From assembly GCF_030407495.1 (NCBI RefSeq), contig NZ_JASDDG010000028.1, forward strand, positions 1 to 64,000: a DNA stretch of 64,000 nt, in the 5' to 3' direction. The DNA comes from Arthrobacter sp. APC 3897 (GTDB taxonomy: Bacteria > Actinomycetota > Actinomycetes > Actinomycetales > Micrococcaceae). The notes beneath the pieces were generated by a model. It was not told the DNA's origin. It was given only the letters and a program-made list of their open reading frames with translations, and ran no database searches. The position numbers and the translations under genes are program-made. Below are positions 1-64,000 of the stretch, piece after piece. Positions within the stretch are counted from its first letter, which is position 1, and every line of letters starts with the position of its first letter.

Positions 1-13
1 TCCGAAATACTCG

Positions 14-34
14 GAAAAACAATGAATGTTTTTC
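14..34 (+). terminator. Rho-independent terminator (hairpin plus T-rich tail)
   Basis: Arms GAAAAACA (14-21) and TGTTTTTC (27-34) are perfectly complementary around a 5-base loop and are followed by a T-rich run. The stem is AT-rich, which is unusual in this genome. It would end a plus-strand transcript entering from left of the window. Confidence 0.5.
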
Positions 35-68
35 TTTTCTCTTCGCTGCAGTGTTTCTTTATTCTATT

Positions 69-130
69 TCATCCGGATTGTTTTAGCAATTCCGCGGTAT
101 TCGCGGAACCGGACTGAAACAACCGGATGA
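69..130. repeat. Nested inverted repeat
   Basis: The outer arms TCATCCGGATTGTTTTAG (69-86) and CTGAAACAACCGGATGA (114-130) pair over about 16 positions with one bulged A and one G:T. Inside them sits a perfect 7-base hairpin, TTCCGCG (90-96) and CGCGGAA (102-108). The 9-mer TCCGGATTG recurs at 146-154. It could be a cruciform, an intergenic repeat or a structured RNA; no gene is adjacent on the left to decide. Confidence 0.5.
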
Positions 131-405
131 GCCCGTCACAAAGCGTCCGGATTGAAGTCCGTTGCTGTGTTGTGGGCTGTTGCCGGATCCGGGAGTCTTA
201 TCTGCGAACCATGTCCGCCAGACACTCACCGGGGCAACTCACTAAACTTTACACAGAGTTGCCGGTCCTTGCAAACCGCCGGAGTGTGACCTCCTGCACT
301 CTGCCGAACCAGGCTCCTGCGCAACGTCTGCGCGTTGCCGAACCAACATTCAATAGTTTGCGACGGAGAATCAGGTTGGTGCAAGTTTGCCAGGCGTTGT
401 CTCGC

Positions 406-1191
406 TCACAGCGGGTCGTTCCCCCGCAGGTACTGCAGCTGGGCAGCCACTGAAAGTTCCGCAGCGCCGCGGACGCTGGCCGGCACATCAGCGTAGACCA
501 AATCCGCAACCTCGGGAACAGAGGCACCGGCTCCTGCTTCTTCCAGCGCTGCGCGGATCTGTTCCAAACGCTCCTGGCGGTGGTCCCGGTAGGTCAGGAC
601 CACGGTGCTGAGGTCTGAGAGTACGGGGCCGTGTGCCGGAAGCACGGTTGCATGCCCCAGCTCGGACAACCGGTCCAGGCTGGCGAGGTAATCTCCGAGG
701 GTTCCGTCCGGGAAGTCCAGAACCGTGGTGCCGCGCCCCAGGATGGTGTCGCCGGTCAGGACTGATCCGCCCGGACCGTCGGCGGGAAGGTGGAAGCAGA
801 CCGAATCCGAGGTGTGGCCGGGGGTGGCCAGCACCGTGATGTCCACTCCCCCGGCGTGCACCACTTCACCGTCGGTGAGCGGGTCTGCGTCCACGCAGTA
901 GGCGGGATGGAAAGCACGGACGGGAGCCCCGGTCATTTCGGCAAACCGGACGCTTGCCTCGGTGTGGTCGGGGTGCCGGTGCGTAATGAGCACCAGTTCA
1001 ACAGTTCCGGCAGAGGCCAGCAGCTGCAGGTGCGCTTCATCCAGGGGCCCGGGGTCCACCACCACCACATGCTCCGAATCCTCAGCAGCAATCACATAGC
1101 TGTTGGTTCCCTCCAGGCTCATGGGACCGGGGTTCGGTGCCAGGGCAAAGCGGGTCAGCGGACTGCTGCGGGTCAGGGTGGTGGTGGACAT
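406..1191 (-). CDS. Metallo-beta-lactamase-fold hydrolase
   Basis: This 261-residue protein has the metallo-beta-lactamase fold. The metal-binding HxHxDH motif is present as HRHPDH, with a later TPGHTSDS segment and a C-terminal LPAHGP segment, the usual order of the remaining metal ligands. The length and the C-terminal helical part (RQERLEQIRAAL) resemble the LACTB2/RNase-Z-like or glyoxalase II-like hydrolases; the substrate cannot be read from sequence. The ATG is preceded by AAAGGAA. It starts 23 bases after ilvE on the same strand, so it is probably the last gene of a leuB-ilvE-hydrolase transcript. Confidence 0.85.
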   Translation of the reverse strand: MSTTTLTRSSPLTRFALAPNPGPMSLEGTNSYVIAAEDSEHVVVVDPGPLDEAHLQLLASAGTVELVLITHRHPDHTEASVRFAEMTGAPVRAFHPAYCVDADPLTDGEVVHAGGVDITVLATPGHTSDSVCFHLPADGPGGSVLTGDTILGRGTTVLDFPDGTLGDYLASLDRLSELGHATVLPAHGPVLSDLSTVVLTYRDHRQERLEQIRAALEEAGAGASVPEVADLVYADVPASVRGAAELSVAAQLQYLRGNDPL

Positions 1192-1214
1192 CGGGTTCCT
1201 TTGTTAAGCCGGGT

Positions 1215-2321
1215 TTAGGCCAGGCGGGTCAGCCAGCCGTGGGTATCCTCCACGGTGCCGGTCTGGACGCCCAGAAGCTGTTCGCGGATGGACATGGTGA
1301 CAGGGCCGGCAACGGCGTCGGCCGATCCAATGGTCTCGGTTTCAGTCTTCAGCTCACCCACCGGAGTGATGACAGCAGCTGTGCCGCAGGCAAAGACCTC
1401 GGTAATGTCGCCGGAAGCAACGCCGTCGCGCCACTCATCCAGGGTGATCTTGCGTTCCTGGACATTCATGCCGCGGTCGCGGCCCAGCTGCAGAACCGAT
1501 GAGCGGGTGACGCCGTGCAGGATGGTGCCGGACAGTGCCGGTGTGACCAGGGTGCCGTCCTTGAAGACAAAGAAGACGTTCATGCCGCCGAGTTCTTCCA
1601 CGGCGTTGTCATTGGCCGCGTCCAGGAAGAGCACCTGCTTGCAGCCGTGGGCTTCGCCCTCCATCTGGGCGATGAGGGAAGCGGCGTAATTGCCGCCGCA
1701 CTTGGCTTCGCCGGTGCCGCCGATACCTGCACGGGCGTACTTGGTGGAAAGCCAGATGGACACGGGCTTCAGCTCACCGCCGAAGTAGTTGCCTGCCGGG
1801 GAAGCAATAACCCGGTAGGAAACCTCACGGGCGGGGCGAACACCCAGGAACGCTTCGGTGGCGATCATGAACGGGCGCAGGTACAGCGCAGCGCCGTCGC
1901 CTTCGGGGATCCAGTCTGAATCCACCGACACCAGCCGGCGCAGCGATTCAAGGAACAGTTCCTCCGGCAGCTCCGGCAGGGCCAGGCGGCGGGCGGAAAG
2001 GTTCATGCGGGCGGCGTTGGCCTCGGGGCGGAAGGTCCACACCGAGCCGTCAGCGTGCCTGTAGGCCTTGAGTCCTTCGAAGATCTCCTGGCCGTAGTGC
2101 AGCACGGCGGCGGCCGGATCCATGGCAATGGGGCCGTACGGCTCAATCCGTGCGTTCTGCCAGGCACCGGTGCCGGTTTCATCAGCCTTGTAGTCGATAA
2201 CTGCGGTGTGATCCGTGAAGTAGTCCCCGAATCCGGGGTTCGCCAGTATGGCCGCACGCTCCTGCGCCGACTTCGGGTGGGCAGAGAGCTGCTGGGAGAA
2301 TTCCAGAGCGCTGACAGACAT
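1215..2321 (-). CDS. ilvE: Branched-chain amino acid aminotransferase
   Basis: This 368-residue class IV PLP aminotransferase catalyses the last step of leucine, isoleucine and valine synthesis, exchanging the amino group with glutamate. The catalytic lysine is K207 in GTGEAKCGGNYAASL, and the family signature continues through EELGGMNVFFV and the phosphate-binding SGTILHGVTRSSVL segment. Length matches the bacterial BCAT group of about 360 residues. The ATG follows a strong GGAGGAAAA ribosome site. It lies 61 bases downstream of leuB and 23 bases upstream of the hydrolase gene, consistent with one operon for branched-chain synthesis. Confidence 0.96.
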   Translation of the reverse strand: MSVSALEFSQQLSAHPKSAQERAAILANPGFGDYFTDHTAVIDYKADETGTGAWQNARIEPYGPIAMDPAAAVLHYGQEIFEGLKAYRHADGSVWTFRPEANAARMNLSARRLALPELPEELFLESLRRLVSVDSDWIPEGDGAALYLRPFMIATEAFLGVRPAREVSYRVIASPAGNYFGGELKPVSIWLSTKYARAGIGGTGEAKCGGNYAASLIAQMEGEAHGCKQVLFLDAANDNAVEELGGMNVFFVFKDGTLVTPALSGTILHGVTRSSVLQLGRDRGMNVQERKITLDEWRDGVASGDITEVFACGTAAVITPVGELKTETETIGSADAVAGPVTMSIREQLLGVQTGTVEDTHGWLTRLA

Positions 2322-2382
2322 TTTTCCTCCACGGTGGGCGGCGCGGGCCGTCCGACGAATTGGTTATTGGTACGTCCCGAGC

Positions 2383-3444
2383 TTATGACACTGCTGAAGC
2401 AATGGCATTGCCGACTTCCGCAGTGGTGCGCGGTTCCCCGGTGCGTGCCGCAAGGTCCTGCTCCACGGCCTCTTCCACGCGGGAGGCTTCTTTGTCCAGC
2501 CCGAGGTGGCGCAGCAGCAGCGCCGCGGAGAGGATAGCTGCCGTGGGGTCGGCTTTCTGCCGGCCCGCAATGTCGGGGGCGGAGCCGTGCACCGGTTCAA
2601 ACATGGAGGGAAAAGTACCGTCCATATTGATGTTGCCGGATGCCGCCAGCCCGATCCCGCCGGTCACCGCAGCGGCCAGGTCCGTGATGATGTCGCCGAA
2701 GAGGTTGTCCGTGACGATGACGTCAAAACGTGACGGGTCAGTCACCAGGAAGATGGTTGCCGCGTCCACGTGCAGGTAGTCATGGCTGACCTCCGGGAAC
2801 TCGGCGGCGACGCGTTCCACGGTGCGCTTCCAGAGCCGGCCGGCATAGACCAGCACGTTGTGCTTATGCACCAGGGTGAGCTTTTTGCGCGGACGCTCGC
2901 TGGCGCGGCGGAAGGCATCCCGGACCACGCGCTCCACACCGTAGGCCGTATTGAGGGAGACCTCGGTGGCAACCTCCTGCGGAGTTCCTTCGCGGAGCAC
3001 TCCCCCGTTGCCGGTATAGGGACCCTCGGTGCCCTCGCGGACCACGATGAAGTCCACATTGCCGGGGTTCGCCAACGGACTGCCAACGCCGGGGTACAGC
3101 CGCGAGGGACGCAGATTCACGTAGTGGTCCAGGTTGAAGCGCAGCTTGAGCAGCATTTCCCGCTCCAGCAGGCCGGACGGAATGCTCTTATCCCCCGGAG
3201 CCGCCCCTACCGCGCCGAACAGGATGGCGTCATGGCCTTTGAGTGCCTCCAGGGTGGAGTCCGGCAGGGTTTCACCCGTGGCCAGCCAATGCTCGGCGCC
3301 GAGCGGATACTCAGTAAGTTCCAAACTCACGGGGCCGCCCTCAGTCACCGCAAGGAGTACCTTGACGGCCTCGGCAGTGACTTCAGGACCGATGCCGTCA
3401 CCGGGGATGACGGCCAGGGAAACAGTGGAGGACTCTTCGCTCAT
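2383..3444 (-). CDS. leuB: 3-isopropylmalate dehydrogenase
   Basis: This 353-residue NAD-dependent dehydrogenase oxidises 3-isopropylmalate in leucine synthesis. The start shows the family segment [10 protein letters not shown], the signature [20 protein letters not shown] binds metal and substrate, and [13 protein letters not shown] near the C-terminus contacts the nucleotide. Length is normal. No ribosome site precedes the ATG; instead a TAGAAT -10 element sits 6 bases upstream, so the mRNA is probably leaderless. It heads a likely operon with ilvE and the metallo-hydrolase, and is divergent from the histidine kinase gene. Confidence 0.96.
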
Positions 3445-3450
3445 GCCGCC

Positions 3451-3456
3451 ATTCTA
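3451..3456 (-). promoter_or_regulatory. -10 element of a leaderless leuB promoter
   Basis: Read on the minus strand, TAGAAT is followed by exactly six bases (GGCGGC) and then the leuB ATG, so transcription would begin at or next to the start codon. No good -35 is visible, only a TTGCCC-like hexamer about 19 bases upstream. Confidence 0.55.
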
Positions 3457-3564
3457 GGAAGAGTGTCCATATCGCGGGCAAACCGTTCCACATACTGGAC
3501 GCGTGGAGAGATCAGCCCCTGGCATGAGGACCACCCCGTCCGTCAGGGCCTAAAGTTGGTGACC

Positions 3565-4770
3565 ATGCTCGTGCACCGCCGAATCCAAGCCTGGCTGCAG
3601 GCCAATCCGTTCAAGGTTGACGCCGCTCTCATGCTGTTCAGCGTCCTGATCTTTGTGGTTTCAGCGGCGACCATCAGTGCGCGTCCGGTTTTCGACATGC
3701 TCCTTTCCCTGGGCATTGTGGTGCCCCTGGCGTGGCGCCGAACCCGCCCGGTGCTGTCCGGCAGCATCACCGCCTTCTTCTGCCTGATACAGGTGATCTT
3801 CAGCGCTTCGCCCCTGCCGGCGGACTTTACGGTTCTGGCCACGGTTTATGCGCTGGCCGCCTACGCGCCGCGCTGGGCAAGCCTGGGCGGACTGGTCCTG
3901 GCACTGGTGGGCGGGATGTTGTTTGTGTTCCGCTACTTCGCCAATCCCCTTGAGGGTTTGGGGAGCATGAGCGCAGCCATGTTTGTCTTCAACGTCATTG
4001 CCTTCGATGCCGTGATCCTGGTGGCCTGGACCTTCGGTGACCTGGCCCGCACCCGCAGATTGGCCCTGCAGGCTCTGGAGGACAGGGCACGGCGCCTCGA
4101 AACCGAACGCCAGCAGGAACGCGATCTTGCCGCCGCTGACGAGCGCACCCACATTGCCCGGGAAATGCACGACATCGTGGCCCACTCCCTCTCCGTCATC
4201 ATCACCCAGGCCGACGGCGCCCGGTATGCGAGCGCCCAGGATCCCGAGATTGCTGCCAAGACGCTCGGCACCATCGCTGAGACCGGCCGCGCGTCGCTGC
4301 GGGAAATGCGGCGACTGCTGGGCGTGCTGCGCGGCGATGAGCTGGCGTCCACACGCCCGCTTCCGTCGCTGGCCGACGTTGACTCCCTGGTGGACGCCGT
4401 CAAGCGTGCCGGCCTGGAGGTAGACGTCATCCGGATGGGAAACATGCGCCGCCAGCTTCCCGCCGGAGCTGAACTCACCGCCTACCGGGTGATCCAGGAA
4501 TCCCTGACCAACGTGCTCAAGCACGCCGGCCCCTCGGTGCGGGCCCAAGTGGAACTGGAGTGGACGTCCCGCGGTTTGGAGGTCCGGGTGCACGACGACG
4601 GGCGCGGCGCCGGAGCGGACGGACCGCCGCCTCCCCCGGGTGCCGGCTCCGGCCAGGGCATCAATGGCATGACGGAGCGGGTGGCGCTCTACGATGGAAA
4701 ACTGGTTGCCGCGCCCGCCGCCGGCGGAGGATTCCGCGTCACCGCATTCATTCCCTACACGGAGGCCTGA
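3565..4770 (+). CDS. NarL-type sensor histidine kinase
   Basis: The protein of 401 residues has four to five hydrophobic segments (roughly residues 18-160) and then a HisKA_3 dimerisation domain with phospho-acceptor H202 in AREMHDIVAHSL. A HATPase_c domain follows, with the N box around ELTAYRVIQESLTNVLKHA and glycine boxes HDDGRGAG and GQGINGM, separated by an unusual run of prolines. The signal sensed is unknown. The reading frame is open far upstream inside leuB, but the kinase homology begins at this ATG; GTG at 3559 is an alternative. A TAAAGT hexamer 8 bases before the ATG may be a -10. The response regulator gene begins 2 bases after the stop. Confidence 0.9.
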   Translation: MLVHRRIQAWLQANPFKVDAALMLFSVLIFVVSAATISARPVFDMLLSLGIVVPLAWRRTRPVLSGSITAFFCLIQVIFSASPLPADFTVLATVYALAAYAPRWASLGGLVLALVGGMLFVFRYFANPLEGLGSMSAAMFVFNVIAFDAVILVAWTFGDLARTRRLALQALEDRARRLETERQQERDLAAADERTHIAREMHDIVAHSLSVIITQADGARYASAQDPEIAAKTLGTIAETGRASLREMRRLLGVLRGDELASTRPLPSLADVDSLVDAVKRAGLEVDVIRMGNMRRQLPAGAELTAYRVIQESLTNVLKHAGPSVRAQVELEWTSRGLEVRVHDDGRGAGADGPPPPPGAGSGQGINGMTERVALYDGKLVAAPAAGGGFRVTAFIPYTEA

Positions 4771-4772
4771 GC

Positions 4773-5522
4773 ATGACCGGCACCCCCGCCACCCCGTTCA
4801 GCAGCTACACACCCGATTCATCCGGTTCTGATCCCATCCGGGTGGTCCTGGTCGATGACCAGCAACTGGTCCGCGGCGGTTTCAAGATGCTGATCAATTC
4901 CCAGCCCGACCTCACTGTGGTGGCCGAGGCAGGCAACGGCGAGGAAGCGGTGCGTGCGCTCTCCACCGTGCGCGCCGACGTCGTCCTCATGGATGTGCGC
5001 ATGCCGGGGATGGACGGCATCGAGGCTACCTCCCGGATCCTGGAGCGGGCCGCCGCGCAGCCCAGGGGTTCCAGCGACGCCGAGCTCAAGGTGGTGGTGC
5101 TGACCACGTTCGACCTGGACGAGTACGCCCTGTCCGCGATCCGGGCCGGTGCCAGCGGCTTCCTGCTCAAAGATGCCCCGCCGGAGGAACTCCTCGACGC
5201 CATCCGCACCGTGTACCGCGGTGACGCGGTGATTGCGCCGTCGACCACCCGCCGGCTGCTGGACCACGTGGCTCCGCTGCTCCGCGAACCCACCGCCGAG
5301 GTGAGCAGGCACGCGGCCGACGTCGAACGCCTCACCCCGCGCGAGCGCGAAGTCTTCGGGCTGATCGCGCAGGGGCTCTCCAATCCCGAAATCGCGGCCC
5401 GCCTCTTCCTCTCCGACGCCACGGTGAAAACCCACGTGGGCCACATCCTGGCGAAGCTTGGCGCCCGGGACCGGGTGCAGGCTGTGGTGATCGCCTACGA
5501 GACAGGTATCGTCGCACCGTAG
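4773..5522 (+). CDS. NarL/LuxR-family response regulator
   Basis: The 249-residue regulator has an N-terminal receiver domain (residues 22-145) with the acidic pair D28-D29, phospho-acceptor D74 in VLMDVRMPGMDG and K in SGFLLKDAPPEEL. A linker leads to a C-terminal LuxR-type helix-turn-helix, LTPREREVFGLIAQGLSNPEIA. It is the cognate partner of the kinase immediately upstream. The ATG at 4773 was chosen because GGAGG lies just before it inside the kinase 3' end; the frame is open further upstream but without homology. The adjacent ABC exporter is a plausible target, as with many such pairs in Gram-positives, though this is inference. Confidence 0.92.
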   Translation: MTGTPATPFSSYTPDSSGSDPIRVVLVDDQQLVRGGFKMLINSQPDLTVVAEAGNGEEAVRALSTVRADVVLMDVRMPGMDGIEATSRILERAAAQPRGSSDAELKVVVLTTFDLDEYALSAIRAGASGFLLKDAPPEELLDAIRTVYRGDAVIAPSTTRRLLDHVAPLLREPTAEVSRHAADVERLTPREREVFGLIAQGLSNPEIAARLFLSDATVKTHVGHILAKLGARDRVQAVVIAYETGIVAP

Positions 5523-5564
5523 AACCGGGGCGCCCCGGCGCCCCCCCTGATCAGGGAGGCTGCC

Positions 5565-5879
5565 GTGCCCGCTGAAACCGACGTCCGTTCCTTCTGCCTT
5601 GGGCTGCCCGGAGTGAGCGAACGGCTCAGCTGGCAGCAGCCCGCGTGGTTTGCCCGGAGCCTGATGGCGCGTATCTGGGAGGACGGGGTTCTGACCGTCA
5701 AATCCCCGGAACGGGAAGCACTTGCCGCCACGGCCCCGGAGACTTTTTTCTGGACCCCGCACCACGACCGTTCGCCGCTCCTGGTGCTGGTGCGGCTGGA
5801 CCGGGTGGACCGCGGTGAGCTGGAGGAACTGCTGCTGGAGTCCTACCGGCTGGCAGGCCCGCTTCCACCCACGGTATGA
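5565..5879 (+). CDS. MmcQ/YjbR-like protein
   Basis: The 104-residue product resembles the MmcQ/YjbR family, small proteins with a double wing-like DNA-binding fold whose role is not settled. Recognisable elements are LGLPGVSERLSWQQPAWF near the start and WTPHHD followed by a C-terminal helix pair. It is a little shorter than the usual 115-125 residues. A GTG start is supported by AGGGAGG six bases upstream. It follows the response regulator by 42 bases, which include the perfect palindrome CCGGGGCGCCCCGG (5525-5538), and could be co-transcribed. Confidence 0.75.
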   Translation: MPAETDVRSFCLGLPGVSERLSWQQPAWFARSLMARIWEDGVLTVKSPEREALAATAPETFFWTPHHDRSPLLVLVRLDRVDRGELEELLLESYRLAGPLPPTV

Positions 5880-5949
5880 GACGGAGGCGTGCTGATCCCC
5901 GCCCCTCCTCCGATGCTTCGGCAACCGGCCGAGGAATAACGTAGTTGGT

Positions 5950-6714
5950 ATGACAACCCTTACTGAGAAATCTTCCGTGCCCGGCGGCACCACGGCCGCC
6001 GCTGCCGCCCGGTCCCTGAACAAGACCTACGGCTCCGGGGACACCGCCGTCCATGCGCTGTCCAACGTTGATGTCACCTTTGAAGCCGGCACCTTCACTG
6101 CCATCATGGGACCGTCCGGATCCGGCAAATCCACCCTCATGCACTGCCTCGCGGGACTGGACACGGCTGACTCCGGCCGGATCTGGATCGGGGACACGGA
6201 GATCACCTCCCTTAAGGACTCCGAGCTGACCCGCCTGCGCCGCGACAGCGTGGGCTTTGTGTTCCAGTCCTTCAACCTGGTGCCCACCCTCACGGCCGAG
6301 CAGAACATCACGCTGCCCGTGGCCCTGGCCAACGGCAAGGTGGACCAGCCGTGGCTGGACTACATCACTGAGACCCTGGGTTTGACCGGCCGGCTCAAGC
6401 ACCGCCCCCACGAGCTCTCCGGCGGACAGCAGCAGCGCGTTGCCGTCGCCCGCGCCCTGCTGACCCGCCCCCATGTGGTCTTCGGAGACGAGCCCACCGG
6501 CAACCTGGATTCAAAGTCCGGCGCCGAAGTGCTGTCCCTGCTGCGCCGCTCCACCCGGGAAATGGGCCAGAGCATCATCATGGTCACCCACGATCCGGTC
6601 GCCGCCTCCTACGCGGACCGCGTGGTCCTGATGAACGACGGCGCCCTGGTGGGCGAGCTGGCCAACCCGACGCCGGAGACCGTGCTCGCCGCCCTGACCA
6701 AACTGGGAGCCTAG
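5950..6714 (+). CDS. ABC transporter ATP-binding protein (MacB/LolD type)
   Basis: The 254-residue ATPase carries Walker [11 protein letters not shown]-loop [12 protein letters not shown], signature [10 protein letters not shown], Walker [14 protein letters not shown] and the switch histidine in VTHD. The spacing and the GNLDS ending are typical of the MacB/LolD/FtsE group that pairs with FtsX-like permeases. The permease gene follows after 3 bases. A TAACGT hexamer lies 7 bases before the ATG and no ribosome site is obvious, so the mRNA may be leaderless. The substrate is unknown; such pairs often export peptides or antimicrobials, or act in envelope stress. Confidence 0.93.
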
Positions 6715-6717
6715 GCG

Positions 6718-9216
6718 ATGCTGCAGGTAGCCCTGGCGCAGGTGCGCCTCAACGCCCGGCGGTTCATCGCCGTCTCACTTGCCGTGATGATCGCCGTCGG
6801 ATTCCTGACCGCCACGCTGGTCATCAACTCCTCGTCAAAGGCCTCGCTGACCCAGAGCGTGGGTGAGGGTTTCCGGAACGCAGATCTGATCCTCAACGGC
6901 AACCTGTACCGCTCCGACCCGGTGGTGCTGAACGAAGACACGGTCGACGTCGTCAGCAACCTTCCCGGGGTAGAGGGTGTCTACGCTGTTCAGCAGGGTT
7001 ACGCCAGCTTCGGCACGGGGCGTGACACGGTCTACGCCCAGATGGACAGCATTCCGGAGCACGCACCGCTCTTCCCCGCCGATGTCATCGACGGTTCGCT
7101 GCCGGTATCCGACGGCGAGGTAGCCGTAGACAGCAACACGGCCGAGCGCCGGGGCCTGGCAAAAGGATCGGTACTGAACCTCACCGGCGGCCCGGACGAA
7201 GCTTCGGCAAAGCTGACCGTCACCGCCCTGGTTGCGCCCTCCAACGATCCCACCAGCATGGGCACTCCCCAGCTCTACGCGACCGGTGCCACCGCGGCGT
7301 TGTTCGCCAACACCGAAGACGGGTTCGACACCATTCAGCTGGCACTTGCCGACGGCGCCAGGGCGGACGAGGTACGGGCCGCCGCGGAGCAGGAACTTTC
7401 AGCCGCCGGCATGGACGAAGTTGTTGTCCGCACTGCCCCGGAACAGACCGACGCCGTCGTAGCCATGTACACCGGCGGAGACGACGCCCTGACCCTCATC
7501 CTGCTGGCCTTCGCGGCCGTCGCCGTACTGGTCTGCGCCCTGGTGGTCTCCAACACCTTCTCCGTACTGGTGGCCCAGCGCACCCGGGAACTCGCTCTGC
7601 TGCGCTGCATCGGTGCGGAACGTTCCCAGATCCGCCGCTCCGTCCTCGCGGAAGCCCTGATCGTGGGCAGCGTGGCATCGGTTGCCGGTGTCCTGGCCGC
7701 CGTTGCCCTGGTGGGCGGCATCATCGCCTACCTGCAGACCGTTCCTGAAAGCGGCTTCGCCACGCTGGCTGTCTCCCCCGTGTCGGTTGTCGCCGGGCTG
7801 CTGGTTGGCGTCCTGATGACTGTCCTGGCCGCACTGGTTCCGGCCCGCGCCGCTACCGCTGTTGCCCCGCTGGCTGCCCTGCGGCCTGCCGAAGACGTGC
7901 GGGCCGGATCAAAACGCGGCCGGGTCCGCCTGGTTGCCGGGCTGGTGCTGCTGGCCGGCGGAGCCGCCCTCCTGGCAGCCGGCGCGGTATCCGCGGACCT
8001 TCTGGTGGCGCTTCCCGGCGGCATCCTTAGCTTTGTGGGTGTGCTGATGTGTGCCACCCTCTTTGTGCCGTCGCTGGTGCGGACTGTCGGTTCGCTGGCC
8101 GCGCCGCTGGGTGTGCCCGGGAAACTCGCCGCCGTCAACGCCGTCCGGAATCCCCAGCGCACCTCGGCCACGGCCTCGGCCCTCCTGATCGGCGTGACCC
8201 TCGTGACCATGATGATGACCGGAGCCGCAACCGTGCGGACGTCCCTGGACAGCATGTTGGCCGGAGAGTTCCCGGTGGATGTGAGCGTCGCCGGGCAGGA
8301 CCGTGCGTTTACCGCAGCTGATGCGGATACCGCACGTGCCGTCGAGGGGGTACAGGATGCCGTCCTGGTACCTGTGGCAGGAACCACCGATTCGGAAACC
8401 TACGGGGCGTATGACGTTTACAGTCTTGATCCCGCCGACGCAGCGAAGGTCCTGCAGGATTCGAACCTGGTCCTGGCGGATGACACCATCCTGATGCCGC
8501 AGGGGGTTGAGGATGAAACCCTGACGGTTACCGGGGCAACCTCCAGCGTGGAGCTGAAGGTCCTGGTCTCGGAGGACAAAATGCTGCGGCCGCTGATCAC
8601 GGCTGACACGGCCGAGGCCCTGGGTGGCCCCGCGCCGGTGGCCGACTCCGCGGATTACGTTCCGATGCCGCAGCTCTGGCTGTCCGTGAAGGACGGTTTG
8701 AATACCACTGCCTTGATTGATCTGCGCGCCGATCTCGCTGAACAGCTGGACGTGGAGGAGTACACCGTCACCGGCTCCGCTATTGAGCGGGCTGCGTATG
8801 AACAGGTCATCAATGTCCTGCTGATGGTGGTCACCGGGCTGCTGGGCGTCGCCGTGGTGATTGCCCTGGTGGGCGTGGCAAACACGCTCTCCCTGTCAGT
8901 ACTGGAACGCACCCGCGAATCCTCCCTGCTGCGCGCACTGGGCCTGACCCGCGGACAGCTGCGCGGCATGCTGGCACTCGAAGCCGTCCTCATTGCAGGA
9001 GTCGCGGCGCTGATGGGCAGCGTACTCGGATCGGTATACGGCTGGCTCGGAGCGCAGTCGGCGCTGGGCACCTTTGCCTCCGTGGCACTCTCCCTCCCGT
9101 GGCTGCAGCTGCTCGGCGTCCTGGCCGTGGCACTGTTGGCCGGGCTGGCCGCCTCGGTCCTCCCGGCCCGCCGTGCCGCCCGCCTGTCCCCGGTGGCCGG
9201 ACTGGCCGCCGACTAA
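6718..9216 (+). CDS. FtsX-like ABC transporter permease
   Basis: This 832-residue membrane protein has the full-length FtsX/MacB architecture of Gram-positives. An N-terminal membrane helix (about 20-40) is followed by a large extracellular domain (to about 250), three helices (about 255-390), further helices near 400-450, a second extracellular domain (about 500-690) and a C-terminal three-helix FtsX block. Both FtsX blocks show the conserved VSNTFSVLVAQRTRELALLR and VANTLSLSVLERTRESSLLR segments, which indicates an internal duplication. It works with the ATPase encoded 3 bases upstream. Confidence 0.92.
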   Translation: MLQVALAQVRLNARRFIAVSLAVMIAVGFLTATLVINSSSKASLTQSVGEGFRNADLILNGNLYRSDPVVLNEDTVDVVSNLPGVEGVYAVQQGYASFGTGRDTVYAQMDSIPEHAPLFPADVIDGSLPVSDGEVAVDSNTAERRGLAKGSVLNLTGGPDEASAKLTVTALVAPSNDPTSMGTPQLYATGATAALFANTEDGFDTIQLALADGARADEVRAAAEQELSAAGMDEVVVRTAPEQTDAVVAMYTGGDDALTLILLAFAAVAVLVCALVVSNTFSVLVAQRTRELALLRCIGAERSQIRRSVLAEALIVGSVASVAGVLAAVALVGGIIAYLQTVPESGFATLAVSPVSVVAGLLVGVLMTVLAALVPARAATAVAPLAALRPAEDVRAGSKRGRVRLVAGLVLLAGGAALLAAGAVSADLLVALPGGILSFVGVLMCATLFVPSLVRTVGSLAAPLGVPGKLAAVNAVRNPQRTSATASALLIGVTLVTMMMTGAATVRTSLDSMLAGEFPVDVSVAGQDRAFTAADADTARAVEGVQDAVLVPVAGTTDSETYGAYDVYSLDPADAAKVLQDSNLVLADDTILMPQGVEDETLTVTGATSSVELKVLVSEDKMLRPLITADTAEALGGPAPVADSADYVPMPQLWLSVKDGLNTTALIDLRADLAEQLDVEEYTVTGSAIERAAYEQVINVLLMVVTGLLGVAVVIALVGVANTLSLSVLERTRESSLLRALGLTRGQLRGMLALEAVLIAGVAALMGSVLGSVYGWLGAQSALGTFASVALSLPWLQLLGVLAVALLAGLAASVLPARRAARLSPVAGLAAD

Positions 9217-9228
9217 CCGCCGCAGCGG

Positions 9229-9258
9229 GTTCCCGGGCCGGTCACGCGGCCCGGGAAC
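9229..9258 (+). terminator. GC-rich hairpin after the ABC permease
   Basis: A 12-base-pair perfect stem, GTTCCCGGGCCG (9229-9240) and CGGCCCGGGAAC (9247-9258), with a 6-base loop begins 13 bases after the permease stop. There is no T run, so termination efficiency is uncertain. Confidence 0.5.
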
Positions 9259-9325
9259 TCGCGGCCGGCAGAGTGATCTGACAGGATAATAAGCAGCCTG
9301 ATCATCACGAGTCGAAGGAGTACTG

Positions 9326-9856
9326 ATGTCCACCCCCGGAAACGCCTGGAAACCTGCCCACGCATCCCTCTCCGCATATCTGGATGACCATCTGCTCGGT
9401 GCGGAAACCGGGGTTCGGCTGTTCAGCGCGGCCCGCCGGACCTGGGAGGGCTCCGAGTATGAGCAGACCTTCGCTGACCTGGCAGCCGAAATCTCCGGGG
9501 AACGGGATGAACTGGAGCAGCTGATCCTGGCCCTGGGCTACCGGCGGAACAAGTTCAAGAAGGCTGTGGCGATGGCCGGAGCCGTTACCGGGAAGCTGGG
9601 ACCGATCAATCCGCTCAGCACCGGAGGCGGCACCACGGGCCAGTTTGAACTGGAAACCCTGCAGTCCATCGTTCGGGCCAAGGAGTGCCTGTGGCGGACC
9701 CTGCTGGCGCTGTCCCCGCACGACCACCGGTTCAATCCGGCCCGGCTTCAGGAAATGATTGACATGGCCGGCCGGCAGCAGGATGCCGTGGCCCGGGTGA
9801 TGGAAGAAACCGCACCGGAACGGTTCCTGACCGGCACCCTCGCGGCGCAGTCCTAG
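9326..9856 (+). CDS. Hypothetical helical protein
   Basis: I do not recognise this 176-residue protein. It appears to be all helical, with charged amphipathic segments (SLSAYLDDHLLGAETGVRLF, then TFADLAAEISGERDELEQLI) and ending in a long helix around ARLQEMIDMAGRQQDAVARV. A Gly/Thr-rich loop (STGGGTTGQ) lies mid-protein. The layout recalls ferritin-like four-helix bundles, but clear metal-ligand motifs are not obvious. A GAAGGAG ribosome site precedes the ATG at good spacing, and a strong terminator follows the stop, so it is a real, independently transcribed gene. No membrane or signal segment is seen. Confidence 0.8.
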   Translation: MSTPGNAWKPAHASLSAYLDDHLLGAETGVRLFSAARRTWEGSEYEQTFADLAAEISGERDELEQLILALGYRRNKFKKAVAMAGAVTGKLGPINPLSTGGGTTGQFELETLQSIVRAKECLWRTLLALSPHDHRFNPARLQEMIDMAGRQQDAVARVMEETAPERFLTGTLAAQS

Positions 9857-9873
9857 GCTTCAGCGCCTGCCGG

Positions 9874-9922
9874 CAACGAAAGAGTGCCCTCCTGATCGGT
9901 TCAGGAGGGCACTCATTCGTTG
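9874..9922. terminator. Bidirectional terminator between convergent genes
   Basis: Arms 9874-9895 and 9901-9922 form a stem of about 21 pairs with one A:A mismatch and a 5-base loop; the core is GAGTGCCCTCCTGA. It lies between the convergent gene ending at 9856 and metG ending at 9960, and serves both directions. Confidence 0.85.
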
Positions 9923-9959
9923 TTGGGCTGATTCGTTGTTGAGGAGGTTGCCGGCCGCG

Positions 9960-11519
9960 TTACTCGGCAGGCTCCTCGTACTTCGGGAAGATCGGGGCGG
10001 GAGCCGGCAGCGGTGTACCCGGGACCAGCGGAGTGCCGATCGCGCTGAAGCGGCGGGCGGCGTCGTCGTCCTGGCCCAGGACCCCCAGCAGCTTGGCTGC
10101 GCTGTCAGGCATCACGGGCTGGATGAGGATGGCCACGATCCGCAGCACCTCCAGCGTCACGTAGAGCACCGTGTTCATGCGTTCGACGTCGGTCTTCCGC
10201 AGCACCCAGGGCGCCTGCTCGGCGAAGTAGGCGTTGGTGTCGCCGAGGACCTTCCAGGTGGCTTCGAGCGCACCGTGGAAATCCTGGACGTCGTAGGCCC
10301 TGCGGGAGATCTCCAGAAGCTCGCCGGCGGCGGCCAGGATGGCCCGGTCCTCATCGGTGAATTCGCCGGGCTGCGGCACTGCGGCACCGCAGTTCTTGGA
10401 CACCATGGACAGCGAGCGCTGGGCCAGGTTGCCCAGGTTGTTGGCGAGGTCCGAATTCATCCGGCCCACCACTGCCTCGTGGCTGTAGGAGCCGTCGCCG
10501 CCGAAGGGCACCTCGCGCAGCAGGAAGAAGCGCACGGAGTCCAGGCCGTACTGGTCCGCCCACTCCTTGGGCGCCACCACGTTCCCCAGGGACTTGGACA
10601 TTTTCACGCCCTTGTTGTGCAGGAAGCCGTGGATCATCACGCGCTTGGGCAGTTCCAGGTCCGCGGACATCAGGAACGCCGGCCAGAAGATGGCATGGAA
10701 GCGGGAGATGTCCTTGCCGATGACGTGGACGTCAGCGGGCCAGTATTTCCGGAAGGACTCCGACTCGGTGTCGGGGAAGCCGACGCCGGTGAGGTAGTTG
10801 GTGAGCGCGTCCACCCACACGTACATCACGTGCTCGGGATTGCCCGGAACCGGAACACCCCAGTCGAAGGTGGTGCGGGAGATGGAGAGGTCCTCGAGGC
10901 CGCCCTTGACGAAGCTGATGACTTCGTTGAATTTGGACTGCGGAGCGGCGAAGTTCGGCTGGGACTCGTACAGCGCCAGCAGCTTGTCCTGGTAGGCGGA
11001 GAGGCGGAAGAAGTAGCTTTCCTCCTCGGTCCAGGTCACTTCGGTGTCCGTCTCCCTGGAGTAGCGGACGCCGTCTTCACGGACTTCGGTTTCATCCTCG
11101 GAGTAGTAGGCCTCATCCCGGACCGAGTACCAGCCGGCGTACTTGGAGAGGTAAATGTCGCCCTTCTCCTCCATCCGCTTCCAGATGGCCTGCGCTGCGG
11201 CGTAGTGATCCTTGTCCGTGGTACGGATGAAGCGGTCGTGGGAGATATTCAGGTCCCGGCTCATCTGCTGGAAGGCAGAGGAGTTCCGGTCCGCCAGTTC
11301 CTTGGCGGTGATGCCTTCCTTGTCCGCCGACTGCTGCATCTTCAGGCCGTGCTCATCGGTGCCGGTCATAAAGAAGACGTCGTAACCGTCCAGCCGCTTG
11401 AAGCGGGCCATGGCGTCGGTGGCGATGGCCTCGTAGGCATGGCCGATATGGGGCACTCCGTTGGGATAGGAGATGGCCGTGGTGATGTAGAACGGGGTCT
11501 GGGAATCGGAAGAAGTCAC
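9960..11519 (-). CDS. metG: Methionyl-tRNA synthetase
   Basis: The 519-residue class I synthetase charges tRNA-Met. The HIGH motif appears as [12 protein letters not shown] near residue 20 and the KMSKS motif as [11 protein letters not shown] near residue 300. The connective region between them lacks the paired CxxC zinc knuckles of the E. coli enzyme, so this is the shorter, zinc-free type. There is no C-terminal EMAP-like dimerisation domain, in keeping with the length. The start is a GTG with no ribosome site but with TAATTT six bases upstream, indicating a leaderless message. It ends at a shared terminator with the convergent gene at 9326-9856. Confidence 0.96.
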
Positions 11520-11525
11520 ATAAGA

Positions 11526-11531
11526 AAATTA
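11526..11531 (-). promoter_or_regulatory. -10 element of a leaderless metG promoter
   Basis: On the minus strand TAATTT is followed by six bases (TCTTAT) and then the GTG start of metG. The same geometry occurs at leuB and ilvD. Confidence 0.5.
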
Positions 11532-11635
11532 CCCTGTTTTGCCCGTCGGTGTCGCTTCGGGCGGTTCCGGGTCACTGTGCCGGGAAGCACGGGACGTTGC
11601 TTGACTGTCTGTTTGCTTCGGTGCGCTGTTGCGGA

Positions 11636-12631
11636 ATGAAGGCGTTCGCAATATCCCGGTACAAGGGGCCGCTGCAGGAAACGGAGATGCCCGAGCCCAA
11701 GATGGGTGAGAACGATGTGCTTGTTGAGGTGCATACCGCGGGCGTCAACCATCTGGATGAGATGATCCGTTCCGGTGAGTTCAAGCGGATCCTGCACTAC
11801 AGGATGCCGCTGATCCTGGGCAATGAAGTGGCACGGACTGTGGTTCGGGCAGGCGGCTCGGTCAGCAGCTTCGCCCCCGGCGACACTGTCTATGCCCGGC
11901 CCCGAAGGGACCGCATCGGGACCTTCGCTGAACGGATATCCATTGACGAGAAGGATCTGGCTCCAACGCCGGTCTCACTGGACCTGACCGCAGCCGGTTC
12001 GCTCCCGCTGGTGGCGCTGACGGCCTGGCAGGTCCTGATTGAGCGCGGCAACGTTCAGCCCGGACAAAAGGTCCTCATCCACTCAGGGGCGGGCGGCGTC
12101 GGATCGATCGCCATCCAGCTGGCCAAGCATCTGGGCGCTGAGGTGGCAACAACTGCCGGCGGCTCTAACGCCGACTTTGTGCGCAGCCTCGGCGCAGACA
12201 CAGTCATCGACTACCGGACCTCCGACTTCGAGCAGCTGCTGCATGGTTATGATCTGGTGCTGGACACTCTGGGCGGCAGGAACCTGGAAAAGTCCCTGCG
12301 CGTCCTGCGCCCGGGCGGCAAAGCCATAGGCATTGCCGGCCCGCCGGATGCGGCGTTTGCCCGCGAAACAGGCCTAAACCCGCTGATGCGGCTGGCTCTT
12401 GCCGGGCTCAGTGCCGGGGTTCGGCGTCGGGCCAGGAAACTGGGTGTCAGCTACGAATTCCTGTTTATGCACGCCAGCGGCGATCAGCTTCGCCGCGTCA
12501 CGGCACTGGTTGACGAAGGCGTCCTGAGCCCGGTGGTTGGCAGGGTATTTCCCTTTGACCAAACGCCGGAGGCGCTGGAATCACTGCGAAAGGGCGGGAT
12601 GCAGGGGAAAGTGGTGGTCAGCCGGGGCTGA
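11636..12631 (+). CDS. Zinc-free MDR oxidoreductase (quinone reductase-like)
   Basis: The 331-residue protein belongs to the medium-chain dehydrogenase/reductase superfamily. The N-terminal GroES-like domain includes VLVEVHTAGVNHLDEMIRSG and GNEVARTVVRAG, and the Rossmann nucleotide site is VLIHSGAGGVGSIAIQLAKHLGA (about 150-170), the NADPH-type motif. No catalytic zinc cysteines are present, which places it with NADPH:quinone reductase-like enzymes. The frame is open upstream to 11549, but homology begins at this ATG. The gene is divergent from metG and ends tail-to-tail, with no gap, against the membrane protein gene. Confidence 0.88.
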   Translation: MKAFAISRYKGPLQETEMPEPKMGENDVLVEVHTAGVNHLDEMIRSGEFKRILHYRMPLILGNEVARTVVRAGGSVSSFAPGDTVYARPRRDRIGTFAERISIDEKDLAPTPVSLDLTAAGSLPLVALTAWQVLIERGNVQPGQKVLIHSGAGGVGSIAIQLAKHLGAEVATTAGGSNADFVRSLGADTVIDYRTSDFEQLLHGYDLVLDTLGGRNLEKSLRVLRPGGKAIGIAGPPDAAFARETGLNPLMRLALAGLSAGVRRRARKLGVSYEFLFMHASGDQLRRVTALVDEGVLSPVVGRVFPFDQTPEALESLRKGGMQGKVVVSRG

Positions 12632-13414
12632 TCACGCGGTCATAGTGTATTCGGCTGTGTCGAACCGGGCGAGGTAGCCCAGGCCCAGCAGCACTGCGGC
12701 GGGGACTGCCGCAGTGCTATACACAGGCAGTGCCGCCGCGGCAGCCAGGTCCGGGGACCAGCCCGGTCCCCTCCCCAGCAGTCCGAACAATCCCAAACTG
12801 CAGGCGATCACCGGCACGGACAGGGTGATTTCGACCAGCGTCCGCCCCCTGTGCCGCCGGTAGCGCGTCTTGAACAGGAGAAGAAGGGGGAGCAGCGGCA
12901 GCACCAAAAGTACTTCGATCGGGAACCCCGCAAACGCAAGATAGAACAGCGCGAGGGCGGCAGCAAAGCCGGTGCCGCCGGCCACCGGAGCGGATGCCGC
13001 ATACAGAAGAACGTGCCGCGCGCCCTTCGGGAGTCCGCCCCGCACTCCGTACAGCGCAGTGATGAGTGCCCAGGCCGGAAGGAAAGCTACGGCCAGGCCG
13101 GTAGACAACCCGGGGCCGGTAAGCAACAGCAGGATGATCACCAGAAGTACCGGAAGCGCATAAATGACGGCGCGGAGCCGAAGCGCCGGCGGACGGACGG
13201 GAAGGAACACCGCAAGTCCCGTCAGCGCGGCACCGCTTCCATAGATGAGAGCGGCACCCGGCTCAGCTCCTCCCCCTCCGCTGCTCCCGCCGCCGGACCA
13301 TGAGACCAGGGCAAACGTGCTCAGCCACGCCAGCAGCAGGGCGGGGCCGAACCAGCTGCGTTCCAAGGGTGTTGCCCGTTCCACCGTGATGTTTTCAGCC
13401 GGACCCCTGGCCAT
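12632..13414 (-). CDS. Hypothetical polytopic membrane protein
   Basis: I do not recognise a family for this 260-residue protein. It has about seven or eight predicted membrane segments (near residues 20-40, 52-70, 80-100, 105-125, 135-155, 160-185, 195-215 and 230-250) and a Gly/Ser-rich loop (GGGSSGGGG) near residue 42. An RYRRHRG basic loop lies before the last helices, consistent with a cytoplasmic face. The ATG follows GGGGGAG with good spacing. It lies 48 bases downstream of an ABC permease gene on the same strand, so it may belong to that transporter unit. Confidence 0.75.
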   Translation of the reverse strand: MARGPAENITVERATPLERSWFGPALLLAWLSTFALVSWSGGGSSGGGGAEPGAALIYGSGAALTGLAVFLPVRPPALRLRAVIYALPVLLVIILLLLTGPGLSTGLAVAFLPAWALITALYGVRGGLPKGARHVLLYAASAPVAGGTGFAAALALFYLAFAGFPIEVLLVLPLLPLLLLFKTRYRRHRGRTLVEITLSVPVIACSLGLFGLLGRGPGWSPDLAAAAALPVYSTAAVPAAVLLGLGYLARFDTAEYTMTA

Positions 13415-13462
13415 CTGTTCTCTCCCCCTGGTGCTCCGGGCTCAGCGGAACACCCGATGGGG

Positions 13463-14857
13463 TCAGTGTAACGGGAGCTGCGTTTTTCCCCCTGCACCGG
13501 ATCCGGTGTCCAGTACACCTGTCAGGACCGGACCCGTCGCTGCCAGCCCCGCGCGCACCAGCACCACCCCGGCTGCCACCGATACGGCCAGGAAGATCAT
13601 GGTCACCGGTGCGAACAGCAGGGCTGCGCCGATGATCGGAAAGAGCAGCACCGCGGGCACGGCGCAGGAGACCAGGCTGACCAGCAGCACCGGCTGCATC
13701 ACGGCTCCGATGCGGGCCGCATCGATGACCTCGCGCGGCATGCCCGTCTTGGCCAGGCTGCGGTACAGCTCCGCCCGGTCCAGGACGGTTGCCGCCTGGT
13801 TGATGCCGGCCGAGCAGGCCACCATGAGGAAGCCGGCGATGACGGTGATGAAGACACCCGTCATGATGTCCTGCAGCAGGAAGTCCTCCGGTCCCTCTGC
13901 TTGGGCTCCCTGCAGGGCCGCGGCACCGGCGCCGGCAATGACAGCGGTAAAGCAGACCATCGACAAGGCGCTCACCTGCCGCCACGCCGCCTTCGGGGAA
14001 TCGAGCACAATCCGCGCGGCAAGAAGGGCCTGCGGCGTTTGCGCCCGTTTCAGCCGGCGCCGGGCTGAAACACCCACCAGCCACGGACCCGCCAGGTTCA
14101 GGACAGACATCCCGGCGGCGAACACCCCAAAAATAATCATGAGGCCAAGTGCTGCCCCCGCGCCGGGGATCACCAGGGCCAGGACACAGAGCCCCAGAAC
14201 GGCAACGGCTATTCCGGCCCGGCTCCAGTGCACCTTCTGCGCTTTGGCTCTGGTCCGCACTCCCAGCGGTGAAACCGTCACCCGCCGCAGGCCGACGGCG
14301 GAGCTGACCGCGGCCAGGAGGACCACCGCCGCAACGGTTGCGGTCCCGGCGCCCGGGTTCAGCCAGTAGGCAGCGCCCAGCGGTGCGCCGCGGAAATGTA
14401 TCAGCTGGACGAACGGTGCGAGCACCACATAGCCGGCCACTCCTGCCAGCGCGCCGGCCAGCGCCTGCGCTCCGGCCTCCAGGACCGTCACCCGGCGAAC
14501 CGTTGCGGCGGAAGCACCCAGCAGGCGCAGCGTTGAGAGGTGCTCATCGCGGCGGCGGGCGGCGAGCCGTGCGGCTGATCCTCCGAGGGTGATCAGCGGA
14601 AGGACCAGCAGGATAAGCGCAAACCCGGCCAGCAGCAGGTACAGGTCACCCTCCTCATCCCCCCACTGCAGGAAGGACAGGGATCCAGCCAGGACCGTCA
14701 GCAGCAGGGTGGTGACCACGGCGAAGGATGCGGCCGGCAGGAGCGCGGCTGTCCGCCCGGCGGTACCGGGACGGTTCAGCAGCCAGGTAATACGCAGCGG
14801 TACGGCCAGCGGAGAAGAGTCCACTGCGCGGATCAGAGCGGAGGCCATGGCGGTCAT
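13463..14857 (-). CDS. FtsX-like ABC transporter permease
   Basis: The 464-residue membrane protein has multiple hydrophobic helices and the FtsX-type segments GSAARLAARRRDEHLSTLRL and AELYRSLAKTGMPREVIDAA, each marking the cytoplasmic elbow of a permease half. It lacks large extracellular domains, unlike the permease at 6718-9216, and resembles the compact permeases of Gram-positive bacteriocin or lantibiotic resistance exporters; this is only a fold-level likeness. The ATG was placed at 14857 because it overlaps the ATPase stop in an ATGA junction. The ATPase gene lies directly upstream. Confidence 0.85.
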   Translation of the reverse strand: MTAMASALIRAVDSSPLAVPLRITWLLNRPGTAGRTAALLPAASFAVVTTLLLTVLAGSLSFLQWGDEEGDLYLLLAGFALILLVLPLITLGGSAARLAARRRDEHLSTLRLLGASAATVRRVTVLEAGAQALAGALAGVAGYVVLAPFVQLIHFRGAPLGAAYWLNPGAGTATVAAVVLLAAVSSAVGLRRVTVSPLGVRTRAKAQKVHWSRAGIAVAVLGLCVLALVIPGAGAALGLMIIFGVFAAGMSVLNLAGPWLVGVSARRRLKRAQTPQALLAARIVLDSPKAAWRQVSALSMVCFTAVIAGAGAAALQGAQAEGPEDFLLQDIMTGVFITVIAGFLMVACSAGINQAATVLDRAELYRSLAKTGMPREVIDAARIGAVMQPVLLVSLVSCAVPAVLLFPIIGAALLFAPVTMIFLAVSVAAGVVLVRAGLAATGPVLTGVLDTGSGAGGKTQLPLH

Positions 14858-15579
14858 CGGCGGATTCCCGCTGCACCGGATGTGTCCGCGACAACGACGC
14901 CGTCGGCCAGGGTGATGATGCGGCCGCACCAGCGGGCCACTTCGGAATCATGGGTGACCACCACCAGAGCCCGCCCGGTTCCCTGCACTGTCCGCAGCAG
15001 CCGTTCCATGACCTCCGCCGAGGTGCGGGAATCCAGGGCACCCGTGGGTTCGTCGGCGAACAGCATCCGGGCACCGGTGACCTGTGCCCGGGCGATGGCC
15101 ACCCGCTGTGCCTGTCCGCCGGACAGTTCCCCAATCCGCCGTTCCGCCATGCCGGCCAGTCCCAGGTCAGCCAGGGCGTTGGCGGCAGCCTGCTCCGCCT
15201 GCGGGCGGGGCGTGCCGTCAAGCATGAGGGCCAGGGCCACGTTCTCCCCCGCAGTGAGCTCGGGTATGAGCAGTCCCTGCTGGAAGACGAAGCCGAACTC
15301 CCGCCGCCGCAGGGCCGACCGGGCGTCGTCATTCAGGGCCGTGACCTCGAGGGGCGGCGCTGTGTCCCGGAACAGCCGGACCCGGCCGGCGTCCGGCGGG
15401 ATGATGCCCGCCAGACAGTGCAGCAGGGTGGTCTTTCCTGAACCGGAGGCTCCCATGACGGCAAGCGACTCCCCGGGCCGGACAGTGAGGCTGACGCCGG
15501 CCAGCGCCGGAGCGCCGCCGTACGTCTTGATCAGGTTTTCGGCCGCCAGCAGGGGCGCACCGGACATGGATGCAGTCAT
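14854..15579 (-). CDS. ABC transporter ATP-binding protein
   Basis: This ATPase of 241 residues shows Walker A GASGSGKTT, Q-loop FVFQQGLLIPELTA, signature LSGGQAQRVA, Walker B MLFADEPTGALDS and VTHDS. The GALDS ending is that of ATPases paired with FtsX-like permeases, and the permease gene overlaps its stop by 4 bases. The frame is open to an earlier ATG at 15627, adding 16 residues, but the homology starts soon after the ATG at 15579, which follows a purine-rich stretch. A second, unrelated export pair of the same class lies at 5950-9216. Confidence 0.88.
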   Translation of the reverse strand: MTASMSGAPLLAAENLIKTYGGAPALAGVSLTVRPGESLAVMGASGSGKTTLLHCLAGIIPPDAGRVRLFRDTAPPLEVTALNDDARSALRRREFGFVFQQGLLIPELTAGENVALALMLDGTPRPQAEQAAANALADLGLAGMAERRIGELSGGQAQRVAIARAQVTGARMLFADEPTGALDSRTSAEVMERLLRTVQGTGRALVVVTHDSEVARWCGRIITLADGVVVADTSGAAGIRR

Positions 15580-15711
15580 GCCCCCATGCTTTCCTGCCCG
15601 GGCAGGCGGCGCCTCGGAGGACGGCATGAATCCGGACGCCTGCCGTCTCCTACCGCGGGTGGAGAAATAGATGGCGCATCCGATGCCTAAAGGACCTTCC
15701 GGAAATCCTCA

Positions 15712-15800
15712 GTGCAGATCAAGGGCTCAAAAAGGCATTCTCGGGGGTCTTGGCCCCGTCATCTGCACGAGAGACTTTTGATGTCCCCGGATCTGCACGA
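15712..15800. repeat. Three ATCTGCAC elements in an intergenic gap
   Basis: The 335-base gap between the ATPase start and serA holds no gene. It carries ATCTGCACGA twice in direct orientation (15761-15770 and 15791-15800, 30 bases apart) and GTGCAGAT inverted at 15712-15719, which can pair with the first copy. The C-rich flanks are also alike (CCCCGTC and CCCCGG). It could be a regulator site or a remnant of an intergenic repeat. Confidence 0.45.
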
Positions 15801-15835
15801 AGGATGGTCCGGGGCCGGCTAAGGCCAAGAAACCG

Positions 15836-15872
15836 GCAGGGACCGGCCCGCCGAAACGGAACCGGTCCCTGC
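15836..15872 (-). terminator. Probable serA terminator
   Basis: An 11-base-pair stem, GCAGGGACCGG (15836-15846) and CCGGTCCCTGC (15862-15872), with a 15-base loop lies 42 bases past the serA stop. On the minus strand it is followed by a weak T-rich stretch (GGTTTCTTGG). Confidence 0.6.
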
Positions 15873-15914
15873 TGCCCGTGGTGCTGCCGCCGGCGATGGA
15901 GCCGCAGTGCGGAA

Positions 15915-17510
15915 CTAGCCCTGCAGGTCCACTTCGCGGACCACGGTGGCGCCGATTTCGGTGCGCAGGGTTTCCAGCACGTCCTGCGGGACGGAGGAAT
16001 CCACGGTCAGCAGCGACAGCGCCTGGCCGCCCTCTGTGCTGCGGGCCACCTGCATGCCTGCAATGTTGATGTCCTTCTCGCCCAGGATCCGGCCCAGGGC
16101 ACCGATGACGCCGGGACGGTCGGCGTAGATCAGCACCAGCAGGTGGTCGCTGATCGGGATTTCCAGGTCGTAGCCGTTGACGCCTACGAGCTTTTCGATC
16201 TGCTTGGGACCTGTCAGGGTGCCGGCGACTTCCAGCTGGGTGCCGTCCGAGAGCGCGCCGCGGATGGTCAGCACGTTGCGGTAGTCATCCACATCCGGGG
16301 TCTTGAGCAGACGCACCTCGATGCCGCGCTGCTCGGCCAGGACCGGAGCGTTCACATAGGAGACCTGTTCGGACACGATATCCGTGAAGATGCCCTTCAG
16401 TGCTGCCAGTTCCAGCGCCTTCACGTCCAGCGCAGCGATCTCGCCGGCCACCTCAATGTCGATGGCGGTAACGGAATCGGAGGAGAGTGCGGTGAAGATG
16501 CGTCCGAGCTTTTCGATCAGCGGAATCCCCGGGCGGACGTCCTCGGCAATGATGCCGCCGGCTACGTTCACGGCGTCGGGCACCAGTTCCCCGGCCAGGG
16601 CCAGGCGGACGGACTTCGCCACGGAGACGCCGGCCTTTTCCTGGGCTTCCGCGGTGGAGGCGCCCAGGTGCGGGGTGACAATGACGTTGTCCAGGGCCTG
16701 GAACGGCAGGTCGGTGGAGGGCTCCTTCACAAAGACGTCCACGCCGGCGCCGGCGATCTTGCCTTCGGTGAGCGCCGTGAAGAGGGCGTCTTCGTCCACG
16801 AGGCCGCCGCGGGCCACGTTCACCACGTAGGCGGTGTCCTTCATCTTGTCGAAGGCCTCCGCGCCGAGCATACCCAGCGTCTCGGGGGTCTTGGGCATGT
16901 GGATGGTGACGAAGTCCGCCTGCTCCAGCAGCTCGTCCAGGGTCACCAGCTTTACATTGAGCTGGGCGGCCCGGGCGGGGGTGATGTACGGGTCATAGGC
17001 AAGAATTTCGGTGCCGAAGCCCTGCAGCCGGGCGGCCACCAGGGCGCCGATGCGGCCCAGGCCGATGATGCCGATCTTCTTTTCATACAGCTCAGTGCCG
17101 GAGTACTTGGAGCGCTTCCACTCGCCGCCCTTGAGCGCGGCGCTGGCCTGCGGGATATGGCGGGCCAGGGACAGGATGTGGCCGACGGTCAGTTCGGCGG
17201 CGGAGATAATGTTCGACGTCGGAGCGTTGACCACCATGACACCGGCCTGGGTGGCAGCTTTGATGTCCACGTTGTCCAGACCGACACCTGCCCGGGCAAT
17301 GACCTTGAGGTTCTTCGCGGCGGCGATGGCTTCGGCATCCACCTGGGTCGCGGAACGCACCAGGATGGCATCCACATCCGCAATGGCGGAGAGCAGCTGC
17401 GAGCGGTCCGCTCCGTTGGCGGAACGGATCTCGAAGTCCGGGCCCAGGGCCTGGACCGTGGCCGGGGAAAGTTCTTCCGCAATAAGTACGACGGGTTTGG
17501 TGGCTGTCAC
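15915..17510 (-). CDS. serA: D-3-phosphoglycerate dehydrogenase
   Basis: The 531-residue enzyme oxidises 3-phosphoglycerate in the first step of serine synthesis. It has the long three-part form: catalytic and NAD-binding domains (GLGRIGALVAARL near 150, GGLVDEDAL near 240), an intervening ASB domain, and a C-terminal ACT domain (HLLVLIYADRPGVIGALGRIL) through which serine usually inhibits the enzyme. The GTG start at 17510 was chosen for AAAGAGG seven bases upstream; the frame stays open 21 codons further but without homology. It follows ilvC, from which a hairpin at 17572-17609 separates it. Confidence 0.95.
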   Translation of the reverse strand: MTATKPVVLIAEELSPATVQALGPDFEIRSANGADRSQLLSAIADVDAILVRSATQVDAEAIAAAKNLKVIARAGVGLDNVDIKAATQAGVMVVNAPTSNIISAAELTVGHILSLARHIPQASAALKGGEWKRSKYSGTELYEKKIGIIGLGRIGALVAARLQGFGTEILAYDPYITPARAAQLNVKLVTLDELLEQADFVTIHMPKTPETLGMLGAEAFDKMKDTAYVVNVARGGLVDEDALFTALTEGKIAGAGVDVFVKEPSTDLPFQALDNVIVTPHLGASTAEAQEKAGVSVAKSVRLALAGELVPDAVNVAGGIIAEDVRPGIPLIEKLGRIFTALSSDSVTAIDIEVAGEIAALDVKALELAALKGIFTDIVSEQVSYVNAPVLAEQRGIEVRLLKTPDVDDYRNVLTIRGALSDGTQLEVAGTLTGPKQIEKLVGVNGYDLEIPISDHLLVLIYADRPGVIGALGRILGEKDINIAGMQVARSTEGGQALSLLTVDSSVPQDVLETLRTEIGATVVREVDLQG

Positions 17511-17571
17511 CGGTGACCTCTTTAGCTGTGGTGGATTCTGGTGGGGATCTTGGTGAAGCGTTTTTCTGCGC

Positions 17572-17609
17572 AAAGAGGCCGGACCCGTTCAACCGGGCCC
17601 GGCCTCTTT
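17572..17609 (-). terminator. Probable ilvC terminator
   Basis: The stem AAAGAGGCCGG (17572-17582) with CCGGCCTCTTT (17599-17609) extends after one mismatch into CCCG/CGGG around a 6-base loop. It sits 110 bases past the ilvC stop and upstream of serA, and would separate the ilvBNC transcript from serA. Confidence 0.75.
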
Positions 17610-17718
17610 ACCGAAACGGCTTGCTGTTTTCGAGCTTATCGTTTCGCTGTTGGGCGCACTTAATCGTGTGCTCTGTGTTACCGGCAGGTTACCGGCTCAC
17701 CTGCAATGGCAGGGCTGC

Positions 17719-18753
<1,035 letters not shown>

Positions 18754-18810
18754 CTACTGAAGTTTGTTGCTGTCTTGGATAAAGGTTGGGGTCGGAACGG
18801 CAGCGAAGGC

Positions 18811-19326
18811 CTAGGCGGTGCGCAGGTGCGCACGGTCGCCCATGGACTTGGAGCCGCGGCCAATGGCCAGCGTTCCGGATTGAACTATTTCGCGGATGCC
18901 AAAGGGTTCAAGCACTGCAAGGAGTGCGTTGAGCTTTTCGGCGGTGCCTGTGGCTTCAACGATCAGCGAGTCGGTGGACACGTCAACCACGGAAGAACGG
19001 AACAGCTCGGCTGCCTGGGTTACCTGCAGCCGGGTTGCGGCATCCGCGCGAACCTTGACCAAGATGTGGTCGCGTTGCACGGAAGACTCGGGAACCAGCT
19101 CGACAATCTTGATGACATTGACGAGCTTGTTCAGTTGTTTGGTGACCTGCTCCAGCAGGTCGCCTTCGGCCTCAACCACCACGGTGATGCGGGACAGTCC
19201 CGGCACTTCCGAGGGGCCCACGGCCAAAGAATTAATGTTGAATGCCCGGCGGGCAAACAGGGACGCAACGCGGGTCAGGACACCGGGAACGTCTTCAACC
19301 AGTACGGAAAGGGTGTGGCGTGCCAT
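18811..19326 (-). CDS. ilvN: Acetolactate synthase small (regulatory) subunit
   Basis: The 171-residue subunit binds and activates IlvB and confers feedback inhibition by valine. The N-terminal ACT domain starts with TLSVLVEDVPGVLTRVASLFARRAFNINSL, the family signature, and a second domain (RDHILVKVRADAATRLQV onward) completes the IlvN/IlvH form of about 170 residues. The ATG lies 4 bases after the ilvB stop and its ribosome site, GAGGAGGAC, is inside the end of ilvB, so the two are translationally close. Confidence 0.96.
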   Translation of the reverse strand: MARHTLSVLVEDVPGVLTRVASLFARRAFNINSLAVGPSEVPGLSRITVVVEAEGDLLEQVTKQLNKLVNVIKIVELVPESSVQRDHILVKVRADAATRLQVTQAAELFRSSVVDVSTDSLIVEATGTAEKLNALLAVLEPFGIREIVQSGTLAIGRGSKSMGDRAHLRTA

Positions 19327-19330
19327 GGCC

Positions 19331-21238
19331 CTAGTCCTCCTCTTCCCAGGTGGGTGTCATGTTGCGGGCAATCTGGATCAGGTCATTGGACACGCCGGAG
19401 GGAACCATCGGCCACACCATTGAGTCGCGGCTGACCACAAAGTCGATGACCACCGGGCGGTCGTTGATCGCCAGGGCCTGGCGGATGGTGTCGTCAATGT
19501 CCTCTTCGCGCTCGCACCGCAGACCGGCGCAGCCGTAGGCGTCAGCGAGCTTCACGAAGTCCGGAACCCGGACAGTGTCATGGCCGGTATTCAGGTCCGT
19601 GTTGGAGTAGCGGGATTCGTAGAAGAGGGTCTGCCACTGCCGCACCATGCCCAGCGAGGAGTTGTTGATGATGGCAACCTTGATCGGGATCTTGTTGATC
19701 AGGCAGGTGGCCAGTTCCTGGTTGGTCATCTGGAAGCAGCCGTCGCCGTCAATGGCCCAGACCACGCGGTCCGGGTTGCCAACCTTGGCACCCATGGCTG
19801 CAGGCACCGAATAACCCATGGTGCCCAGGCCGCCGGAGTTCAGCCAGGCGCGGGGACGCTCGTACTTGATGAACTGCGCGGCCCACATCTGGTGCTGGCC
19901 CACGCCGGCCACGTACACACCGTCCGGTCCGGTCAGTGCACCGATGCGCTCAATGACCTTCTGCGGGGCAATCTGGCCGTCCTCGGGTTCGCTGTAACCC
20001 ATCGGGTAGGTTTCGCGGAGCCGGTCAATGACCTCCCACCAGGGCGAAATGTCGGGACGCTCGACGGCGAACTGGGTACGGACGGCGTCGCAGAGTTCAG
20101 GAATGATCTCCTTGACCGACCCGACAATCGGCACGTCCGCAGGCCGGTTCTTGGAAATCTCGGCGGGGTCGATGTCCGCGTGGATGACCTTCGCTCCGGG
20201 CGCGAAGGAGGACAGGACGCCGGTGACCCGGTCATCAAAGCGCGCGCCCAGCGTGATGAGCAGGTCCGACTGCTGCAGGGCCGTGACCGCCGAAACGGAA
20301 CCGTGCATACCCGGCATGCCCGCGTGCTGGCGGTGCGAGTCGGGGAAGACGCCGCGGGCCTGCAGCGTGGTGACGACGGGCGCACCCACCAGTTCCGCCA
20401 GTTCCAGCAGCTCTGCGGAGGCATTTGCCTTCAGTACGCCGCCGCCTACGTAGAACACGGGGCGGTGGGAGGCCGCGATCAGGCGTGCGGCTTCGCGCAC
20501 CTGCTTGGAGTGGCCGCGGACAACGGTGCGGTAGCCGGGCAGATCAATCCGGGGCGGCCAGGAGAACGTGGTCCTGGCCTGCTGGGCGTCCTTGGAGATG
20601 TCCACCAGCACCGGACCGGGGCGGCCTGTGGTGGCAATGTGGAAGGCTTCTGCCAGGACGCGGGGAATATCATCCGCGTTGGTGACCAGGTAGGAATGCT
20701 TGGTGATGGGCATCGTGATGCCCACGATGTCCGCTTCCTGGAAGGCGTCGCTGCCGATGAAGGCGCTGGAGACCTGGCCGGTGATGGCCACCATGGGAAC
20801 CGAGTCCATATGGGCGTCTGCCAGGGCGGTGACCAGGTTGGTGGCGCCGGGCCCGGAGGTGGCGATGCAGACACCGGCCTTGCCGGTGACCATGGCATAC
20901 CCCTCCGCAGCGTGTCCGGCTCCCTGTTCGTGGCGAACCAGGATGTGCCGGAGCTTGGTGGAATCCATGAGCGGGTCATACGTCGGAAGAATGGCTCCGC
21001 CGGGCAGGCCGAAGATGTCCTCAACTCCCAGCTCTTCCAGTGCCCGGACAATGGCCTTGGAGCCGGTCATCTCAGTGGGCGGAACAACGTTGTTGGGGCC
21101 CTGCACCCGGGTGTCCACGGCTTCGGACGAAACGGAAACGGAAGAGGCAACATCACGTGTCTTGGCCGCGGCTGCCTTGGCGGCAACGCTGGCCTTGCTG
21201 GCCATCAGCGACGGGCTGATTGGCGATCCCTTACTCAT
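19331..21238 (-). CDS. ilvB: Acetolactate synthase large (catalytic) subunit
   Basis: The 635-residue thiamine-diphosphate enzyme condenses pyruvate with pyruvate or 2-oxobutyrate, the first common step of branched-chain synthesis. The activating glutamate is in [15 protein letters not shown], and the thiamine and magnesium motif is [30 protein letters not shown] near residue 480. An N-terminal tail of about 50 Ala/Ser-rich residues precedes the homology, longer than in enteric enzymes but common in actinobacteria. The ATG follows AAGGAAG. Expression is probably controlled by the leader peptide and terminator encoded at 21335-21442. Confidence 0.96.
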
Positions 21239-21334
21239 AAAATCTTCCTTACGGATACTTATTCATGTGATCTGCTGCGACGGCCGGCCGGGCGATAGGC
21301 CCGGGACGGCTTTTCTGCTTTTGTCTGAGCCAAT

Positions 21335-21371
21335 AAAAAAACCCCTCGTGCCGGTTGGCTCCGTAGGGGTT
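21335..21371 (-). terminator. Attenuator terminator of ilvBNC
   Basis: On the minus strand a 7-base-pair stem, AACCCCT (complement of 21365-21371) and AGGGGTT (complement of 21340-21346), with an 18-base loop is followed at once by a run of seven T. It lies 29 bases after the leader peptide stop and about 100 bases before the ilvB ATG. A terminator between leader ORF and structural gene is the hallmark of ribosome-mediated attenuation. Confidence 0.85.
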
Positions 21372-21400
21372 CGCGCGTGACGTTCTTGCAAGCTCGGCGG

Positions 21401-21442
21401 TTAGGCCACGCGCTTGGTAAGGACGACGGGTACGATCTGCAT
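21401..21442 (-). CDS. ilvB leader peptide (attenuator)
   Basis: The minus strand encodes the 13-residue peptide MQIVPVVLTKRVA, ending in TAA. Six of the 13 residues are branched-chain: one Ile, four Val and one Leu, the end products of the pathway that ilvBNC serves. AAAGGG precedes the ATG by one base, rather close, so start by a leaderless mRNA is also possible. Stalling at these codons under branched-chain amino acid shortage would favour an alternative fold and prevent the hairpin at 21335-21371 from forming. Too short for usual gene finding; identified from codon content, position and the terminator. Confidence 0.85.
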   Translation of the reverse strand: MQIVPVVLTKRVA

Positions 21443-21472
21443 GCCCTTTAGTCTTCCCGTCCCCTGCGGGGG

Positions 21473-21478
21473 TGTCAA
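21473..21478 (-). promoter_or_regulatory. Probable -35 of the ilvB promoter
   Basis: The minus strand shows a perfect TTGACA. The leader ATG lies 30 bases downstream. A convincing -10 is not visible; GACTAA or AGACTA at 18-19 bases spacing is the nearest candidate. Confidence 0.5.
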
Positions 21479-21480
21479 AC

Positions 21481-21502
21481 TAATGAGACCGGCGTCTCAT
21501 TA
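21481..21502. promoter_or_regulatory. Dyad TAATGAGAC-n4-GTCTCATTA upstream of ilvB
   Basis: A perfect 9-base inverted repeat around the 4-base spacer CGGC lies 2 bases upstream of the ilvB -35. Size and location fit a dimeric regulator's operator; which regulator is unknown. Confidence 0.6.
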
Positions 21503-21503
21503 T

Positions 21504-21520
21504 GTGGACAAGGTGTCCAC
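21504..21520. promoter_or_regulatory. Dyad GTGGACA-n3-TGTCCAC upstream of ilvB
   Basis: A perfect 7-base inverted repeat around AGG directly follows the first dyad. The two sites are in tandem about 5-45 bases upstream of the -35. Confidence 0.55.
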
Positions 21521-21609
21521 CGCTGGCGGGGCCTCCCCGGCGGCGCCCGCCGGAAGCGGACGTCGCCGGGGCCCGTCCGACTGCTGCAGGCGTGTTCAGC
21601 CCTGCCCCC

Positions 21610-21636
21610 CCCCGGCTCTCACGCGGAGAACCGGGG
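21610..21636 (-). terminator. Hairpin after ilvD
   Basis: CCCCGGCTCTC (21610-21620) pairs with GAGAACCGGGG (21626-21636) except at one position, with a 5-base loop. It begins 10 bases past the ilvD stop on the minus strand. There is no T run, so it may be a weak terminator or an mRNA-stabilising end. Confidence 0.45.
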
Positions 21637-21646
21637 CCGCAGGTTT

Positions 21647-23350
21647 TCAGCCGCAGTAGGCGCCGGTGGAGGCGGAGTTGACCAGCTTGGTGTACTTCCC
21701 GAGGACGCCGGTGGTGAACTTTCCGGGCAGCGGCTTCCAGCCGACCTTCCGGGATTCCAGCTCGGCTTCGTCAACCAGCAGGTCAAAGGTGCGCGCGGCG
21801 ATGTCCACGCGGATCCGGTCGCCGTCCTTCACGAAGGCGATGGGACCGCCGTCGACAGCTTCCGGAGCCACGTGGCCGATGCACAGACCCGTGGTGCCGC
21901 CGGAGAACCGGCCGTCGGTGAGCAGCAGAACATCCTTGCCCAGTCCCGCTCCCTTGATGGCACCGGTGATCGCGAGCATTTCGCGCATGCCCGGTCCGCC
22001 CTTGGGGCCCTCATAGCGGATGACGACGACGTCGCCGGCGTGGATTTCTCCGTTGTCGAGGGCATCCAGTGCTCCCTGTTCACGTTCAAACACACGGGCG
22101 GTGCCTTCGAAGACGTCGGCGTCAAAGCCGGCGCTCTTCACCACGGCGCCTTCCGGCGCCAGGGAACCGTGCAGGACGGTGATGCCGCCGGTCTTGTGGA
22201 TGGGGTTGTCCATGGCGCGCAGAACCTTGCCGTCCGGATCCGGCGGGTTGATGGACGCCAGGTTCTCCGCAACGGTCTTGCCCGTAACCGTGAGGCAGTC
22301 GCCGTGGATCAGGCCGGCGTCGAGCAGTGCCTTCATGATCACCGGCACGCCGCCGATCTTGTCGACGTCATGCATCACATACCGGCCGAAGGGCTTCAGG
22401 TCGCCCAGGTGCGGAATCCGGTCACCGATGCGGTTGAAGTCCTCGAGCGTCAGGTCCACGTGAGCCTCGCGGGCGATGGCCAGCAGGTGCAGGACCGCGT
22501 TGGTGGAACCGCCGAAGGCCATGGTGACGGCAATCGCGTTTTCGAAGGCCTTCTTGGTCATGATGTCGCGGGCGGTGATGCCCTTGCGCAGCAGGTTGAC
22601 CACGGCTTCGCCGGACTTGCGGGCGAACTCGTCGCGCCGGCGGTCTGCCGAGGGCGGCGCCGCGGAGCCGGGAAGGGACATGCCCAGGGCTTCACCGATG
22701 CATGCCATGGTGTTGGCCGTATACATGCCGCCGCAGGCACCCTCGCCCGGGCAGATGGCACGTTCGATGGTGTCCAGGTCCTTGAGGCTCATCTTGCCGG
22801 CGGCACAGGCGCCTACAGCTTCAAAAGCGTCAATGAGCGTCACTTCGCGCTCGGTGCCGTCTTCCATCTTGGCGAAGCCGGGCATGATGGAACCCGCATA
22901 GAGGAACACACTGGAGAGGTCCAGGCGCGCCGCGGCCATCAGCATGCCGGGCAGGGACTTGTCGCAGCCGGCCAGCAGGATGGACCCGTCCAGGCGCTCG
23001 GCCATCATCACGGTTTCCACGGAGTCGGCAATGACTTCACGCGACACCAGGGAAAAGTGCATGCCCTCATGTCCCATGGAAATGCCGTCGGACACCGAGA
23101 TGGTGCCGAACTGCATGGGGAAACCGCCGCCCGCGTGGACGCCTTCCTTGGCGCCCTGGGCCAGGCGGTTCAGGGACAGGTTGCAGGGAGTAATTTCGTT
23201 CCAGGAACTGGCGACGCCGATTTGCGGCTTGGCGAAATCGTCGTCCCCCATCCCGACCGCCCGGAACATGCCGCGGGCCGGGGCTGCATGGATCCCGTCG
23301 GTGACTACTCGGCTTCGGGGTTTGATGTCAGGGGTATTCTCCGCACTCAT
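21647..23350 (-). CDS. ilvD: Dihydroxy-acid dehydratase
   Basis: The 567-residue iron-sulfur enzyme dehydrates dihydroxy acids to the 2-keto acids of valine and isoleucine synthesis. Conserved pieces include the [18 protein letters not shown] segment, the cysteine in [33 protein letters not shown] near residue 90 and the C-terminal [19 protein letters not shown]. Length is typical of the IlvD/Edd family. No ribosome site precedes the ATG; TAAGAT lies six bases upstream, indicating a leaderless message. It is on the same strand as ilvBNC but is separated by a hairpin and the ilvB promoter region. Confidence 0.96.
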
Positions 23351-23356
23351 GCTCTG

Positions 23357-23362
23357 ATCTTA
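23357..23362 (-). promoter_or_regulatory. -10 element of a leaderless ilvD promoter
   Basis: On the minus strand TAAGAT is followed by six bases (CAGAGC) and the ilvD ATG. Confidence 0.55.
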
Positions 23363-23499
23363 GAACCTTTCAGTGACCGTTCCGGGGCATGTGACGGATG
23401 CATGCCCTGCTTGTTACGGCGCATGAAGCGTGCGTGACAAGCGGATGACCAACCGGCGTATTGCCGCGGCGGGCTTCCATTGTCCGAGGCGGATGTTCA

Positions 23500-23505
23500 T
23501 AGACT
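23500..23505 (+). promoter_or_regulatory. -10 element of a leaderless promoter
   Basis: TAGACT is followed by six bases (GGACTA) and then the ATG of the gene at 23512. No ribosome site is visible. Confidence 0.55.
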
Positions 23506-23511
23506 GGACTA

Positions 23512-23958
23512 ATGACTTCGGCACCAGAATTCCGCGACCAGCCTTCAAGCGATGACATCAAGGCTGTGCTCCGGCATGTGTTTGAATCTCAGATCCCCAC
23601 CTACGGGGACTACAACCTGGTCTGCGCAGTGCCCGGCGGAGACGGTGCCGAAACCTACTATGTGGTGGGCTACCGGTGGCGCCCCGCCGAGCTGGTGTTC
23701 GCGCCGTTCAATACCGGAACACTGGCTGGCCTGGAGGCCCCCACAGCCGTCAACTCGACCAACCTCTCCTACACGGAGGAAGTGCACCCGGGGGACTACG
23801 AAGTGGGAACCAACACCGGACGTCTTTTCCGGTTCCGGGTGGACTCCGCGGCTCCGCTTCCGGGGATCGACGATGGCACAGAACACCGCATCATCGAACA
23901 GGCCGCGGATCTGGAGGATTTCAGCGCCTTCCTCGACCACTTCCTGACGCTGGCCTGA
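23512..23958 (+). CDS. Hypothetical protein (148 aa)
   Basis: I cannot assign a family. The 148-residue protein is soluble and acidic, with an N-terminal helix (SSDDIKAVLRHVFESQ), a run of beta-type segments (YNLVCAVPGG, TYYVVGYRWRPAELVFAPF, GRLFRFRVDS) and a C-terminal helix (LEDFSAFLDHFLTLA). It has no signal sequence or membrane helix. Its start is fixed by TAGACT placed six bases upstream, the leaderless pattern shared with ilvD, from which it is divergent. Codon use is like that of its neighbours. Confidence 0.75.
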   Translation: MTSAPEFRDQPSSDDIKAVLRHVFESQIPTYGDYNLVCAVPGGDGAETYYVVGYRWRPAELVFAPFNTGTLAGLEAPTAVNSTNLSYTEEVHPGDYEVGTNTGRLFRFRVDSAAPLPGIDDGTEHRIIEQAADLEDFSAFLDHFLTLA

Positions 23959-24018
23959 CACCGGCTGACGCTGGCCTGATGCCGGCCCGACGCCGCGTCC
24001 CGCCCAGCCACGGCAGGC

Positions 24019-24975
24019 TTACGCCCACGGCCCGCGCAGCACAAGGTTCACCGGTTCTTCGCCGCGCGCCAGCCGGCCCGCCTGCTCCCCGAGCAGCTTC
24101 CGGATGCGCCGCACAAAGGCCTCCGTATTTCCTCCGACGTGCGGGGTGATGATCGCATTGGGCGCCTTCCACAGCGGGTGCTCCGCCGGCAGCGGCTCCG
24201 GATCGACGACGTCGAGCGCTGCGGACAGCCGGCCGGAGAGAACCTCCGCCGTGAGCGCGTCCGTGTCCACCACGGCTCCGCGCGCCACATTCACCACCAG
24301 CGCCCCGTCAGGCAGCGCCGCCAGGACATCACGGTCAATGAGGTGCCGGGTGTCCTCGCTCAGCGGGGTGATGACCACCAGGACATCCGCAGCTGCCGCC
24401 AGCTCCGCCAGTTCATCCACCCCGTGCACCTTTCCGTGCTGATCGGTGCGTGCCCGGCTTCCCACGCGGGTCAGTTCAACTTCGAAGGGTTCAAGGCGGC
24501 GCCCGATGGCGGATCCGATGCCGCCCACACCCACCATCAGGACCCTGCAGTCGGCCAGACCGCGGTAACGCCTGCTCTTCCACGTGCCGGTCTGCGCATT
24601 GCGTACGGCATCATCCACGCCGCGCAGGCTGGCCAGCATCAGGGTCAGTGCGAGCTCCGCGGTCCCGGCTGCATGGACGCCCGCCGCGCTGGCGACGGCA
24701 ACACCGGGTCCGGCGAGTTCCGGCAGTCCGTCATATCCGGTGGTCTGCGCCTGAATCAGCCTGAGGTTGGGCACGCGGCCCAGCGCCTCACCCCAATTGT
24801 TCCCGGCCGCATACGGCAGCACGACGGCGTCGATCTCGCCGTAGGTTAGTCCGCGGGGCTCCCCCACCAGGTCCCAGACCCCGGCACGGAAGCCGTCCGG
24901 CAAAGGTTGCAGCGCTTCAAGAAGATCTTCACTGGGCACGGTAAGGGCGCGGACGGGGCGGAATGGCTCATTCAT
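24019..24975 (-). CDS. D-isomer-specific 2-hydroxyacid dehydrogenase
   Basis: The 318-residue protein has the D-2-hydroxyacid dehydrogenase fold. The NAD site is LMVGVGGIGSAIGRRL (about 145), the signature VNVARGAVVDTDAL carries the catalytic arginine region, and the catalytic histidine is in NAIITPHVGGNT. Substrate is not predictable; relatives include glyoxylate/hydroxypyruvate and phosphoglycerate-like reductases. The frame is open far upstream (to 25443) but homology starts at MNEPFRPVRAL; the ATG at 24975 also has TAGGCT seven bases upstream. A small plus-strand gene is divergent from it. Confidence 0.88.
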   Translation of the reverse strand: MNEPFRPVRALTVPSEDLLEALQPLPDGFRAGVWDLVGEPRGLTYGEIDAVVLPYAAGNNWGEALGRVPNLRLIQAQTTGYDGLPELAGPGVAVASAAGVHAAGTAELALTLMLASLRGVDDAVRNAQTGTWKSRRYRGLADCRVLMVGVGGIGSAIGRRLEPFEVELTRVGSRARTDQHGKVHGVDELAELAAAADVLVVITPLSEDTRHLIDRDVLAALPDGALVVNVARGAVVDTDALTAEVLSGRLSAALDVVDPEPLPAEHPLWKAPNAIITPHVGGNTEAFVRRIRKLLGEQAGRLARGEEPVNLVLRGPWA

Positions 24976-24982
24976 GCCTGAC

Positions 24983-24988
24983 AGCCTA
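24983..24988 (-). promoter_or_regulatory. -10 element before the hydroxyacid dehydrogenase gene
   Basis: On the minus strand TAGGCT precedes the ATG by seven bases (GTCAGGC), again compatible with a leaderless message. Confidence 0.45.
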
Positions 24989-25132
24989 GCCCCGGGGACG
25001 GCTCTGCGCGGCGCACTCCGGCCGGCGGACTCTGGACACCGCTGCTGCACCGCCGTAACGTCGAAGACCGGTTCAGTGTGTTGTCCCCGCAGTCCATGGC
25101 TGATGCGGAACACCAGTGGAAGGGCGGGTCGA

Positions 25133-25456
25133 ATGAAACGTTTATCTCTGTTTTCAACGTCCGCTGCTGCCGTTGCCGGACTAAGCGCCGGTGCCGCTTT
25201 TGCCCTGTTGAGACGGCTGGTGAACAACACTGCAGTGGTGCGGGCCGGCACACTGCCGGTCACTCCGGTTCCCCGGGACACCGTTTCAGCCACTGCCGTG
25301 CAGGAGCCGCAGGAGCCACAGGAGCCGGGTTCCGGCACCCCCGGGCTTCCCTCCCGAACCTGGATTGTTGATAACAGCGATGATTGGGACGGCAGCCCGC
25401 AGGAGCTAGTGGTCCCGGCCGGCACACACCGGAAGGCAGACACACCCCATCCCTGA
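25133..25456 (+). CDS. Small secreted or membrane-anchored hypothetical protein
   Basis: The 107-residue product begins with a signal-like segment: basic MKRL, then a hydrophobic stretch rich in Ala and Gly to about residue 25, followed by LLRRL. The rest is low-complexity and Pro/Glu/Thr-rich, with the repeat QEPQEPQEP around residue 58 and an acidic WIVDNSDDWDG stretch. No family is recognised. AAGGGCGGG lies at a usable distance before the ATG. The gene is in the leader of the tRNA-Lys region; because it is small and of biased composition it is less certain than its neighbours. Confidence 0.5.
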   Translation: MKRLSLFSTSAAAVAGLSAGAAFALLRRLVNNTAVVRAGTLPVTPVPRDTVSATAVQEPQEPQEPGSGTPGLPSRTWIVDNSDDWDGSPQELVVPAGTHRKADTPHP

Positions 25457-25557
25457 GTTTCCGGCCGATTTCCTTTTTTCCCGGAAGTACTGGTAATGTT
25501 TCATGTCGTTGCGGAGAGCAAATCGAGCAAAAAATATGGTTTGCGATCTGTGAAAAT

Positions 25558-25633
25558 GCACCTCTAGCTCAATTGGCAGAGCATCTGACTCTTAATCAGA
25601 GGGTTCCGGGTTCAAGTCCCGGGGGGTGCACCA
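25558..25633 (+). tRNA. tRNA-Lys (CTT), copy 1
   Basis: A full cloverleaf is readable: acceptor GCACCTC with GGGGTGC, anticodon arm TCTGA-CTCTTAA-TCAGA giving anticodon CTT, T arm CCGGG-TTCAAGT-CCCGG, and an encoded CCA end. A TAATGT hexamer about 65 bases upstream may be the -10. Confidence 0.97.
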
Positions 25634-25638
25634 AAGAG

Positions 25639-25682
25639 AACCCCGGCTGTTTGGCACGATGACCAAACAGCCGGGGTTTTTT
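25639..25682 (+). terminator. Terminator after tRNA-Lys copy 1
   Basis: A perfect 16-base-pair stem (25639-25654 with 25663-25678, core CCCCGGCTGTTTGG) with an 8-base loop runs into six or more T. Confidence 0.92.
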
Positions 25683-25904
25683 CTTTCTCTCCAGGACCTT
25701 CCGGCAGCCGGCACGTCCCACGCCGTCCCGGACATGCTCAGCTCCCCGGGTGTACCGAAACCGGAGCCGGCCTATGAACTGCGTCTCACTTTGCCGATTG
25801 CACGCCTGCGCGTTAGCAGTCAGGGAAAAAGGCTGGTAACGTTGTTTGTCGTTGCGGATGACAAATCGCCGGTTTTGACCGGCGGCAGGGCATCCCGGCA
25901 AGAT

Positions 25905-25980
25905 GCACCTCTAGCTCAATTGGCAGAGCATCTGACTCTTAATCAGAGGGTTCCGGGTTCAAGTCCCGGGGGGTGCACCA
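25905..25980 (+). tRNA. tRNA-Lys (CTT), copy 2
   Basis: Identical in all 76 bases, CCA included, to the copy at 25558-25633. Its upstream region shares TGGTAAYGTT, TGTCGTTGCGGA and CAAATCG with the first copy, so promoter and gene were duplicated together. Confidence 0.97.
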
Positions 25981-25985
25981 CATCA

Positions 25986-26036
25986 AGGAGAGCGGTTCCG
26001 GTCGGTGAAATACCGGCAGGGCCGCTCTCCTTTTTT
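25986..26036 (+). terminator. Terminator after tRNA-Lys copy 2
   Basis: AGGAGAGCGG (25986-25995) pairs with CCGCTCTCCT (26022-26031), with an inner CCGGT/ACCGG helix in the loop, and is followed by six T. Confidence 0.9.
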
Positions 26037-26141
26037 GCATTGATCCAGGTTTTGATTGACACAGATCCTTGGGCGGCACGAAGCCGTGCCCCTGCATGTC
26101 CTGACGCGGGCAACCCGGGACGGCCGGCCGTTAAGCACGAA

Positions 26142-26170
26142 AGGCGCGCTCCCCGCCGGGATGCGCGCCT
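26142..26170 (-). terminator. Terminator of the MarR gene
   Basis: AGGCGCGC (26142-26149) pairs with GCGCGCCT (26163-26170). On the minus strand the stem is followed by TTTCG. It lies 34 bases past the MarR stop. Confidence 0.6.
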
Positions 26171-26203
26171 CCCTGTAATTCCTACCCGGAGATCAGGCCC
26201 GGG

Positions 26204-26752
26204 TCATTTTTCCGCTTCAACACCGGGGTTGCGCGATTCATCGCCCACAGGCCCGGCGGGGGCAGCAATGGCTTCGATTTCCTCCGGGGCCACCACCGGA
26301 ATAGGCAGGCCCGGAACATCGACGGCGAGTTGCCAGCGGGGATTCCCCAGCTCCCGGATGAGGTTGCGCAGCTGACCGCGCAGTTCCGAAGACATAAGTT
26401 CCTGGCCTTCGGTCAGAGTGCGCTCAATGTCGTGGGCTTCCTGCAGCGCTTCGAGCCCCTGCGGGGTAATGGACACCATGTGGCTGCGCCGGTCCAGATC
26501 ATTGCGGACGCGGGTGACGTGCCCGTGAGCTTCGAGGCGGGAAAGAGTCTTGCCCATCGTCTGTGCCTGTACACGCACAATTTGAGCCAGTCTCGCCTGC
26601 GTCATGGGTCCCTGGGATTCGAGGACTCCAAGCGCGATCACTCCTGCATGGGTGACACCTATCCGGACCAGCCTCTCATTCCAGGCATGTTCGACCAGAC
26701 GTGCGGCCGTAGACAAGAGGCGACCAGTGGGCCAGTGCTCCATATCGGGCAT
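26204..26752 (-). CDS. MarR-family transcriptional regulator
   Basis: The 182-residue regulator shows the MarR winged-helix core: GVIALGVLESQGPMTQARLAQIVRVQAQTMGKTLSRLEAHGHVTRVRNDLDRRSHMVSIT, in which DxRS starts the wing. A C-terminal tail of about 40 residues rich in Pro, Glu and Ala extends beyond the usual domain. It is divergent from a thiol peroxidase gene with 145 bases between, so it may respond to oxidants or control that gene, though no obvious palindrome is seen in the gap. Start ATG at 26752 has GGAAGAG nine bases upstream. Confidence 0.88.
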   Translation of the reverse strand: MPDMEHWPTGRLLSTAARLVEHAWNERLVRIGVTHAGVIALGVLESQGPMTQARLAQIVRVQAQTMGKTLSRLEAHGHVTRVRNDLDRRSHMVSITPQGLEALQEAHDIERTLTEGQELMSSELRGQLRNLIRELGNPRWQLAVDVPGLPIPVVAPEEIEAIAAPAGPVGDESRNPGVEAEK

Positions 26753-26897
26753 AAAACAGAACTCTTCCTTTCAGGGTGAGGATTCATCAGCCGATCGGAT
26801 AACCTGCAAATCCACCACCTACTATGATAAGCATCAGGGCCTCCCGCTGTCTTGCCCAGACACTGGTGAGCCGCGCATTGATACCAAGGAGAGACTC

Positions 26898-27365
26898 ATG
26901 ACCCGCCTGTCCCCGGGGGAAACAGCACCCGATTTCACCCTCCCCGCCACCGATTCGACCTCCGTCTCGCTCTCCGGATTCCGCGGACGCAGCACCATTG
27001 TGTACTTTTACCCCGCTGCGGCCACCCCTGGCTGCACCAAGGAAGCCTGCGACTTCCGGGACAACCTGAACCGTCTGCAGGATGCCGGGTACGCCGTCGT
27101 CGGCATTTCCCCCGACCCCGTACCCAAGCTGGAGAAGTTTGCCGAGGCGGAGAACCTCAACTTTCCCCTGCTCAGCGATCCCGACCATGCGGTGGCCGAA
27201 GCATACGGAGCCTGGGGTGAGAAAAAGAACTACGGCAAGACTTACGAGGGCCTGATCCGGTCAACCGTGGTGGTGGACCCGGAAGGCAAGGTTTCCCTCG
27301 CCCAGTACAACGTGAAAGCGACCGGACACGTTGCCAAACTATCCCGTGATCTGGGGCTTGCCTAA
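26898..27365 (+). CDS. bcp: Thioredoxin-dependent thiol peroxidase (Bcp type)
   Basis: This 155-residue peroxiredoxin reduces peroxides using thioredoxin. The peroxidatic cysteine is C46 in YPAAATPGCTKEACDFRD and the resolving cysteine C51 lies five residues on, the atypical two-Cys arrangement of the BCP/PrxQ group. The remaining segments GYAVVGISPDPVPKLEKFAE and FPLLSDPDHAVAEAYGAWGEKK are also characteristic. The ATG follows AAGGAGAG. A TATGAT hexamer upstream in the divergent gap may be the -10. The gene is divergent from a MarR regulator and lies upstream of tRNA-Leu. Confidence 0.94.
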   Translation: MTRLSPGETAPDFTLPATDSTSVSLSGFRGRSTIVYFYPAAATPGCTKEACDFRDNLNRLQDAGYAVVGISPDPVPKLEKFAEAENLNFPLLSDPDHAVAEAYGAWGEKKNYGKTYEGLIRSTVVVDPEGKVSLAQYNVKATGHVAKLSRDLGLA

Positions 27366-27435
27366 CCTCGGGTACACTGGAGGCTGGTTTTAGGGCTTTG
27401 CGCAACAACTGCGCACAACATCCTGGAAGCAATAC

Positions 27436-27520
<85 letters not shown>

Positions 27521-27557
27521 AAGATAATCGTCGAGACATCGTTCACGGATGAGTCGC

Positions 27558-27605
27558 GGCAAAAGAAAACACCCCGGTCCTCGGACCGGGGTGTTTTCTT
27601 TTGCC
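27558..27605. terminator. Very long perfect terminator hairpin after tRNA-Leu
   Basis: A 23-base perfect inverted repeat (27558-27580 with 27583-27605) is separated by only two bases. The stem has a GC core (ACCCCGGTCC) and A-rich/T-rich outer parts, so it can act in both directions. Confidence 0.9.
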
Positions 27606-27786
27606 TTCCCGCACTTCCTCCTCCCCCGTCCCCTTCCAGCCTGTGACGCACTTCAAAACTTTTCCGGCCTCCCACCCATCCGGCTTCGGAGCCGGCCCGA
27701 AGACCTTCTGAGACCTCGCACCAAGAGGTGTTCATACCAACCAGAGGTTCCGCCGCAACGGGGTCCTCGCCAGAAGGAGAAAAACA

Positions 27787-28485
27787 ATGGCTTTCAAGAC
27801 CCGCCGGAACATGTCCATCCTCGGAATCGCCGCTGTCTCCATGCTGGGCATGGCTGCCTGCAGCACCGACTCCACCGACAGCTCGTCCACAAGCTCCGAA
27901 TCAGGCATGGCATCAGAGTCCATGTCCCCGTCGGCCTCAGAATCCATGAGCTCCGATCCCATGGCCAGCGAGTCCATGAGCGCTGACCCGGCAGCCAACC
28001 TGGTGGGCGGCAGCTGCGCCGACTACGCGGCAGCCGTTCCCGAAGGCGCCGGCTCCATCCAGGGAATGTCCCTTGACCCGGTGGCCACCGCAGCCTCCAA
28101 CAACCCCATGCTGACCACCCTGACCGCTGCAGTCTCCGGCCAGCTGAATCCCGACGTCAACCTGGTGGATACGCTCAACGGCTCTGAGTTCACCGTCTTC
28201 GCTCCCACCGACGACGCCTTTGCGAAACTGGACCCGGCCACCGTCGAGACCCTGAAGACCGATCCTGAACTGCTCTCCAGCATCCTGACCTACCATGTGG
28301 TTCCCGGCCAGATGACGCCGGATGAGCTCTCCGGCATGTACGCCACCGTCAATGGTGAAGAAGTTGAGGTCACCGGCTCCGGCGACAGCCTGATGGTCAA
28401 CGATGCCGCAGTGGTTTGCGGCGGCGTGCAGACCGAAAACGCCACCGTCTACCTGCTGGACACCGTCCTGATGCCCGGCATGTAA
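27787..28485 (+). CDS. Fasciclin-domain surface lipoprotein
   Basis: The 232-residue precursor has a lipoprotein signal ending in GMAAC (Cys25), so it is probably lipid-anchored outside the membrane. Residues 26-72 form a low-complexity Ser/Met/Asp/Glu linker in which SESM occurs three times. Residues 75-232 are one fasciclin (FAS1) domain with the H1 segment [16 protein letters not shown] and the H2 segment [11 protein letters not shown], of the type found in mycobacterial MPB70. FAS1 domains mediate adhesion; the specific role here is unknown. The start follows GAAGGAG, and a hairpin closes the gene at 28541. Confidence 0.92.
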
Positions 28486-28540
28486 CCCAAGCGGCCGGTT
28501 TAGCGCCGGCAAGGCTGTGTCGACCTTCGCAGCCGAGCAG

Positions 28541-28576
28541 AAGGCGGGTGCCCCTGGGGGGGGTGCCCGCCTTTTG
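28541..28576 (+). terminator. Terminator of the fasciclin gene
   Basis: AAGGCGGG (28541-28548) pairs with CCCGCCTT (28566-28573), with an inner CCCC/GGGG helix, followed by TTTT. Confidence 0.8.
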
Positions 28577-28693
28577 TGTGCCCGGCGCACCTCCTGTGCA
28601 GCCGATTGCCTGCCGTGTGACCGAATTGTGACCGCGCCGCCGGGCGTTCAAATACCGATGGATTCCCGGGCAGCCATTAGGCTCTGTCCATAC

Positions 28694-28717
28694 GTTTGTG
28701 TTCCACGACACACAAAC
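28694..28717. promoter_or_regulatory. Dyad GTTTGTGT-n8-ACACAAAC before the peptide transporter
   Basis: A perfect 8-base inverted repeat with an 8-base spacer lies 62 bases before the binding-protein ATG and about 10 bases after a TAGGCT hexamer that could be a -10. It could be an operator or a 5' mRNA hairpin. Confidence 0.5.
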
Positions 28718-28779
28718 AGCATGCACCGCACACGGCACCCGCCACACACGGGTATCTCTCGCCCCAGAGGAGTAAGACC

Positions 28780-30477
28780 ATGTCACTTGCCGGCCGATCT
28801 ACGAGCGGTTCGCGCCCTAAACGGCGCGCCGCGGCCATCACCACAGGGATCGCCCTCAGCGCCCTGATTCTCTCGGGCTGTGCCCAGAGCGAGCGCGACG
28901 AAGGAACGGGCGACGCCGGGGCGTCGTCGGACGTCGACGGAACCTTTGTCTTCGCGGCGTCATCCGATCCGAAGTCCCTTGACCCTGCCTTCGCCTATGA
29001 CGGCGAGTCCTTCCGCGTGAGCCGCCAGATCTTTGAGGGCCTGGTTGGCGTCAAGGCCGGCACAGCGGACCCCGAGCCGCTGCTGGCCAAGTCCTGGGAG
29101 ACTTCCGAGGACGCTCTGACGTACACCTTTGATCTCCAGGAGGGCGTCACGTTCCACGACGGCACGGAGTTCAACGCCGAAGCCGTCTGCGCGAACTTTG
29201 ACCGGTGGTACAACTTCACGGGCATCCAGCAGGCAGACAGCGTCTCCTACTACTACGGCAAGTTGTTCAAGGGCTTCTCGGATTCCCCCGAAACCGCCAC
29301 CTACGAGTCCTGCGAGGCAACCGGGGACTCCGAGGCGGTGGTGACCCTCGCCAAGCCGTTTGCCGGTTTTATTGCGGCCCTGTCCCTGCCGGCTTTCGCC
29401 ATGCAGAGTCCGGCAGCCATGGAGCAGTACTCCGCCAATGATGTCTCAGGCACCGCGGAGGCACCGAGCCTGAGCTCATATGCCAAGGAACACCCCACCG
29501 GCACCGGCCCGTTCAAGTTCGAAGGCTGGGAAGTGGGCAACCAGGTCACCCTCTCCGCCTACGACGATTACTGGGGCGAGCAGGGGCAGGTCACGGACAT
29601 CATCTTCCGCGTCATTGACGATCCCAACTCCCGCCGCCAGTCCCTTGAGGCAGGCACCATTGACGGTTATGACCTGGTGGCTCCGGCAGACACCCAGACG
29701 CTTTCGGATGCCGGCTACAACGTCATCGCCCGCGAACCGTTCACCATCCTCTACCTCGGCATGAACCAGAAGGTTGAGGAACTGTCTAACCCGCTGGTGC
29801 GCCAGGCCATCGCCCACGCCATTGACAAGCAGGCGCTGGTGGACCAGACGCTGCCGGAGGGCACCAAGGTTGCCAGCCAGTTCATCCCCGACGTCGTCAA
29901 CGGCTACAACGAAGACGTCACCGAGTATGAATACGACCCGGAGAAGGCGAAGTCGCTGCTGGCAGAGGCCGGCTACCCGGACGGCTTCACCCTGGACTTC
30001 AACTACCCGACCAACGTTTCCCGTCCGTACATGCCCACCCCCGAGCAGGTGTACACCAACATCACCGCCCAGCTTGAAGAAGTGGGCATCACGGTCACCC
30101 CGCAGCCGAACAAGTGGTCCCCCGATTACCAGGACCGGATCCAGGCTACCGAGGACCACGGCATCCACCTTTTGGGCTGGACCGGGGACTACAACGACAC
30201 CGACAACTTCGTAGGCGTCTTCTTCGGACAGGCCAAGCCGGAATTCGGCTTTGACAACCCGGAGATCTTTGCAGCACTCGAAGAAGCCCGCCAGGTGAGC
30301 AGCCTGGAGGAGCAGACTCCGCTGTACGAGCAGATCAACGAGGACATCGCCCAGTATGTGCCTGCCATCCCGCTGGCACACCCGGCTCCCTCACTCGCCT
30401 TCAACGAGCGCGTGGTTTCCTACCCTGCCAGCCCGGTGAATGACGAAGTGTTCAACAAGATCGAACTCAACAAGTAA
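28780..30477 (+). CDS. Peptide ABC transporter substrate-binding lipoprotein
   Basis: The 565-residue family 5 solute-binding protein starts with an RRAAA-type basic region and lipobox LSGC (Cys34), so it is anchored on the cell surface and captures peptides or related solutes for the permeases encoded next. Family segments include SSDPKSLDPAFAYDGES, LTYTFDLQEGVTFHDGTEFNAEAV and FKFEGWEVGNQVTLSAYDDYWG. GAGGAG lies upstream of the ATG; the frame is open earlier but without signal-peptide character. A second, related binding protein lies at 34580-36262. A hairpin at 30485 separates it from the permease genes. Confidence 0.93.
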   Translation: MSLAGRSTSGSRPKRRAAAITTGIALSALILSGCAQSERDEGTGDAGASSDVDGTFVFAASSDPKSLDPAFAYDGESFRVSRQIFEGLVGVKAGTADPEPLLAKSWETSEDALTYTFDLQEGVTFHDGTEFNAEAVCANFDRWYNFTGIQQADSVSYYYGKLFKGFSDSPETATYESCEATGDSEAVVTLAKPFAGFIAALSLPAFAMQSPAAMEQYSANDVSGTAEAPSLSSYAKEHPTGTGPFKFEGWEVGNQVTLSAYDDYWGEQGQVTDIIFRVIDDPNSRRQSLEAGTIDGYDLVAPADTQTLSDAGYNVIAREPFTILYLGMNQKVEELSNPLVRQAIAHAIDKQALVDQTLPEGTKVASQFIPDVVNGYNEDVTEYEYDPEKAKSLLAEAGYPDGFTLDFNYPTNVSRPYMPTPEQVYTNITAQLEEVGITVTPQPNKWSPDYQDRIQATEDHGIHLLGWTGDYNDTDNFVGVFFGQAKPEFGFDNPEIFAALEEARQVSSLEEQTPLYEQINEDIAQYVPAIPLAHPAPSLAFNERVVSYPASPVNDEVFNKIELNK

Positions 30478-30484
30478 GCAGCAC

Positions 30485-30516
30485 AGGGCCGGGGTCTCTT
30501 CGGAGATCCCGGCCCT
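30485..30516 (+). terminator. Hairpin between binding-protein and permease genes
   Basis: AGGGCCGGG (30485-30493) pairs with CCCGGCCCT (30508-30516), continuing through a G:T pair and TCTC/GAGA to a TTCG loop, then TTTC. This placement usually lets the binding protein be made in excess over the permeases, by partial termination or 3' mRNA protection. Confidence 0.75.
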
Positions 30517-30571
30517 TTCACTGTTTCTTCTCCTTCATCCAGCGCCTTTACCCCGCTGAGAAAGGACACCT

Positions 30572-31576
30572 GTGCTGCAAGTCATCGGCAAACGCCTTCT
30601 TCTGCTGATTCCCACACTCATTGGTTTGTCCATCCTCCTGTTCGTCTGGGTCCGCAGCCTTCCGGGCGGCCCCGCAACCGCTCTGCTCGGCGACAAAGCA
30701 ACACCAGAGGCCATTGCGCGGATCAATGCCGCCTACGGCTTTGACCGGCCCATCCTGGAGCAGTACTTCGTCTATGTGGGCAAGCTCCTGCAGGGCGACT
30801 TCGGCGTTTCCACGGTCACCGGCCGGCCCGTCCTGGAGGAATTCGCCACCCGCTTCCCCGCCACGCTGGAACTGTCCGTGGTGGCCCTCATCTTTGCCAT
30901 CGGCATCGGAATCCCGCTCGGCTACCTCGCGGCCACCCACTACGGACGCTTCTGGGATCATTCCTCAGTGGTGCTCTCCCTCGTGGGCATCACCATCCCG
31001 GTGTTCTTCCTGGCCTTCATCCTTAAGTGGCTCTTTGCCATCCAGCTTCCCTGGTTTCCCCCGGACGGCAGGCAGAACCCGCGCATTGACGCCACCCACA
31101 TCACCGACTTCTATGTGCTGGACGGACTGCTGACCCGGGAATGGGATGCGTCCTGGGACGCGCTGATGCACCTGGTCCTGCCCGGAATTGCCCTGGGCAC
31201 CATCCCGCTGGCCATCATTGTGCGCATCACCCGCGCCTCCGTCCTGGAGGTCAAGGGCGCTGATTACGTGCGCACCGCCCGCGCCAAGGGCCTGATGGAG
31301 AAAACCATCCGGGGCAGGTTCGTGCTCCGCAACGCCATGCTTCCGGTGACCACCACCATTGGGCTGCAGACCGGCCTGCTGATTTCCGGTGCCGTGCTGA
31401 CTGAAACGGTATTTGCCTTCAGCGGCATCGGCAGATTCCTGCGGGACGCCATCTTCAACCTGGACTATCCGGTGCTGCAGGGATTCATCATTTTCATCGC
31501 CATCGCCTACTCACTGATCAACCTGATTGTTGACGTGTCCTATGGCTTCATCGACCCGAGGGTGAGGGTGCAATGA
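30572..31576 (+). CDS. Peptide ABC transporter permease (DppB type)
   Basis: The 334-residue inner-membrane permease has an N-terminal helix (RLLLLIPTLIGLSILLFVWV) and five further helices, with the cytoplasmic EAA-loop IVRITRASVLEVKGADYVRTARAKGL near residue 215. The short motif FGVSTVTGRPVLEEFATRFPATLELS is typical of the DppB/OppB group. A GTG start is preceded by AAAGGA. It pairs with the DppC-type permease whose ATG overlaps its stop (ATGA). Confidence 0.94.
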   Translation: MLQVIGKRLLLLIPTLIGLSILLFVWVRSLPGGPATALLGDKATPEAIARINAAYGFDRPILEQYFVYVGKLLQGDFGVSTVTGRPVLEEFATRFPATLELSVVALIFAIGIGIPLGYLAATHYGRFWDHSSVVLSLVGITIPVFFLAFILKWLFAIQLPWFPPDGRQNPRIDATHITDFYVLDGLLTREWDASWDALMHLVLPGIALGTIPLAIIVRITRASVLEVKGADYVRTARAKGLMEKTIRGRFVLRNAMLPVTTTIGLQTGLLISGAVLTETVFAFSGIGRFLRDAIFNLDYPVLQGFIIFIAIAYSLINLIVDVSYGFIDPRVRVQ

Positions 31577-32523
31577 GTACAGTTCTCCCGCCGGCTCCCG
31601 GCGGTTCCATCCGTCCCGGGGAGCCGTCAGCACCGGCCCAGGCCGACACCCGCGGAACGGGCATGTGGCGCTCAGCCTTCAAGCGGCTGCGCCGCAATCC
31701 TGCCGCGATTGCCGGTGCGGTAATCATTGGCCTGTTCATCCTGGTCGCCATCCTGGCACCCGTGCTGGCACCGTTCAGCGGCGACGATCTTCCGGGCCGG
31801 ACGGACATCACGCCCACCAGCATTCCCGGGCCCGGCGACATTGAGGCCTACCCGCTGGGACTGGACCGGTTCGGCGGCGACGTCCTGTCCAAGCTCATCT
31901 GGGGCGCCCGCGCCTCACTGATCATCGGCGTCATTTCCACCGCCCTGGGACTGGCCGGCGGAATGCTCCTGGGTATCATCGCCGGCGGAATCGGCGGCTG
32001 GGTGGACAACCTCATCATGCGGTTCGTCGACATCCTGCTCTCCATCCCGAACCTGCTGCTGGCGGTGAGCATTGCAGCCATCCTGGGGCAGAACACCTAC
32101 GCCATCATGATCGCCATTGGTGTTTCCCAGATTCCGATCTTCGCCCGGCTGCTGCGCTCGTCCATGATCTCCCAGCGGAGCGCCGATTACATCCTCTCGG
32201 CACAGTCCCTGGGCCTGAGCCGCCGCACCATCACCATGAGCCATCTGCTGCCCAACAGCATGGGTCCCGTGATTGTGCAGGGAACCCTGACGCTGGCCAC
32301 GGCCGTCATTGACGCCGCAGCACTTTCCTTCCTCGGCCTCGGCGGCGGCAAGCCGCAGACGGCGGAGTGGGGACGGATGCTGACCTACGCGCAGAGTGAG
32401 CTGGCCGTGGCGCCTCAGCTGGCGTTCCTGCCCGGCATCTGCATTGCCGTCACGGCCCTGGGCTTCACCCTGCTGGGCGAATCCCTGCGGGAGGCCCTGG
32501 ATCCCAAAACCCGGAAGAAGTAA
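31573..32523 (+). CDS. Peptide ABC transporter permease (DppC type)
   Basis: The 316-residue partner permease begins with a Pro-rich cytoplasmic tail and has a first helix (AAIAGAVIIGLFILVAILAPVLAPF), then LGLDRFGGDVLSKLIWGARASL, a hallmark of DppC/OppC proteins. The EAA-loop is LLRSSMISQRSADYILSAQSLGLSRRT. The ATG overlaps the previous stop by 4 bases, implying translational coupling. A strong bidirectional terminator follows, beyond which the ATPase gene lies on the other strand. Confidence 0.94.
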   Translation: MSTVLPPAPGGSIRPGEPSAPAQADTRGTGMWRSAFKRLRRNPAAIAGAVIIGLFILVAILAPVLAPFSGDDLPGRTDITPTSIPGPGDIEAYPLGLDRFGGDVLSKLIWGARASLIIGVISTALGLAGGMLLGIIAGGIGGWVDNLIMRFVDILLSIPNLLLAVSIAAILGQNTYAIMIAIGVSQIPIFARLLRSSMISQRSADYILSAQSLGLSRRTITMSHLLPNSMGPVIVQGTLTLATAVIDAAALSFLGLGGGKPQTAEWGRMLTYAQSELAVAPQLAFLPGICIAVTALGFTLLGESLREALDPKTRKK

Positions 32524-32538
32524 CCGGTTCCGGACCAC

Positions 32539-32580
32539 GAAGAAAGCGCCGCTCCTGTTCGCAGGAGCGGCGCTTTCTTC
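32539..32580. terminator. Bidirectional terminator between permease and ATPase genes
   Basis: A perfect 19-base-pair stem (32539-32557 with 32562-32580) closes on a TTCG loop and has A-rich and T-rich bases at its ends. It separates the convergent permease and ATPase genes. Confidence 0.93.
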
Positions 32581-32591
32581 GTCGAACGGAT

Positions 32592-34427
32592 TTAGGAAGC
32601 CAGTTCGCCTTCCTCGATGTTCAGCTCATTACCCGGGATCGAGGCCAGCAGTTTGCGGGTGTAGGGGTGGCGGGGGTTGGAGAAGACTTCCTCCGAGGAT
32701 GCCGCCTCCACCAGCTCGCCGTCCTTCATGACGCAGACGTAGTCCGAGATCAGCCGCACCACGGCCAGGTCATGGGAGATGAAGAGGTAGCTCAGCCCCA
32801 GTTCTGCCTGCAGGTCCCCCAGCAGTTTCAGAATCTGGGCCTGGACCAGGACATCCAGTGCAGAGACCGGTTCGTCGCAGACAATCAGCTCAGGCTTCAG
32901 CGCCAGGGCACGTGCAATCGCCACGCGCTGCCGCTGTCCGCCGGAGAGCTCCGCCGGGTAGCGGCCCAGCATGGACTGCGGCAGCGCCACCTGGTCCATC
33001 AGCTCGCGCACCCTGGCATCGCGCTCGCTCTTGGAGCCCCGCTTGTAGGTTTTCAGCGGCTCGTCCAGGATCCGCTGAATCGTGTACATGGGGTCCAGGG
33101 AGGAATACGGATCCTGGAAAATCGGCTGGACCCGCTGCCTGAAGTCCCGCAGCTTGGCCTTTTCCAGGGAGCCCACATCCACCCCGTCAAAGGTCATGGT
33201 TCCGCTGGTGGGTTCCACCAGCTTTAACAGCATCCGCGCCGTGGTGGTTTTGCCGGAACCGGATTCCCCAACGATGGCCACCGTCCGCCCGCGGGGAATG
33301 TCCAGCGTGACGTTGCGGGCGGCATAGAAGTCATCGGAACGGCCGCGAATCTTATACACCTTGGTCAAATCCCGGATCTCCACAATATTGTCCGGGGCAG
33401 TGCTCTCGTCCGACGCAGTGCCGTTGTCCGGCGCAACCGTTTCCGGCAAGCCCTCCGCGTCCACACCGGCACTGTGTTTCGGTGACGAAGCCGCAGCAGC
33501 CGCGGCACCGCCGTCGTCGGCTCCCGTGCCGGCTGCCTCCGAGTGTTCGGCGTACACCTGCTCAGCCAGCCGCAGCCGCTGCGCCGCCGGCGCCCTGAAG
33601 GCCCCCGGGCTCAGACGGACCGCCGCAACACTGGGTGCCGCTGCCACCAGCGACTGGGTGTAGGGGTGCCGGGGATCCTCCAGCAGCTGGCGGGCTGGAC
33701 CGGTTTCCACCACAAGGCCCCGGTGCATCACCACAAGCTGGGAGGCGCGTTCAGCCGCCAGCCCAAGATCGTGCGTAATCAGCAGCACCGAGGTTCCCAG
33801 CTCCTCGGTCATTTTTCCGATCTGGTCCAGGATGGTCCGCTGCACCGTGACATCCAGGGCCGAGGTGGGCTCGTCGGCAATCAGCAGCCGCGGCCGGCAG
33901 GCCAGGCCAATGGCGATCAGCGCGCGCTGGCGCATGCCGCCGGAAAACTCATGCGGATACTGCTTGGCCCGCTCCGCGGCGTCCGGCAGACCGGCCGCCG
34001 TCAACACCTCGATGACCTTGCGGTCCACATCCTTGGACGTTGCCATGCCGTGAACCAGCAGGGTTTCCGCAACCTGGGTGCCAATCTTCGTGACCGGATT
34101 CAGGTTGGACATGGGGTCCTGGGGCACCAGTCCGATGGACCGCCCCCGGATGGCACGCATCTTCGCCTCGGGCAGGCCCACCAGTTCAGTGCCGTCGAAA
34201 CGGATGCTGCCCCCGGCCACTTTGCCGTTTCCGGGCAGCAGGCCGATCACCGCCATGGCGGTGGTGGATTTGCCTGAACCCGACTCCCCCACAATTGCCA
34301 GCGTCCCTCCGCGGGGCAAAGTAAAGGAGGCGTTCTTGACGGCTTGCACTTCTCCGTCGGTGGTGCGGAAATTAACCGCGAGATCCGTCACCTCAAGCAG
34401 AGGTGAACCAAGGCTGGTTTCAGTCAT
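32592..34427 (-). CDS. Fused double ATPase of a peptide ABC transporter
   Basis: The 611-residue protein joins DppD- and DppF-like ATPases. The first domain has Walker A GESGSGKST at 47-55 and signature FSGGMRQRAL; the second has GESGSGKTT and LSGGQRQRVA with Walker B ELIVCDEPVSALD. Both carry the C-terminal oligopeptide-type extension HPYTQSL or HPYTRKL. A linker of about 70 Ala/Ser/Asp/Glu-rich residues separates them. It is on the opposite strand from the permeases and shares a start region with the second binding protein. The ATG at 34427 begins the homology; the frame is open upstream. Confidence 0.93.
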   Translation of the reverse strand: MTETSLGSPLLEVTDLAVNFRTTDGEVQAVKNASFTLPRGGTLAIVGESGSGKSTTAMAVIGLLPGNGKVAGGSIRFDGTELVGLPEAKMRAIRGRSIGLVPQDPMSNLNPVTKIGTQVAETLLVHGMATSKDVDRKVIEVLTAAGLPDAAERAKQYPHEFSGGMRQRALIAIGLACRPRLLIADEPTSALDVTVQRTILDQIGKMTEELGTSVLLITHDLGLAAERASQLVVMHRGLVVETGPARQLLEDPRHPYTQSLVAAAPSVAAVRLSPGAFRAPAAQRLRLAEQVYAEHSEAAGTGADDGGAAAAAASSPKHSAGVDAEGLPETVAPDNGTASDESTAPDNIVEIRDLTKVYKIRGRSDDFYAARNVTLDIPRGRTVAIVGESGSGKTTTARMLLKLVEPTSGTMTFDGVDVGSLEKAKLRDFRQRVQPIFQDPYSSLDPMYTIQRILDEPLKTYKRGSKSERDARVRELMDQVALPQSMLGRYPAELSGGQRQRVAIARALALKPELIVCDEPVSALDVLVQAQILKLLGDLQAELGLSYLFISHDLAVVRLISDYVCVMKDGELVEAASSEEVFSNPRHPYTRKLLASIPGNELNIEEGELAS

Positions 34428-34579
34428 TTCCCTATCCTGCCTTACTTGCAGCACCACTGTGAGCCGTGTCTCACCGGCTGTTGCCGGATTTTTATCATTT
34501 AGACTGGCAATTCGCATAAATACACCCGACAGAACCAAACGCGCCGTTGACGGAGCGTCTCCGGAGGAGAACAACAGCT

Positions 34580-36262
34580 GTGACAAATTCCGGCATGGGC
34601 CGCCGCTCCTTCCTTCGGGCCGGTGCAATGATTGCCGCTGTAACTCTGGCCGGGTGCACCGCCGCTCCGCCCTCGGGCAATGCCACCACGCCGCCGCCGG
34701 CAACGGGAAGCGCCGCGCCCTCAGCTCCCGCCGCCACCTTCACCTTTGCCACCGCAGCCCGCCCGGCCACCCTGGACCCGGCCCTGGCCACCGACACGGA
34801 AAGCCACCGGGTCACCCGCCAGATCCTGGAGGGGCTGGTTGGCGTCGATCCCCTCACTTCTGCTCCCACCCCGCTGCTGGCCGAGAGCTGGACCGAGTCC
34901 GAGGACGGACGCACATACACGTTTACGCTGCGGCGGGGCGTCACCTTCCACGACGGCGAGCCGTTCAATGCCGAGGCCGTCTGCGCCAACTTTGACCGCT
35001 GGTACAACCTGCCCGTCTCCGCACGCGGCTCCGGCAACCTTGCCTACAAGGCTGTTTTCAATGCCTTTTCGGATGCCCCCAACCTGGCCGTCTACAAATC
35101 CTGCACTGCCGTCGACGAGTACTCCGTTCAGGTAAACCTGGCCACCCGGTTAAGCGGTTTCATTCCCGCCCTGGCATCGCCGGAATTTGCGATCTCCTCC
35201 CCCAAGGCTCTTCAGCAGTTCAAAGCTGACACGCTGACGGTGGAAAAGGACGGCCGAAAGGTCTCCGATTACGGGCTGCACCCGACGGGAACGGGTCCCT
35301 TCATGCTCGAGTCCTGGAGCGGCGACGAGGTGCGGCTGGCCGCCAACCCGGACTACTGGGGTGTCCGCGGACAAATCGGCACGGTGGTCTTCTCCACCAT
35401 CAGCAGTCCGGAAAGCCGCCTGCGGGCGCTCAAGTCCGGACAGGTGGACGGCTATGACCTGGTTACCGTCGCAGATGTGGACAATCTCGCCCGGAACGGC
35501 CTGCAGATCCTGCAGCGGGACCCCTATTCGGTGCTGTATCTCGGCATCAACCAGGCGTTCCCCGGCATGGATGACCTTAAGATGCGCCAGGCCATCGCCC
35601 ACTCCATCGACAAGGGCGCACTCCTGGACGGGCTCTTCCTTAACGGAACCAAGCAGGCCAACCAGTTTGTGCCGGAAAAACTCGGTGTTTCCTCAGGGTC
35701 CGTCACCAACTACGGCTACGACCCGGCCAAAGCCGCCGAGCTGTTCAAGGAAGCCGGTTACGACGGCGCCGAGCTCCCCTTCTACTACCCGCGTCATGTG
35801 ACGCGGGCCTATCTGCCCACCCCGGAGCGGGTGTATGCGGAGCTGAGCCGCCAGCTGACTGCCGCGGGACTGAATATCAAACCGGTTCCGGTTGAGTGGT
35901 CCGATGATTATCTCGCCAGCGTGCAGACCAGCGGCGACCGTGCCCTGCATCTGCTCGGCATCAGCGGCACCTATGATGATCCGGACAACTTTTTGGGCAC
36001 TCTTTTCGGCAGCTACACCGAAGAGTTTGCCTACGATGACGCGCAGCTGCTGAGCAAGATCGACCGGGCACGGACGCTGCAGGACGGTCCCGAACAGGCG
36101 GAGGCGTACACCGCGATTACGGACCGTATTTCCACCCGGGTGCCTGCCATTCCGCTGGCCTTCCCCATTTCAGCGCTGGCGCTGTCCCCCCGAATCGGTT
36201 CCTACCCCACGTCGCCGCTGCTCAACGAGGTCTTCAACCGGATCGAACTTCGAAGCGAGTAA
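34580..36262 (+). CDS. Second peptide ABC substrate-binding lipoprotein (Tat-type signal)
   Basis: The 560-residue family 5 binding protein is related to the one at 28780: both share the pattern DPA-GES/TES-RQI-EGLVGV and GVTFHDG-FNAEAVCANFDRWYN. Its leader contains twin arginines (MGRRSFLRAG) followed by lipobox LAGC, suggesting Tat export rather than Sec. The GTG start at 34580 has GGAGGAG nine bases upstream; an ATG five codons later is the alternative. It is divergent from the fused ATPase gene. It probably gives the importer a second substrate range. Confidence 0.91.
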   Translation: MTNSGMGRRSFLRAGAMIAAVTLAGCTAAPPSGNATTPPPATGSAAPSAPAATFTFATAARPATLDPALATDTESHRVTRQILEGLVGVDPLTSAPTPLLAESWTESEDGRTYTFTLRRGVTFHDGEPFNAEAVCANFDRWYNLPVSARGSGNLAYKAVFNAFSDAPNLAVYKSCTAVDEYSVQVNLATRLSGFIPALASPEFAISSPKALQQFKADTLTVEKDGRKVSDYGLHPTGTGPFMLESWSGDEVRLAANPDYWGVRGQIGTVVFSTISSPESRLRALKSGQVDGYDLVTVADVDNLARNGLQILQRDPYSVLYLGINQAFPGMDDLKMRQAIAHSIDKGALLDGLFLNGTKQANQFVPEKLGVSSGSVTNYGYDPAKAAELFKEAGYDGAELPFYYPRHVTRAYLPTPERVYAELSRQLTAAGLNIKPVPVEWSDDYLASVQTSGDRALHLLGISGTYDDPDNFLGTLFGSYTEEFAYDDAQLLSKIDRARTLQDGPEQAEAYTAITDRISTRVPAIPLAFPISALALSPRIGSYPTSPLLNEVFNRIELRSE

Positions 36263-36363
36263 CGGGTGCGCCCCGGCGCGTTGCAACCTGCAGGTGATTT
36301 TAGTAAGGACGCTTGGAGCGATACGCTTCTAGGGCTAGCGCCCACGCGACTGGAGATACGAAG

Positions 36364-37854
36364 TTGACTGCTAATAGCCCGGCGGATACGTCCGCAACAA
36401 AAACCGATGTACTGCTGATCGGCGGCGGCATCATGAGCGCGACCCTCGGGGCGTTCCTGAAGCAGCTCCAGCCGGACTGGGACATTTCCCTGTTTGAGCG
36501 CCTTGACCGCGCCGGACTGGAAAGCTCGGATCCCTGGAACAATGCCGGAACCGGCCACGCCGCACTGTGCGAACTGAACTACAGCCCCGCAGCTGCGGAC
36601 GGCTCAGTGGACCCGGCCAAGGCGGTGGGCATCAACGAGCAGTTCCAGGTGTCCCGCCAGTTCTGGTCCCACATGGTCTCATCCGGCCATATCTCCAACA
36701 GCTTCATCAATCCGCTGCCGCACATGAGCTTTGTCTGGGGCGACGCGCACTCCGAGTACCTGCGCCGCCGGCACGAGTCCCTGAGCTCCCAGCCGCTCTT
36801 CAAGTCGATGGAGTTCTCCGAAGACCACTCCAAGCTGGCCGAATGGGCTCCGCTGATCATGGAGGGACGCGATCCTTCGCAGCGTGTTGCCGGTTCCCGG
36901 GTTGTGGGCGGCACCGACGTTGACTTCGGTGCGCTGACCCGCGAGCTGACCGGTTACCTGGCCGGCAGCGGCGTGGAGATGAACTACGGCCACGAGGTCG
37001 GCAACGTCACGCGTTCCTCCTCCGGCGGCTGGGACGTTAAGGTCAAGAACCGCGCCACCGGACAGTCCCGCACCGTGTCCGCACGTTTCGTCTTCATTGG
37101 CGGCGGCGGCGGCGCCCTGCACCTGCTCCAGGCCTCCGGCATTCCCGAAGGCAAGGGCTTCGGCGGCTTCCCGGTCTCCGGCCAGTTCCTGCGCTCCACT
37201 GACGAGTCCATCATTTCCCGCCACAACGCCAAGGTGTACGGCCAGGCCTCAGTGGGCGCCCCGCCCATGTCCGTGCCGCACCTGGACACCCGCTTCGTCA
37301 ACGGCAAGCGTTCGCTGCTGTTCGGCCCGTACGGCGGGTTCTCCCCCAAGTTCCTGAAGACCGGTTCCTATCTGGATCTGCCGGCATCCGTGCGTCCGGG
37401 GAACCTGGTGCCCATGCTGGCCGTGGCCAAGGACAACATGTCCCTGGTCAAGTACCTGGTCACCGAGGTGATGAAGAGCCGCGAGGGCAAGACGAAGGCG
37501 CTGCAGGAATTCATGCCGCAGGCCGTCACCGAGGGCTGGGAACTGATCACCGCCGGCCAGCGCGTGCAGGTCATCAAGAAGGACCCGAAGAAGGGCGGCG
37601 TGCTGCAGTTCGGCACCGAACTCATCACTTCATCGGACGGCTCCATCGGCGCCCTGCTGGGTGCTTCTCCGGGGGCTTCCACCGCACCGCCCATCATGAT
37701 CAACCTGCTCAAGCGTGCCTTCCCCCGCGAGTTTGGGGCCTGGGAGCCGAAGATCAAGGAAATGATTCCGGGATACGGCGTCAAGCTCAATGAGAATGAG
37801 TCGATGCTGGAAGAAATCACTTCCGACACCAACCGCGCGCTGGGCCTGAACTAG
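36364..37854 (+). CDS. mqo: Malate:quinone oxidoreductase
   Basis: The 496-residue FAD enzyme oxidises malate to oxaloacetate and passes electrons to the quinone pool, at the membrane. The FAD site is [17 protein letters not shown] near residue 20, followed by [16 protein letters not shown], which is diagnostic of Mqo, and the C-terminal INLLKRAFP and GASPGAST segments. I chose a TTG start at 36364 because GGAGA sits seven bases upstream and the length then fits the family; the frame is open 17 codons further. Confidence 0.94.
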
Positions 37855-37885
37855 CCCGCAGGTACGCTCCGAAAAAAGATTCACC

Positions 37886-37926
37886 CGTTGGACCGGGCTG
37901 ACCCATCCGGTCGGCCCGGTCCAACG
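37886..37926 (+). terminator. Hairpin after mqo
   Basis: CGTTGGACCGGGC (37886-37898) and GCCCGGTCCAACG (37914-37926) form 13 perfect pairs with a 15-base loop, 32 bases past the mqo stop. The T run is missing. Confidence 0.65.
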
Positions 37927-38006
37927 AACGTTAAGTACCGGAACCGGGTTTGTTCCGGGATGTTTTTGCCGCTCTGCGTTAGTTAGGCCCTTCCGAAGGC
38001 AGGCTC

Positions 38007-41000
38007 ATGGACCGTTTGGCCAAGTTTTCCCTCTCCAACCGGGCGCTCATTGCCCTGATCACCGTGTTCATTGCCGTTTTCGGAGTGATCTCCATGGGAT
38101 CACTGAAGCAGGAACTCATCCCGTCGCTGGAGTTTCCGCAGATCACGGTGATCACCGCGCTGCCCGGTGCCTCGCCGGAAGTGGTGGACAAGCAGATCAG
38201 TGAGCCCCTGGAGGGTGCGCTGACCGCGGTGGAGGGCCTGGAGGATTCCTCCGCCACTTCCCGCAATTCAATTTCCACTATCAGCCTGACCTTTGCCTAC
38301 GGCACCGACCTGGACCGTGCCCGCGGCCAGGTGGACCGGGCCATCTCCAACGCGCGTCAGCTCCTGCCCGACGACGTGAACCCGCAGTCCCTGGCCGGCA
38401 GCATCAGCGACTTCCCGATTGTCTACCTCGCGGTCTCCTCCGACCAGCCGCTGGCCGAACTCAACGCTGATTTGCAGCGGCTTACCGTTCCGCGGCTGCA
38501 GAAGATCGAAGGCGTCCGCACCGCTGAAGTCACCGGCGGATCCACCCGGAGCATTTCCATCCTGCCGGATCAGGCGGCGCTCGCCGCCCTGGGTGTCACG
38601 CCGTCGGCCATTTCCACCGCGCTGGAGAACAGCGGCGCCCTGGTGCCCGCGGGCACCGTTACTGAGGACACCCGCACCCTGTCCATCCAGATCGGCAGTC
38701 CGCTGGACAGCCTGGAGAAGGTCTCCGCCCTGCCGGTGGAGTCCACCGGCAGCGGCGCCGGCGCGTCAGCGGATCCGGTAACCATAGGTGACGTTGCCTC
38801 GGTGGAGATCGTGGAAGACGAGAACACCTCCATCACCCGCACCAACGGACAGCCCACGCTGGCCGTTTCCATCACCAAGACTCCGGCGGGCGACACTGTG
38901 GGGATTTCCCACCAGGTGACCGATCTGCTGCCGGCCCTGGAGTCCGAACTCGGCAACGGTGCCACGTTCACGGTGGTCTTTGACCAGGCCCCCTTCATCG
39001 AGGAATCCATCTCCAACCTCACCACCGAAGGCATTCTCGGCCTGGGCTTCGCTGTCCTGGTAATTCTGGTCTTCCTGCTTTCGGTGCGCTCCACCCTGGT
39101 TACCGCCGTCTCCATTCCACTGTCCCTGCTGGTGACCTTCATTGGCCTGCTGGCCTTCGGTTACTCGCTCAACATCCTGACCCTGGGCGCACTGACCATC
39201 GCGATCGGCCGGGTGGTGGATGACTCCATTGTGGTCATCGAGAACATCAAGCGGCATCTGGGCTACGGCACGGACAAACGCACGGCAATACTTACCGCCG
39301 TGCGCGAAGTTGCCGGCGCCATTACCGCCTCAACCCTGACCACGGTTGCCGTCTTCGCTCCAATCGCCTTTGTGGGCGGGCTGGCCGGTGAGCTCTTCCG
39401 CCCGTTCGCCATCACCACTTCCCTGGCGCTGCTGGCCTCGCTGCTGGTTTCCCTGACCATCGTGCCGGTGCTGGCCTACTGGTTCCTGAAATCCGGCCGG
39501 CCGGTGGCCGACCCCGCGGCGTACCGCGCCGAAGCTGAGGCCAGGGAATCCAAGACTTTCCTGCAGCGCGGCTATGTGCCGATCCTGCGCACCACCCAGC
39601 GGCATCCGGTATACACCGTGGTGGCCGGCGTGATTGTCCTTGCGGCCACGGCGGCGATGACCCCGCTGCTGCAGACCAACCTGCTCGGTGACACCGGGCA
39701 GAACACCTTCAGTGTCCGGCAGGAGCTGCCCCCGGGCACCTCGCTGGAAACCACCTCCGCGGCAGCCGAAGAGGTGGAGGACGTGCTCCGCGGCACTGAG
39801 GGCGTCAAGGACGTGCAGGTCACCATGGGAACCTCCAGCGCCGGCTTCGCCGCCTTCAGCTCCGGCGGATCCGCGGTAGCTTCCTACACGGTCATCACCG
39901 AACCGGGTGTTGACCAGGTGGCGCTGCGCGATACCGTCAGCGGCGCGCTGGACAGCCTGGACGACGACGCCGGGAACATCACCCTGGGCAGCACCGGCGG
40001 CGGTTTCGGCACCTCCAACACAGTGGACATCAGCCTGTCCGCCGGTGACCCGGGTGAACTGCAGCCGGCGGCCGATGAGGTGGTGGAAGCCATGTCCTCG
40101 CTGCCCGCCGCAGGTGAGGTCACCAGCAACCTGTCATCCTCCTCCCCCGTGGTCCAGGTATCGATTGACCGGGCCAAGGCGGTGGCTGCGGGTTTGAACG
40201 AACAGCAGATTGCCGGTCTGGTGGCCTCCACGCTCAGCCCGCTGCCTGCGGGAACCATCCGCATCGGCACCGATGACTTCCCCGTGCTCATCGGCGAGGG
40301 AACGCAGATCACCAGTGTGGAACAGCTCAGCCGGGTTCCCGTTCCCGCAGGGTCCGGCACCGTTCCGCTGAGCTCGCTGGCCACGGTTGAGGAAGTGGAT
40401 GTCCCGACGTCGATTTCCTCCTCCGGCGGCGAGCGCACCGCCGTCGTCTCCGTGTCCCCGGCCGGAGAGAATCTGGGCGCAGCCATTACCGAGGTCCAGG
40501 ACAAACTTGCGGAACTGGATTTGCCCCCCAGCGTGACGGCCACGCTCTCAGGCGCCGCCACCCAGCAGAACGAGTCTTTCACCCAGCTGGGACTGGCACT
40601 GCTGGCGGCCATCGCCATTGTCTATGTGATCATGGTGGCCACCTTCAAGTCCCTCGTTCAGCCGCTGATCCTGCTGGTCTCAGTGCCGTTTGCGGCCACA
40701 GGGGCGATCCTGCTGCTGCTCGTCACGGGCGTGCCGCTGGGCCTGCCTTCCCTGGTGGGCATGCTGATGCTCGTGGGCATTGTGGTGACCAACGCCATTG
40801 TGCTGGTGGACCTGATCAACCAGTACCGCCGTCCGCATGACGGACAGCCCGGCATGAACGTGGCCGATGCCATCATGCGCGGCTCCCGGCAGCGGCTGCG
40901 GCCCATCCTGATGACCGCCCTGGCAACTGTCTTTGCCCTGACCCCCATGGCCCTGGGCGTCACCGGCGAAGGCGGCTTCATCTCCCGGCCCCTGGCCATC

Positions 41001-41150
41001 GTGGTGATCGGCGGCCTGGTCTCTTCCACCATCCTGACCCTCATCCTGGTGCCGGTCCTCTACCGGCTGGTGGAGGGTGCCCGGGAAAAGCGGGCCGGCA
41101 GGCGGCGGCATTCCGCGAACCATGCGGCCGCCGGGGAACAACAGGCCTGA
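38007..41150 (+). CDS. RND-type efflux permease (AcrB/HAE1-like)
   Basis: The 1047-residue protein has the full RND layout: first helix ALIALITVFIAVFGVISM, a large external domain to about 330, helices 2-6, a central loop, a second helix (PVYTVVAGVIVLAA), another external domain and five C-terminal helices. The segments GRVVDDSIVVIENI and GIVVTNAIVLVDLI are the conserved membrane motifs that carry the proton-relay Asp residues. Gram-positive members such as SwrC export surfactants or drugs; the substrate here is unknown. No membrane-fusion or outer-membrane partner lies nearby. Confidence 0.92.
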   Translation: MDRLAKFSLSNRALIALITVFIAVFGVISMGSLKQELIPSLEFPQITVITALPGASPEVVDKQISEPLEGALTAVEGLEDSSATSRNSISTISLTFAYGTDLDRARGQVDRAISNARQLLPDDVNPQSLAGSISDFPIVYLAVSSDQPLAELNADLQRLTVPRLQKIEGVRTAEVTGGSTRSISILPDQAALAALGVTPSAISTALENSGALVPAGTVTEDTRTLSIQIGSPLDSLEKVSALPVESTGSGAGASADPVTIGDVASVEIVEDENTSITRTNGQPTLAVSITKTPAGDTVGISHQVTDLLPALESELGNGATFTVVFDQAPFIEESISNLTTEGILGLGFAVLVILVFLLSVRSTLVTAVSIPLSLLVTFIGLLAFGYSLNILTLGALTIAIGRVVDDSIVVIENIKRHLGYGTDKRTAILTAVREVAGAITASTLTTVAVFAPIAFVGGLAGELFRPFAITTSLALLASLLVSLTIVPVLAYWFLKSGRPVADPAAYRAEAEARESKTFLQRGYVPILRTTQRHPVYTVVAGVIVLAATAAMTPLLQTNLLGDTGQNTFSVRQELPPGTSLETTSAAAEEVEDVLRGTEGVKDVQVTMGTSSAGFAAFSSGGSAVASYTVITEPGVDQVALRDTVSGALDSLDDDAGNITLGSTGGGFGTSNTVDISLSAGDPGELQPAADEVVEAMSSLPAAGEVTSNLSSSSPVVQVSIDRAKAVAAGLNEQQIAGLVASTLSPLPAGTIRIGTDDFPVLIGEGTQITSVEQLSRVPVPAGSGTVPLSSLATVEEVDVPTSISSSGGERTAVVSVSPAGENLGAAITEVQDKLAELDLPPSVTATLSGAATQQNESFTQLGLALLAAIAIVYVIMVATFKSLVQPLILLVSVPFAATGAILLLLVTGVPLGLPSLVGMLMLVGIVVTNAIVLVDLINQYRRPHDGQPGMNVADAIMRGSRQRLRPILMTALATVFALTPMALGVTGEGGFISRPLAIVVIGGLVSSTILTLILVPVLYRLVEGAREKRAGRRRHSANHAAAGEQQA

Positions 41151-41200
41151 GCCCCGCACCCGGGCACCGCGCGGGAATGATGAGCCGGTGCACGCCGTTG

Positions 41201-41229
41201 TGACAGATGTAGATGCAAATGCATATACT
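41201..41229 (+). promoter_or_regulatory. Promoter with an embedded MarR-type operator
   Basis: TGACAG (41201-41206), a 17-base spacer and TATACT (41224-41229) make a promoter. Between and overlapping the -10 is the dyad GTAnATGCAAATGCATnTAC (41209-41228), symmetrical but for one pair. A repressor bound there would block the promoter. The MarR gene at 42379 is the obvious candidate. Confidence 0.7.
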
Positions 41230-41259
41230 TGTAGCTGCACCAGTACATCGGAGGACACC

Positions 41260-42369
41260 ATGCAGATCGGCGTATTCAGCGTCAGCGACATCACCCGCGA
41301 TCCCGTCACCGGACGGATCCCCACTGAGGGCGAACGGATCAAGGCCGCGGTCGCCATCGCCAGGAAGGTCGAAGAAATCGGCATGGATGTCTACGCCACC
41401 GGCGAGCACCACAACATGCCGTTCTATGCCTCCTCCCCCACCACCCTGCTGGGCTACATCGCGGCGCAGACCGAGCGGATCATCCTCTCCACGGCCACGA
41501 CGTTGATCACCACCAATGATCCGGTGAAGATCGCCGAGGACTTTGCCATGCTCCAGCACCTCGCCGACGGGCGGGTGGACCTGGTCCTGGGCCGCGGCAA
41601 CACAGCTCCTGTCTACCCCTGGTTCGGCAAGAACATGCAGGACTCGGTGGAGCTGACAGTGGAGAATTACAACCTGCTGCGCCAGCTCTGGGACAACCAG
41701 ACGGTGAACTGGGAGGGGAAGTTCCGCACCCCCCTGCGCAACTTCACCTCCACTCCGCGCCCGCTCGACGGCGTTGCTCCCTTTGTGTGGCACGGTTCCA
41801 TCCGCACGCCCCAGGTGGCGGAGATTGCTGCCTACTTCGGCGACGGCTTCTTCGCGAACAATATCTTCTGGCCGAAGGAGCACTACATGCAGCTCATCAG
41901 TCTTTACCGCGAACGCTACGAGCACTACGGCCACGGCCGGGCCGACCAGGCCATCGTGGGTCTGGGCGGACAGTTCTTCATGCGGAAAAACTCGCAGGAC
42001 GCCGTCAACGAGTTCCGTCCCTACTTCGACAACGCCCCCGTGTACGGCCACGGACCCTCCATGGAGGACTTCACGGCGCAAACCCCGCTGACCGTGGGCA
42101 GCCCGCAGGAAGTGCTTGAGAAAACCCTGTCCTTCCAGGAGTACTTCGGCGATTACCAGCGCCAGCTGTTCCTGATCGACCATGCCGGGCTGCCGCTGAA
42201 GACCGTCCTGGAGCAGCTGGATCTGTTCGGCGAATACGTGCTGCCGGAGCTTCGCCGTGAATTTGATTCCAGGCGTCCGGCCGATGTGCCCGAGGGCCCC
42301 ACCCATGCCGCACGGGTAGCCGCGGCGCAGGTGTCGTCACGTTCCACCTCCGCCCCGTCCCTTCAGTAG
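41260..42369 (+). CDS. Luciferase-like flavin-dependent oxidoreductase
   Basis: The 369-residue protein belongs to the bacterial luciferase-like monooxygenase family, which use reduced flavin. Typical segments are MDVYATGEHHNMPF, STATTLITTNDPVKIAEDFAMLQHLADGRVDLVLGRGN and the flavin-phosphate part FGDGFFANNIFWP. Substrate unknown. The ATG has CGGAGG upstream. It is 10 bases ahead of a MarR gene and has an operator in its promoter, suggesting an inducible detoxification or catabolic gene. Confidence 0.9.
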   Translation: MQIGVFSVSDITRDPVTGRIPTEGERIKAAVAIARKVEEIGMDVYATGEHHNMPFYASSPTTLLGYIAAQTERIILSTATTLITTNDPVKIAEDFAMLQHLADGRVDLVLGRGNTAPVYPWFGKNMQDSVELTVENYNLLRQLWDNQTVNWEGKFRTPLRNFTSTPRPLDGVAPFVWHGSIRTPQVAEIAAYFGDGFFANNIFWPKEHYMQLISLYRERYEHYGHGRADQAIVGLGGQFFMRKNSQDAVNEFRPYFDNAPVYGHGPSMEDFTAQTPLTVGSPQEVLEKTLSFQEYFGDYQRQLFLIDHAGLPLKTVLEQLDLFGEYVLPELRREFDSRRPADVPEGPTHAARVAAAQVSSRSTSAPSLQ

Positions 42370-42378
42370 GCTTAGGAC

Positions 42379-42846
42379 ATGTCCTTGGATACCAGCAGCA
42401 CCCCCGTTCGACAGGCAGCCGAAGCCTGGGAGTCCCTCTTCCGGACCCAGGTGGGAGTTATGCGCCGCCTGCAGCGGGATCCGGCCTTCAAAGAACTGTC
42501 CATGCGGGAGTATGACGTCCTGTTCAATCTCACCCGCTGCCCCACCGGCTGGACGCGTCTCAACGAGCTCAATGAGCACCTGCTGATCAGCCAGCCCAGC
42601 CTCAGCCGCATGGTGGAGCGGATGGAGGCCAAAGGGCTGGTCCAGCGGCGGCCGGCCCAGCATGACCAGCGCGGCGTGGAAATCTCCCTGACGGAGGAAG
42701 GGCTCGCCCTGCAGCGCCGGCTGGGGCGGGCGCATGTGCGCGGCATCTACGAGCTGTTAACGCCTGCACTCTCCGAGGCCGAAATGGCGGACCTGAAGTC
42801 ACTGACTGACAAGGTGCTGGCCAGCCTGGCTGACAGCGACGGCTAA
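42379..42846 (+). CDS. MarR-family transcriptional regulator
   Basis: The 155-residue winged-helix regulator contains the MarR core from [64 protein letters not shown]. It probably represses the luciferase-like gene just upstream through the dyad at 41209-41228, autoregulating if they share a transcript. TAGGCT lies six bases upstream of the ATG and overlaps the previous stop, which also fits a separate leaderless promoter; TTAGGAC is a weaker ribosome-site alternative. Confidence 0.9.
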
Positions 42847-42889
42847 GGGAGCGCCGCAGCACCCATACGGAACGACGGCGGGAGCCCCA

Positions 42890-43801
42890 GTGGAGAACTT
42901 CAGCACCGAGTCCATTCCGGACCTGTCCGGAAGCACCGCCGTCGTCACGGGCGCCAACAGCGGCCTGGGCCTGCAGACCGCGCTGGCCCTTGCCTCGAAG
43001 GGCGCCAGCGTGGACCTGGCCTGCCGGGACAGGCAGCGCGGGGAGGCTGCCGTGAAGCAGATCCGCGCGGAGACCGGCAACAAGAATGTTCGGCTGCGCC
43101 AGCTGGACCTCGCTTCCCTGGATTCCGTACGCCGGTTCGCTGCAGATCAGGACGGCCCGGTGGACCTGCTGATCAACAATGCCGGGGTGATGGCCACGCC
43201 GCACCGCACCACCGCGGACGGGTTTGAACTGCAGTTCGGAGTCAACCATCTGGGCCACTTTGCCCTGACCGGACTGCTGCTCCCGGCACTGAGGAAGGCA
43301 CCGGCAGCGCGCGTCGTGACCGTTTCAAGCCTTGCCCACCGCGGCGGGCGAATCGACTTTGAGGATCTGTCCGCGCAGCGCCGCTACCGCCCCTGGGCGC
43401 GGTACAACCAGAGCAAACTGGCCAATCTGCTGTTCACTTTTGAATTTCAGCGCAGGCTCCGCACACACGGTGAAAAACCCGTGGCGGTGGCCGCGCATCC
43501 CGGGTTTACCAGCACCAACCTCACCTCCGGGATGAACCACCCGGCAACCCTGGACATCCTGGGTTCCTTCTTCCGGCTGCTGGGCCAGGACGGAGCCGCC
43601 GGTGCGCTGCCGACCCTGTACGCGGCCACCGCTCCCGGGGTCCGCGGCGGAGAGTTCTACGGCCCGGGAGGTCCGGGGCAGCTCCGCGGCCGGCCGGTGC
43701 CGGTGACCCCGGCTCCGCAGGCGCTGGATCCGCTCACCGCCCGGCGCCTTTGGGACGTCAGCGCCCGGCTCACCGGCGTTCGTTTCCCCGGACTCGGCTA
43801 G
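42890..43801 (+). CDS. Short-chain dehydrogenase/reductase
   Basis: The 303-residue SDR has the classical NAD(P) site [23 protein letters not shown], the catalytic serine in VTVSSLAH and the YxxxK pair in [12 protein letters not shown]. It resembles the retinol-dehydrogenase-like or protochlorophyllide-reductase-like branch; substrate unknown. GTG start with GGGAG upstream. Its 3' end overlaps the convergent MFS gene by 32 bases. Confidence 0.9.
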
Positions 43802-45338
43802 CGGCGTCGGGCACCTGCCCTTTAGACCCGCTCCCGCCGGGAGGCTGGACCATAATCCCCTGACCCGATGCCGTCAGCGGAGGATCAGCGAAGGCCAGCC
43901 GCGGCACCAGCAGGAGCAGTCCGGCCGCAATAAATCCGGTCACCGAACACACTCCCCAAACCACCAGGTAGCCCGAGAGCGGTGCCGCGGTCTCCGTACC
44001 CCCGGCTCCGCCGTCCGCCAGGGCATCCGCGGCGGCGCCGGCCAGGGCGATGCCGAACACGGCGGAGGCGAACGAGCCGCCAATGGTCTTGGTGGTGTTG
44101 GTCAGCCCCGTGGCCATGCCCGTGCGGCTGCGCGGAGCCGCCGCGGCGGCGGCCGACGGCAGCGCCGCCACCAGTGCCCCGGACCCCAGTCCGGCCACGA
44201 TCATGTTGGCCAGGGTTTGGGCCAGAGTGTCGTGGAAGGGCAGGAACAGCAGGTAGCCCAGTCCCACCAGGGCCGCGGCACCGCAAAGGGTCAGCCGCGG
44301 TGTGATGTGCCGGGAGACCACCGGGAACAGCAGCGCACCCACCAGCACGGACAGCACATAGGAGCCAATGATGACGGAGACGTCACCGGCGTCGAGTCCC
44401 AGGCCGTAGCCGTGCACCTGCCGGTCCGTGCGGGCGAAGGTGGACATGGGTGCCTGCGCCCCCAGCACCGAGATGCCAAACAGGCCCGCGGTGAGCTGCA
44501 CCGGCCACATGGCCGGGTCCCGGAGCATCCGGAAGTCCACCAGGGGGTCCGTGCGGCCCAGTTCCCAGCGGACAAACGGGACAAACGCCGCTGCCCCGGC
44601 CAGCAGGATTCCCCAGACCCACCAGGTGCCCGGCCCGTTGATGCGCAGGAAACTCAACCCGGACGTGAGAAGCAGCAGCCCGAAGGCAAGCAGCAGGAAC
44701 CCCCTGCCGTCCAGGATTCCGCCGGCCCGCTCAGGCGTTTCCGGAACGCCGAACTGCACTGCCGCAATGCACAGGGTCACGGCAGCCGCCGGGATCATCA
44801 GCGTTATCTCCAGCCGTCCCGCGAAGACCTCCACCAGTGCACCGGCGGCGAGCGCACCGGCAATCACGCCAAACTGCAGGGCGCCCACCAAAACGCCCGC
44901 GGCCTTGCGGGTCAGGGCAGCGCCGCCGGGGGCCGCGGAGGCACGGCCGAAAATCAGCGCGATCTCCAGCGGCAGCCACACCACATAGAAACCCTGCAGC
45001 GACCATGCCGCCAGGAAGGTCCAGAAGTCCGGCGCGAAAGCGACTCCCCAGGAGGCCGCGGCCGTCAGGATGGTGGAGACCAGCAGAATCCGCTTATGTC
45101 CGTAGATGTCCCCCAGTTTGGCCAGCACTGGAACGGCGAGCGCGCTGAGCATCAGCTGCGCGGCTTCAAACCAGTTGACGTCGCCGTCGTTGATCCCCAG
45201 GTTCCGTGCGATGTCGGTGAGGATGGGTGTGTAGTACCCCTGCAGGATCCCGGACGTGATTTCCAGCAGGGCCAGAAAGAGCACCACCGGTCCCAGCGAA
45301 CGCAGGCTTCGGTGCGCGACGCCGGCGGCCGGCTTCAC
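43770..45338 (-). CDS. MFS transporter (drug:H+ antiporter-like, 14 segments)
   Basis: The 522-residue protein has about 14 hydrophobic segments and the DHA2-like motif [19 protein letters not shown], between helices 2 and 3. The C-terminal tail is Gly/Pro/Ser-rich. It probably exports small molecules by proton exchange. The GTG start overlaps the M20 peptidase stop by 4 bases (GTGA), so the two are co-translated. Its end overlaps the convergent SDR gene by 32 bases. Confidence 0.88.
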
Positions 45339-46735
45339 TGGCCGGCCCCGGGTCCGCGCAGCAGCCGGGCGTAGAAGAGAATTCCTTCACCGAAAGTCTC
45401 AATGTTCAGGGATTCATTGTCCGCGTGGATGCTCGCCCGGTCCTGCCGGCTCATCCGGAACGGCACAAAGCGGTACACGGCATCGCAGATGCCGGTGAAG
45501 CGGCGCGAGTCGGTGCCGCCGAGCATGATGTACGGGGCGGTCACGGCATCCGGGAACACGTCGGCAATGGTCTGCTCCAGCAAGGCGAACTGCGCGTTGT
45601 CCGTCGCGGAGACCGGAGCGGGTTCGTTGCCTTCGACGACGCGCAGGGAGACTGAGGGATCGGCAATGATCCGCCGCAGCCGCTGCACTGTGCCGGCCAC
45701 GCTCTCCCCCACGGCAACCCGGATGTTGGCGTTGGCCGTGGCCCGGGACGCGATGACATTGGAGGCGGAACTGCCCTGCAGCTGCGTGATGGCCACGGTG
45801 GTGCGGGTCAGCGCGCCGGGCTCGCCGCCCATCCGGGCCAGCACCCGGGTCAGCGGACGCCGGAAGATCCTCAGGTTTCCGAACACCAGCCGCCCCGGAA
45901 AGCGCGCCGACGGGGCCAGCCGTCCGATCATTTCCACCGTGGGCTCCGGCAGGACCGCCGGCAGCGGCCGGGCGTCCACCCGGGTGATGGCCCGTGCCAG
46001 CCGTGCAGTGGCTCCGCGCCGGTGCGGCGTGGAGGCATGCCCGCCGGCATCCTCGGTGGACAGTTCCACGTCCAGGATGCCCTTCTCGGATACACCCACC
46101 ACTGCCACCGGACGGTCCACGAAGGGAAAGGCCTGCCCGGCCACGGCGCCGCCTTCGTCGAGCACCAGCCAGGGGCGGATACCACGGCTCTCCAGCAGCG
46201 CGGCGGCCGCTTCTGCGGTGTCACCGGCGGTTTCCTCGTTGTTGCCGAAGGACAGGTACACGTCCCGGGAAGGGGCGAAGCCAGCCGCCAGCAACTGTTC
46301 CGCTGCCTCCAGGATGGCGGTCAGCGACCCCTTGTCATCCAGGGCTCCCCGGCCCCAAATCCGGCCGTCCGCAATCTCTCCGGAGAAAGGCGGATGCGTC
46401 CATGACGCCGGATCTTGAACCGGAACCACGTCATAGTGGGCCATCAGGACCAGCGGGCCGCCGACGTCGTCCGTTCCGCTGCCCTGCCACCGGTACAGCA
46501 GCCCGTGCGCGTTGACCCGTTCCAGTGACAGTTTCTCGTGGACCAGGGGAAACAGTTCGGGAAGCGCACTGATGAAGCCGTCGAATTCTTCGAGGCGGAC
46601 CTGGTGCGGGTCCCGGGAGGAGACGGTTTGGTAGCCGATGAGCCGGGAGAGCTTGGATGCCGCAGCGGTGCCGAGTGACAGTGCCTGCCCGCCGGCGGTC
46701 TCCTGCACGCGGAGGGGCGTTGATTTGATCTGCAT
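45335..46735 (-). CDS. M20-family metallopeptidase
   Basis: The 466-residue enzyme belongs to the M20 di-zinc peptidases. The metal ligands are in LMAHYDVVPV, RGALDDKG and NNEETAGDT; the dimerisation domain carries DAGGHASTPHRRGA, and the last ligand lies in YIMLGGTDSR followed by RFVPFR. Substrate may be a dipeptide or acyl-amino acid. The ATG at 46735 has TACACT six bases upstream (leaderless pattern). The MFS gene is translationally coupled downstream. Confidence 0.9.
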   Translation of the reverse strand: MQIKSTPLRVQETAGGQALSLGTAAASKLSRLIGYQTVSSRDPHQVRLEEFDGFISALPELFPLVHEKLSLERVNAHGLLYRWQGSGTDDVGGPLVLMAHYDVVPVQDPASWTHPPFSGEIADGRIWGRGALDDKGSLTAILEAAEQLLAAGFAPSRDVYLSFGNNEETAGDTAEAAAALLESRGIRPWLVLDEGGAVAGQAFPFVDRPVAVVGVSEKGILDVELSTEDAGGHASTPHRRGATARLARAITRVDARPLPAVLPEPTVEMIGRLAPSARFPGRLVFGNLRIFRRPLTRVLARMGGEPGALTRTTVAITQLQGSSASNVIASRATANANIRVAVGESVAGTVQRLRRIIADPSVSLRVVEGNEPAPVSATDNAQFALLEQTIADVFPDAVTAPYIMLGGTDSRRFTGICDAVYRFVPFRMSRQDRASIHADNESLNIETFGEGILFYARLLRGPGAGQ

Positions 46736-46741
46736 GCCCAG

Positions 46742-46747
46742 AGTGTA
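46742..46747 (-). promoter_or_regulatory. -10 element of a leaderless M20 peptidase promoter
   Basis: On the minus strand TACACT is followed by six bases (CTGGGC) and the peptidase ATG. Confidence 0.55.
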
Positions 46748-46822
46748 ACGGCCATCACATCTGCTGCTGCTGAGGTAGCCTTGGTGCCGCGTCCCGCACC
46801 ATTCCAGCTCGTCAGGAGGAGC

Positions 46823-47368
46823 ATGACCAGCAATAAGATTCTTATCAGGCCCCCGGTTGAAGCTGATGCGCCGCACCTGGCCGGCATCCATATTTCCGCG
46901 TGGCGGGCCGCCTACCGCAGGGTCATGCCCGCCGAGTATCTGGACGGCCTGAATCCTGAAGCCTTCTCAGGAGGGTGGCGGCGGAACATTCGCGAACCCA
47001 GACCGGGAACGTTCAATCTAGTGGCGGAAACGGACAGCGGAGTTGCCGGGTTCTGCATCTTCGGACCCGCCGAAGACGCCGCTGGTTCAGATGCCGGGGA
47101 CCGTCCGCCGTCGTCAACCGGACAGCTGTATGCGATCAATGTGCATCCGGATGCCTGGGCCAGGGGTGTCGGTTCAGCGCTGTTTGCCGCAGCGGAGGGA
47201 AAACTGTCAGCACTGGGCTATAACAGGGCGTTCCTGTGGGTTGAGGCAACCAATCAGCGGGCTATCGATTTCTATATGAAGCGGGGCTGGCTGGACGACG
47301 GCGGAACCCTGCAGGACACCCGGTTTGATCCGCCGGTCGCGGAGCGCCGCCACAGCCGGGAGTTCTGA
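46823..47368 (+). CDS. GNAT-family N-acetyltransferase
   Basis: The 181-residue protein shows the GNAT fold: IRPPVEADAPHLAGIHISAWRAAY at the start, LYAINVHPDAWARGVGSALFAAAEGKLSALGYNRAFLWVEATNQRAIDFYMKRGW as the acetyl-CoA core (motif A PDAWARGVGSAL) and motif B. Acceptor unknown. The ATG has AGGAGGAGC upstream, one of the strongest ribosome sites here. It is divergent from the M20 gene and ends 1 base before the convergent desulfurase gene. Confidence 0.9.
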   Translation: MTSNKILIRPPVEADAPHLAGIHISAWRAAYRRVMPAEYLDGLNPEAFSGGWRRNIREPRPGTFNLVAETDSGVAGFCIFGPAEDAAGSDAGDRPPSSTGQLYAINVHPDAWARGVGSALFAAAEGKLSALGYNRAFLWVEATNQRAIDFYMKRGWLDDGGTLQDTRFDPPVAERRHSREF

Positions 47369-47369
47369 C

Positions 47370-48557
47370 CTAGCGGCGCATCAGTCCTCCCACTGCCGCC
47401 ACGGCCTCACCCGCTGCCCGTGCGGCACGGTCCACCTCGCCCTCCGTCAGGGCGGCCGTAAACGTGAACCGCACTGCCGTCTGCGCAACCTCCCGGTCCA
47501 GGCCCATCGCGGTCAGCACGGCCGAGGGCTCATCGGATCCGGCCGCGCAGGCCGAGCCGCTGGAACACAGTACGCCGGCACGCTCCAGCTCCAGCAGCAC
47601 CGCTTCCCCGGAGGCGCCCGGAAAACAGAACGAAGCGTGGCCGGGCAGCCGCCGGGTCCGGTGCCCGGTAAGCAGCGCGCCGGGAATGTCGCGCAGCACG
47701 GCTTCGACCATGCGGTTCCGCAACGCTTCGGCGTGCCGGACGGCGTCATCGCGCTCCGCGGCAGCCAGCACCAGTGCCGCAGCCAGCCCCACCGCTCCTG
47801 CCACATTCTCCGTGCCGGAACGCCGGCCGCGTTCCTGCCCTCCGCCGTGCATCACCGGTTCCACCGCCGGCGCTCCGCGCAGGTACAGCAGCCCGATTCC
47901 CTTGGGCGTGCCCAGCTTGTGTCCGGACAGGCTCAGCGCATCCACCCCCAGCGCGGTGACGTTCAGATCCAGCCAACCGCCTGCCTGCACGGCGTCGGTG
48001 TGGACGGGAACCCCGGCCGCCCGGCAGCGGCCGGCAATCTCTCCCACGGGTTGGACGGTGCCCACTTCATTGTTGGCGTACATCACTGAGCAGAGCACCG
48101 TTTTTGGGGTCAGGACCGCGGCGGCCTGCTCCGGATCCACCATGCCCGTTCCGTCCACCGGGAGCAGCGTCACGCTGAAGCCGTGCCGCCGCCGCAAATA
48201 GTTCAGGGATTCCAGGACCGCAGGATGCTCGACGGCGGTGGAGACCACGTGCGGTGCGGCACCCGGACGTTCGTGAGCCGGGCGCTCCAGGGCCAGCCGG
48301 TCCATCCCGGCCAGGGCCAGTCCCTTGACTGCCAGATTGTCCGCCTCGGTGCCGCCGGAGGTGAAGATGATCTCCCCGGGCCGGCAGCCCAGCACACCGG
48401 CAGCGGTTTCACGTGCCGCTTCCAGCGCTCGGGCAGCGGCTTCCCCGGCGGAGTGGGCACTGGAGGGATTACCGAACCCGGTGGTGAGATGCGGCCACAT
48501 GGCCTCCAGCACTTCGCGCCGCGGCGGGGCGGTGGCAGCGGCATCCAGGTACATCAC
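47370..48557 (-). CDS. nifS: Cysteine desulfurase (NifS/IscS-like) in the NAD operon
   Basis: The 395-residue PLP enzyme draws sulfur from cysteine. The PLP-binding lysine is in LSLSGHKLGTPKG and the catalytic cysteine in LCSSGSACAAGS. It closes the nrtR-nadABC operon, sharing bases with the nadC stop, which resembles the Bacillus nifS-nad arrangement; its likely job is to build the [4Fe-4S] cluster of NadA. Start is either GTG at 48557 (GTGA overlap) or the ATG at 48554. Confidence 0.93.
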   Translation of the reverse strand: MMYLDAAATAPPRREVLEAMWPHLTTGFGNPSSAHSAGEAAARALEAARETAAGVLGCRPGEIIFTSGGTEADNLAVKGLALAGMDRLALERPAHERPGAAPHVVSTAVEHPAVLESLNYLRRRHGFSVTLLPVDGTGMVDPEQAAAVLTPKTVLCSVMYANNEVGTVQPVGEIAGRCRAAGVPVHTDAVQAGGWLDLNVTALGVDALSLSGHKLGTPKGIGLLYLRGAPAVEPVMHGGGQERGRRSGTENVAGAVGLAAALVLAAAERDDAVRHAEALRNRMVEAVLRDIPGALLTGHRTRRLPGHASFCFPGASGEAVLLELERAGVLCSSGSACAAGSDEPSAVLTAMGLDREVAQTAVRFTFTAALTEGEVDRAARAAGEAVAAVGGLMRR

Positions 48558-49480
48558 CGCAGATCAAGCCCCAGGTCCAGCGCCCTGACGCTGTGCGTGA
48601 GCGCCCCGGCGGAGATCAGATCCACCCCGGTGGCCGCGATGTCCGCGACGGTTTCCAGGCGCACATTTCCACTGGCCTCGGCCAGGGCACGTCCTCCGAT
48701 CAGCTCCACTCCCCGGCGCAGGTCCGGGAGGCTGAAGTTATCCAGCAGCACGGTGTCCGCACCGCCTGCGAGCGCTGCCTCGATCTGGTCCAGCCGGTCC
48801 ACCTCCACCTCAAAGTGCACGGTGTGCGGCAGTCTCGCTTTGGCAGCTGCCAGGGCCTGTGCCAGATCCGAACCATCTGCCGCGAGCAGCGCCAGGTGGT
48901 TGTCCTTGGCCATCACTGCGTCGGAGAGACTGAACCGGTGGTTATATCCACCGCCGCACCGGACCGCATGGCGTTCCAGGACCCGCAGGCCAGGCGTCGT
49001 CTTGCGGGTGTCGGTAATCCGGGCGGACGTGCCGGCGGCCTGCGCAACAAAGGCCGCGGTGAGGGTGGCGATGCCGCTGAGGCGCTGGGCCAGGTTCAGG
49101 GCCACCCGCTCCCCTGTCAGCACGGCACGGGCGGGACCGCTGATTTCCGCGAGGACAGTCCCCGCGGCGAAGGATTCGCCGTCCTGGATCCGGAACTCTA
49201 CTGCTGTTTCCGGGGAGGCGAGGCGGAAGGCTGCCTCGATGACCCCGGTTCCGCAGAAGATGCCTGGTTCGCGGGCGGTGAGGACGGCCGAGGCCTTCGC
49301 CGCCCCGGGAACCAGGAGCTCCGACGTGAGATCACCCCACGGTGCATCCTCTGCGAGCGCTGCGGCCACGATCCGGTCCACCGCGTCCCGGGGAACAGGC
49401 AGGTGTGCGGACGGGGGAGCCGTTGTGCCGGTAACGGCAGGGCTGACAGTCATGGAGGTGTTTCCCTTCGGAGAGCTCAT
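48554..49480 (-). CDS. nadC: Nicotinate-nucleotide pyrophosphorylase
   Basis: The 308-residue enzyme turns quinolinate and PRPP into nicotinate mononucleotide. Recognisable segments include GERVALNLAQRLSGIATLT, ARITDTRKTTPGLRVLERHAVRCGGGYNHRFSLSDAVMAKDNH and EVEVDRLDQIEAALAGGADTVLLDNF. Length is a little above 280 because of an N-terminal Ala/Pro extension. The ATG overlaps the nadB stop (ATGA). Confidence 0.95.
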   Translation of the reverse strand: MSSPKGNTSMTVSPAVTGTTAPPSAHLPVPRDAVDRIVAAALAEDAPWGDLTSELLVPGAAKASAVLTAREPGIFCGTGVIEAAFRLASPETAVEFRIQDGESFAAGTVLAEISGPARAVLTGERVALNLAQRLSGIATLTAAFVAQAAGTSARITDTRKTTPGLRVLERHAVRCGGGYNHRFSLSDAVMAKDNHLALLAADGSDLAQALAAAKARLPHTVHFEVEVDRLDQIEAALAGGADTVLLDNFSLPDLRRGVELIGGRALAEASGNVRLETVADIAATGVDLISAGALTHSVRALDLGLDLR

Positions 49481-51114
49481 GAGAGGAGGTTCAGGGTGCT
49501 GCCGGCGGTTCCAGCCGTCCCGGCCGCAGCATCGGACCGGTAATGCGCGCCGACGGATTCCGTGCGCCGCAGTGCAGCCGCCAGGAGCAGCCCTGCGCAG
49601 GTGAGCAGGTTGGCGTCTTCCAACACCCGCATCTGCCGTATCGGTTGCCCCTGCGATCCGGAACCTTTGGTTCCTTGAAGCGTTGCCGTGCCCGCTGTCC
49701 CGCAGTGCCAGCGGGCAACTGCAGCGGCGGCAGCAGCCAGTCCGTCCGCGTTGCGCAGGACCCCGGCCTGGGCAGACATGAGCTCCTGCAGAGCCGCACG
49801 GCTAAAGGCGGGCTCCCCGCGGCTGCCGTCCGGGGGCGCTGACGGCACCTGTTCGGCTCGTCCGGCAACCGGAAAGTCGCCGGACAAAACCCGGGGAACA
49901 GCACCGGCTCTGCTGTCTGCCGCCGCGGCGGCCCCCGCGCGCGCTCCAAACACCAAACCTTCCAGCAGGGAGTTGGAAGCCAGCCGGTTTGCACCGTGGA
50001 CACCGGTGCAGGCGCACTCCCCGGCGGCGTACAGTCCGGGAACGGTGGTGCGGCCGCGGAGATCGGTGGCTACGCCGCCCATCCAGTAGTGCGCAGCGGG
50101 CACCACCGGCAGCAGATCCTGTTCCCAGTCCAGGCCGTGGCTCCGGGTCATGGCATCCAGTCCGGGAAACCTGCCGGCCAGGTAGCCGGTCCCGCGGGCA
50201 GCCGCGATCCCGGTGGCGTCCAGCCAGACGCACCGTTCCCCGCTGTCCTGCAGATAGGCGCTGACGGCCCGGGAAACGACGTCGCGCGGAGCCAGTTCAG
50301 CGTCAGGGTGGGCGTTACGGCATTCCAGGAGGAAACGTTCCCCCGCAGCGTTGCGCAGCACCGCCCCTTCGCCGCGGACCGCCTCGGAAATCAGCGGATT
50401 GCCCGGCACGTCCAGGGAGGTGGGATGAAACTGGAAAAACTCAAGATCGCGCACCGCGGCCCCGGCTCCGGCTGCCAGCGCCACGCCGTCGCCCGTTGCC
50501 GAGTCCGGATTGGTGGTGTGCGTGTACAGCGCTCCCGCTCCGCCGGCGGCGAGGAGCACGGCGTCGGCCGCCAGCACAGACCGGACGCCGTTCCGGAGTA
50601 CGTCCACTCCCGTGACGACGCCGGCATCGAGAAGCAGGCCGGCTGTAAACGCGTGTTCCGTGAGGGTGATGCGCGGTTCCGCCGCCACCGCCCGCAGCAG
50701 TGCGGCGGCAATGCCGGCCCCGGTGCTGTCGCCGTTGACGTGCAGGATCCGCCGGGCCGAATGCGCCGCCTCCCGGCCCAGGGCCAGCGCGCCGGACGGA
50801 TCACGGTCAAAGGGCGTGCCCAGGTCCAGCAGACGGCTTATCTGCTCTCCGCCCGCCCCGCACAGAACCTGCACCGCGTCTGCGTCGCACCTCCCGGCTC
50901 CGGCCGCCAGCGTGTCCGCCGCGTGCGCGGCCGCAGTGTCACCGGGCGCCGCGGCAACGGGTACAACGGCGGCGATTCCGCCCTGCGCCAGCCAGGTGTT
51001 GGACTGCCGCACCGTGCCCTTGGCGAGCACGGTTACTTCGGTGCGCGGGTCCTCCTGCACCGCACTGAGCGCAGCGGTCAGCCCGGCAATTCCCGCGCCG
51101 ACGACGGCGATCAC
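49477..51114 (-). CDS. nadB: L-aspartate oxidase
   Basis: The 545-residue FAD enzyme converts aspartate to iminoaspartate, the first NAD de novo step. The FAD site is IAVVGAGIAGLTAAL; SNTWLAQGGIAAV and HTTNPDSATGDGVALAAGAGAAVRDLEFFQFHPTSL are diagnostic, as is HYWMGGVATDLRGRTTVPGLYAAGECACTGVHGANRLASNSLLEGLVFG. A GTG start overlaps the nadA stop (GTGA). The C-terminal helical domain is present but contains an Arg/Gly-rich insertion. Confidence 0.95.
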   Translation of the reverse strand: MIAVVGAGIAGLTAALSAVQEDPRTEVTVLAKGTVRQSNTWLAQGGIAAVVPVAAAPGDTAAAHAADTLAAGAGRCDADAVQVLCGAGGEQISRLLDLGTPFDRDPSGALALGREAAHSARRILHVNGDSTGAGIAAALLRAVAAEPRITLTEHAFTAGLLLDAGVVTGVDVLRNGVRSVLAADAVLLAAGGAGALYTHTTNPDSATGDGVALAAGAGAAVRDLEFFQFHPTSLDVPGNPLISEAVRGEGAVLRNAAGERFLLECRNAHPDAELAPRDVVSRAVSAYLQDSGERCVWLDATGIAAARGTGYLAGRFPGLDAMTRSHGLDWEQDLLPVVPAAHYWMGGVATDLRGRTTVPGLYAAGECACTGVHGANRLASNSLLEGLVFGARAGAAAAADSRAGAVPRVLSGDFPVAGRAEQVPSAPPDGSRGEPAFSRAALQELMSAQAGVLRNADGLAAAAAAVARWHCGTAGTATLQGTKGSGSQGQPIRQMRVLEDANLLTCAGLLLAAALRRTESVGAHYRSDAAAGTAGTAGSTLNLLS

Positions 51115-52424
51115 GGCCGCGCCGCCAGCATCCGTTCCAGTGCGGTACGGGCCGGGACCGCAACGGCGGCGGGAACCGTGATCCGGTTCAGGACCTCACC
51201 CCGGACCAGTCCCTCCAGCACCCAGGCCAGATAGCCGGGATGGATCCGGTACATGGTGGAGCAGGGGCAAATTACCGGGTCCAAGCAGAAAATGGTGTGC
51301 TGCGGATACTGCGCGGCCAGCCGGTTGACCATGTTGATCTCCGTGCCCACGGCAAAGGTGCTGCCGTCCGGTGCGGCATCGACTGCCTTGAGGATGTAAT
51401 CGGTTGAACCGGCTTCATCGGCGGCATCCACCACGGGCATAGGGCATTCCGGATGCACGATCACCCGGACGCCGGGGTAATCCGCGCGGGCCTTTTCGAT
51501 CTGGGCGACGGTGAAGCGTTTGTGCACCGAGCAGAAGCCGTTCCAGAGCAGCACCCGGGAATCCTGCAGTTGCTCCACGGTGTTTCCGCCCAGCGGCAGC
51601 CGGGGATTCCACAGCGGCATGGCCTCCAGCGGGATGCCCATCGCCTTGGCGGTGTTCCGGCCCAGGTGCTGGTCCGGGAAGAACAGCACCCGCCGCCCGC
51701 GTTCAAAGGCCCAGTCCAGGACGGCCGCGGCGTTGGAGGAAGTGCAGACAATCCCGCCGTTCAAGCCGCAGAAGCCCTTCAGCGCGGCGGATGAGTTCAT
51801 GTAGGTGACCGGAATGACGGGAAGCCGGCCGTCGTCGTCGGGCTCTGAACCGAAAAGTCCGGTGAGCTGCTCCCAGCATGCGGCCACCGAATCAATGTCC
51901 GCCATGTCCGCCATGGAGCAGCCGGCGGCGAGGTTGGGCAGCACCACGGCCTGGTCCGGCCCGGAGAGCAGGTCAGCGGTTTCAGCCATGAAGTGGACAC
52001 CGCAGAAGATGATGGCTTGGGCGTTGGGTTTGGATTTGGCTGCCTTCGCGAGCTGAAAGGAATCCCCCACGAAGTCCGCGTGGCGAATCACCTCGTCCCG
52101 CTGGTAGAAGTGGCCCAGGATGACGGCACGTTCACCGAGCTTCCCCTTGGCGGCTTCGATCCGCAGGTGCAGCTCGGCGTCGGAAGCCTGCCGGTATTCC
52201 TCGGGGAGGCTGCCCTGGCGGGGTGTGGCAGGCGGCGCCGGATCATGCATGGAGGCACCCGGTCCGTAGTCCGGCAGCCCGGCGCCGTCGAACTCCCATG
52301 GCGGCATGGCCAGTGCCGGGGTGCAGGTGCTGGTGGAAGACCGGCCGCCGGCGGCGGCCGCGGCGGAAATCAGTTCCACGGCTGTGGCAACACTGGGTGT
52401 TGAGGTACCGGGGGTGTTGCTCAT
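51111..52424 (-). CDS. nadA: Quinolinate synthase A
   Basis: The 437-residue [4Fe-4S] enzyme condenses iminoaspartate with dihydroxyacetone phosphate to quinolinate. The three cluster cysteines fall in IIFCGVHFMAE, GGIVCTSSNAA and DPVICPCSTMY. Conserved LGHFYQRDEVIRHADFVGDSFQLAK and HPECPMPVVDAAD also occur. An N-terminal extension of about 75 residues rich in Ala, Ser and Pro is more than the compact type has, but occurs in actinobacteria. The ATG at 52424 starts 2 bases after the nrtR stop; the frame is open upstream but overlaps nrtR. Confidence 0.95.
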   Translation of the reverse strand: MSNTPGTSTPSVATAVELISAAAAAGGRSSTSTCTPALAMPPWEFDGAGLPDYGPGASMHDPAPPATPRQGSLPEEYRQASDAELHLRIEAAKGKLGERAVILGHFYQRDEVIRHADFVGDSFQLAKAAKSKPNAQAIIFCGVHFMAETADLLSGPDQAVVLPNLAAGCSMADMADIDSVAACWEQLTGLFGSEPDDDGRLPVIPVTYMNSSAALKGFCGLNGGIVCTSSNAAAVLDWAFERGRRVLFFPDQHLGRNTAKAMGIPLEAMPLWNPRLPLGGNTVEQLQDSRVLLWNGFCSVHKRFTVAQIEKARADYPGVRVIVHPECPMPVVDAADEAGSTDYILKAVDAAPDGSTFAVGTEINMVNRLAAQYPQHTIFCLDPVICPCSTMYRIHPGYLAWVLEGLVRGEVLNRITVPAAVAVPARTALERMLAARP

Positions 52425-52426
52425 GA

Positions 52427-53182
52427 TCAGTGCTCCGTTGCTCGGTTGGTGTGGGCGTGCGTGTCCGCCGGAGTGCCGGGACCGCCGGGGAGGACTCCGG
52501 TGTAGCGGTAGAGGCGGGGCGGGCGGTGCCTGCCGCCCTGCAGAAACTGGTCCGTGGCTTCGATGTTTGTATCTGCCCGCAGCTGGCGGCGGAAGTTGGC
52601 CGGTTCCAGCCCGCGGCCCAGCACGGCTTCGTATACTTCCCGCAGCTGCGCCAGGGTGAAGGTGTCGCCCAGGAAGGCGTAAGCAATGGAGCCGTATTCC
52701 ATCCGGTTGCGCAGCCTCCACAGCGCGTATTCCACGACTTCGTTGTGGTCGAACGCCAGCTCCCCCACCGCGGCGGCCGGAAACCAGCGGACGTTCTCGT
52801 CCTCCCGGGACAAAGCTGCTTCATCGGGCTGCACCAGGGCCCAGTAGACAATGGACACCACCCGGGGCGACGGCGACCGGTCGGTCCCGCCAAAGGCATA
52901 GAGCTGCTCCAGGTACTTCGGTGCCAGCCCGGTAGTCGCCGCCAGATTCCCGGCCGCGGCTTCCTGCAGAGACTCGCGTGCCCCCAGCGGCCCGCCGGGC
53001 AGTGCCCACAGTCCGCGGAAAGGCTCGCGGATGCGGCGCACCAGCGGCAGCCACAGTGCCGGGCGGCCGGTCTCCGGATCCGGGCGGAGAGCGAAGATAA
53101 CAGTGGAAATGGCCAGAGCCGGAGGCTGCCGTGCGCGTTCGGAAACGTTCGCGTATCTGTGCGCCGGATGCTGGTAAACCAC
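52427..53182 (-). CDS. nrtR: NrtR-type NAD regulator (degenerate Nudix plus winged helix)
   Basis: The 251-residue protein has an N-terminal Nudix fold (20-155) and a C-terminal winged helix (about 160-230), the NrtR form that senses ADP-ribose or NAD metabolites. Its Nudix box, G64 to L86, keeps the first glycine and glutamate (E70) but replaces the Arg and the Glu triad (G78, N79, A82, T83), so hydrolase activity is unlikely. It is the first gene of the nadABC-nifS operon and its promoter holds a large dyad (53221-53247). GTG start with AAAGGG upstream. Confidence 0.92.
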   Translation of the reverse strand: MVYQHPAHRYANVSERARQPPALAISTVIFALRPDPETGRPALWLPLVRRIREPFRGLWALPGGPLGARESLQEAAAGNLAATTGLAPKYLEQLYAFGGTDRSPSPRVVSIVYWALVQPDEAALSREDENVRWFPAAAVGELAFDHNEVVEYALWRLRNRMEYGSIAYAFLGDTFTLAQLREVYEAVLGRGLEPANFRRQLRADTNIEATDQFLQGGRHRPPRLYRYTGVLPGGPGTPADTHAHTNRATEH

Positions 53183-53220
53183 GGTGCCCTTTCCGGCCGG
53201 TCCGCCGGTGGCCGGCGGCT

Positions 53221-53247
53221 GAGTAAAAGTCAGAATGACTCTAACTC
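53221..53247. promoter_or_regulatory. NrtR operator-like dyad
   Basis: GAGTnAnAGTCA-GAA-TGACTnTnACTC is a 27-base dyad with 10 of 12 half-site pairs complementary. It overlaps the -10 of the nrtR promoter. Position and size fit a dimeric NrtR operator. Confidence 0.7.
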
Positions 53248-53265
53248 AAGGCCAGCGAAAACCAA
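53238..53265 (-). promoter_or_regulatory. Promoter of nrtR-nadABC-nifS
   Basis: On the minus strand TTGGTT (complement of 53260-53265), a 16-base spacer and TAGAGT (complement of 53238-53243). The -10 lies inside the dyad, so repressor binding would block transcription. Confidence 0.55.
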
Positions 53266-53341
53266 GCGATGTGCGTCACAATACTGGGTTGCCCTGAAAC
53301 GGACCCCGCATGGAGCTCCTGCGCCGCAGGCGGGCGGAGGT

Positions 53342-53845
53342 CTATTCGCCGTCGACAGTCTGCTGCCGAGCCGGGCCCGCACCGGAGGCCGCCTCCAGCA
53401 GCGGAAGGGTCCGGCCGTCAAAATGCGTATTCAGCACAATGACGGACGAGGACCGCACAATGGTGCGGGTGGCCACGATGGAATCAATGACGCGCTGCAG
53501 GTCCGAATTGGAACGGGCGGCAACCCGCGCCAGCAAATCACTCTCACCGGAGACGGTATGAATTTCCTGGATCTCCGGGATGCGCGCCAGCGCGGCAACC
53601 ACGGCATCGTGGCCGCTGTCCTGGTTGATGGTCAGCGAGCAATAGGCAAGCACCGAGTACCCCAGCGCCGCCGGATCAATCCGCGGCCCCCATCCGGAAA
53701 TGATTCCTGCCTTCTGCATCCGGTCCAGCCTGGCCTGCACCGTGGCGCGGGCCACCTGCAGCGTGCGCGAGGCTTCAAGGACGGACATCCGGGGCTCATC
53801 GGTGAACAACGCAATAATGCGTGCATCCAAGGCATCAGTGGGCAT
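53342..53845 (-). CDS. Lrp/AsnC-family transcriptional regulator
   Basis: The 167-residue regulator has an N-terminal helix-turn-helix (SVLEASRTLQVARATVQARLDRMQKAGIISGWGPRID) and a C-terminal RAM domain (IPEIQEIHTVSGESDLLARVAARSNSDLQRVIDSI) for amino-acid sensing. It is divergent from an amino acid permease gene, which it probably controls. The ATG at 53845 has GGAAGGAAAGC upstream; an ATG 18 codons earlier lacks one. Confidence 0.92.
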   Translation of the reverse strand: MPTDALDARIIALFTDEPRMSVLEASRTLQVARATVQARLDRMQKAGIISGWGPRIDPAALGYSVLAYCSLTINQDSGHDAVVAALARIPEIQEIHTVSGESDLLARVAARSNSDLQRVIDSIVATRTIVRSSSVIVLNTHFDGRTLPLLEAASGAGPARQQTVDGE

Positions 53846-53943
53846 GCTTTCCTTCCCGTGCACGGCGAAATACTGTGCAAGCTGCAAGCGTAGTGGCACA
53901 AATCATACGCATACTGAGCAACCTGCCCGCACGGCATAAGATA

Positions 53944-53953
53944 GATAGCTATC
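53944..53953. promoter_or_regulatory. Palindrome GATAGCTATC in the Lrp/permease gap
   Basis: A perfect 10-base palindrome lies 62 bases before the permease ATG and beside TAAGATAG, a possible -10. Its place in the 170-base divergent gap suits regulator binding, but 10 bases alone is weak evidence. Confidence 0.35.
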
Positions 53954-54015
53954 GCCGCGGCCGGTTTACGGCATCCACCCTTCACGGCATCCCCAACTTC
54001 AAAGGTGTCTTTTCC

Positions 54016-55434
54016 ATGACCACCCGAACGTCCGCGACCGGTTCCGCCGGATCCGCTGCAACGGCGCCGGCAGGATCTCCCCCGGTGCGCAAGATGCGCC
54101 CCCGCCACCTGGTCTTCATGAGCCTGGGCAGCGCCATCGGCACCGGCCTCTTTGTCGGTTCCGGCGCCGGAATCCAGGCAGCCGGACCCGCCGTCCTGCT
54201 CTCTTTCCTGATTGCCGGCACCATGGTCATCCTCGTCATGCGGATGATGGGCGAAATGGCCGCGGCAGACCCCAGCAGCGGAGCTTTCTCCGTGTACGCG
54301 GAAAAGGCACTCGGACGGCCGGCCGGAACGACCATCGGCTGGCTGTGGTGGCTGCAGCTGGTGATCGTGATTGCCGCGGAGGCAACAGCTGCCGCAGCGA
54401 TCGTTGCATCCATGTGGCCCGGTTCGCAGCAATGGTTGCTGGCGCTGGTGTTCATGAGCCTGTTCACGGCCATCAACCTGGGCGGTGTCGCCAGCTTCGG
54501 TGAGTTTGAGTACTGGTTTGCACTGCTGAAAGTCCTGGCGATCGTGGCGTTCCTCGCCGTCGGCATCGCATTCATTGCCGGCTGGCTGCCCAATGTGCCG
54601 GCCCCCGGACTCAGCAACCTCACCGGCAACGGCGGCTTCATGCCCCACGGCTTGAGCGGAGTTGGTGCAGGACTGCTGCTGGTGGTCTTCGCGTTCGGCG
54701 GCACCGAGATCGTGGCGGTTGCGGCAGCCGACACTGAAGAGCCTGAAACCAATATTGCCAAGGCCATCACGTCGGTGGTCTGGCGCATCCTGGTGTTCTA
54801 CATCGGCTCAGTCCTCGTGATCGTCACCATCCTCCCGTGGGACAGCGACTCCCTGAGCACCGGGCCCTTTGTGGCCGCCCTGGCACAGGCACGCGTTCCG
54901 GGTGCCGACGTGGTGATGGCCGTGGTGATCGTCGTGGCCCTGCTCTCGGCCCTGAATGCCAACCTTTACGGCGCCTCCCGCATGGTGTTCTCACTCGCAG
55001 AGCGCGGCAGGGCTCCCCGGGCGCTCGCCCGCAAGGGCACCAGCGGTGTGCCCCGTGCCGCGGTGGCTGCTTCGGTGGCCTTCGGTTTCCTGGCCGTGGC
55101 GCTGAACTATCTGTACCCCGAAACGGTTCTTATGATCCTGTTGAACCTGGTCGGCTCCACCTGCCTGGTGGTCTGGGGAGTGTCAATTGTTTCCCAAATT
55201 ATCCTGCGGCGCCGTGCCGAATCCGCAGGCGTGGAACTGCGCTTCAAGATGTGGGCGTTCCCCTGGCTGTCCTATTTTGCGCTGGCCCTGCTGGCCGGCA
55301 TTGTGGTGCTCGGCTTCCTGGACCCGGCGGTCCGGATCCAGCTGCTGGCAACACTGGCCCTGACCTGCGCGTTGGCCTTCGCTGCCTGGCTGATGGACCG
55401 CAGCGCAGTGAAGCCCGGCGGCCGGATTAAATAG
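54016..55434 (+). CDS. Amino acid permease (APC family)
   Basis: The 472-residue APC-type permease has about 12 membrane segments. The first helix contains SLGSAIGTGLFVGSGAGIQAAGPAVLLSFLIAG, the family signature of GxGIF type, followed by FAFGGTEIVAVAAADTEEPETNIAKAITSVVWRIL in helix 6 and ANLYGASRMVFSLAERG. It is closest in layout to the AAT subfamily (aromatic, proline or GABA permeases). Divergent from an Lrp regulator, so it may be induced or repressed by its substrate. AAAGGTG precedes the ATG at 9 bases. Confidence 0.92.
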   Translation: MTTRTSATGSAGSAATAPAGSPPVRKMRPRHLVFMSLGSAIGTGLFVGSGAGIQAAGPAVLLSFLIAGTMVILVMRMMGEMAAADPSSGAFSVYAEKALGRPAGTTIGWLWWLQLVIVIAAEATAAAAIVASMWPGSQQWLLALVFMSLFTAINLGGVASFGEFEYWFALLKVLAIVAFLAVGIAFIAGWLPNVPAPGLSNLTGNGGFMPHGLSGVGAGLLLVVFAFGGTEIVAVAAADTEEPETNIAKAITSVVWRILVFYIGSVLVIVTILPWDSDSLSTGPFVAALAQARVPGADVVMAVVIVVALLSALNANLYGASRMVFSLAERGRAPRALARKGTSGVPRAAVAASVAFGFLAVALNYLYPETVLMILLNLVGSTCLVVWGVSIVSQIILRRRAESAGVELRFKMWAFPWLSYFALALLAGIVVLGFLDPAVRIQLLATLALTCALAFAAWLMDRSAVKPGGRIK

Positions 55435-55745
55435 TCCCGCACTCCGCCGACAGATCTTTTTCGGACTTAACCGGACCCGGAAATTTAAGGGAATTAAAAT
55501 ATGCACCGCGCAGAGTTTGCCCGGGAAATCGTACGAATTATCATTGCGGAATAACAGGCAGAAAAATCAGCACCTTATAACCCGGATCGTCGTTTTTTGT
55601 CTCCGGACCCGCGGCCGCGAAGGAGAGCGTTGACTCGCTTCGCGGCTGCGGACGTTACAGAGAACTGTGGACCGCACGGGCCCTGATACTGCCGGCCTGT
55701 GCGGGGGTCCCTGCTTTACCGGCCTCTGATCTACCGGCCTGTGCT
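55435..55745. other. Gene-poor gap with a long hairpin
   Basis: Nothing here reads as a gene. The first half is AT-richer than the surroundings. CCGCGGCCGCGAAG (55609-55622) pairs with CTTCGCGGCTGCGG (55638-55651) except at one position, around a 15-base loop. A T run (55593-55598) precedes it; on the minus strand this would be an A run, on the plus strand it lies on the wrong side for a terminator, so the role is open. It could end the small minus-strand gene at 55746. Confidence 0.5.
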
Positions 55746-55877
55746 CTACTGCCCCTTGCGCTTTTTGGGTGCGAGCTCTGACTCAGCACTGATCTTGGCC
55801 CTCTTTTCGGCCCGCTTGTCCTTGATGGACTTGCCGGGCTTCTTTTCGTTTGAACCCTGCGGGGATTTACCTGACAA
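55746..55877 (-). CDS. Very small basic protein (43 aa, TTG start)
   Basis: The 43-residue product reads MSGKSPQGSNEKKPGKSI and then KDKRAEKRAKISAESEL, ending in PKKRKGQ: almost entirely polar, with 11 Lys and 3 Arg. The start is a TTG with a perfect AGAGGAG six bases before it, which is what reveals the gene; the open frame runs upstream but has no homology. No function known; highly charged short proteins of this sort are often ribosome- or nucleic-acid-associated. Its terminator could be the hairpin at 55609-55651. Confidence 0.65.
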   Translation of the reverse strand: MSGKSPQGSNEKKPGKSIKDKRAEKRAKISAESELAPKKRKGQ

Positions 55878-56219
55878 TTTAGGCTCCTCTGAAAGAACAA
55901 ATACGGATAGTCCTGACCTTACCCGGTATAAAAATAAAAGCCAGTCCTCACCTCGTTTCACCTTAACCGCCGTGCGGAAATGTACTTTCCACGGACTGAC
56001 TTTTTCGAAAACCCAGCCGGAGTCCCGTAATAAGACGCCCTCGCAGCGCTTGGCGGGCGGGCCGCGGTGGCTCCTGGCCGGTCCGGAACAGCTCGGCACG
56101 CGGAGGCAGCCATTCGGGCAGAATGTACGTACCGTATGTTCCGGGGCGGCGTTGCCGACGACGGATTCCCCCTGCCGAACCCGCCCGCTCCTGGACCCAG
56201 CAAGCATTGGAGCATCGAC
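55878..56219. other. Gap between small gene and hydrolase
   Basis: The stretch of 342 bases contains no assured gene. The hydrolase frame is open through its right part (from 56067), but the encoded residues are low-complexity and Pro/Arg-rich, unlike a protein start. A TACGTACCGTATG stretch near 56124-56136 could hold a -10 for the hydrolase. AT content is higher in 55878-55990. Confidence 0.4.
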
Positions 56220-57032
56220 GTGGCCGAAACCCCTGTCCCCCTGCAGATACAAGCCGTGGAAGGTGTCAGCCCCGGCCTGTTCGCCGAAATCATCCAGCCG
56301 GACGCCGGCGCGCGGCCCATGCGGCCGGTGCTGCTCCTGCACGGCTTCGCCTCGTCGTCACAGCTGAACTGGCACAACACCGGCTGGGTAAACACGTTGA
56401 CCGCCGCAGGGAGAACGGTCATCACCGTGGACCTGCCCGGACACGGGCGCAGCACGGCACCCGCAGATCCGGGCGCATACCGTCCCAGCCGGATCCGGGC
56501 GGACCTGCTGCAGCTGCTCACGGATGCCGGCGTCCTTCCGCTGACCGAAGCGGACCCGGCATCGGGCGTGGATATTGTTGGCTATTCGCTGGGCGCCCGG
56601 CTGGCCTGGGAGCTGGGCGCCACCCAGCCCGAACTGGTGCACCGCATGGTCCTGGGCGGTCCGGGCAGCAGCGATCCGCTGGCTGATTTTGACCTGGCGG
56701 CTGCGCGGGAGAGCCTCGCGGGGCACGAAGAGGCGGCCGACGGCGTTACGGCCGAATTGCTGCGCATGGCGCAGCTGGTTCCCGGCAACGACATGGCAGC
56801 CCTGCTGGGAATGGTGGAAGCAATTAAGGAAGAACGGTTTGTTCCGGCCGGTGCCGCTCCCCGGATGCCGCTGCTGCTCGTGGCCGGAGACCGCGATGAG
56901 TTTGCCGCCGGGATCCCGGAACTGGCAGAGCTGTCCGGCCGGGCAGAGGTGCTCCGGCTGCCGGGCCGGACCCATGCCAATGCCGTCACGTCACGAACCT
57001 TCAGGCAGGCCGCTGTCTCGTTTCTTGGGTGA
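56220..57032 (+). CDS. Alpha/beta-fold hydrolase
   Basis: The 270-residue hydrolase has the oxyanion-loop segment LLLHGFASSSQLNW, the VDLPGHGRS turn, nucleophile S123 in VGYSLGARLAWELG, and a C-terminal acid (LLLVAGDRDEF) and histidine (GRTHANAV). Substrate unknown; ester or lactone hydrolases have this form. The GTG start at 56220 follows GGAG; an ATG at 56136 is possible, adding 28 residues of poor composition. Confidence 0.82.
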   Translation: MAETPVPLQIQAVEGVSPGLFAEIIQPDAGARPMRPVLLLHGFASSSQLNWHNTGWVNTLTAAGRTVITVDLPGHGRSTAPADPGAYRPSRIRADLLQLLTDAGVLPLTEADPASGVDIVGYSLGARLAWELGATQPELVHRMVLGGPGSSDPLADFDLAAARESLAGHEEAADGVTAELLRMAQLVPGNDMAALLGMVEAIKEERFVPAGAAPRMPLLLVAGDRDEFAAGIPELAELSGRAEVLRLPGRTHANAVTSRTFRQAAVSFLG

Positions 57033-57270
57033 GAAACGGGGTATCTGACATCCTCAGCTACCGGGGAGTTGTGCGGGAAGGCATATTACGAGTTGATAAA
57101 CCCGGCACGGAGCTGCGCGCTGCCGCCAAGTCGGCAGGATATGATGATTTGGCGAGCAGAGCACAAATGATTTCATCAGGCTACTGATTAAATCGTTTTC
57201 CGTGACGGCACTGGGACCCGCCTGACGCTTTGTTCCCTTTCTTTTCGAATGACCCTCAAGGAGGACACCC

Positions 57271-58215
57271 GTGGATGTACTCCTTGGGCACCGGTACCGG
57301 ACCGTTGAGCTTCTGGGCACCGGCGGTGCTGCTTCGGTGTACCGTGCGGTGGACGAGAACCTGAACCGGGAAGTTGCCGTCAAGCGCTTCCATCCCAATT
57401 CCAGCGATGACGATGAGTTCCGCCGCCAGCAGACGGAGACGCTGCTGCTGGCCACCCTGAACCACCCCGGTTTGGTGACACTGCTGGATGCCGGCACTTT
57501 CGAAGAGGGAGACGGCCGGGCATCAACCTATCTGGTCATGGAGCTCGTGGACGGTCCTGATCTCCGCAAAACGCTAAAGTCCGGCCCGCTCACGCCGTCC
57601 GGTACGGCTTCTCTGGGAGCTGATCTGGCTGACGCGCTGAACTACGTGCATTCAAACGGGGTCATTCACCGGGATGTGAAGCCCGCGAACATCCTTTTGT
57701 ATCCGCAGGCGGAGAATGACACCCGCCTCTATCCCAAGCTGACGGATTTTGGCATTGCACGGGTAACGGACGCAACGCTGGCCACAGCACACGGTGCCAC
57801 CATCGGCACGGCAAATTATTTGAGCCCGGAACAGGCGCTGGGCGGCGCGGTTGAACCGCGCACCGACATCTATTCTTTGGGCCTGGTGCTCCTGGAATGC
57901 CTGACCGGGGAAAAGGCCTTTCCCGGGCCTATCGTCGAGTCCGCCGTCGCGCGTCTGGTCCGCGATCCGGAGATTCCGGCGGAGCTTGGAACCGAGTGGG
58001 TGGACCTGTTGAAGTCAATGACGGCACGGACCGTGGAGGCACGCCCCGAAGCCCACGATGCCGCGTGCACCCTCCGCACCCTGGCCGCTGAATCGGACGC
58101 GCTTCAGCATGCCGTTGCTTCTGCGGATTACAGTCCTGACGACGCCGTCACCGGCGGATTCACCACCGGGAACATCTACATTCCCCTGCCGCCGGCACAC
58201 GCACCGAGCCTCTAA
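57271..58215 (+). CDS. Soluble Ser/Thr protein kinase
   Basis: The 314-residue kinase has the Gly-rich loop LGTGGAASVY (15-24), lysine K38 in VAVKRF, catalytic HRDVKPAN (133-140), DFG at 159-161 and the APE-like SPEQ. Unlike PknB-type bacterial kinases it has no membrane helix or extracellular PASTA domain; after the kinase core (about 275) comes only a short tail. Targets unknown. GTG start with AAGGAGG nearby. Confidence 0.9.
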   Translation: MDVLLGHRYRTVELLGTGGAASVYRAVDENLNREVAVKRFHPNSSDDDEFRRQQTETLLLATLNHPGLVTLLDAGTFEEGDGRASTYLVMELVDGPDLRKTLKSGPLTPSGTASLGADLADALNYVHSNGVIHRDVKPANILLYPQAENDTRLYPKLTDFGIARVTDATLATAHGATIGTANYLSPEQALGGAVEPRTDIYSLGLVLLECLTGEKAFPGPIVESAVARLVRDPEIPAELGTEWVDLLKSMTARTVEARPEAHDAACTLRTLAAESDALQHAVASADYSPDDAVTGGFTTGNIYIPLPPAHAPSL

Positions 58216-58250
58216 AAGGGCCGCGGCGGAACCGGCAACCACACAAAGAC

Positions 58251-58282
58251 GAAGCCCGGACCGATCTGCCGGTCCGGGCTTC
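58251..58282. terminator. Bidirectional terminator between kinase gene and small acidic gene
   Basis: GAAGCCCGGACCG (58251-58263) and CGGTCCGGGCTTC (58270-58282) pair perfectly with a 6-base loop. The plus side is followed by TTCC. It sits between convergent genes. Confidence 0.85.
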
Positions 58283-58305
58283 TTCCATCCGCTGTGCGGT
58301 TTGTC

Positions 58306-58476
58306 CTACTTGGATCCTTCGGCCGACTCCTGGTCTTCCTCCGGCTCAAAATTCGAGGGCTCATCCGTGGATGCGGCGGCTACGCCGTCCTCGGAGTCAG
58401 GGATGGTGCCCTCAGGACCCGTGGTCTTTTCCCCGCCCTTGGACTGGTCCTCGTTGGGGTTCTTTTCGCTGCCCAT
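58306..58476 (-). CDS. Small acidic protein (56 aa)
   Basis: The 56-residue product is soluble, disordered-looking and acidic, starting MGSEKNPNEDQSKGGEKTTG and ending DEPSNFEPEEDQESAEGSK. No family recognised. The ATG at 58476 has GAGGAG eight bases upstream, the main support. The frame is open 5 codons earlier. Codon use is normal for the window. Real but of unknown role; a stress-type or conserved actinobacterial small protein is possible. Confidence 0.6.
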   Translation of the reverse strand: MGSEKNPNEDQSKGGEKTTGPEGTIPDSEDGVAAASTDEPSNFEPEEDQESAEGSK

Positions 58477-58628
58477 GGTGGGTCTCCTCATCCGCTGCGG
58501 CTCCCGCCGACTATTCCGGCGCTTCCTACGATACTAAGGCACCTGAGCATGGAGGGGACAGCGGAGCGGGGCCGCACCGTTCCCAAACCGGCCGCTGCAG
58601 CCGGTCCGGGAACGGTGCGTGCAGATCC

Positions 58629-59984
58629 TCAGGCGCGGCGGCGCCGGGACGCGACAGCCCAGCGGGTGATCAGACTTAGGACCAGCAGCGCAGCAGCAGC
58701 CCCCACCGTGACCATGAAAGCCGCCTGGTGGCCATGGCTGTCCGCGAGCCGGCCGGCAAGGGCAGCGCCCAGCGCTGTTCCCGTCACTACTCCGCTGGCG
58801 AGCATGGTCATGACCGTGCCCATCAGGTGACGGGGCGCCACCACCGCGCCAATGCCAAAAATACTGACCATGGTGGGGCCCACCGGAAGGCCCAGGACAA
58901 AGAGCGCCACCAGCATGGTGGGAATGTCCGCGGGGAACAAAAGGAGCACTGAGAACGCCGTCATGGCAGCGGCAGCAGCCATCCAGCGTGCTGCCGGCCC
59001 GAACCGTTCGGGCCAGAAGGCCACGGACAGAGCTGCGCCGGCCGAGCTGATTCCCATCACCGCATACAGCAGGCCGGCGGCGGAGGAGATATCGAAGAGT
59101 CCGCCGAAAGCCGTGAGGCTGGTCTGTGTTCCGCCAAAGAACGTTCCCATGGCCACCATGCCAAGGACGGGCAGCGCAATGAGCAGCCAGTCGGCGCGCG
59201 GCTCGGCAGCGGCGGGTGCGGTTTCTTCTCCGGCGGCAGCGGCAGCGGCATCCCGTCCCTCGCGGGCAGCACGTGCAGCACGGGCCGGAACCACGGTGCG
59301 GACCGTGGGATGCACGGCAAAGGCACTCACCATGCTTAAGGTGAGGACGGCCGCAATGGCCAGCGGGAGCCAGGGGGCGACGGCGGCAGCCAGCAGTCCG
59401 ACGAGCGCCGGGCCGAGCACAAAGCTCAGTTCGTCCGCGGTTCCTTCATAGGACATGGCGGTATCCAGGTCCCGGTTACCGGCGGATTTTTTGCCTGACG
59501 TCATGGCCATCCACCGGACACGGGCAAGCGGCCCCACCTGGGGGCAGGTTGCTCCCATGACGAAGGCAGCGGCGAGCGCCGCGTAGGCGTTGGCGGCATC
59601 AGGCAGCTGGAAGGCCATGTACAGGGTCAGTGCGATGGCCAGCGGATTGACCACGGCGGCGGTCAGCAGAACCGGCCGCTGCCCAACATGGTCCGCCACA
59701 TAGCCCAGAATGGGGGCACCGAGGGCCGAGCCGAGTCCCACGGCTCCGGCGGCCAAACCTCCGGTGGCATAGGACCCGGTGACGCTCGTGACCAGGGTCA
59801 GAGCACCGATGGTCAGCATGGCCAGGGGAAGCCGGGCCAGAAAGGCGACCGGGACAAAGCCGCGGCCCGCCATTGCGAAGATCCGGGCGTAGCGGCCGGT
59901 GGTGTCTGCGACGGCCTGGTCCCGAGCCGGGTCCTGATCGGGAGCCTGAGAGGCGAGCGAAGATGATGACAGGTTATTACTCAT
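58629..59984 (-). CDS. MFS transporter
   Basis: The 451-residue protein has about 12 hydrophobic segments, the motif A-like GYVADHVGQRPVLLTAAVV after helix 2, and a basic C-terminus (SRRRRA). A long cytoplasmic loop between halves is Ala/Glu/Arg-rich (ARAAREGRDAAAAAAGEE). Likely an efflux or uptake permease with unknown substrate. The ATG at 59984 begins MSNNLSSSS; the upstream part of the frame has no homology, and no ribosome site is obvious. Confidence 0.85.
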   Translation of the reverse strand: MSNNLSSSSLASQAPDQDPARDQAVADTTGRYARIFAMAGRGFVPVAFLARLPLAMLTIGALTLVTSVTGSYATGGLAAGAVGLGSALGAPILGYVADHVGQRPVLLTAAVVNPLAIALTLYMAFQLPDAANAYAALAAAFVMGATCPQVGPLARVRWMAMTSGKKSAGNRDLDTAMSYEGTADELSFVLGPALVGLLAAAVAPWLPLAIAAVLTLSMVSAFAVHPTVRTVVPARAARAAREGRDAAAAAAGEETAPAAAEPRADWLLIALPVLGMVAMGTFFGGTQTSLTAFGGLFDISSAAGLLYAVMGISSAGAALSVAFWPERFGPAARWMAAAAAMTAFSVLLLFPADIPTMLVALFVLGLPVGPTMVSIFGIGAVVAPRHLMGTVMTMLASGVVTGTALGAALAGRLADSHGHQAAFMVTVGAAAALLVLSLITRWAVASRRRRA

Positions 59985-60086
59985 GCGATGTCCAGTTACG
60001 TTGCATCGCGCATCGTCCCCCCTCCCGATGCGCCGAACCCGGTTACCTATCAAGCTTACCTTTCCGGCGGGATCCCTGCAGCCCGC

Positions 60087-63000
60087 CTACACACCCACGG
60101 GGATCCCTGCGGAGAAGCGGACGGAGGAGCCGTTGCGCCCCTTCGTGATCTGCAGCTGCGCGCCAATCCGCTGCTTCATCTCCGCCACGTGGCTGACCAG
60201 CCCCACTACCCGGCCGCCGTCGCGCAGTCCTTCCAGCGCGTCCATGACCTGTTCCAGGGAGGTCTCATCCAGGCTGCCGAAGCCCTCATCCACGAACAGG
60301 GTCTCGATGCTCACGCCTCCTGCTTCCTGCTGCACAACATCGGCCAGCCCCAGGGCAAGGGCCAGTGACGCCATGAAGCTCTCGCCGCCGGAAAGGGTGG
60401 AGGTGTCCCGGTGCTGGCCGGTCCAGGCATCAGTGACGTGCAGGCCCAGTCCGGACTTCCTGTTGCCGGCCGTGGAGTCACTGTGCACGAGGGCGTACCG
60501 TCCGCCCGTCATTGCTGACAGCCGTTCAGTGGCCGCGGCGGCCACCTGTTCCAGGCGTGCAGCCAGTACATAGGTGCTCAGCGTCATCTTGTAGCCGTTC
60601 TCCCCTCCCCCGCGTGCAGTGTCGGTGACTGAGCGCAGAAGGTTGTACCGCTCCTCCAGCGGGCGGATCCGTTCGGCGGCCGCTGCCAGCTCCAGTCCGT
60701 AGGATTTCAGGGCCCTGGCGGAGGACTCCAGCAGGCCAAGCCGGACCGAGCATTCCGTCAGCCTCGTGCGGGCGGACGCAGCGGCGTCAGAGGCCAGGAC
60801 CAGGTCTTCCTCCTCCGGCACGGGCAGGGGCTCGCCGTCCCCGTCCACATCGGCCGCCGAGTCCTCGCCCTCGCGGCGCAGGACCAGGCGCTGGGCCTCC
60901 TGGTCGTAGCGGGTCACTGTGAGTTTGGCGTCAGCGGCGGCTTCCTCGTCCAACAGGGCTTCGCGCACATCCTGAACGGTGCCGAACTCGGAATCGCGCA
61001 GCCGGGCCGCCAGGTCGTCCTCGGCCTCAGCCGCGTTGTCCCGTGCCGTCTGCAGCTCGGCGAGGGAGCGGCTTGCCTCGCTGATGAGGGAACGCAGCCC
61101 GGCAAGGCAGTTCACCCGCTCGGAAAGTGTTGCGAAACCGTCGCGGGCAGCCTGCACACGCCCGGCGAGGTCCGTGATCCGGCGCTCTGCCGAGAGCCGC
61201 TGTTCCTCAGCCTGTGCCGCGGCAACCAGCGCGGCGGCGGCTTCTTCGGCCAGGGTGTCCAGGTTCCGGGTCAGCTCCGCACTGCGCGCAACGGCGGTGT
61301 CCAGGGCGGCGGCCGCAGCCTCCGCCGCCGCCAGGGAACGCCCGGCTTCTTCTTCCCGGGCCCTGGCTGCCTCCGCATCTCCGTCACCGCCCTGAATCCG
61401 CAGTTCAGCGAGGCGGAGGTTGTCCCTGTCCGCCTGCAGCCGTGCAGCTTCATATGCGGTCTCCGCGGACCGGGTGAGCCGGCGCGCCTCGTCCTCATCC
61501 TGCTTGGTAACGGCGCTTTCACCGTCGGGCAGCGCAGCCGGAGCGGGATGAACACTGCTGCCGCAGACCGGGCACCCCTGCCCGTCCTCCAGCCGTCCCG
61601 CCAGCTCCGCTGCCGCCTGGTCCAGGCGGCGCTGCTGCAGGTCCTGCCATGCCTGACGCAGATCCTGGTAGGTGCCCCGCAGGCGCACCGCCTCTGCCTC
61701 GGACTCTGATGCGGTGACGGAAGCCTGCGCATATTCGCTGACGGCGTGTGTCAGGGCACGCGCACGGTCCACCTCTTCCTGCGCGGACTGTCTCCGGGAG
61801 GCCTGCTGCCGCAGCGATTCCAGTTCCCGTGTCACCCCGGCCTGTTCAGCACGAAGAGCTTCCCCCGCGGACTCGGCTGCAGCTGCAGCTGCCCGGTTGG
61901 CATCACGCCGATGAACAGCGTCAGCGAGCTCCGTTTCCAGGCCGCCGATGCGTTCTTCCTCGGCCAGTGCAGCTTCGGCGGCACCCAGCTCAGCGGTCAG
62001 CCGGTCCTGGGCGGCCAGCAGGACCGGTGCAAAATCGCCGTCCGCCGCCGTGGTTTCGGTCAACCCGAACCCTGCTGCCAGCGCATGCCCCAACAGTGCC
62101 ACGCGTGCCTGCCCCGCGGCTTCCTCGCGAAGCCGGAGACGCGCCTGGGCGGTGTCGCCGGCCCGGACAAACCCGCTCAGCGACTCGGCGCGCAGATGGC
62201 GTTCGAGTGCCTCGCGGACGGGCTCCACCTGATCCCGGCGGGCGGCGTGGGCCTGTTCATCACGTTCGAGCTGTTCCCGGGCGATGCCGCGGGTTCGACG
62301 CGCTTCCAGGTCCGACCGCGTGTGCTCCGCTTCCCGGAGCGCTGCGGTGAGAACCGCATGCTCTTCCCGGGCAGCCTCCGTACGCGCTCCCAGCAGACGG
62401 CGGATTTCCTCCACGCCGGCGGCCTCTCCGCTTCCGGGCTGAACTGTTGCTGCCTCTCCGCCTGGGTTTTGGGCAGTCTCTTGGTCAGTGTCTTGGGCGG
62501 CACCGTCCGCATCCGCTGCGGCGTCCTCCGTCCAGCGCTCCATTTCGTCGCGCGCCCGGCGCATCACGTGCTCGCTTTCGGCCCGGGCGTCCTCCAGTTC
62601 GCGCTCAGCGACGGCAAGATCCGCCTTGAGCTGGGCTTCGATGTTCTCGAACCGTGTTGTGCCGAACAGTTTCTGCAGCAGCGCTGACCGGCTGGCGGCG
62701 TCGGCCTGCAGGAAGGCCGCGAAGTCTCCCTGCGGCAGCAGCACCACGCGGGTGAACTGTTCCTTATCCATGCCCATCAGGGCCCTGATTTCAGTGCCTG
62801 CTTCATCATTGCGGGCGGTCTTTTGGATCCACTGTCCGTCCACGAGCTCGCGGAGGGTGGTCTTCGCCTGCTCGAGTACGGTTTTACCGGTGCCGCGCTT
62901 GGCCGGACGGTCCCAGGCCGGGGTGCGCACCACTTCGAAGCGGCGGTCTCCGGAGCTAAACTCGCACAGGACCTCCGGTGAGGTGTCCGGCGCTGCGTGG

Positions 63001-63206
63001 TCGCTGCGCAGCCGCTTGGAAGTTTGCCGGGAACCGGGAACGGATCCGTACAGGGCATAACAAATTGCGTCCAGGATGCTGGTTTTCCCGGCCCCCGTGG
63101 GTCCGTTGAGCAGGAACAGACCGTGGGCGCCGAGTTCGTCAAAATTAATGACCTGCCGGTCCGCGAAGGGACCGAAGGCCTGGATTTCCAGCCGGTGGAT
63201 CCTCAC
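60087..63206 (-). CDS. sbcC: Exonuclease SbcC (SMC-like ATPase)
   Basis: The 1039-residue protein is the Rad50-like ATPase of the SbcCD nuclease, which opens hairpins and removes protein-blocked ends. Walker A is GPTGAGKTS near residue 36, the zinc hook CPVC lies near residue 545 in the middle of a long coiled coil, and the C-terminal signature and Walker B read TLSGGESFMASLALALGLADVV and ETLFVDEGFGSLD. The GTG start overlaps the sbcD stop (GTGA). Length is close to the family average. Confidence 0.95.
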   Translation of the reverse strand: MRIHRLEIQAFGPFADRQVINFDELGAHGLFLLNGPTGAGKTSILDAICYALYGSVPGSRQTSKRLRSDHAAPDTSPEVLCEFSSGDRRFEVVRTPAWDRPAKRGTGKTVLEQAKTTLRELVDGQWIQKTARNDEAGTEIRALMGMDKEQFTRVVLLPQGDFAAFLQADAASRSALLQKLFGTTRFENIEAQLKADLAVAERELEDARAESEHVMRRARDEMERWTEDAAADADGAAQDTDQETAQNPGGEAATVQPGSGEAAGVEEIRRLLGARTEAAREEHAVLTAALREAEHTRSDLEARRTRGIAREQLERDEQAHAARRDQVEPVREALERHLRAESLSGFVRAGDTAQARLRLREEAAGQARVALLGHALAAGFGLTETTAADGDFAPVLLAAQDRLTAELGAAEAALAEEERIGGLETELADAVHRRDANRAAAAAAESAGEALRAEQAGVTRELESLRQQASRRQSAQEEVDRARALTHAVSEYAQASVTASESEAEAVRLRGTYQDLRQAWQDLQQRRLDQAAAELAGRLEDGQGCPVCGSSVHPAPAALPDGESAVTKQDEDEARRLTRSAETAYEAARLQADRDNLRLAELRIQGGDGDAEAARAREEEAGRSLAAAEAAAAALDTAVARSAELTRNLDTLAEEAAAALVAAAQAEEQRLSAERRITDLAGRVQAARDGFATLSERVNCLAGLRSLISEASRSLAELQTARDNAAEAEDDLAARLRDSEFGTVQDVREALLDEEAAADAKLTVTRYDQEAQRLVLRREGEDSAADVDGDGEPLPVPEEEDLVLASDAAASARTRLTECSVRLGLLESSARALKSYGLELAAAAERIRPLEERYNLLRSVTDTARGGGENGYKMTLSTYVLAARLEQVAAAATERLSAMTGGRYALVHSDSTAGNRKSGLGLHVTDAWTGQHRDTSTLSGGESFMASLALALGLADVVQQEAGGVSIETLFVDEGFGSLDETSLEQVMDALEGLRDGGRVVGLVSHVAEMKQRIGAQLQITKGRNGSSVRFSAGIPVGV

Positions 63207-64000
63207 TGTGCTGCCTCCGATGCCTGGACCTTGGACAGGACTTCAGCGAAGAGTTTTTTCTCCTGCTCATCAGCCTGCCGCGAGCGCACATGGTCAAGGA
63301 ACCCGCAGCAGATCTCCAGGTCATCAGTAGCCCGGGCCAGCCGCTGGCTGTACGTCTGGTTGGCAGTGCGGGGCCCGGACGCCGGTTCAAAGGAAAGCAC
63401 CAAAGTATCGGGGAAGCGGGTGCGCAGCCTCTCCATGGCCCGGGCAGGACGCTCGTCGTCGGTCAGGGTGACCTGGCAGTACGCATCTTCGGCCTCAGTG
63501 AGGCCGGGATCTGCGAGCAGCTCATCCAGCGTCCCCCGCAGCACCGCCAGCCTGCGCGGGGCAGGCCACAGGACCGGTTCCACCGACACCAGGCCCCCGG
63601 CGTCGAACTCCACGAGCAGCCCGCCTTTCTGCTGGCGTGCCTCGGAGAAGGAGTACGGCAGCGGGGAGCCGCTGTAGCGGACGGACGGGCTCAGCTCCTG
63701 CCGGCCGTGCAGGTGACCCAGCGCGGTGTAGGCAAACGAGTCAAAGAGGTCCAGCGGCACGGCACCCACGCCGCCCACCGTGAGGTCCCGCTCGCTGTCC
63801 GTGGTGATGCCGCCGCTGGCAAAGACATGCGCCATGACCACGGGGTGCACCGGCGCTCCGTCCGCGGCCCGGTGCTGCACGTCTTCCCGGATCCGGCGGA
63901 CGGCCTCGCCGATGACGGTTTCATGGTGCGGTGTATCTACTTCCAGCTCCGGCGCCGCCAGCCTCGGTTCAAGGTAGGGGATGCCGTAGACCGCCACCGG
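63203..64000 (-). CDS. sbcD: Exonuclease SbcD, partial (start beyond the window)
   Basis: The visible 265 codons are the C-terminal two thirds of the Mre11-like nuclease subunit. Metal-binding features are AHVFASGG (histidine of the phosphoesterase core) and ALGHLHGRQ, and the capping domain follows. The upstream part with the first phosphoesterase motifs lies to the right of 64000. The end overlaps sbcC by 4 bases, so the two are one operon. Confidence 0.93.
   Translation of the reverse strand, partial: PVAVYGIPYLEPRLAAPELEVDTPHHETVIGEAVRRIREDVQHRAADGAPVHPVVMAHVFASGGITTDSERDLTVGGVGAVPLDLFDSFAYTALGHLHGRQELSPSVRYSGSPLPYSFSEARQQKGGLLVEFDAGGLVSVEPVLWPAPRRLAVLRGTLDELLADPGLTEAEDAYCQVTLTDDERPARAMERLRTRFPDTLVLSFEPASGPRTANQTYSQRLARATDDLEICCGFLDHVRSRQADEQEKKLFAEVLSKVQASEAAQ

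Follow-up and report, generated by a model that had tools for sequence, protein, structure and literature searches.

The closest described relatives of the element reported here are the leaders of branched-chain amino acid operons in actinobacteria. In Corynebacterium glutamicum, the ilvBNC transcript starts one base from the ATG of a leader peptide, Val-to-Ala changes in this leader abolish the valine response, and the terminator has been tested (PMC11857589). The ilvB-II motif was defined in Corynebacterium, with an upstream ORF (uORF) over a hairpin, P1, followed by a terminator hairpin, P2, and ilvB downstream (PMC10272879). For the IlvL leader of ilvBHC in Streptomyces lividans, leaderless transcription and a terminator have been reported (PMC8079986), and in Mycobacterium tuberculosis, the ilvB1 attenuator has been tested, with early termination seen by end sequencing (PMC13236596). 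ilvB leaders with terminators have been predicted in Corynebacterium, Mycobacterium, and Streptomyces, and the same source cites the Streptomyces coelicolor ilvB leader, in which changes of the candidate control codons were reported to have no effect (PMC1262725). By analogy, this last result would count against an attenuator reading.

The element analyzed here lies on the minus strand of a 64,000-nucleotide stretch of the genome of Arthrobacter sp. APC 3897 (the window), and it is read with good confidence as a ribosome-mediated transcription attenuator of ilvBNC, which very probably lets the bacterium sense its own supply of valine, leucine, and isoleucine. The regulated gene is ilvB (19331 to 21238, minus strand), encoding the acetolactate synthase large subunit (NCBIfam NF005860, E value of 0), with AAGGA preceding its ATG. 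Downstream of ilvB on the same strand are frames that we take, from their translations, to be ilvN, encoding the small subunit (18811 to 19326), and ilvC, encoding ketol-acid reductoisomerase (17719 to 18744), and then a serA-like frame, likewise named from its translation. ilvD (21647 to 23350) ends about 200 bases upstream of the leader region, also on the minus strand, and the 408-base gap between ilvD and ilvB holds the leader frame, a terminator hairpin, and seven T. Long open frames on the plus strand at 17650 to 19434 (antisense to ilvC and ilvN) and 15750 to 17516 (antisense to the serA-like gene) have no NCBIfam match and are probably a composition effect of G+C-rich DNA. The window also carries two tRNA-Lys (CTT) genes (25558 to 25633 and 25905 to 25980), which have equal Rfam scores and a spacing of 347 bases, and a tRNA-Leu (TAG) gene (27436 to 27520).

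The leader peptide MQIVPVVLTKRVA is encoded by a 42-base frame, read directly from ATG to TAA (21401 to 21442, minus strand), which contains four Val codons, one Ile codon, and one Leu codon; the candidate control codons are ATC, GTA, GTC, GTC, and CTT. An earlier note, made from the letters of the window, had placed this frame, a stem, and seven T between ilvD and ilvB, had given the same codon count, and had put the stem 29 bases past the leader stop; its coordinates and counts were right, and the gap measured 29 to 31 bases. It had also taken valine to be the main signal, yet the control codon nearest to P1 is CTT, for leucine. When the 408-base gap was shuffled 2,000 times with dinucleotides preserved, a comparable leader arose in 12 shuffles and a leader with a terminator in none; the arrangement is not a product of chance. 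The comparison with relatives that the earlier note had called for found the leader in every genus genome searched, 29 in all (the window's own plus 28 congeners), with the pattern MQ(I/K)V(P/S/T)VVL(T/I/S)(K/Q)RVA, and, with changes, across the family and the class.

Codon choice in these leaders is biased. Leucine is encoded by CTT in 29/29 genus leaders versus 9/195 codons in five neighboring genes, and valine by GTA in 29/116 versus 10/216 codons in the same five genes. Outside the family, GTA makes up 50 of 101 Val codons in the leaders, and CTT makes up 32 of 81 Leu codons, with the common CTG at 7/81. In sensitive attenuators, a particular synonymous codon choice is expected, which is not simply that of the rarest codon (PMC1183508). 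By eye, the last control codon before P1 in the family leaders mostly ends in TT (CTT, GTT, or ATT), which an RNA constraint could alternatively have caused. A short frame with biased codons for the operon's product, conserved in 29/29 genus genomes, is what is looked for in an attenuator.

Three features described here go beyond the earlier note, namely, hairpin P1, the promoter spacing, and an upstream inverted repeat. A −35 hexamer, TTGACA (21473 to 21478, minus strand), is followed after 17 bases by AAGACT (21450 to 21455), assigned as the −10 element by its spacing, and seven bases separate AAGACT from the leader ATG, so that the transcript is predicted to start at about 21443, which suggests a leaderless leader. 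The tetramer TGAC stands at −35 or −36 relative to the start codon in 29/29 genus genomes, and with a range of −34 to −36 it was found in 29/29 genus genomes, 31/32 other family members, and 30/40 leaders outside the family; a Shine-Dalgarno-like core was found in 1/29, 2/32, and 6/40, respectively. Simple promoter and terminator scans picked up no promoter at the leader region and no terminator there on the minus strand. Likewise, the fold of the window leader, taken as a single sequence, had a z score of −1.58 against shuffles, 13/200 of which folded equally well. The single fold is only modestly better than shuffles; the case is carried by conservation.

The 5′ arm of P1, GCGCGTGGC (21405 to 21413, minus strand), overlaps leader codons 10 to 13, and its 3′ arm, GTCACGCGC (21373 to 21381), ends 3 bases before P2, an intrinsic terminator hairpin (21342 to 21369; fold, −16.8 kcal/mol), so that the ilvB-II layout is present in the window, with the frame covering the P1 5′ arm and ending just inside the loop. 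P2 is followed by a T7 tract (21335 to 21341) and ATTGGC (21329 to 21334), which is identical in 29/29 genus genomes and for which a pairing partner was looked for and none was found. In many other families, short TG-containing words were seen by eye after the T run. P1, P2, and the T run are nearly constant across the 29 genus genomes. In 40 leaders outside the family, aligned by fitting to a covariance model (R1) built from 35 family leaders, 12 of the 17 pairs changed on both sides, in 67 cells; none of 500 shuffles reached this number, and all slides gave lower counts. Within the family, 12/17 pairs changed in this way in 19 cells, falling to 2/9 P1 pairs and 1/8 P2 pairs in an unfitted alignment. 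An alignment-free partner-swap test compared the pairing of each segment with its own partner and with the partners from other species. In 76 leaders outside the family, with the P1 arm chosen by sequence, it gave z scores of −15.3 for P1 and −14.0 for P2; this set takes in four leaders preceding the citramalate synthase gene (cimA) and omits four others, two for want of a located terminator (L191 and L222) and two in which the pattern found no arm (L189 and L190). Within the family (17 genera, alignment-defined arms), the p values were 0.015 for P1 and 0.0003 for P2. Comparison of the sequences thus points clearly to selection on both P1 and P2, and a covarying terminator with its T7 tract stands between the leader and the first gene, as in an attenuator.

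In the family, 197 genomes were searched and 60 upstream regions were taken, of which 32 had leaders clear by eye; these 32 formed the set for folding and promoter work. R1 was run on 30 of the 60 regions (28 others and 2 of the 32) and matched 16, 14 of them new, for a total of 46/60. Across the order, R1 matched 167/297 genomes from 59/94 genera, the window's own genome giving a single match and 130 genomes none; across the class, it matched 192/394 genomes from 75/138 genera, with none in 202 genomes. The E values of both searches are rough. Among 40 class matches chosen across families, ilvB was directly downstream in 36 and citramalate synthase in 4; in 40 order matches, the flank was too short for the downstream gene to be seen. 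Of 80 named ilvB loci, 37 matched, all on the sense strand and upstream of ilvB, including loci from Arthrobacter, Paenarthrobacter, Lentzea, Actinomadura, Cellulomonas, Nocardioides, and Mycolicibacterium; among the same 80, R1 matched 0/12 nonactinobacterial loci and none of the Bifidobacterium, Actinomyces, Microbacterium, or Corynebacterium records. A control described in three actinobacterial genera is thereby extended with one searchable model to roughly half of the sampled class genomes. No report of an attenuator in an Arthrobacter ilvB leader was found in the literature searched, which excluded most subscription journals.

The window element shares with the C. glutamicum attenuator and the Corynebacterium ilvB-II motif a Val/Leu/Ile-rich leader, leaderless transcription (here predicted), the control codons CUU and GUA, a P1 over the leader end, a P2 terminator with a U run, and the same operon (PMC11857589 and PMC10272879). 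The sequence, however, appears to differ from that in Corynebacterium, and R1 did not match the single Corynebacterium record tried (L362). In the Corynebacterium work, the models have an antiterminator that overlaps the terminator, whereas no such overlap was seen in the window element. The S. lividans ilvBHC leader has also diverged in sequence from that of the window, and a peptide identical to its IlvL, MRTRILVLGKRVG, occurs in one class match (L216) (PMC8079986). The M. tuberculosis ilvB1 system resembles the window in its branched-chain amino acid uORF and in the terminator before ilvB1NC; it differs in belonging to another family, and its antiterminator is a predicted fold (PMC13236596). 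The window element adds a member to a kind already known from C. glutamicum, S. lividans, and M. tuberculosis. The enterobacterial ilv leader attenuators have the control-codon logic in common with it, but they are Shine-Dalgarno led and have clear mutually exclusive hairpins.

The four class matches not before ilvB precede citramalate synthase (NCBIfam TIGR00977, E values of 1.6e-59 to 2.3e-74), with scores of 202 to 251 bits, which are below the whole-protein cutoff of 450 and come from scans of N-terminal parts only. Citramalate synthase commits carbon to isoleucine. The four leaders are MHSSSIIIRERVDV, MTIHRIIIARRVG, VTQFATIISGRVG, and VTTVIIIS. A sample of 50 cimA upstream regions was assembled from the best 30 loci and 20 chosen ones, and leaders were taken by a filter that accepts Ile, Val, or Leu runs alike. 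The filter returned a leader in 39/50 regions, including the plainly spurious L284, which has no Ile run, and with L292 cut by a contig end; an Ile run was present in 35/50, spread over many families of the class (cimA regions L255 to L283 and L285 to L304), versus 2/76 of the remaining leaders from outside the family (36 confirmed to lie before ilvB and 40 unchecked). Against the best 30 cimA loci, R1 matched 24 at an E value of ≤0.0083. In the 35 Ile-run leaders, the P1 loop is 3 to 16 bases long and P1 abuts P2 without a gap in 25/35, so that a classical antiterminator would have little space at cimA; the arms were taken from each sequence's own fold, which biases the test in favor of P1 and P2 and to the disadvantage of any other pair. 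The cimA search of the window's own genome gave no match, and no report of an isoleucine-type cimA leader attenuator was found in the literature searched, again without most subscription journals. The cimA version amounts to a natural codon swap, in which the RNA parts are kept and the amino acid and the gene are changed. Codon identity tracks the regulated pathway, as in an attenuator, and to judge from these leaders, the switch from Val and Leu codons to Ile codons supports codon-sensing attenuation.

In the proposed mechanism, RNA polymerase would start at or next to the ATG, and a 70S ribosome would begin on the leaderless transcript. With ample charged Val-, Leu-, and Ile-tRNAs, the ribosome would finish the leader and leave at the stop codon, after which P1 would close over the leader end and the adjoining P2 would end transcription. 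When these tRNAs are short, the ribosome would stall, and when its A site holds codon 7 or 8 (GTC or CTT), it would extend into the P1 5′ arm, a stalled ribosome covering about 13 bases downstream; P1 would be blocked, termination would drop, and ilvBNC would be transcribed. A stall at codons 3 and 4 would not reach into P1. The state of P1 would be the natural readout, because a stall at codon 7 or 8 would cover its 5′ arm and a ribosome that has finished would free it. We infer the stalling, the leaderless initiation, and the lower termination without P1, and P1 might act on P2 by pausing RNA polymerase, by stacking on the terminator, or through a short-lived, species-specific antiterminator.

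The hairpin and T run could be the terminator of ilvD, a same-strand gene whose end is some 200 bases upstream, with the short frame incidental; this is highly improbable given that ilvD and the leader are separated by a promoter spacing that is conserved, that the element precedes ilvB or cimA in distant genomes, and that the leader codons are conserved and biased. A riboswitch binding a metabolite or ppGpp, with the frame secondary, has a precedent in the ppGpp riboswitches that control ilvB in some Firmicutes (PMC10272879). We nevertheless consider it very unlikely here: no Rfam family reached the threshold in the window leader or in 10 related loci, where only chance-level matches lay below it, the conserved parts are codons and two simple hairpins, codon identity tracks the gene, and in the same report, in-line probing of a Corynebacterium relative gave no ppGpp effect (PMC10272879). 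That the locus serves to make the peptide, as a small functional protein, would fit the good conservation of the KRVA end across the genus and much of the family. It is scarcely credible, however, since in L103, L104, and L118 an earlier stop removes all or part of the KRVA end from the peptide, while L103 and L104 keep GCGC and L118 keeps GCGCGTG as RNA for P1, and the rest of the peptide sequence drifts.

The attenuator of the earlier note held up in the conservation of the leader, in its codon bias, and in the Ile codons at cimA; its proposal that stalling switches on an antiterminator was not supported, as folding and swap tests gave no robust sign of a conserved, mutually exclusive antiterminator. 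When the ribosome was modeled on the final control codon, the window terminator was still favored by 10.2 kcal/mol. Across 89 distinct leaders (L191, in which no terminator was located, and duplicate sequences being dropped), occlusion folding gave a mean terminator advantage of 8.9 kcal/mol when the ribosome was stalled versus 8.8 kcal/mol when it was at the stop codon, and in 22/89 leaders stalling took more than 1 kcal/mol off this advantage. In the stalled state, the advantage was 8.9 kcal/mol with real loops versus 8.1 kcal/mol with shuffled loops (Wilcoxon p of 0.0008). These folding models leave room for a transient, short-lived antiterminator. Three other pairings were tried and rejected. 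Upstream RNA with the P2 5′ arm, at a stage when the 3′ arm is still to be transcribed, showed no consistent change whether the ribosome was stalled or not; the P1 3′ arm with the sequence after the T run gave p values of 0.009, 0.70, and 0.03 in three swap tests and was not robust; and leader codons with the P1 loop gave p values of 0.015 and 0.007, which are not significant given 16 to 18 tests each. Outside the family, no further pair covaried robustly in the swap tests, the lowest p value being that 0.007 for leader codons and the P1 loop among 16 tests.

Within the Micrococcaceae, a classical four-segment attenuator is conceivable but rather doubtful, in which a box after the stop codon, CYGGU, would pair, on stalling, with P2 across its loop and 3′ side (ACCGG..GAGGGG). 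A like pairing has been drawn for Corynebacterium (PMC10272879), and a swap test in 17 genera gave p values of 0.008, 0.024, and 0.04 for three alignment-defined cuts, with 78% of cells pairing versus at most 55% when slid; the antiterminator equals the terminator in L036 and comes within 3 kcal/mol of it in L075 and L077. In 20 genera, however, with five leaders whose loop core is unaligned (L090, L107, L108, L113, and L119) dropped, the p values were 0.04, 0.08, and 0.41 depending on the cut (0.41 for the wide cut). An earlier swap test gave a p value of 0.095 with L036, whose box is intact, standing for the genus. This earlier test had been favorable to P1 by picking the P1 arm by its own pairing and to an in-family antiterminator by representing the genus by L036 alone; the later runs remove both biases. 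Column counts for the box and the P2 loop were no higher than in shuffles, the pairing was not seen outside the family (p of 0.96 and 0.99 in two swap tests), and duplexes of the loop with P2 reached a p value of <0.05 against shuffled loops in 3/42 distinct leaders. The window's own box is CUUG, which pairs poorly with the P2 loop (−1.7; p of 0.9 versus shuffled loops). Sequence support for an antiterminator inside the family is thus weak.

Attenuation by a stalled ribosome acting on P1 may instead take an antiterminator-free form. We tentatively propose a single Actinomycetia module, made up of a leaderless control-codon peptide, P1, and an abutting P2, which would serve ilvB with Val and Leu codons and cimA with Ile codons, a stall preventing P1 and P1 making P2 effective; this stays well short of being the probable arrangement. 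The comparative data bear on a standing puzzle, that of the S. coelicolor codon changes without effect and of no agreed antiterminator, because they point to clear selection for two hairpins and give no robust sign of a third.

Beside the −35 hexamer lies a TCCACATAATGAGAC box with the inverted repeat TAATGAGAC-GCCG-GTCTCATTA (21481 to 21508, minus strand), which is possibly an operator, the site of a repressor or an activator. The box TCCANATNNTGAGAC occurs beside the −35 hexamer, and its pattern was found without mismatch somewhere in 26/29 genus genomes. It is similar to the NdgR consensus of S. coelicolor (PMC4340878). An NdgR-type operator reading was set aside on finding that the second site in the genome is not at leuCD; this second site is flanked by upp and by a frame that has a response-regulator-type DNA-binding domain.
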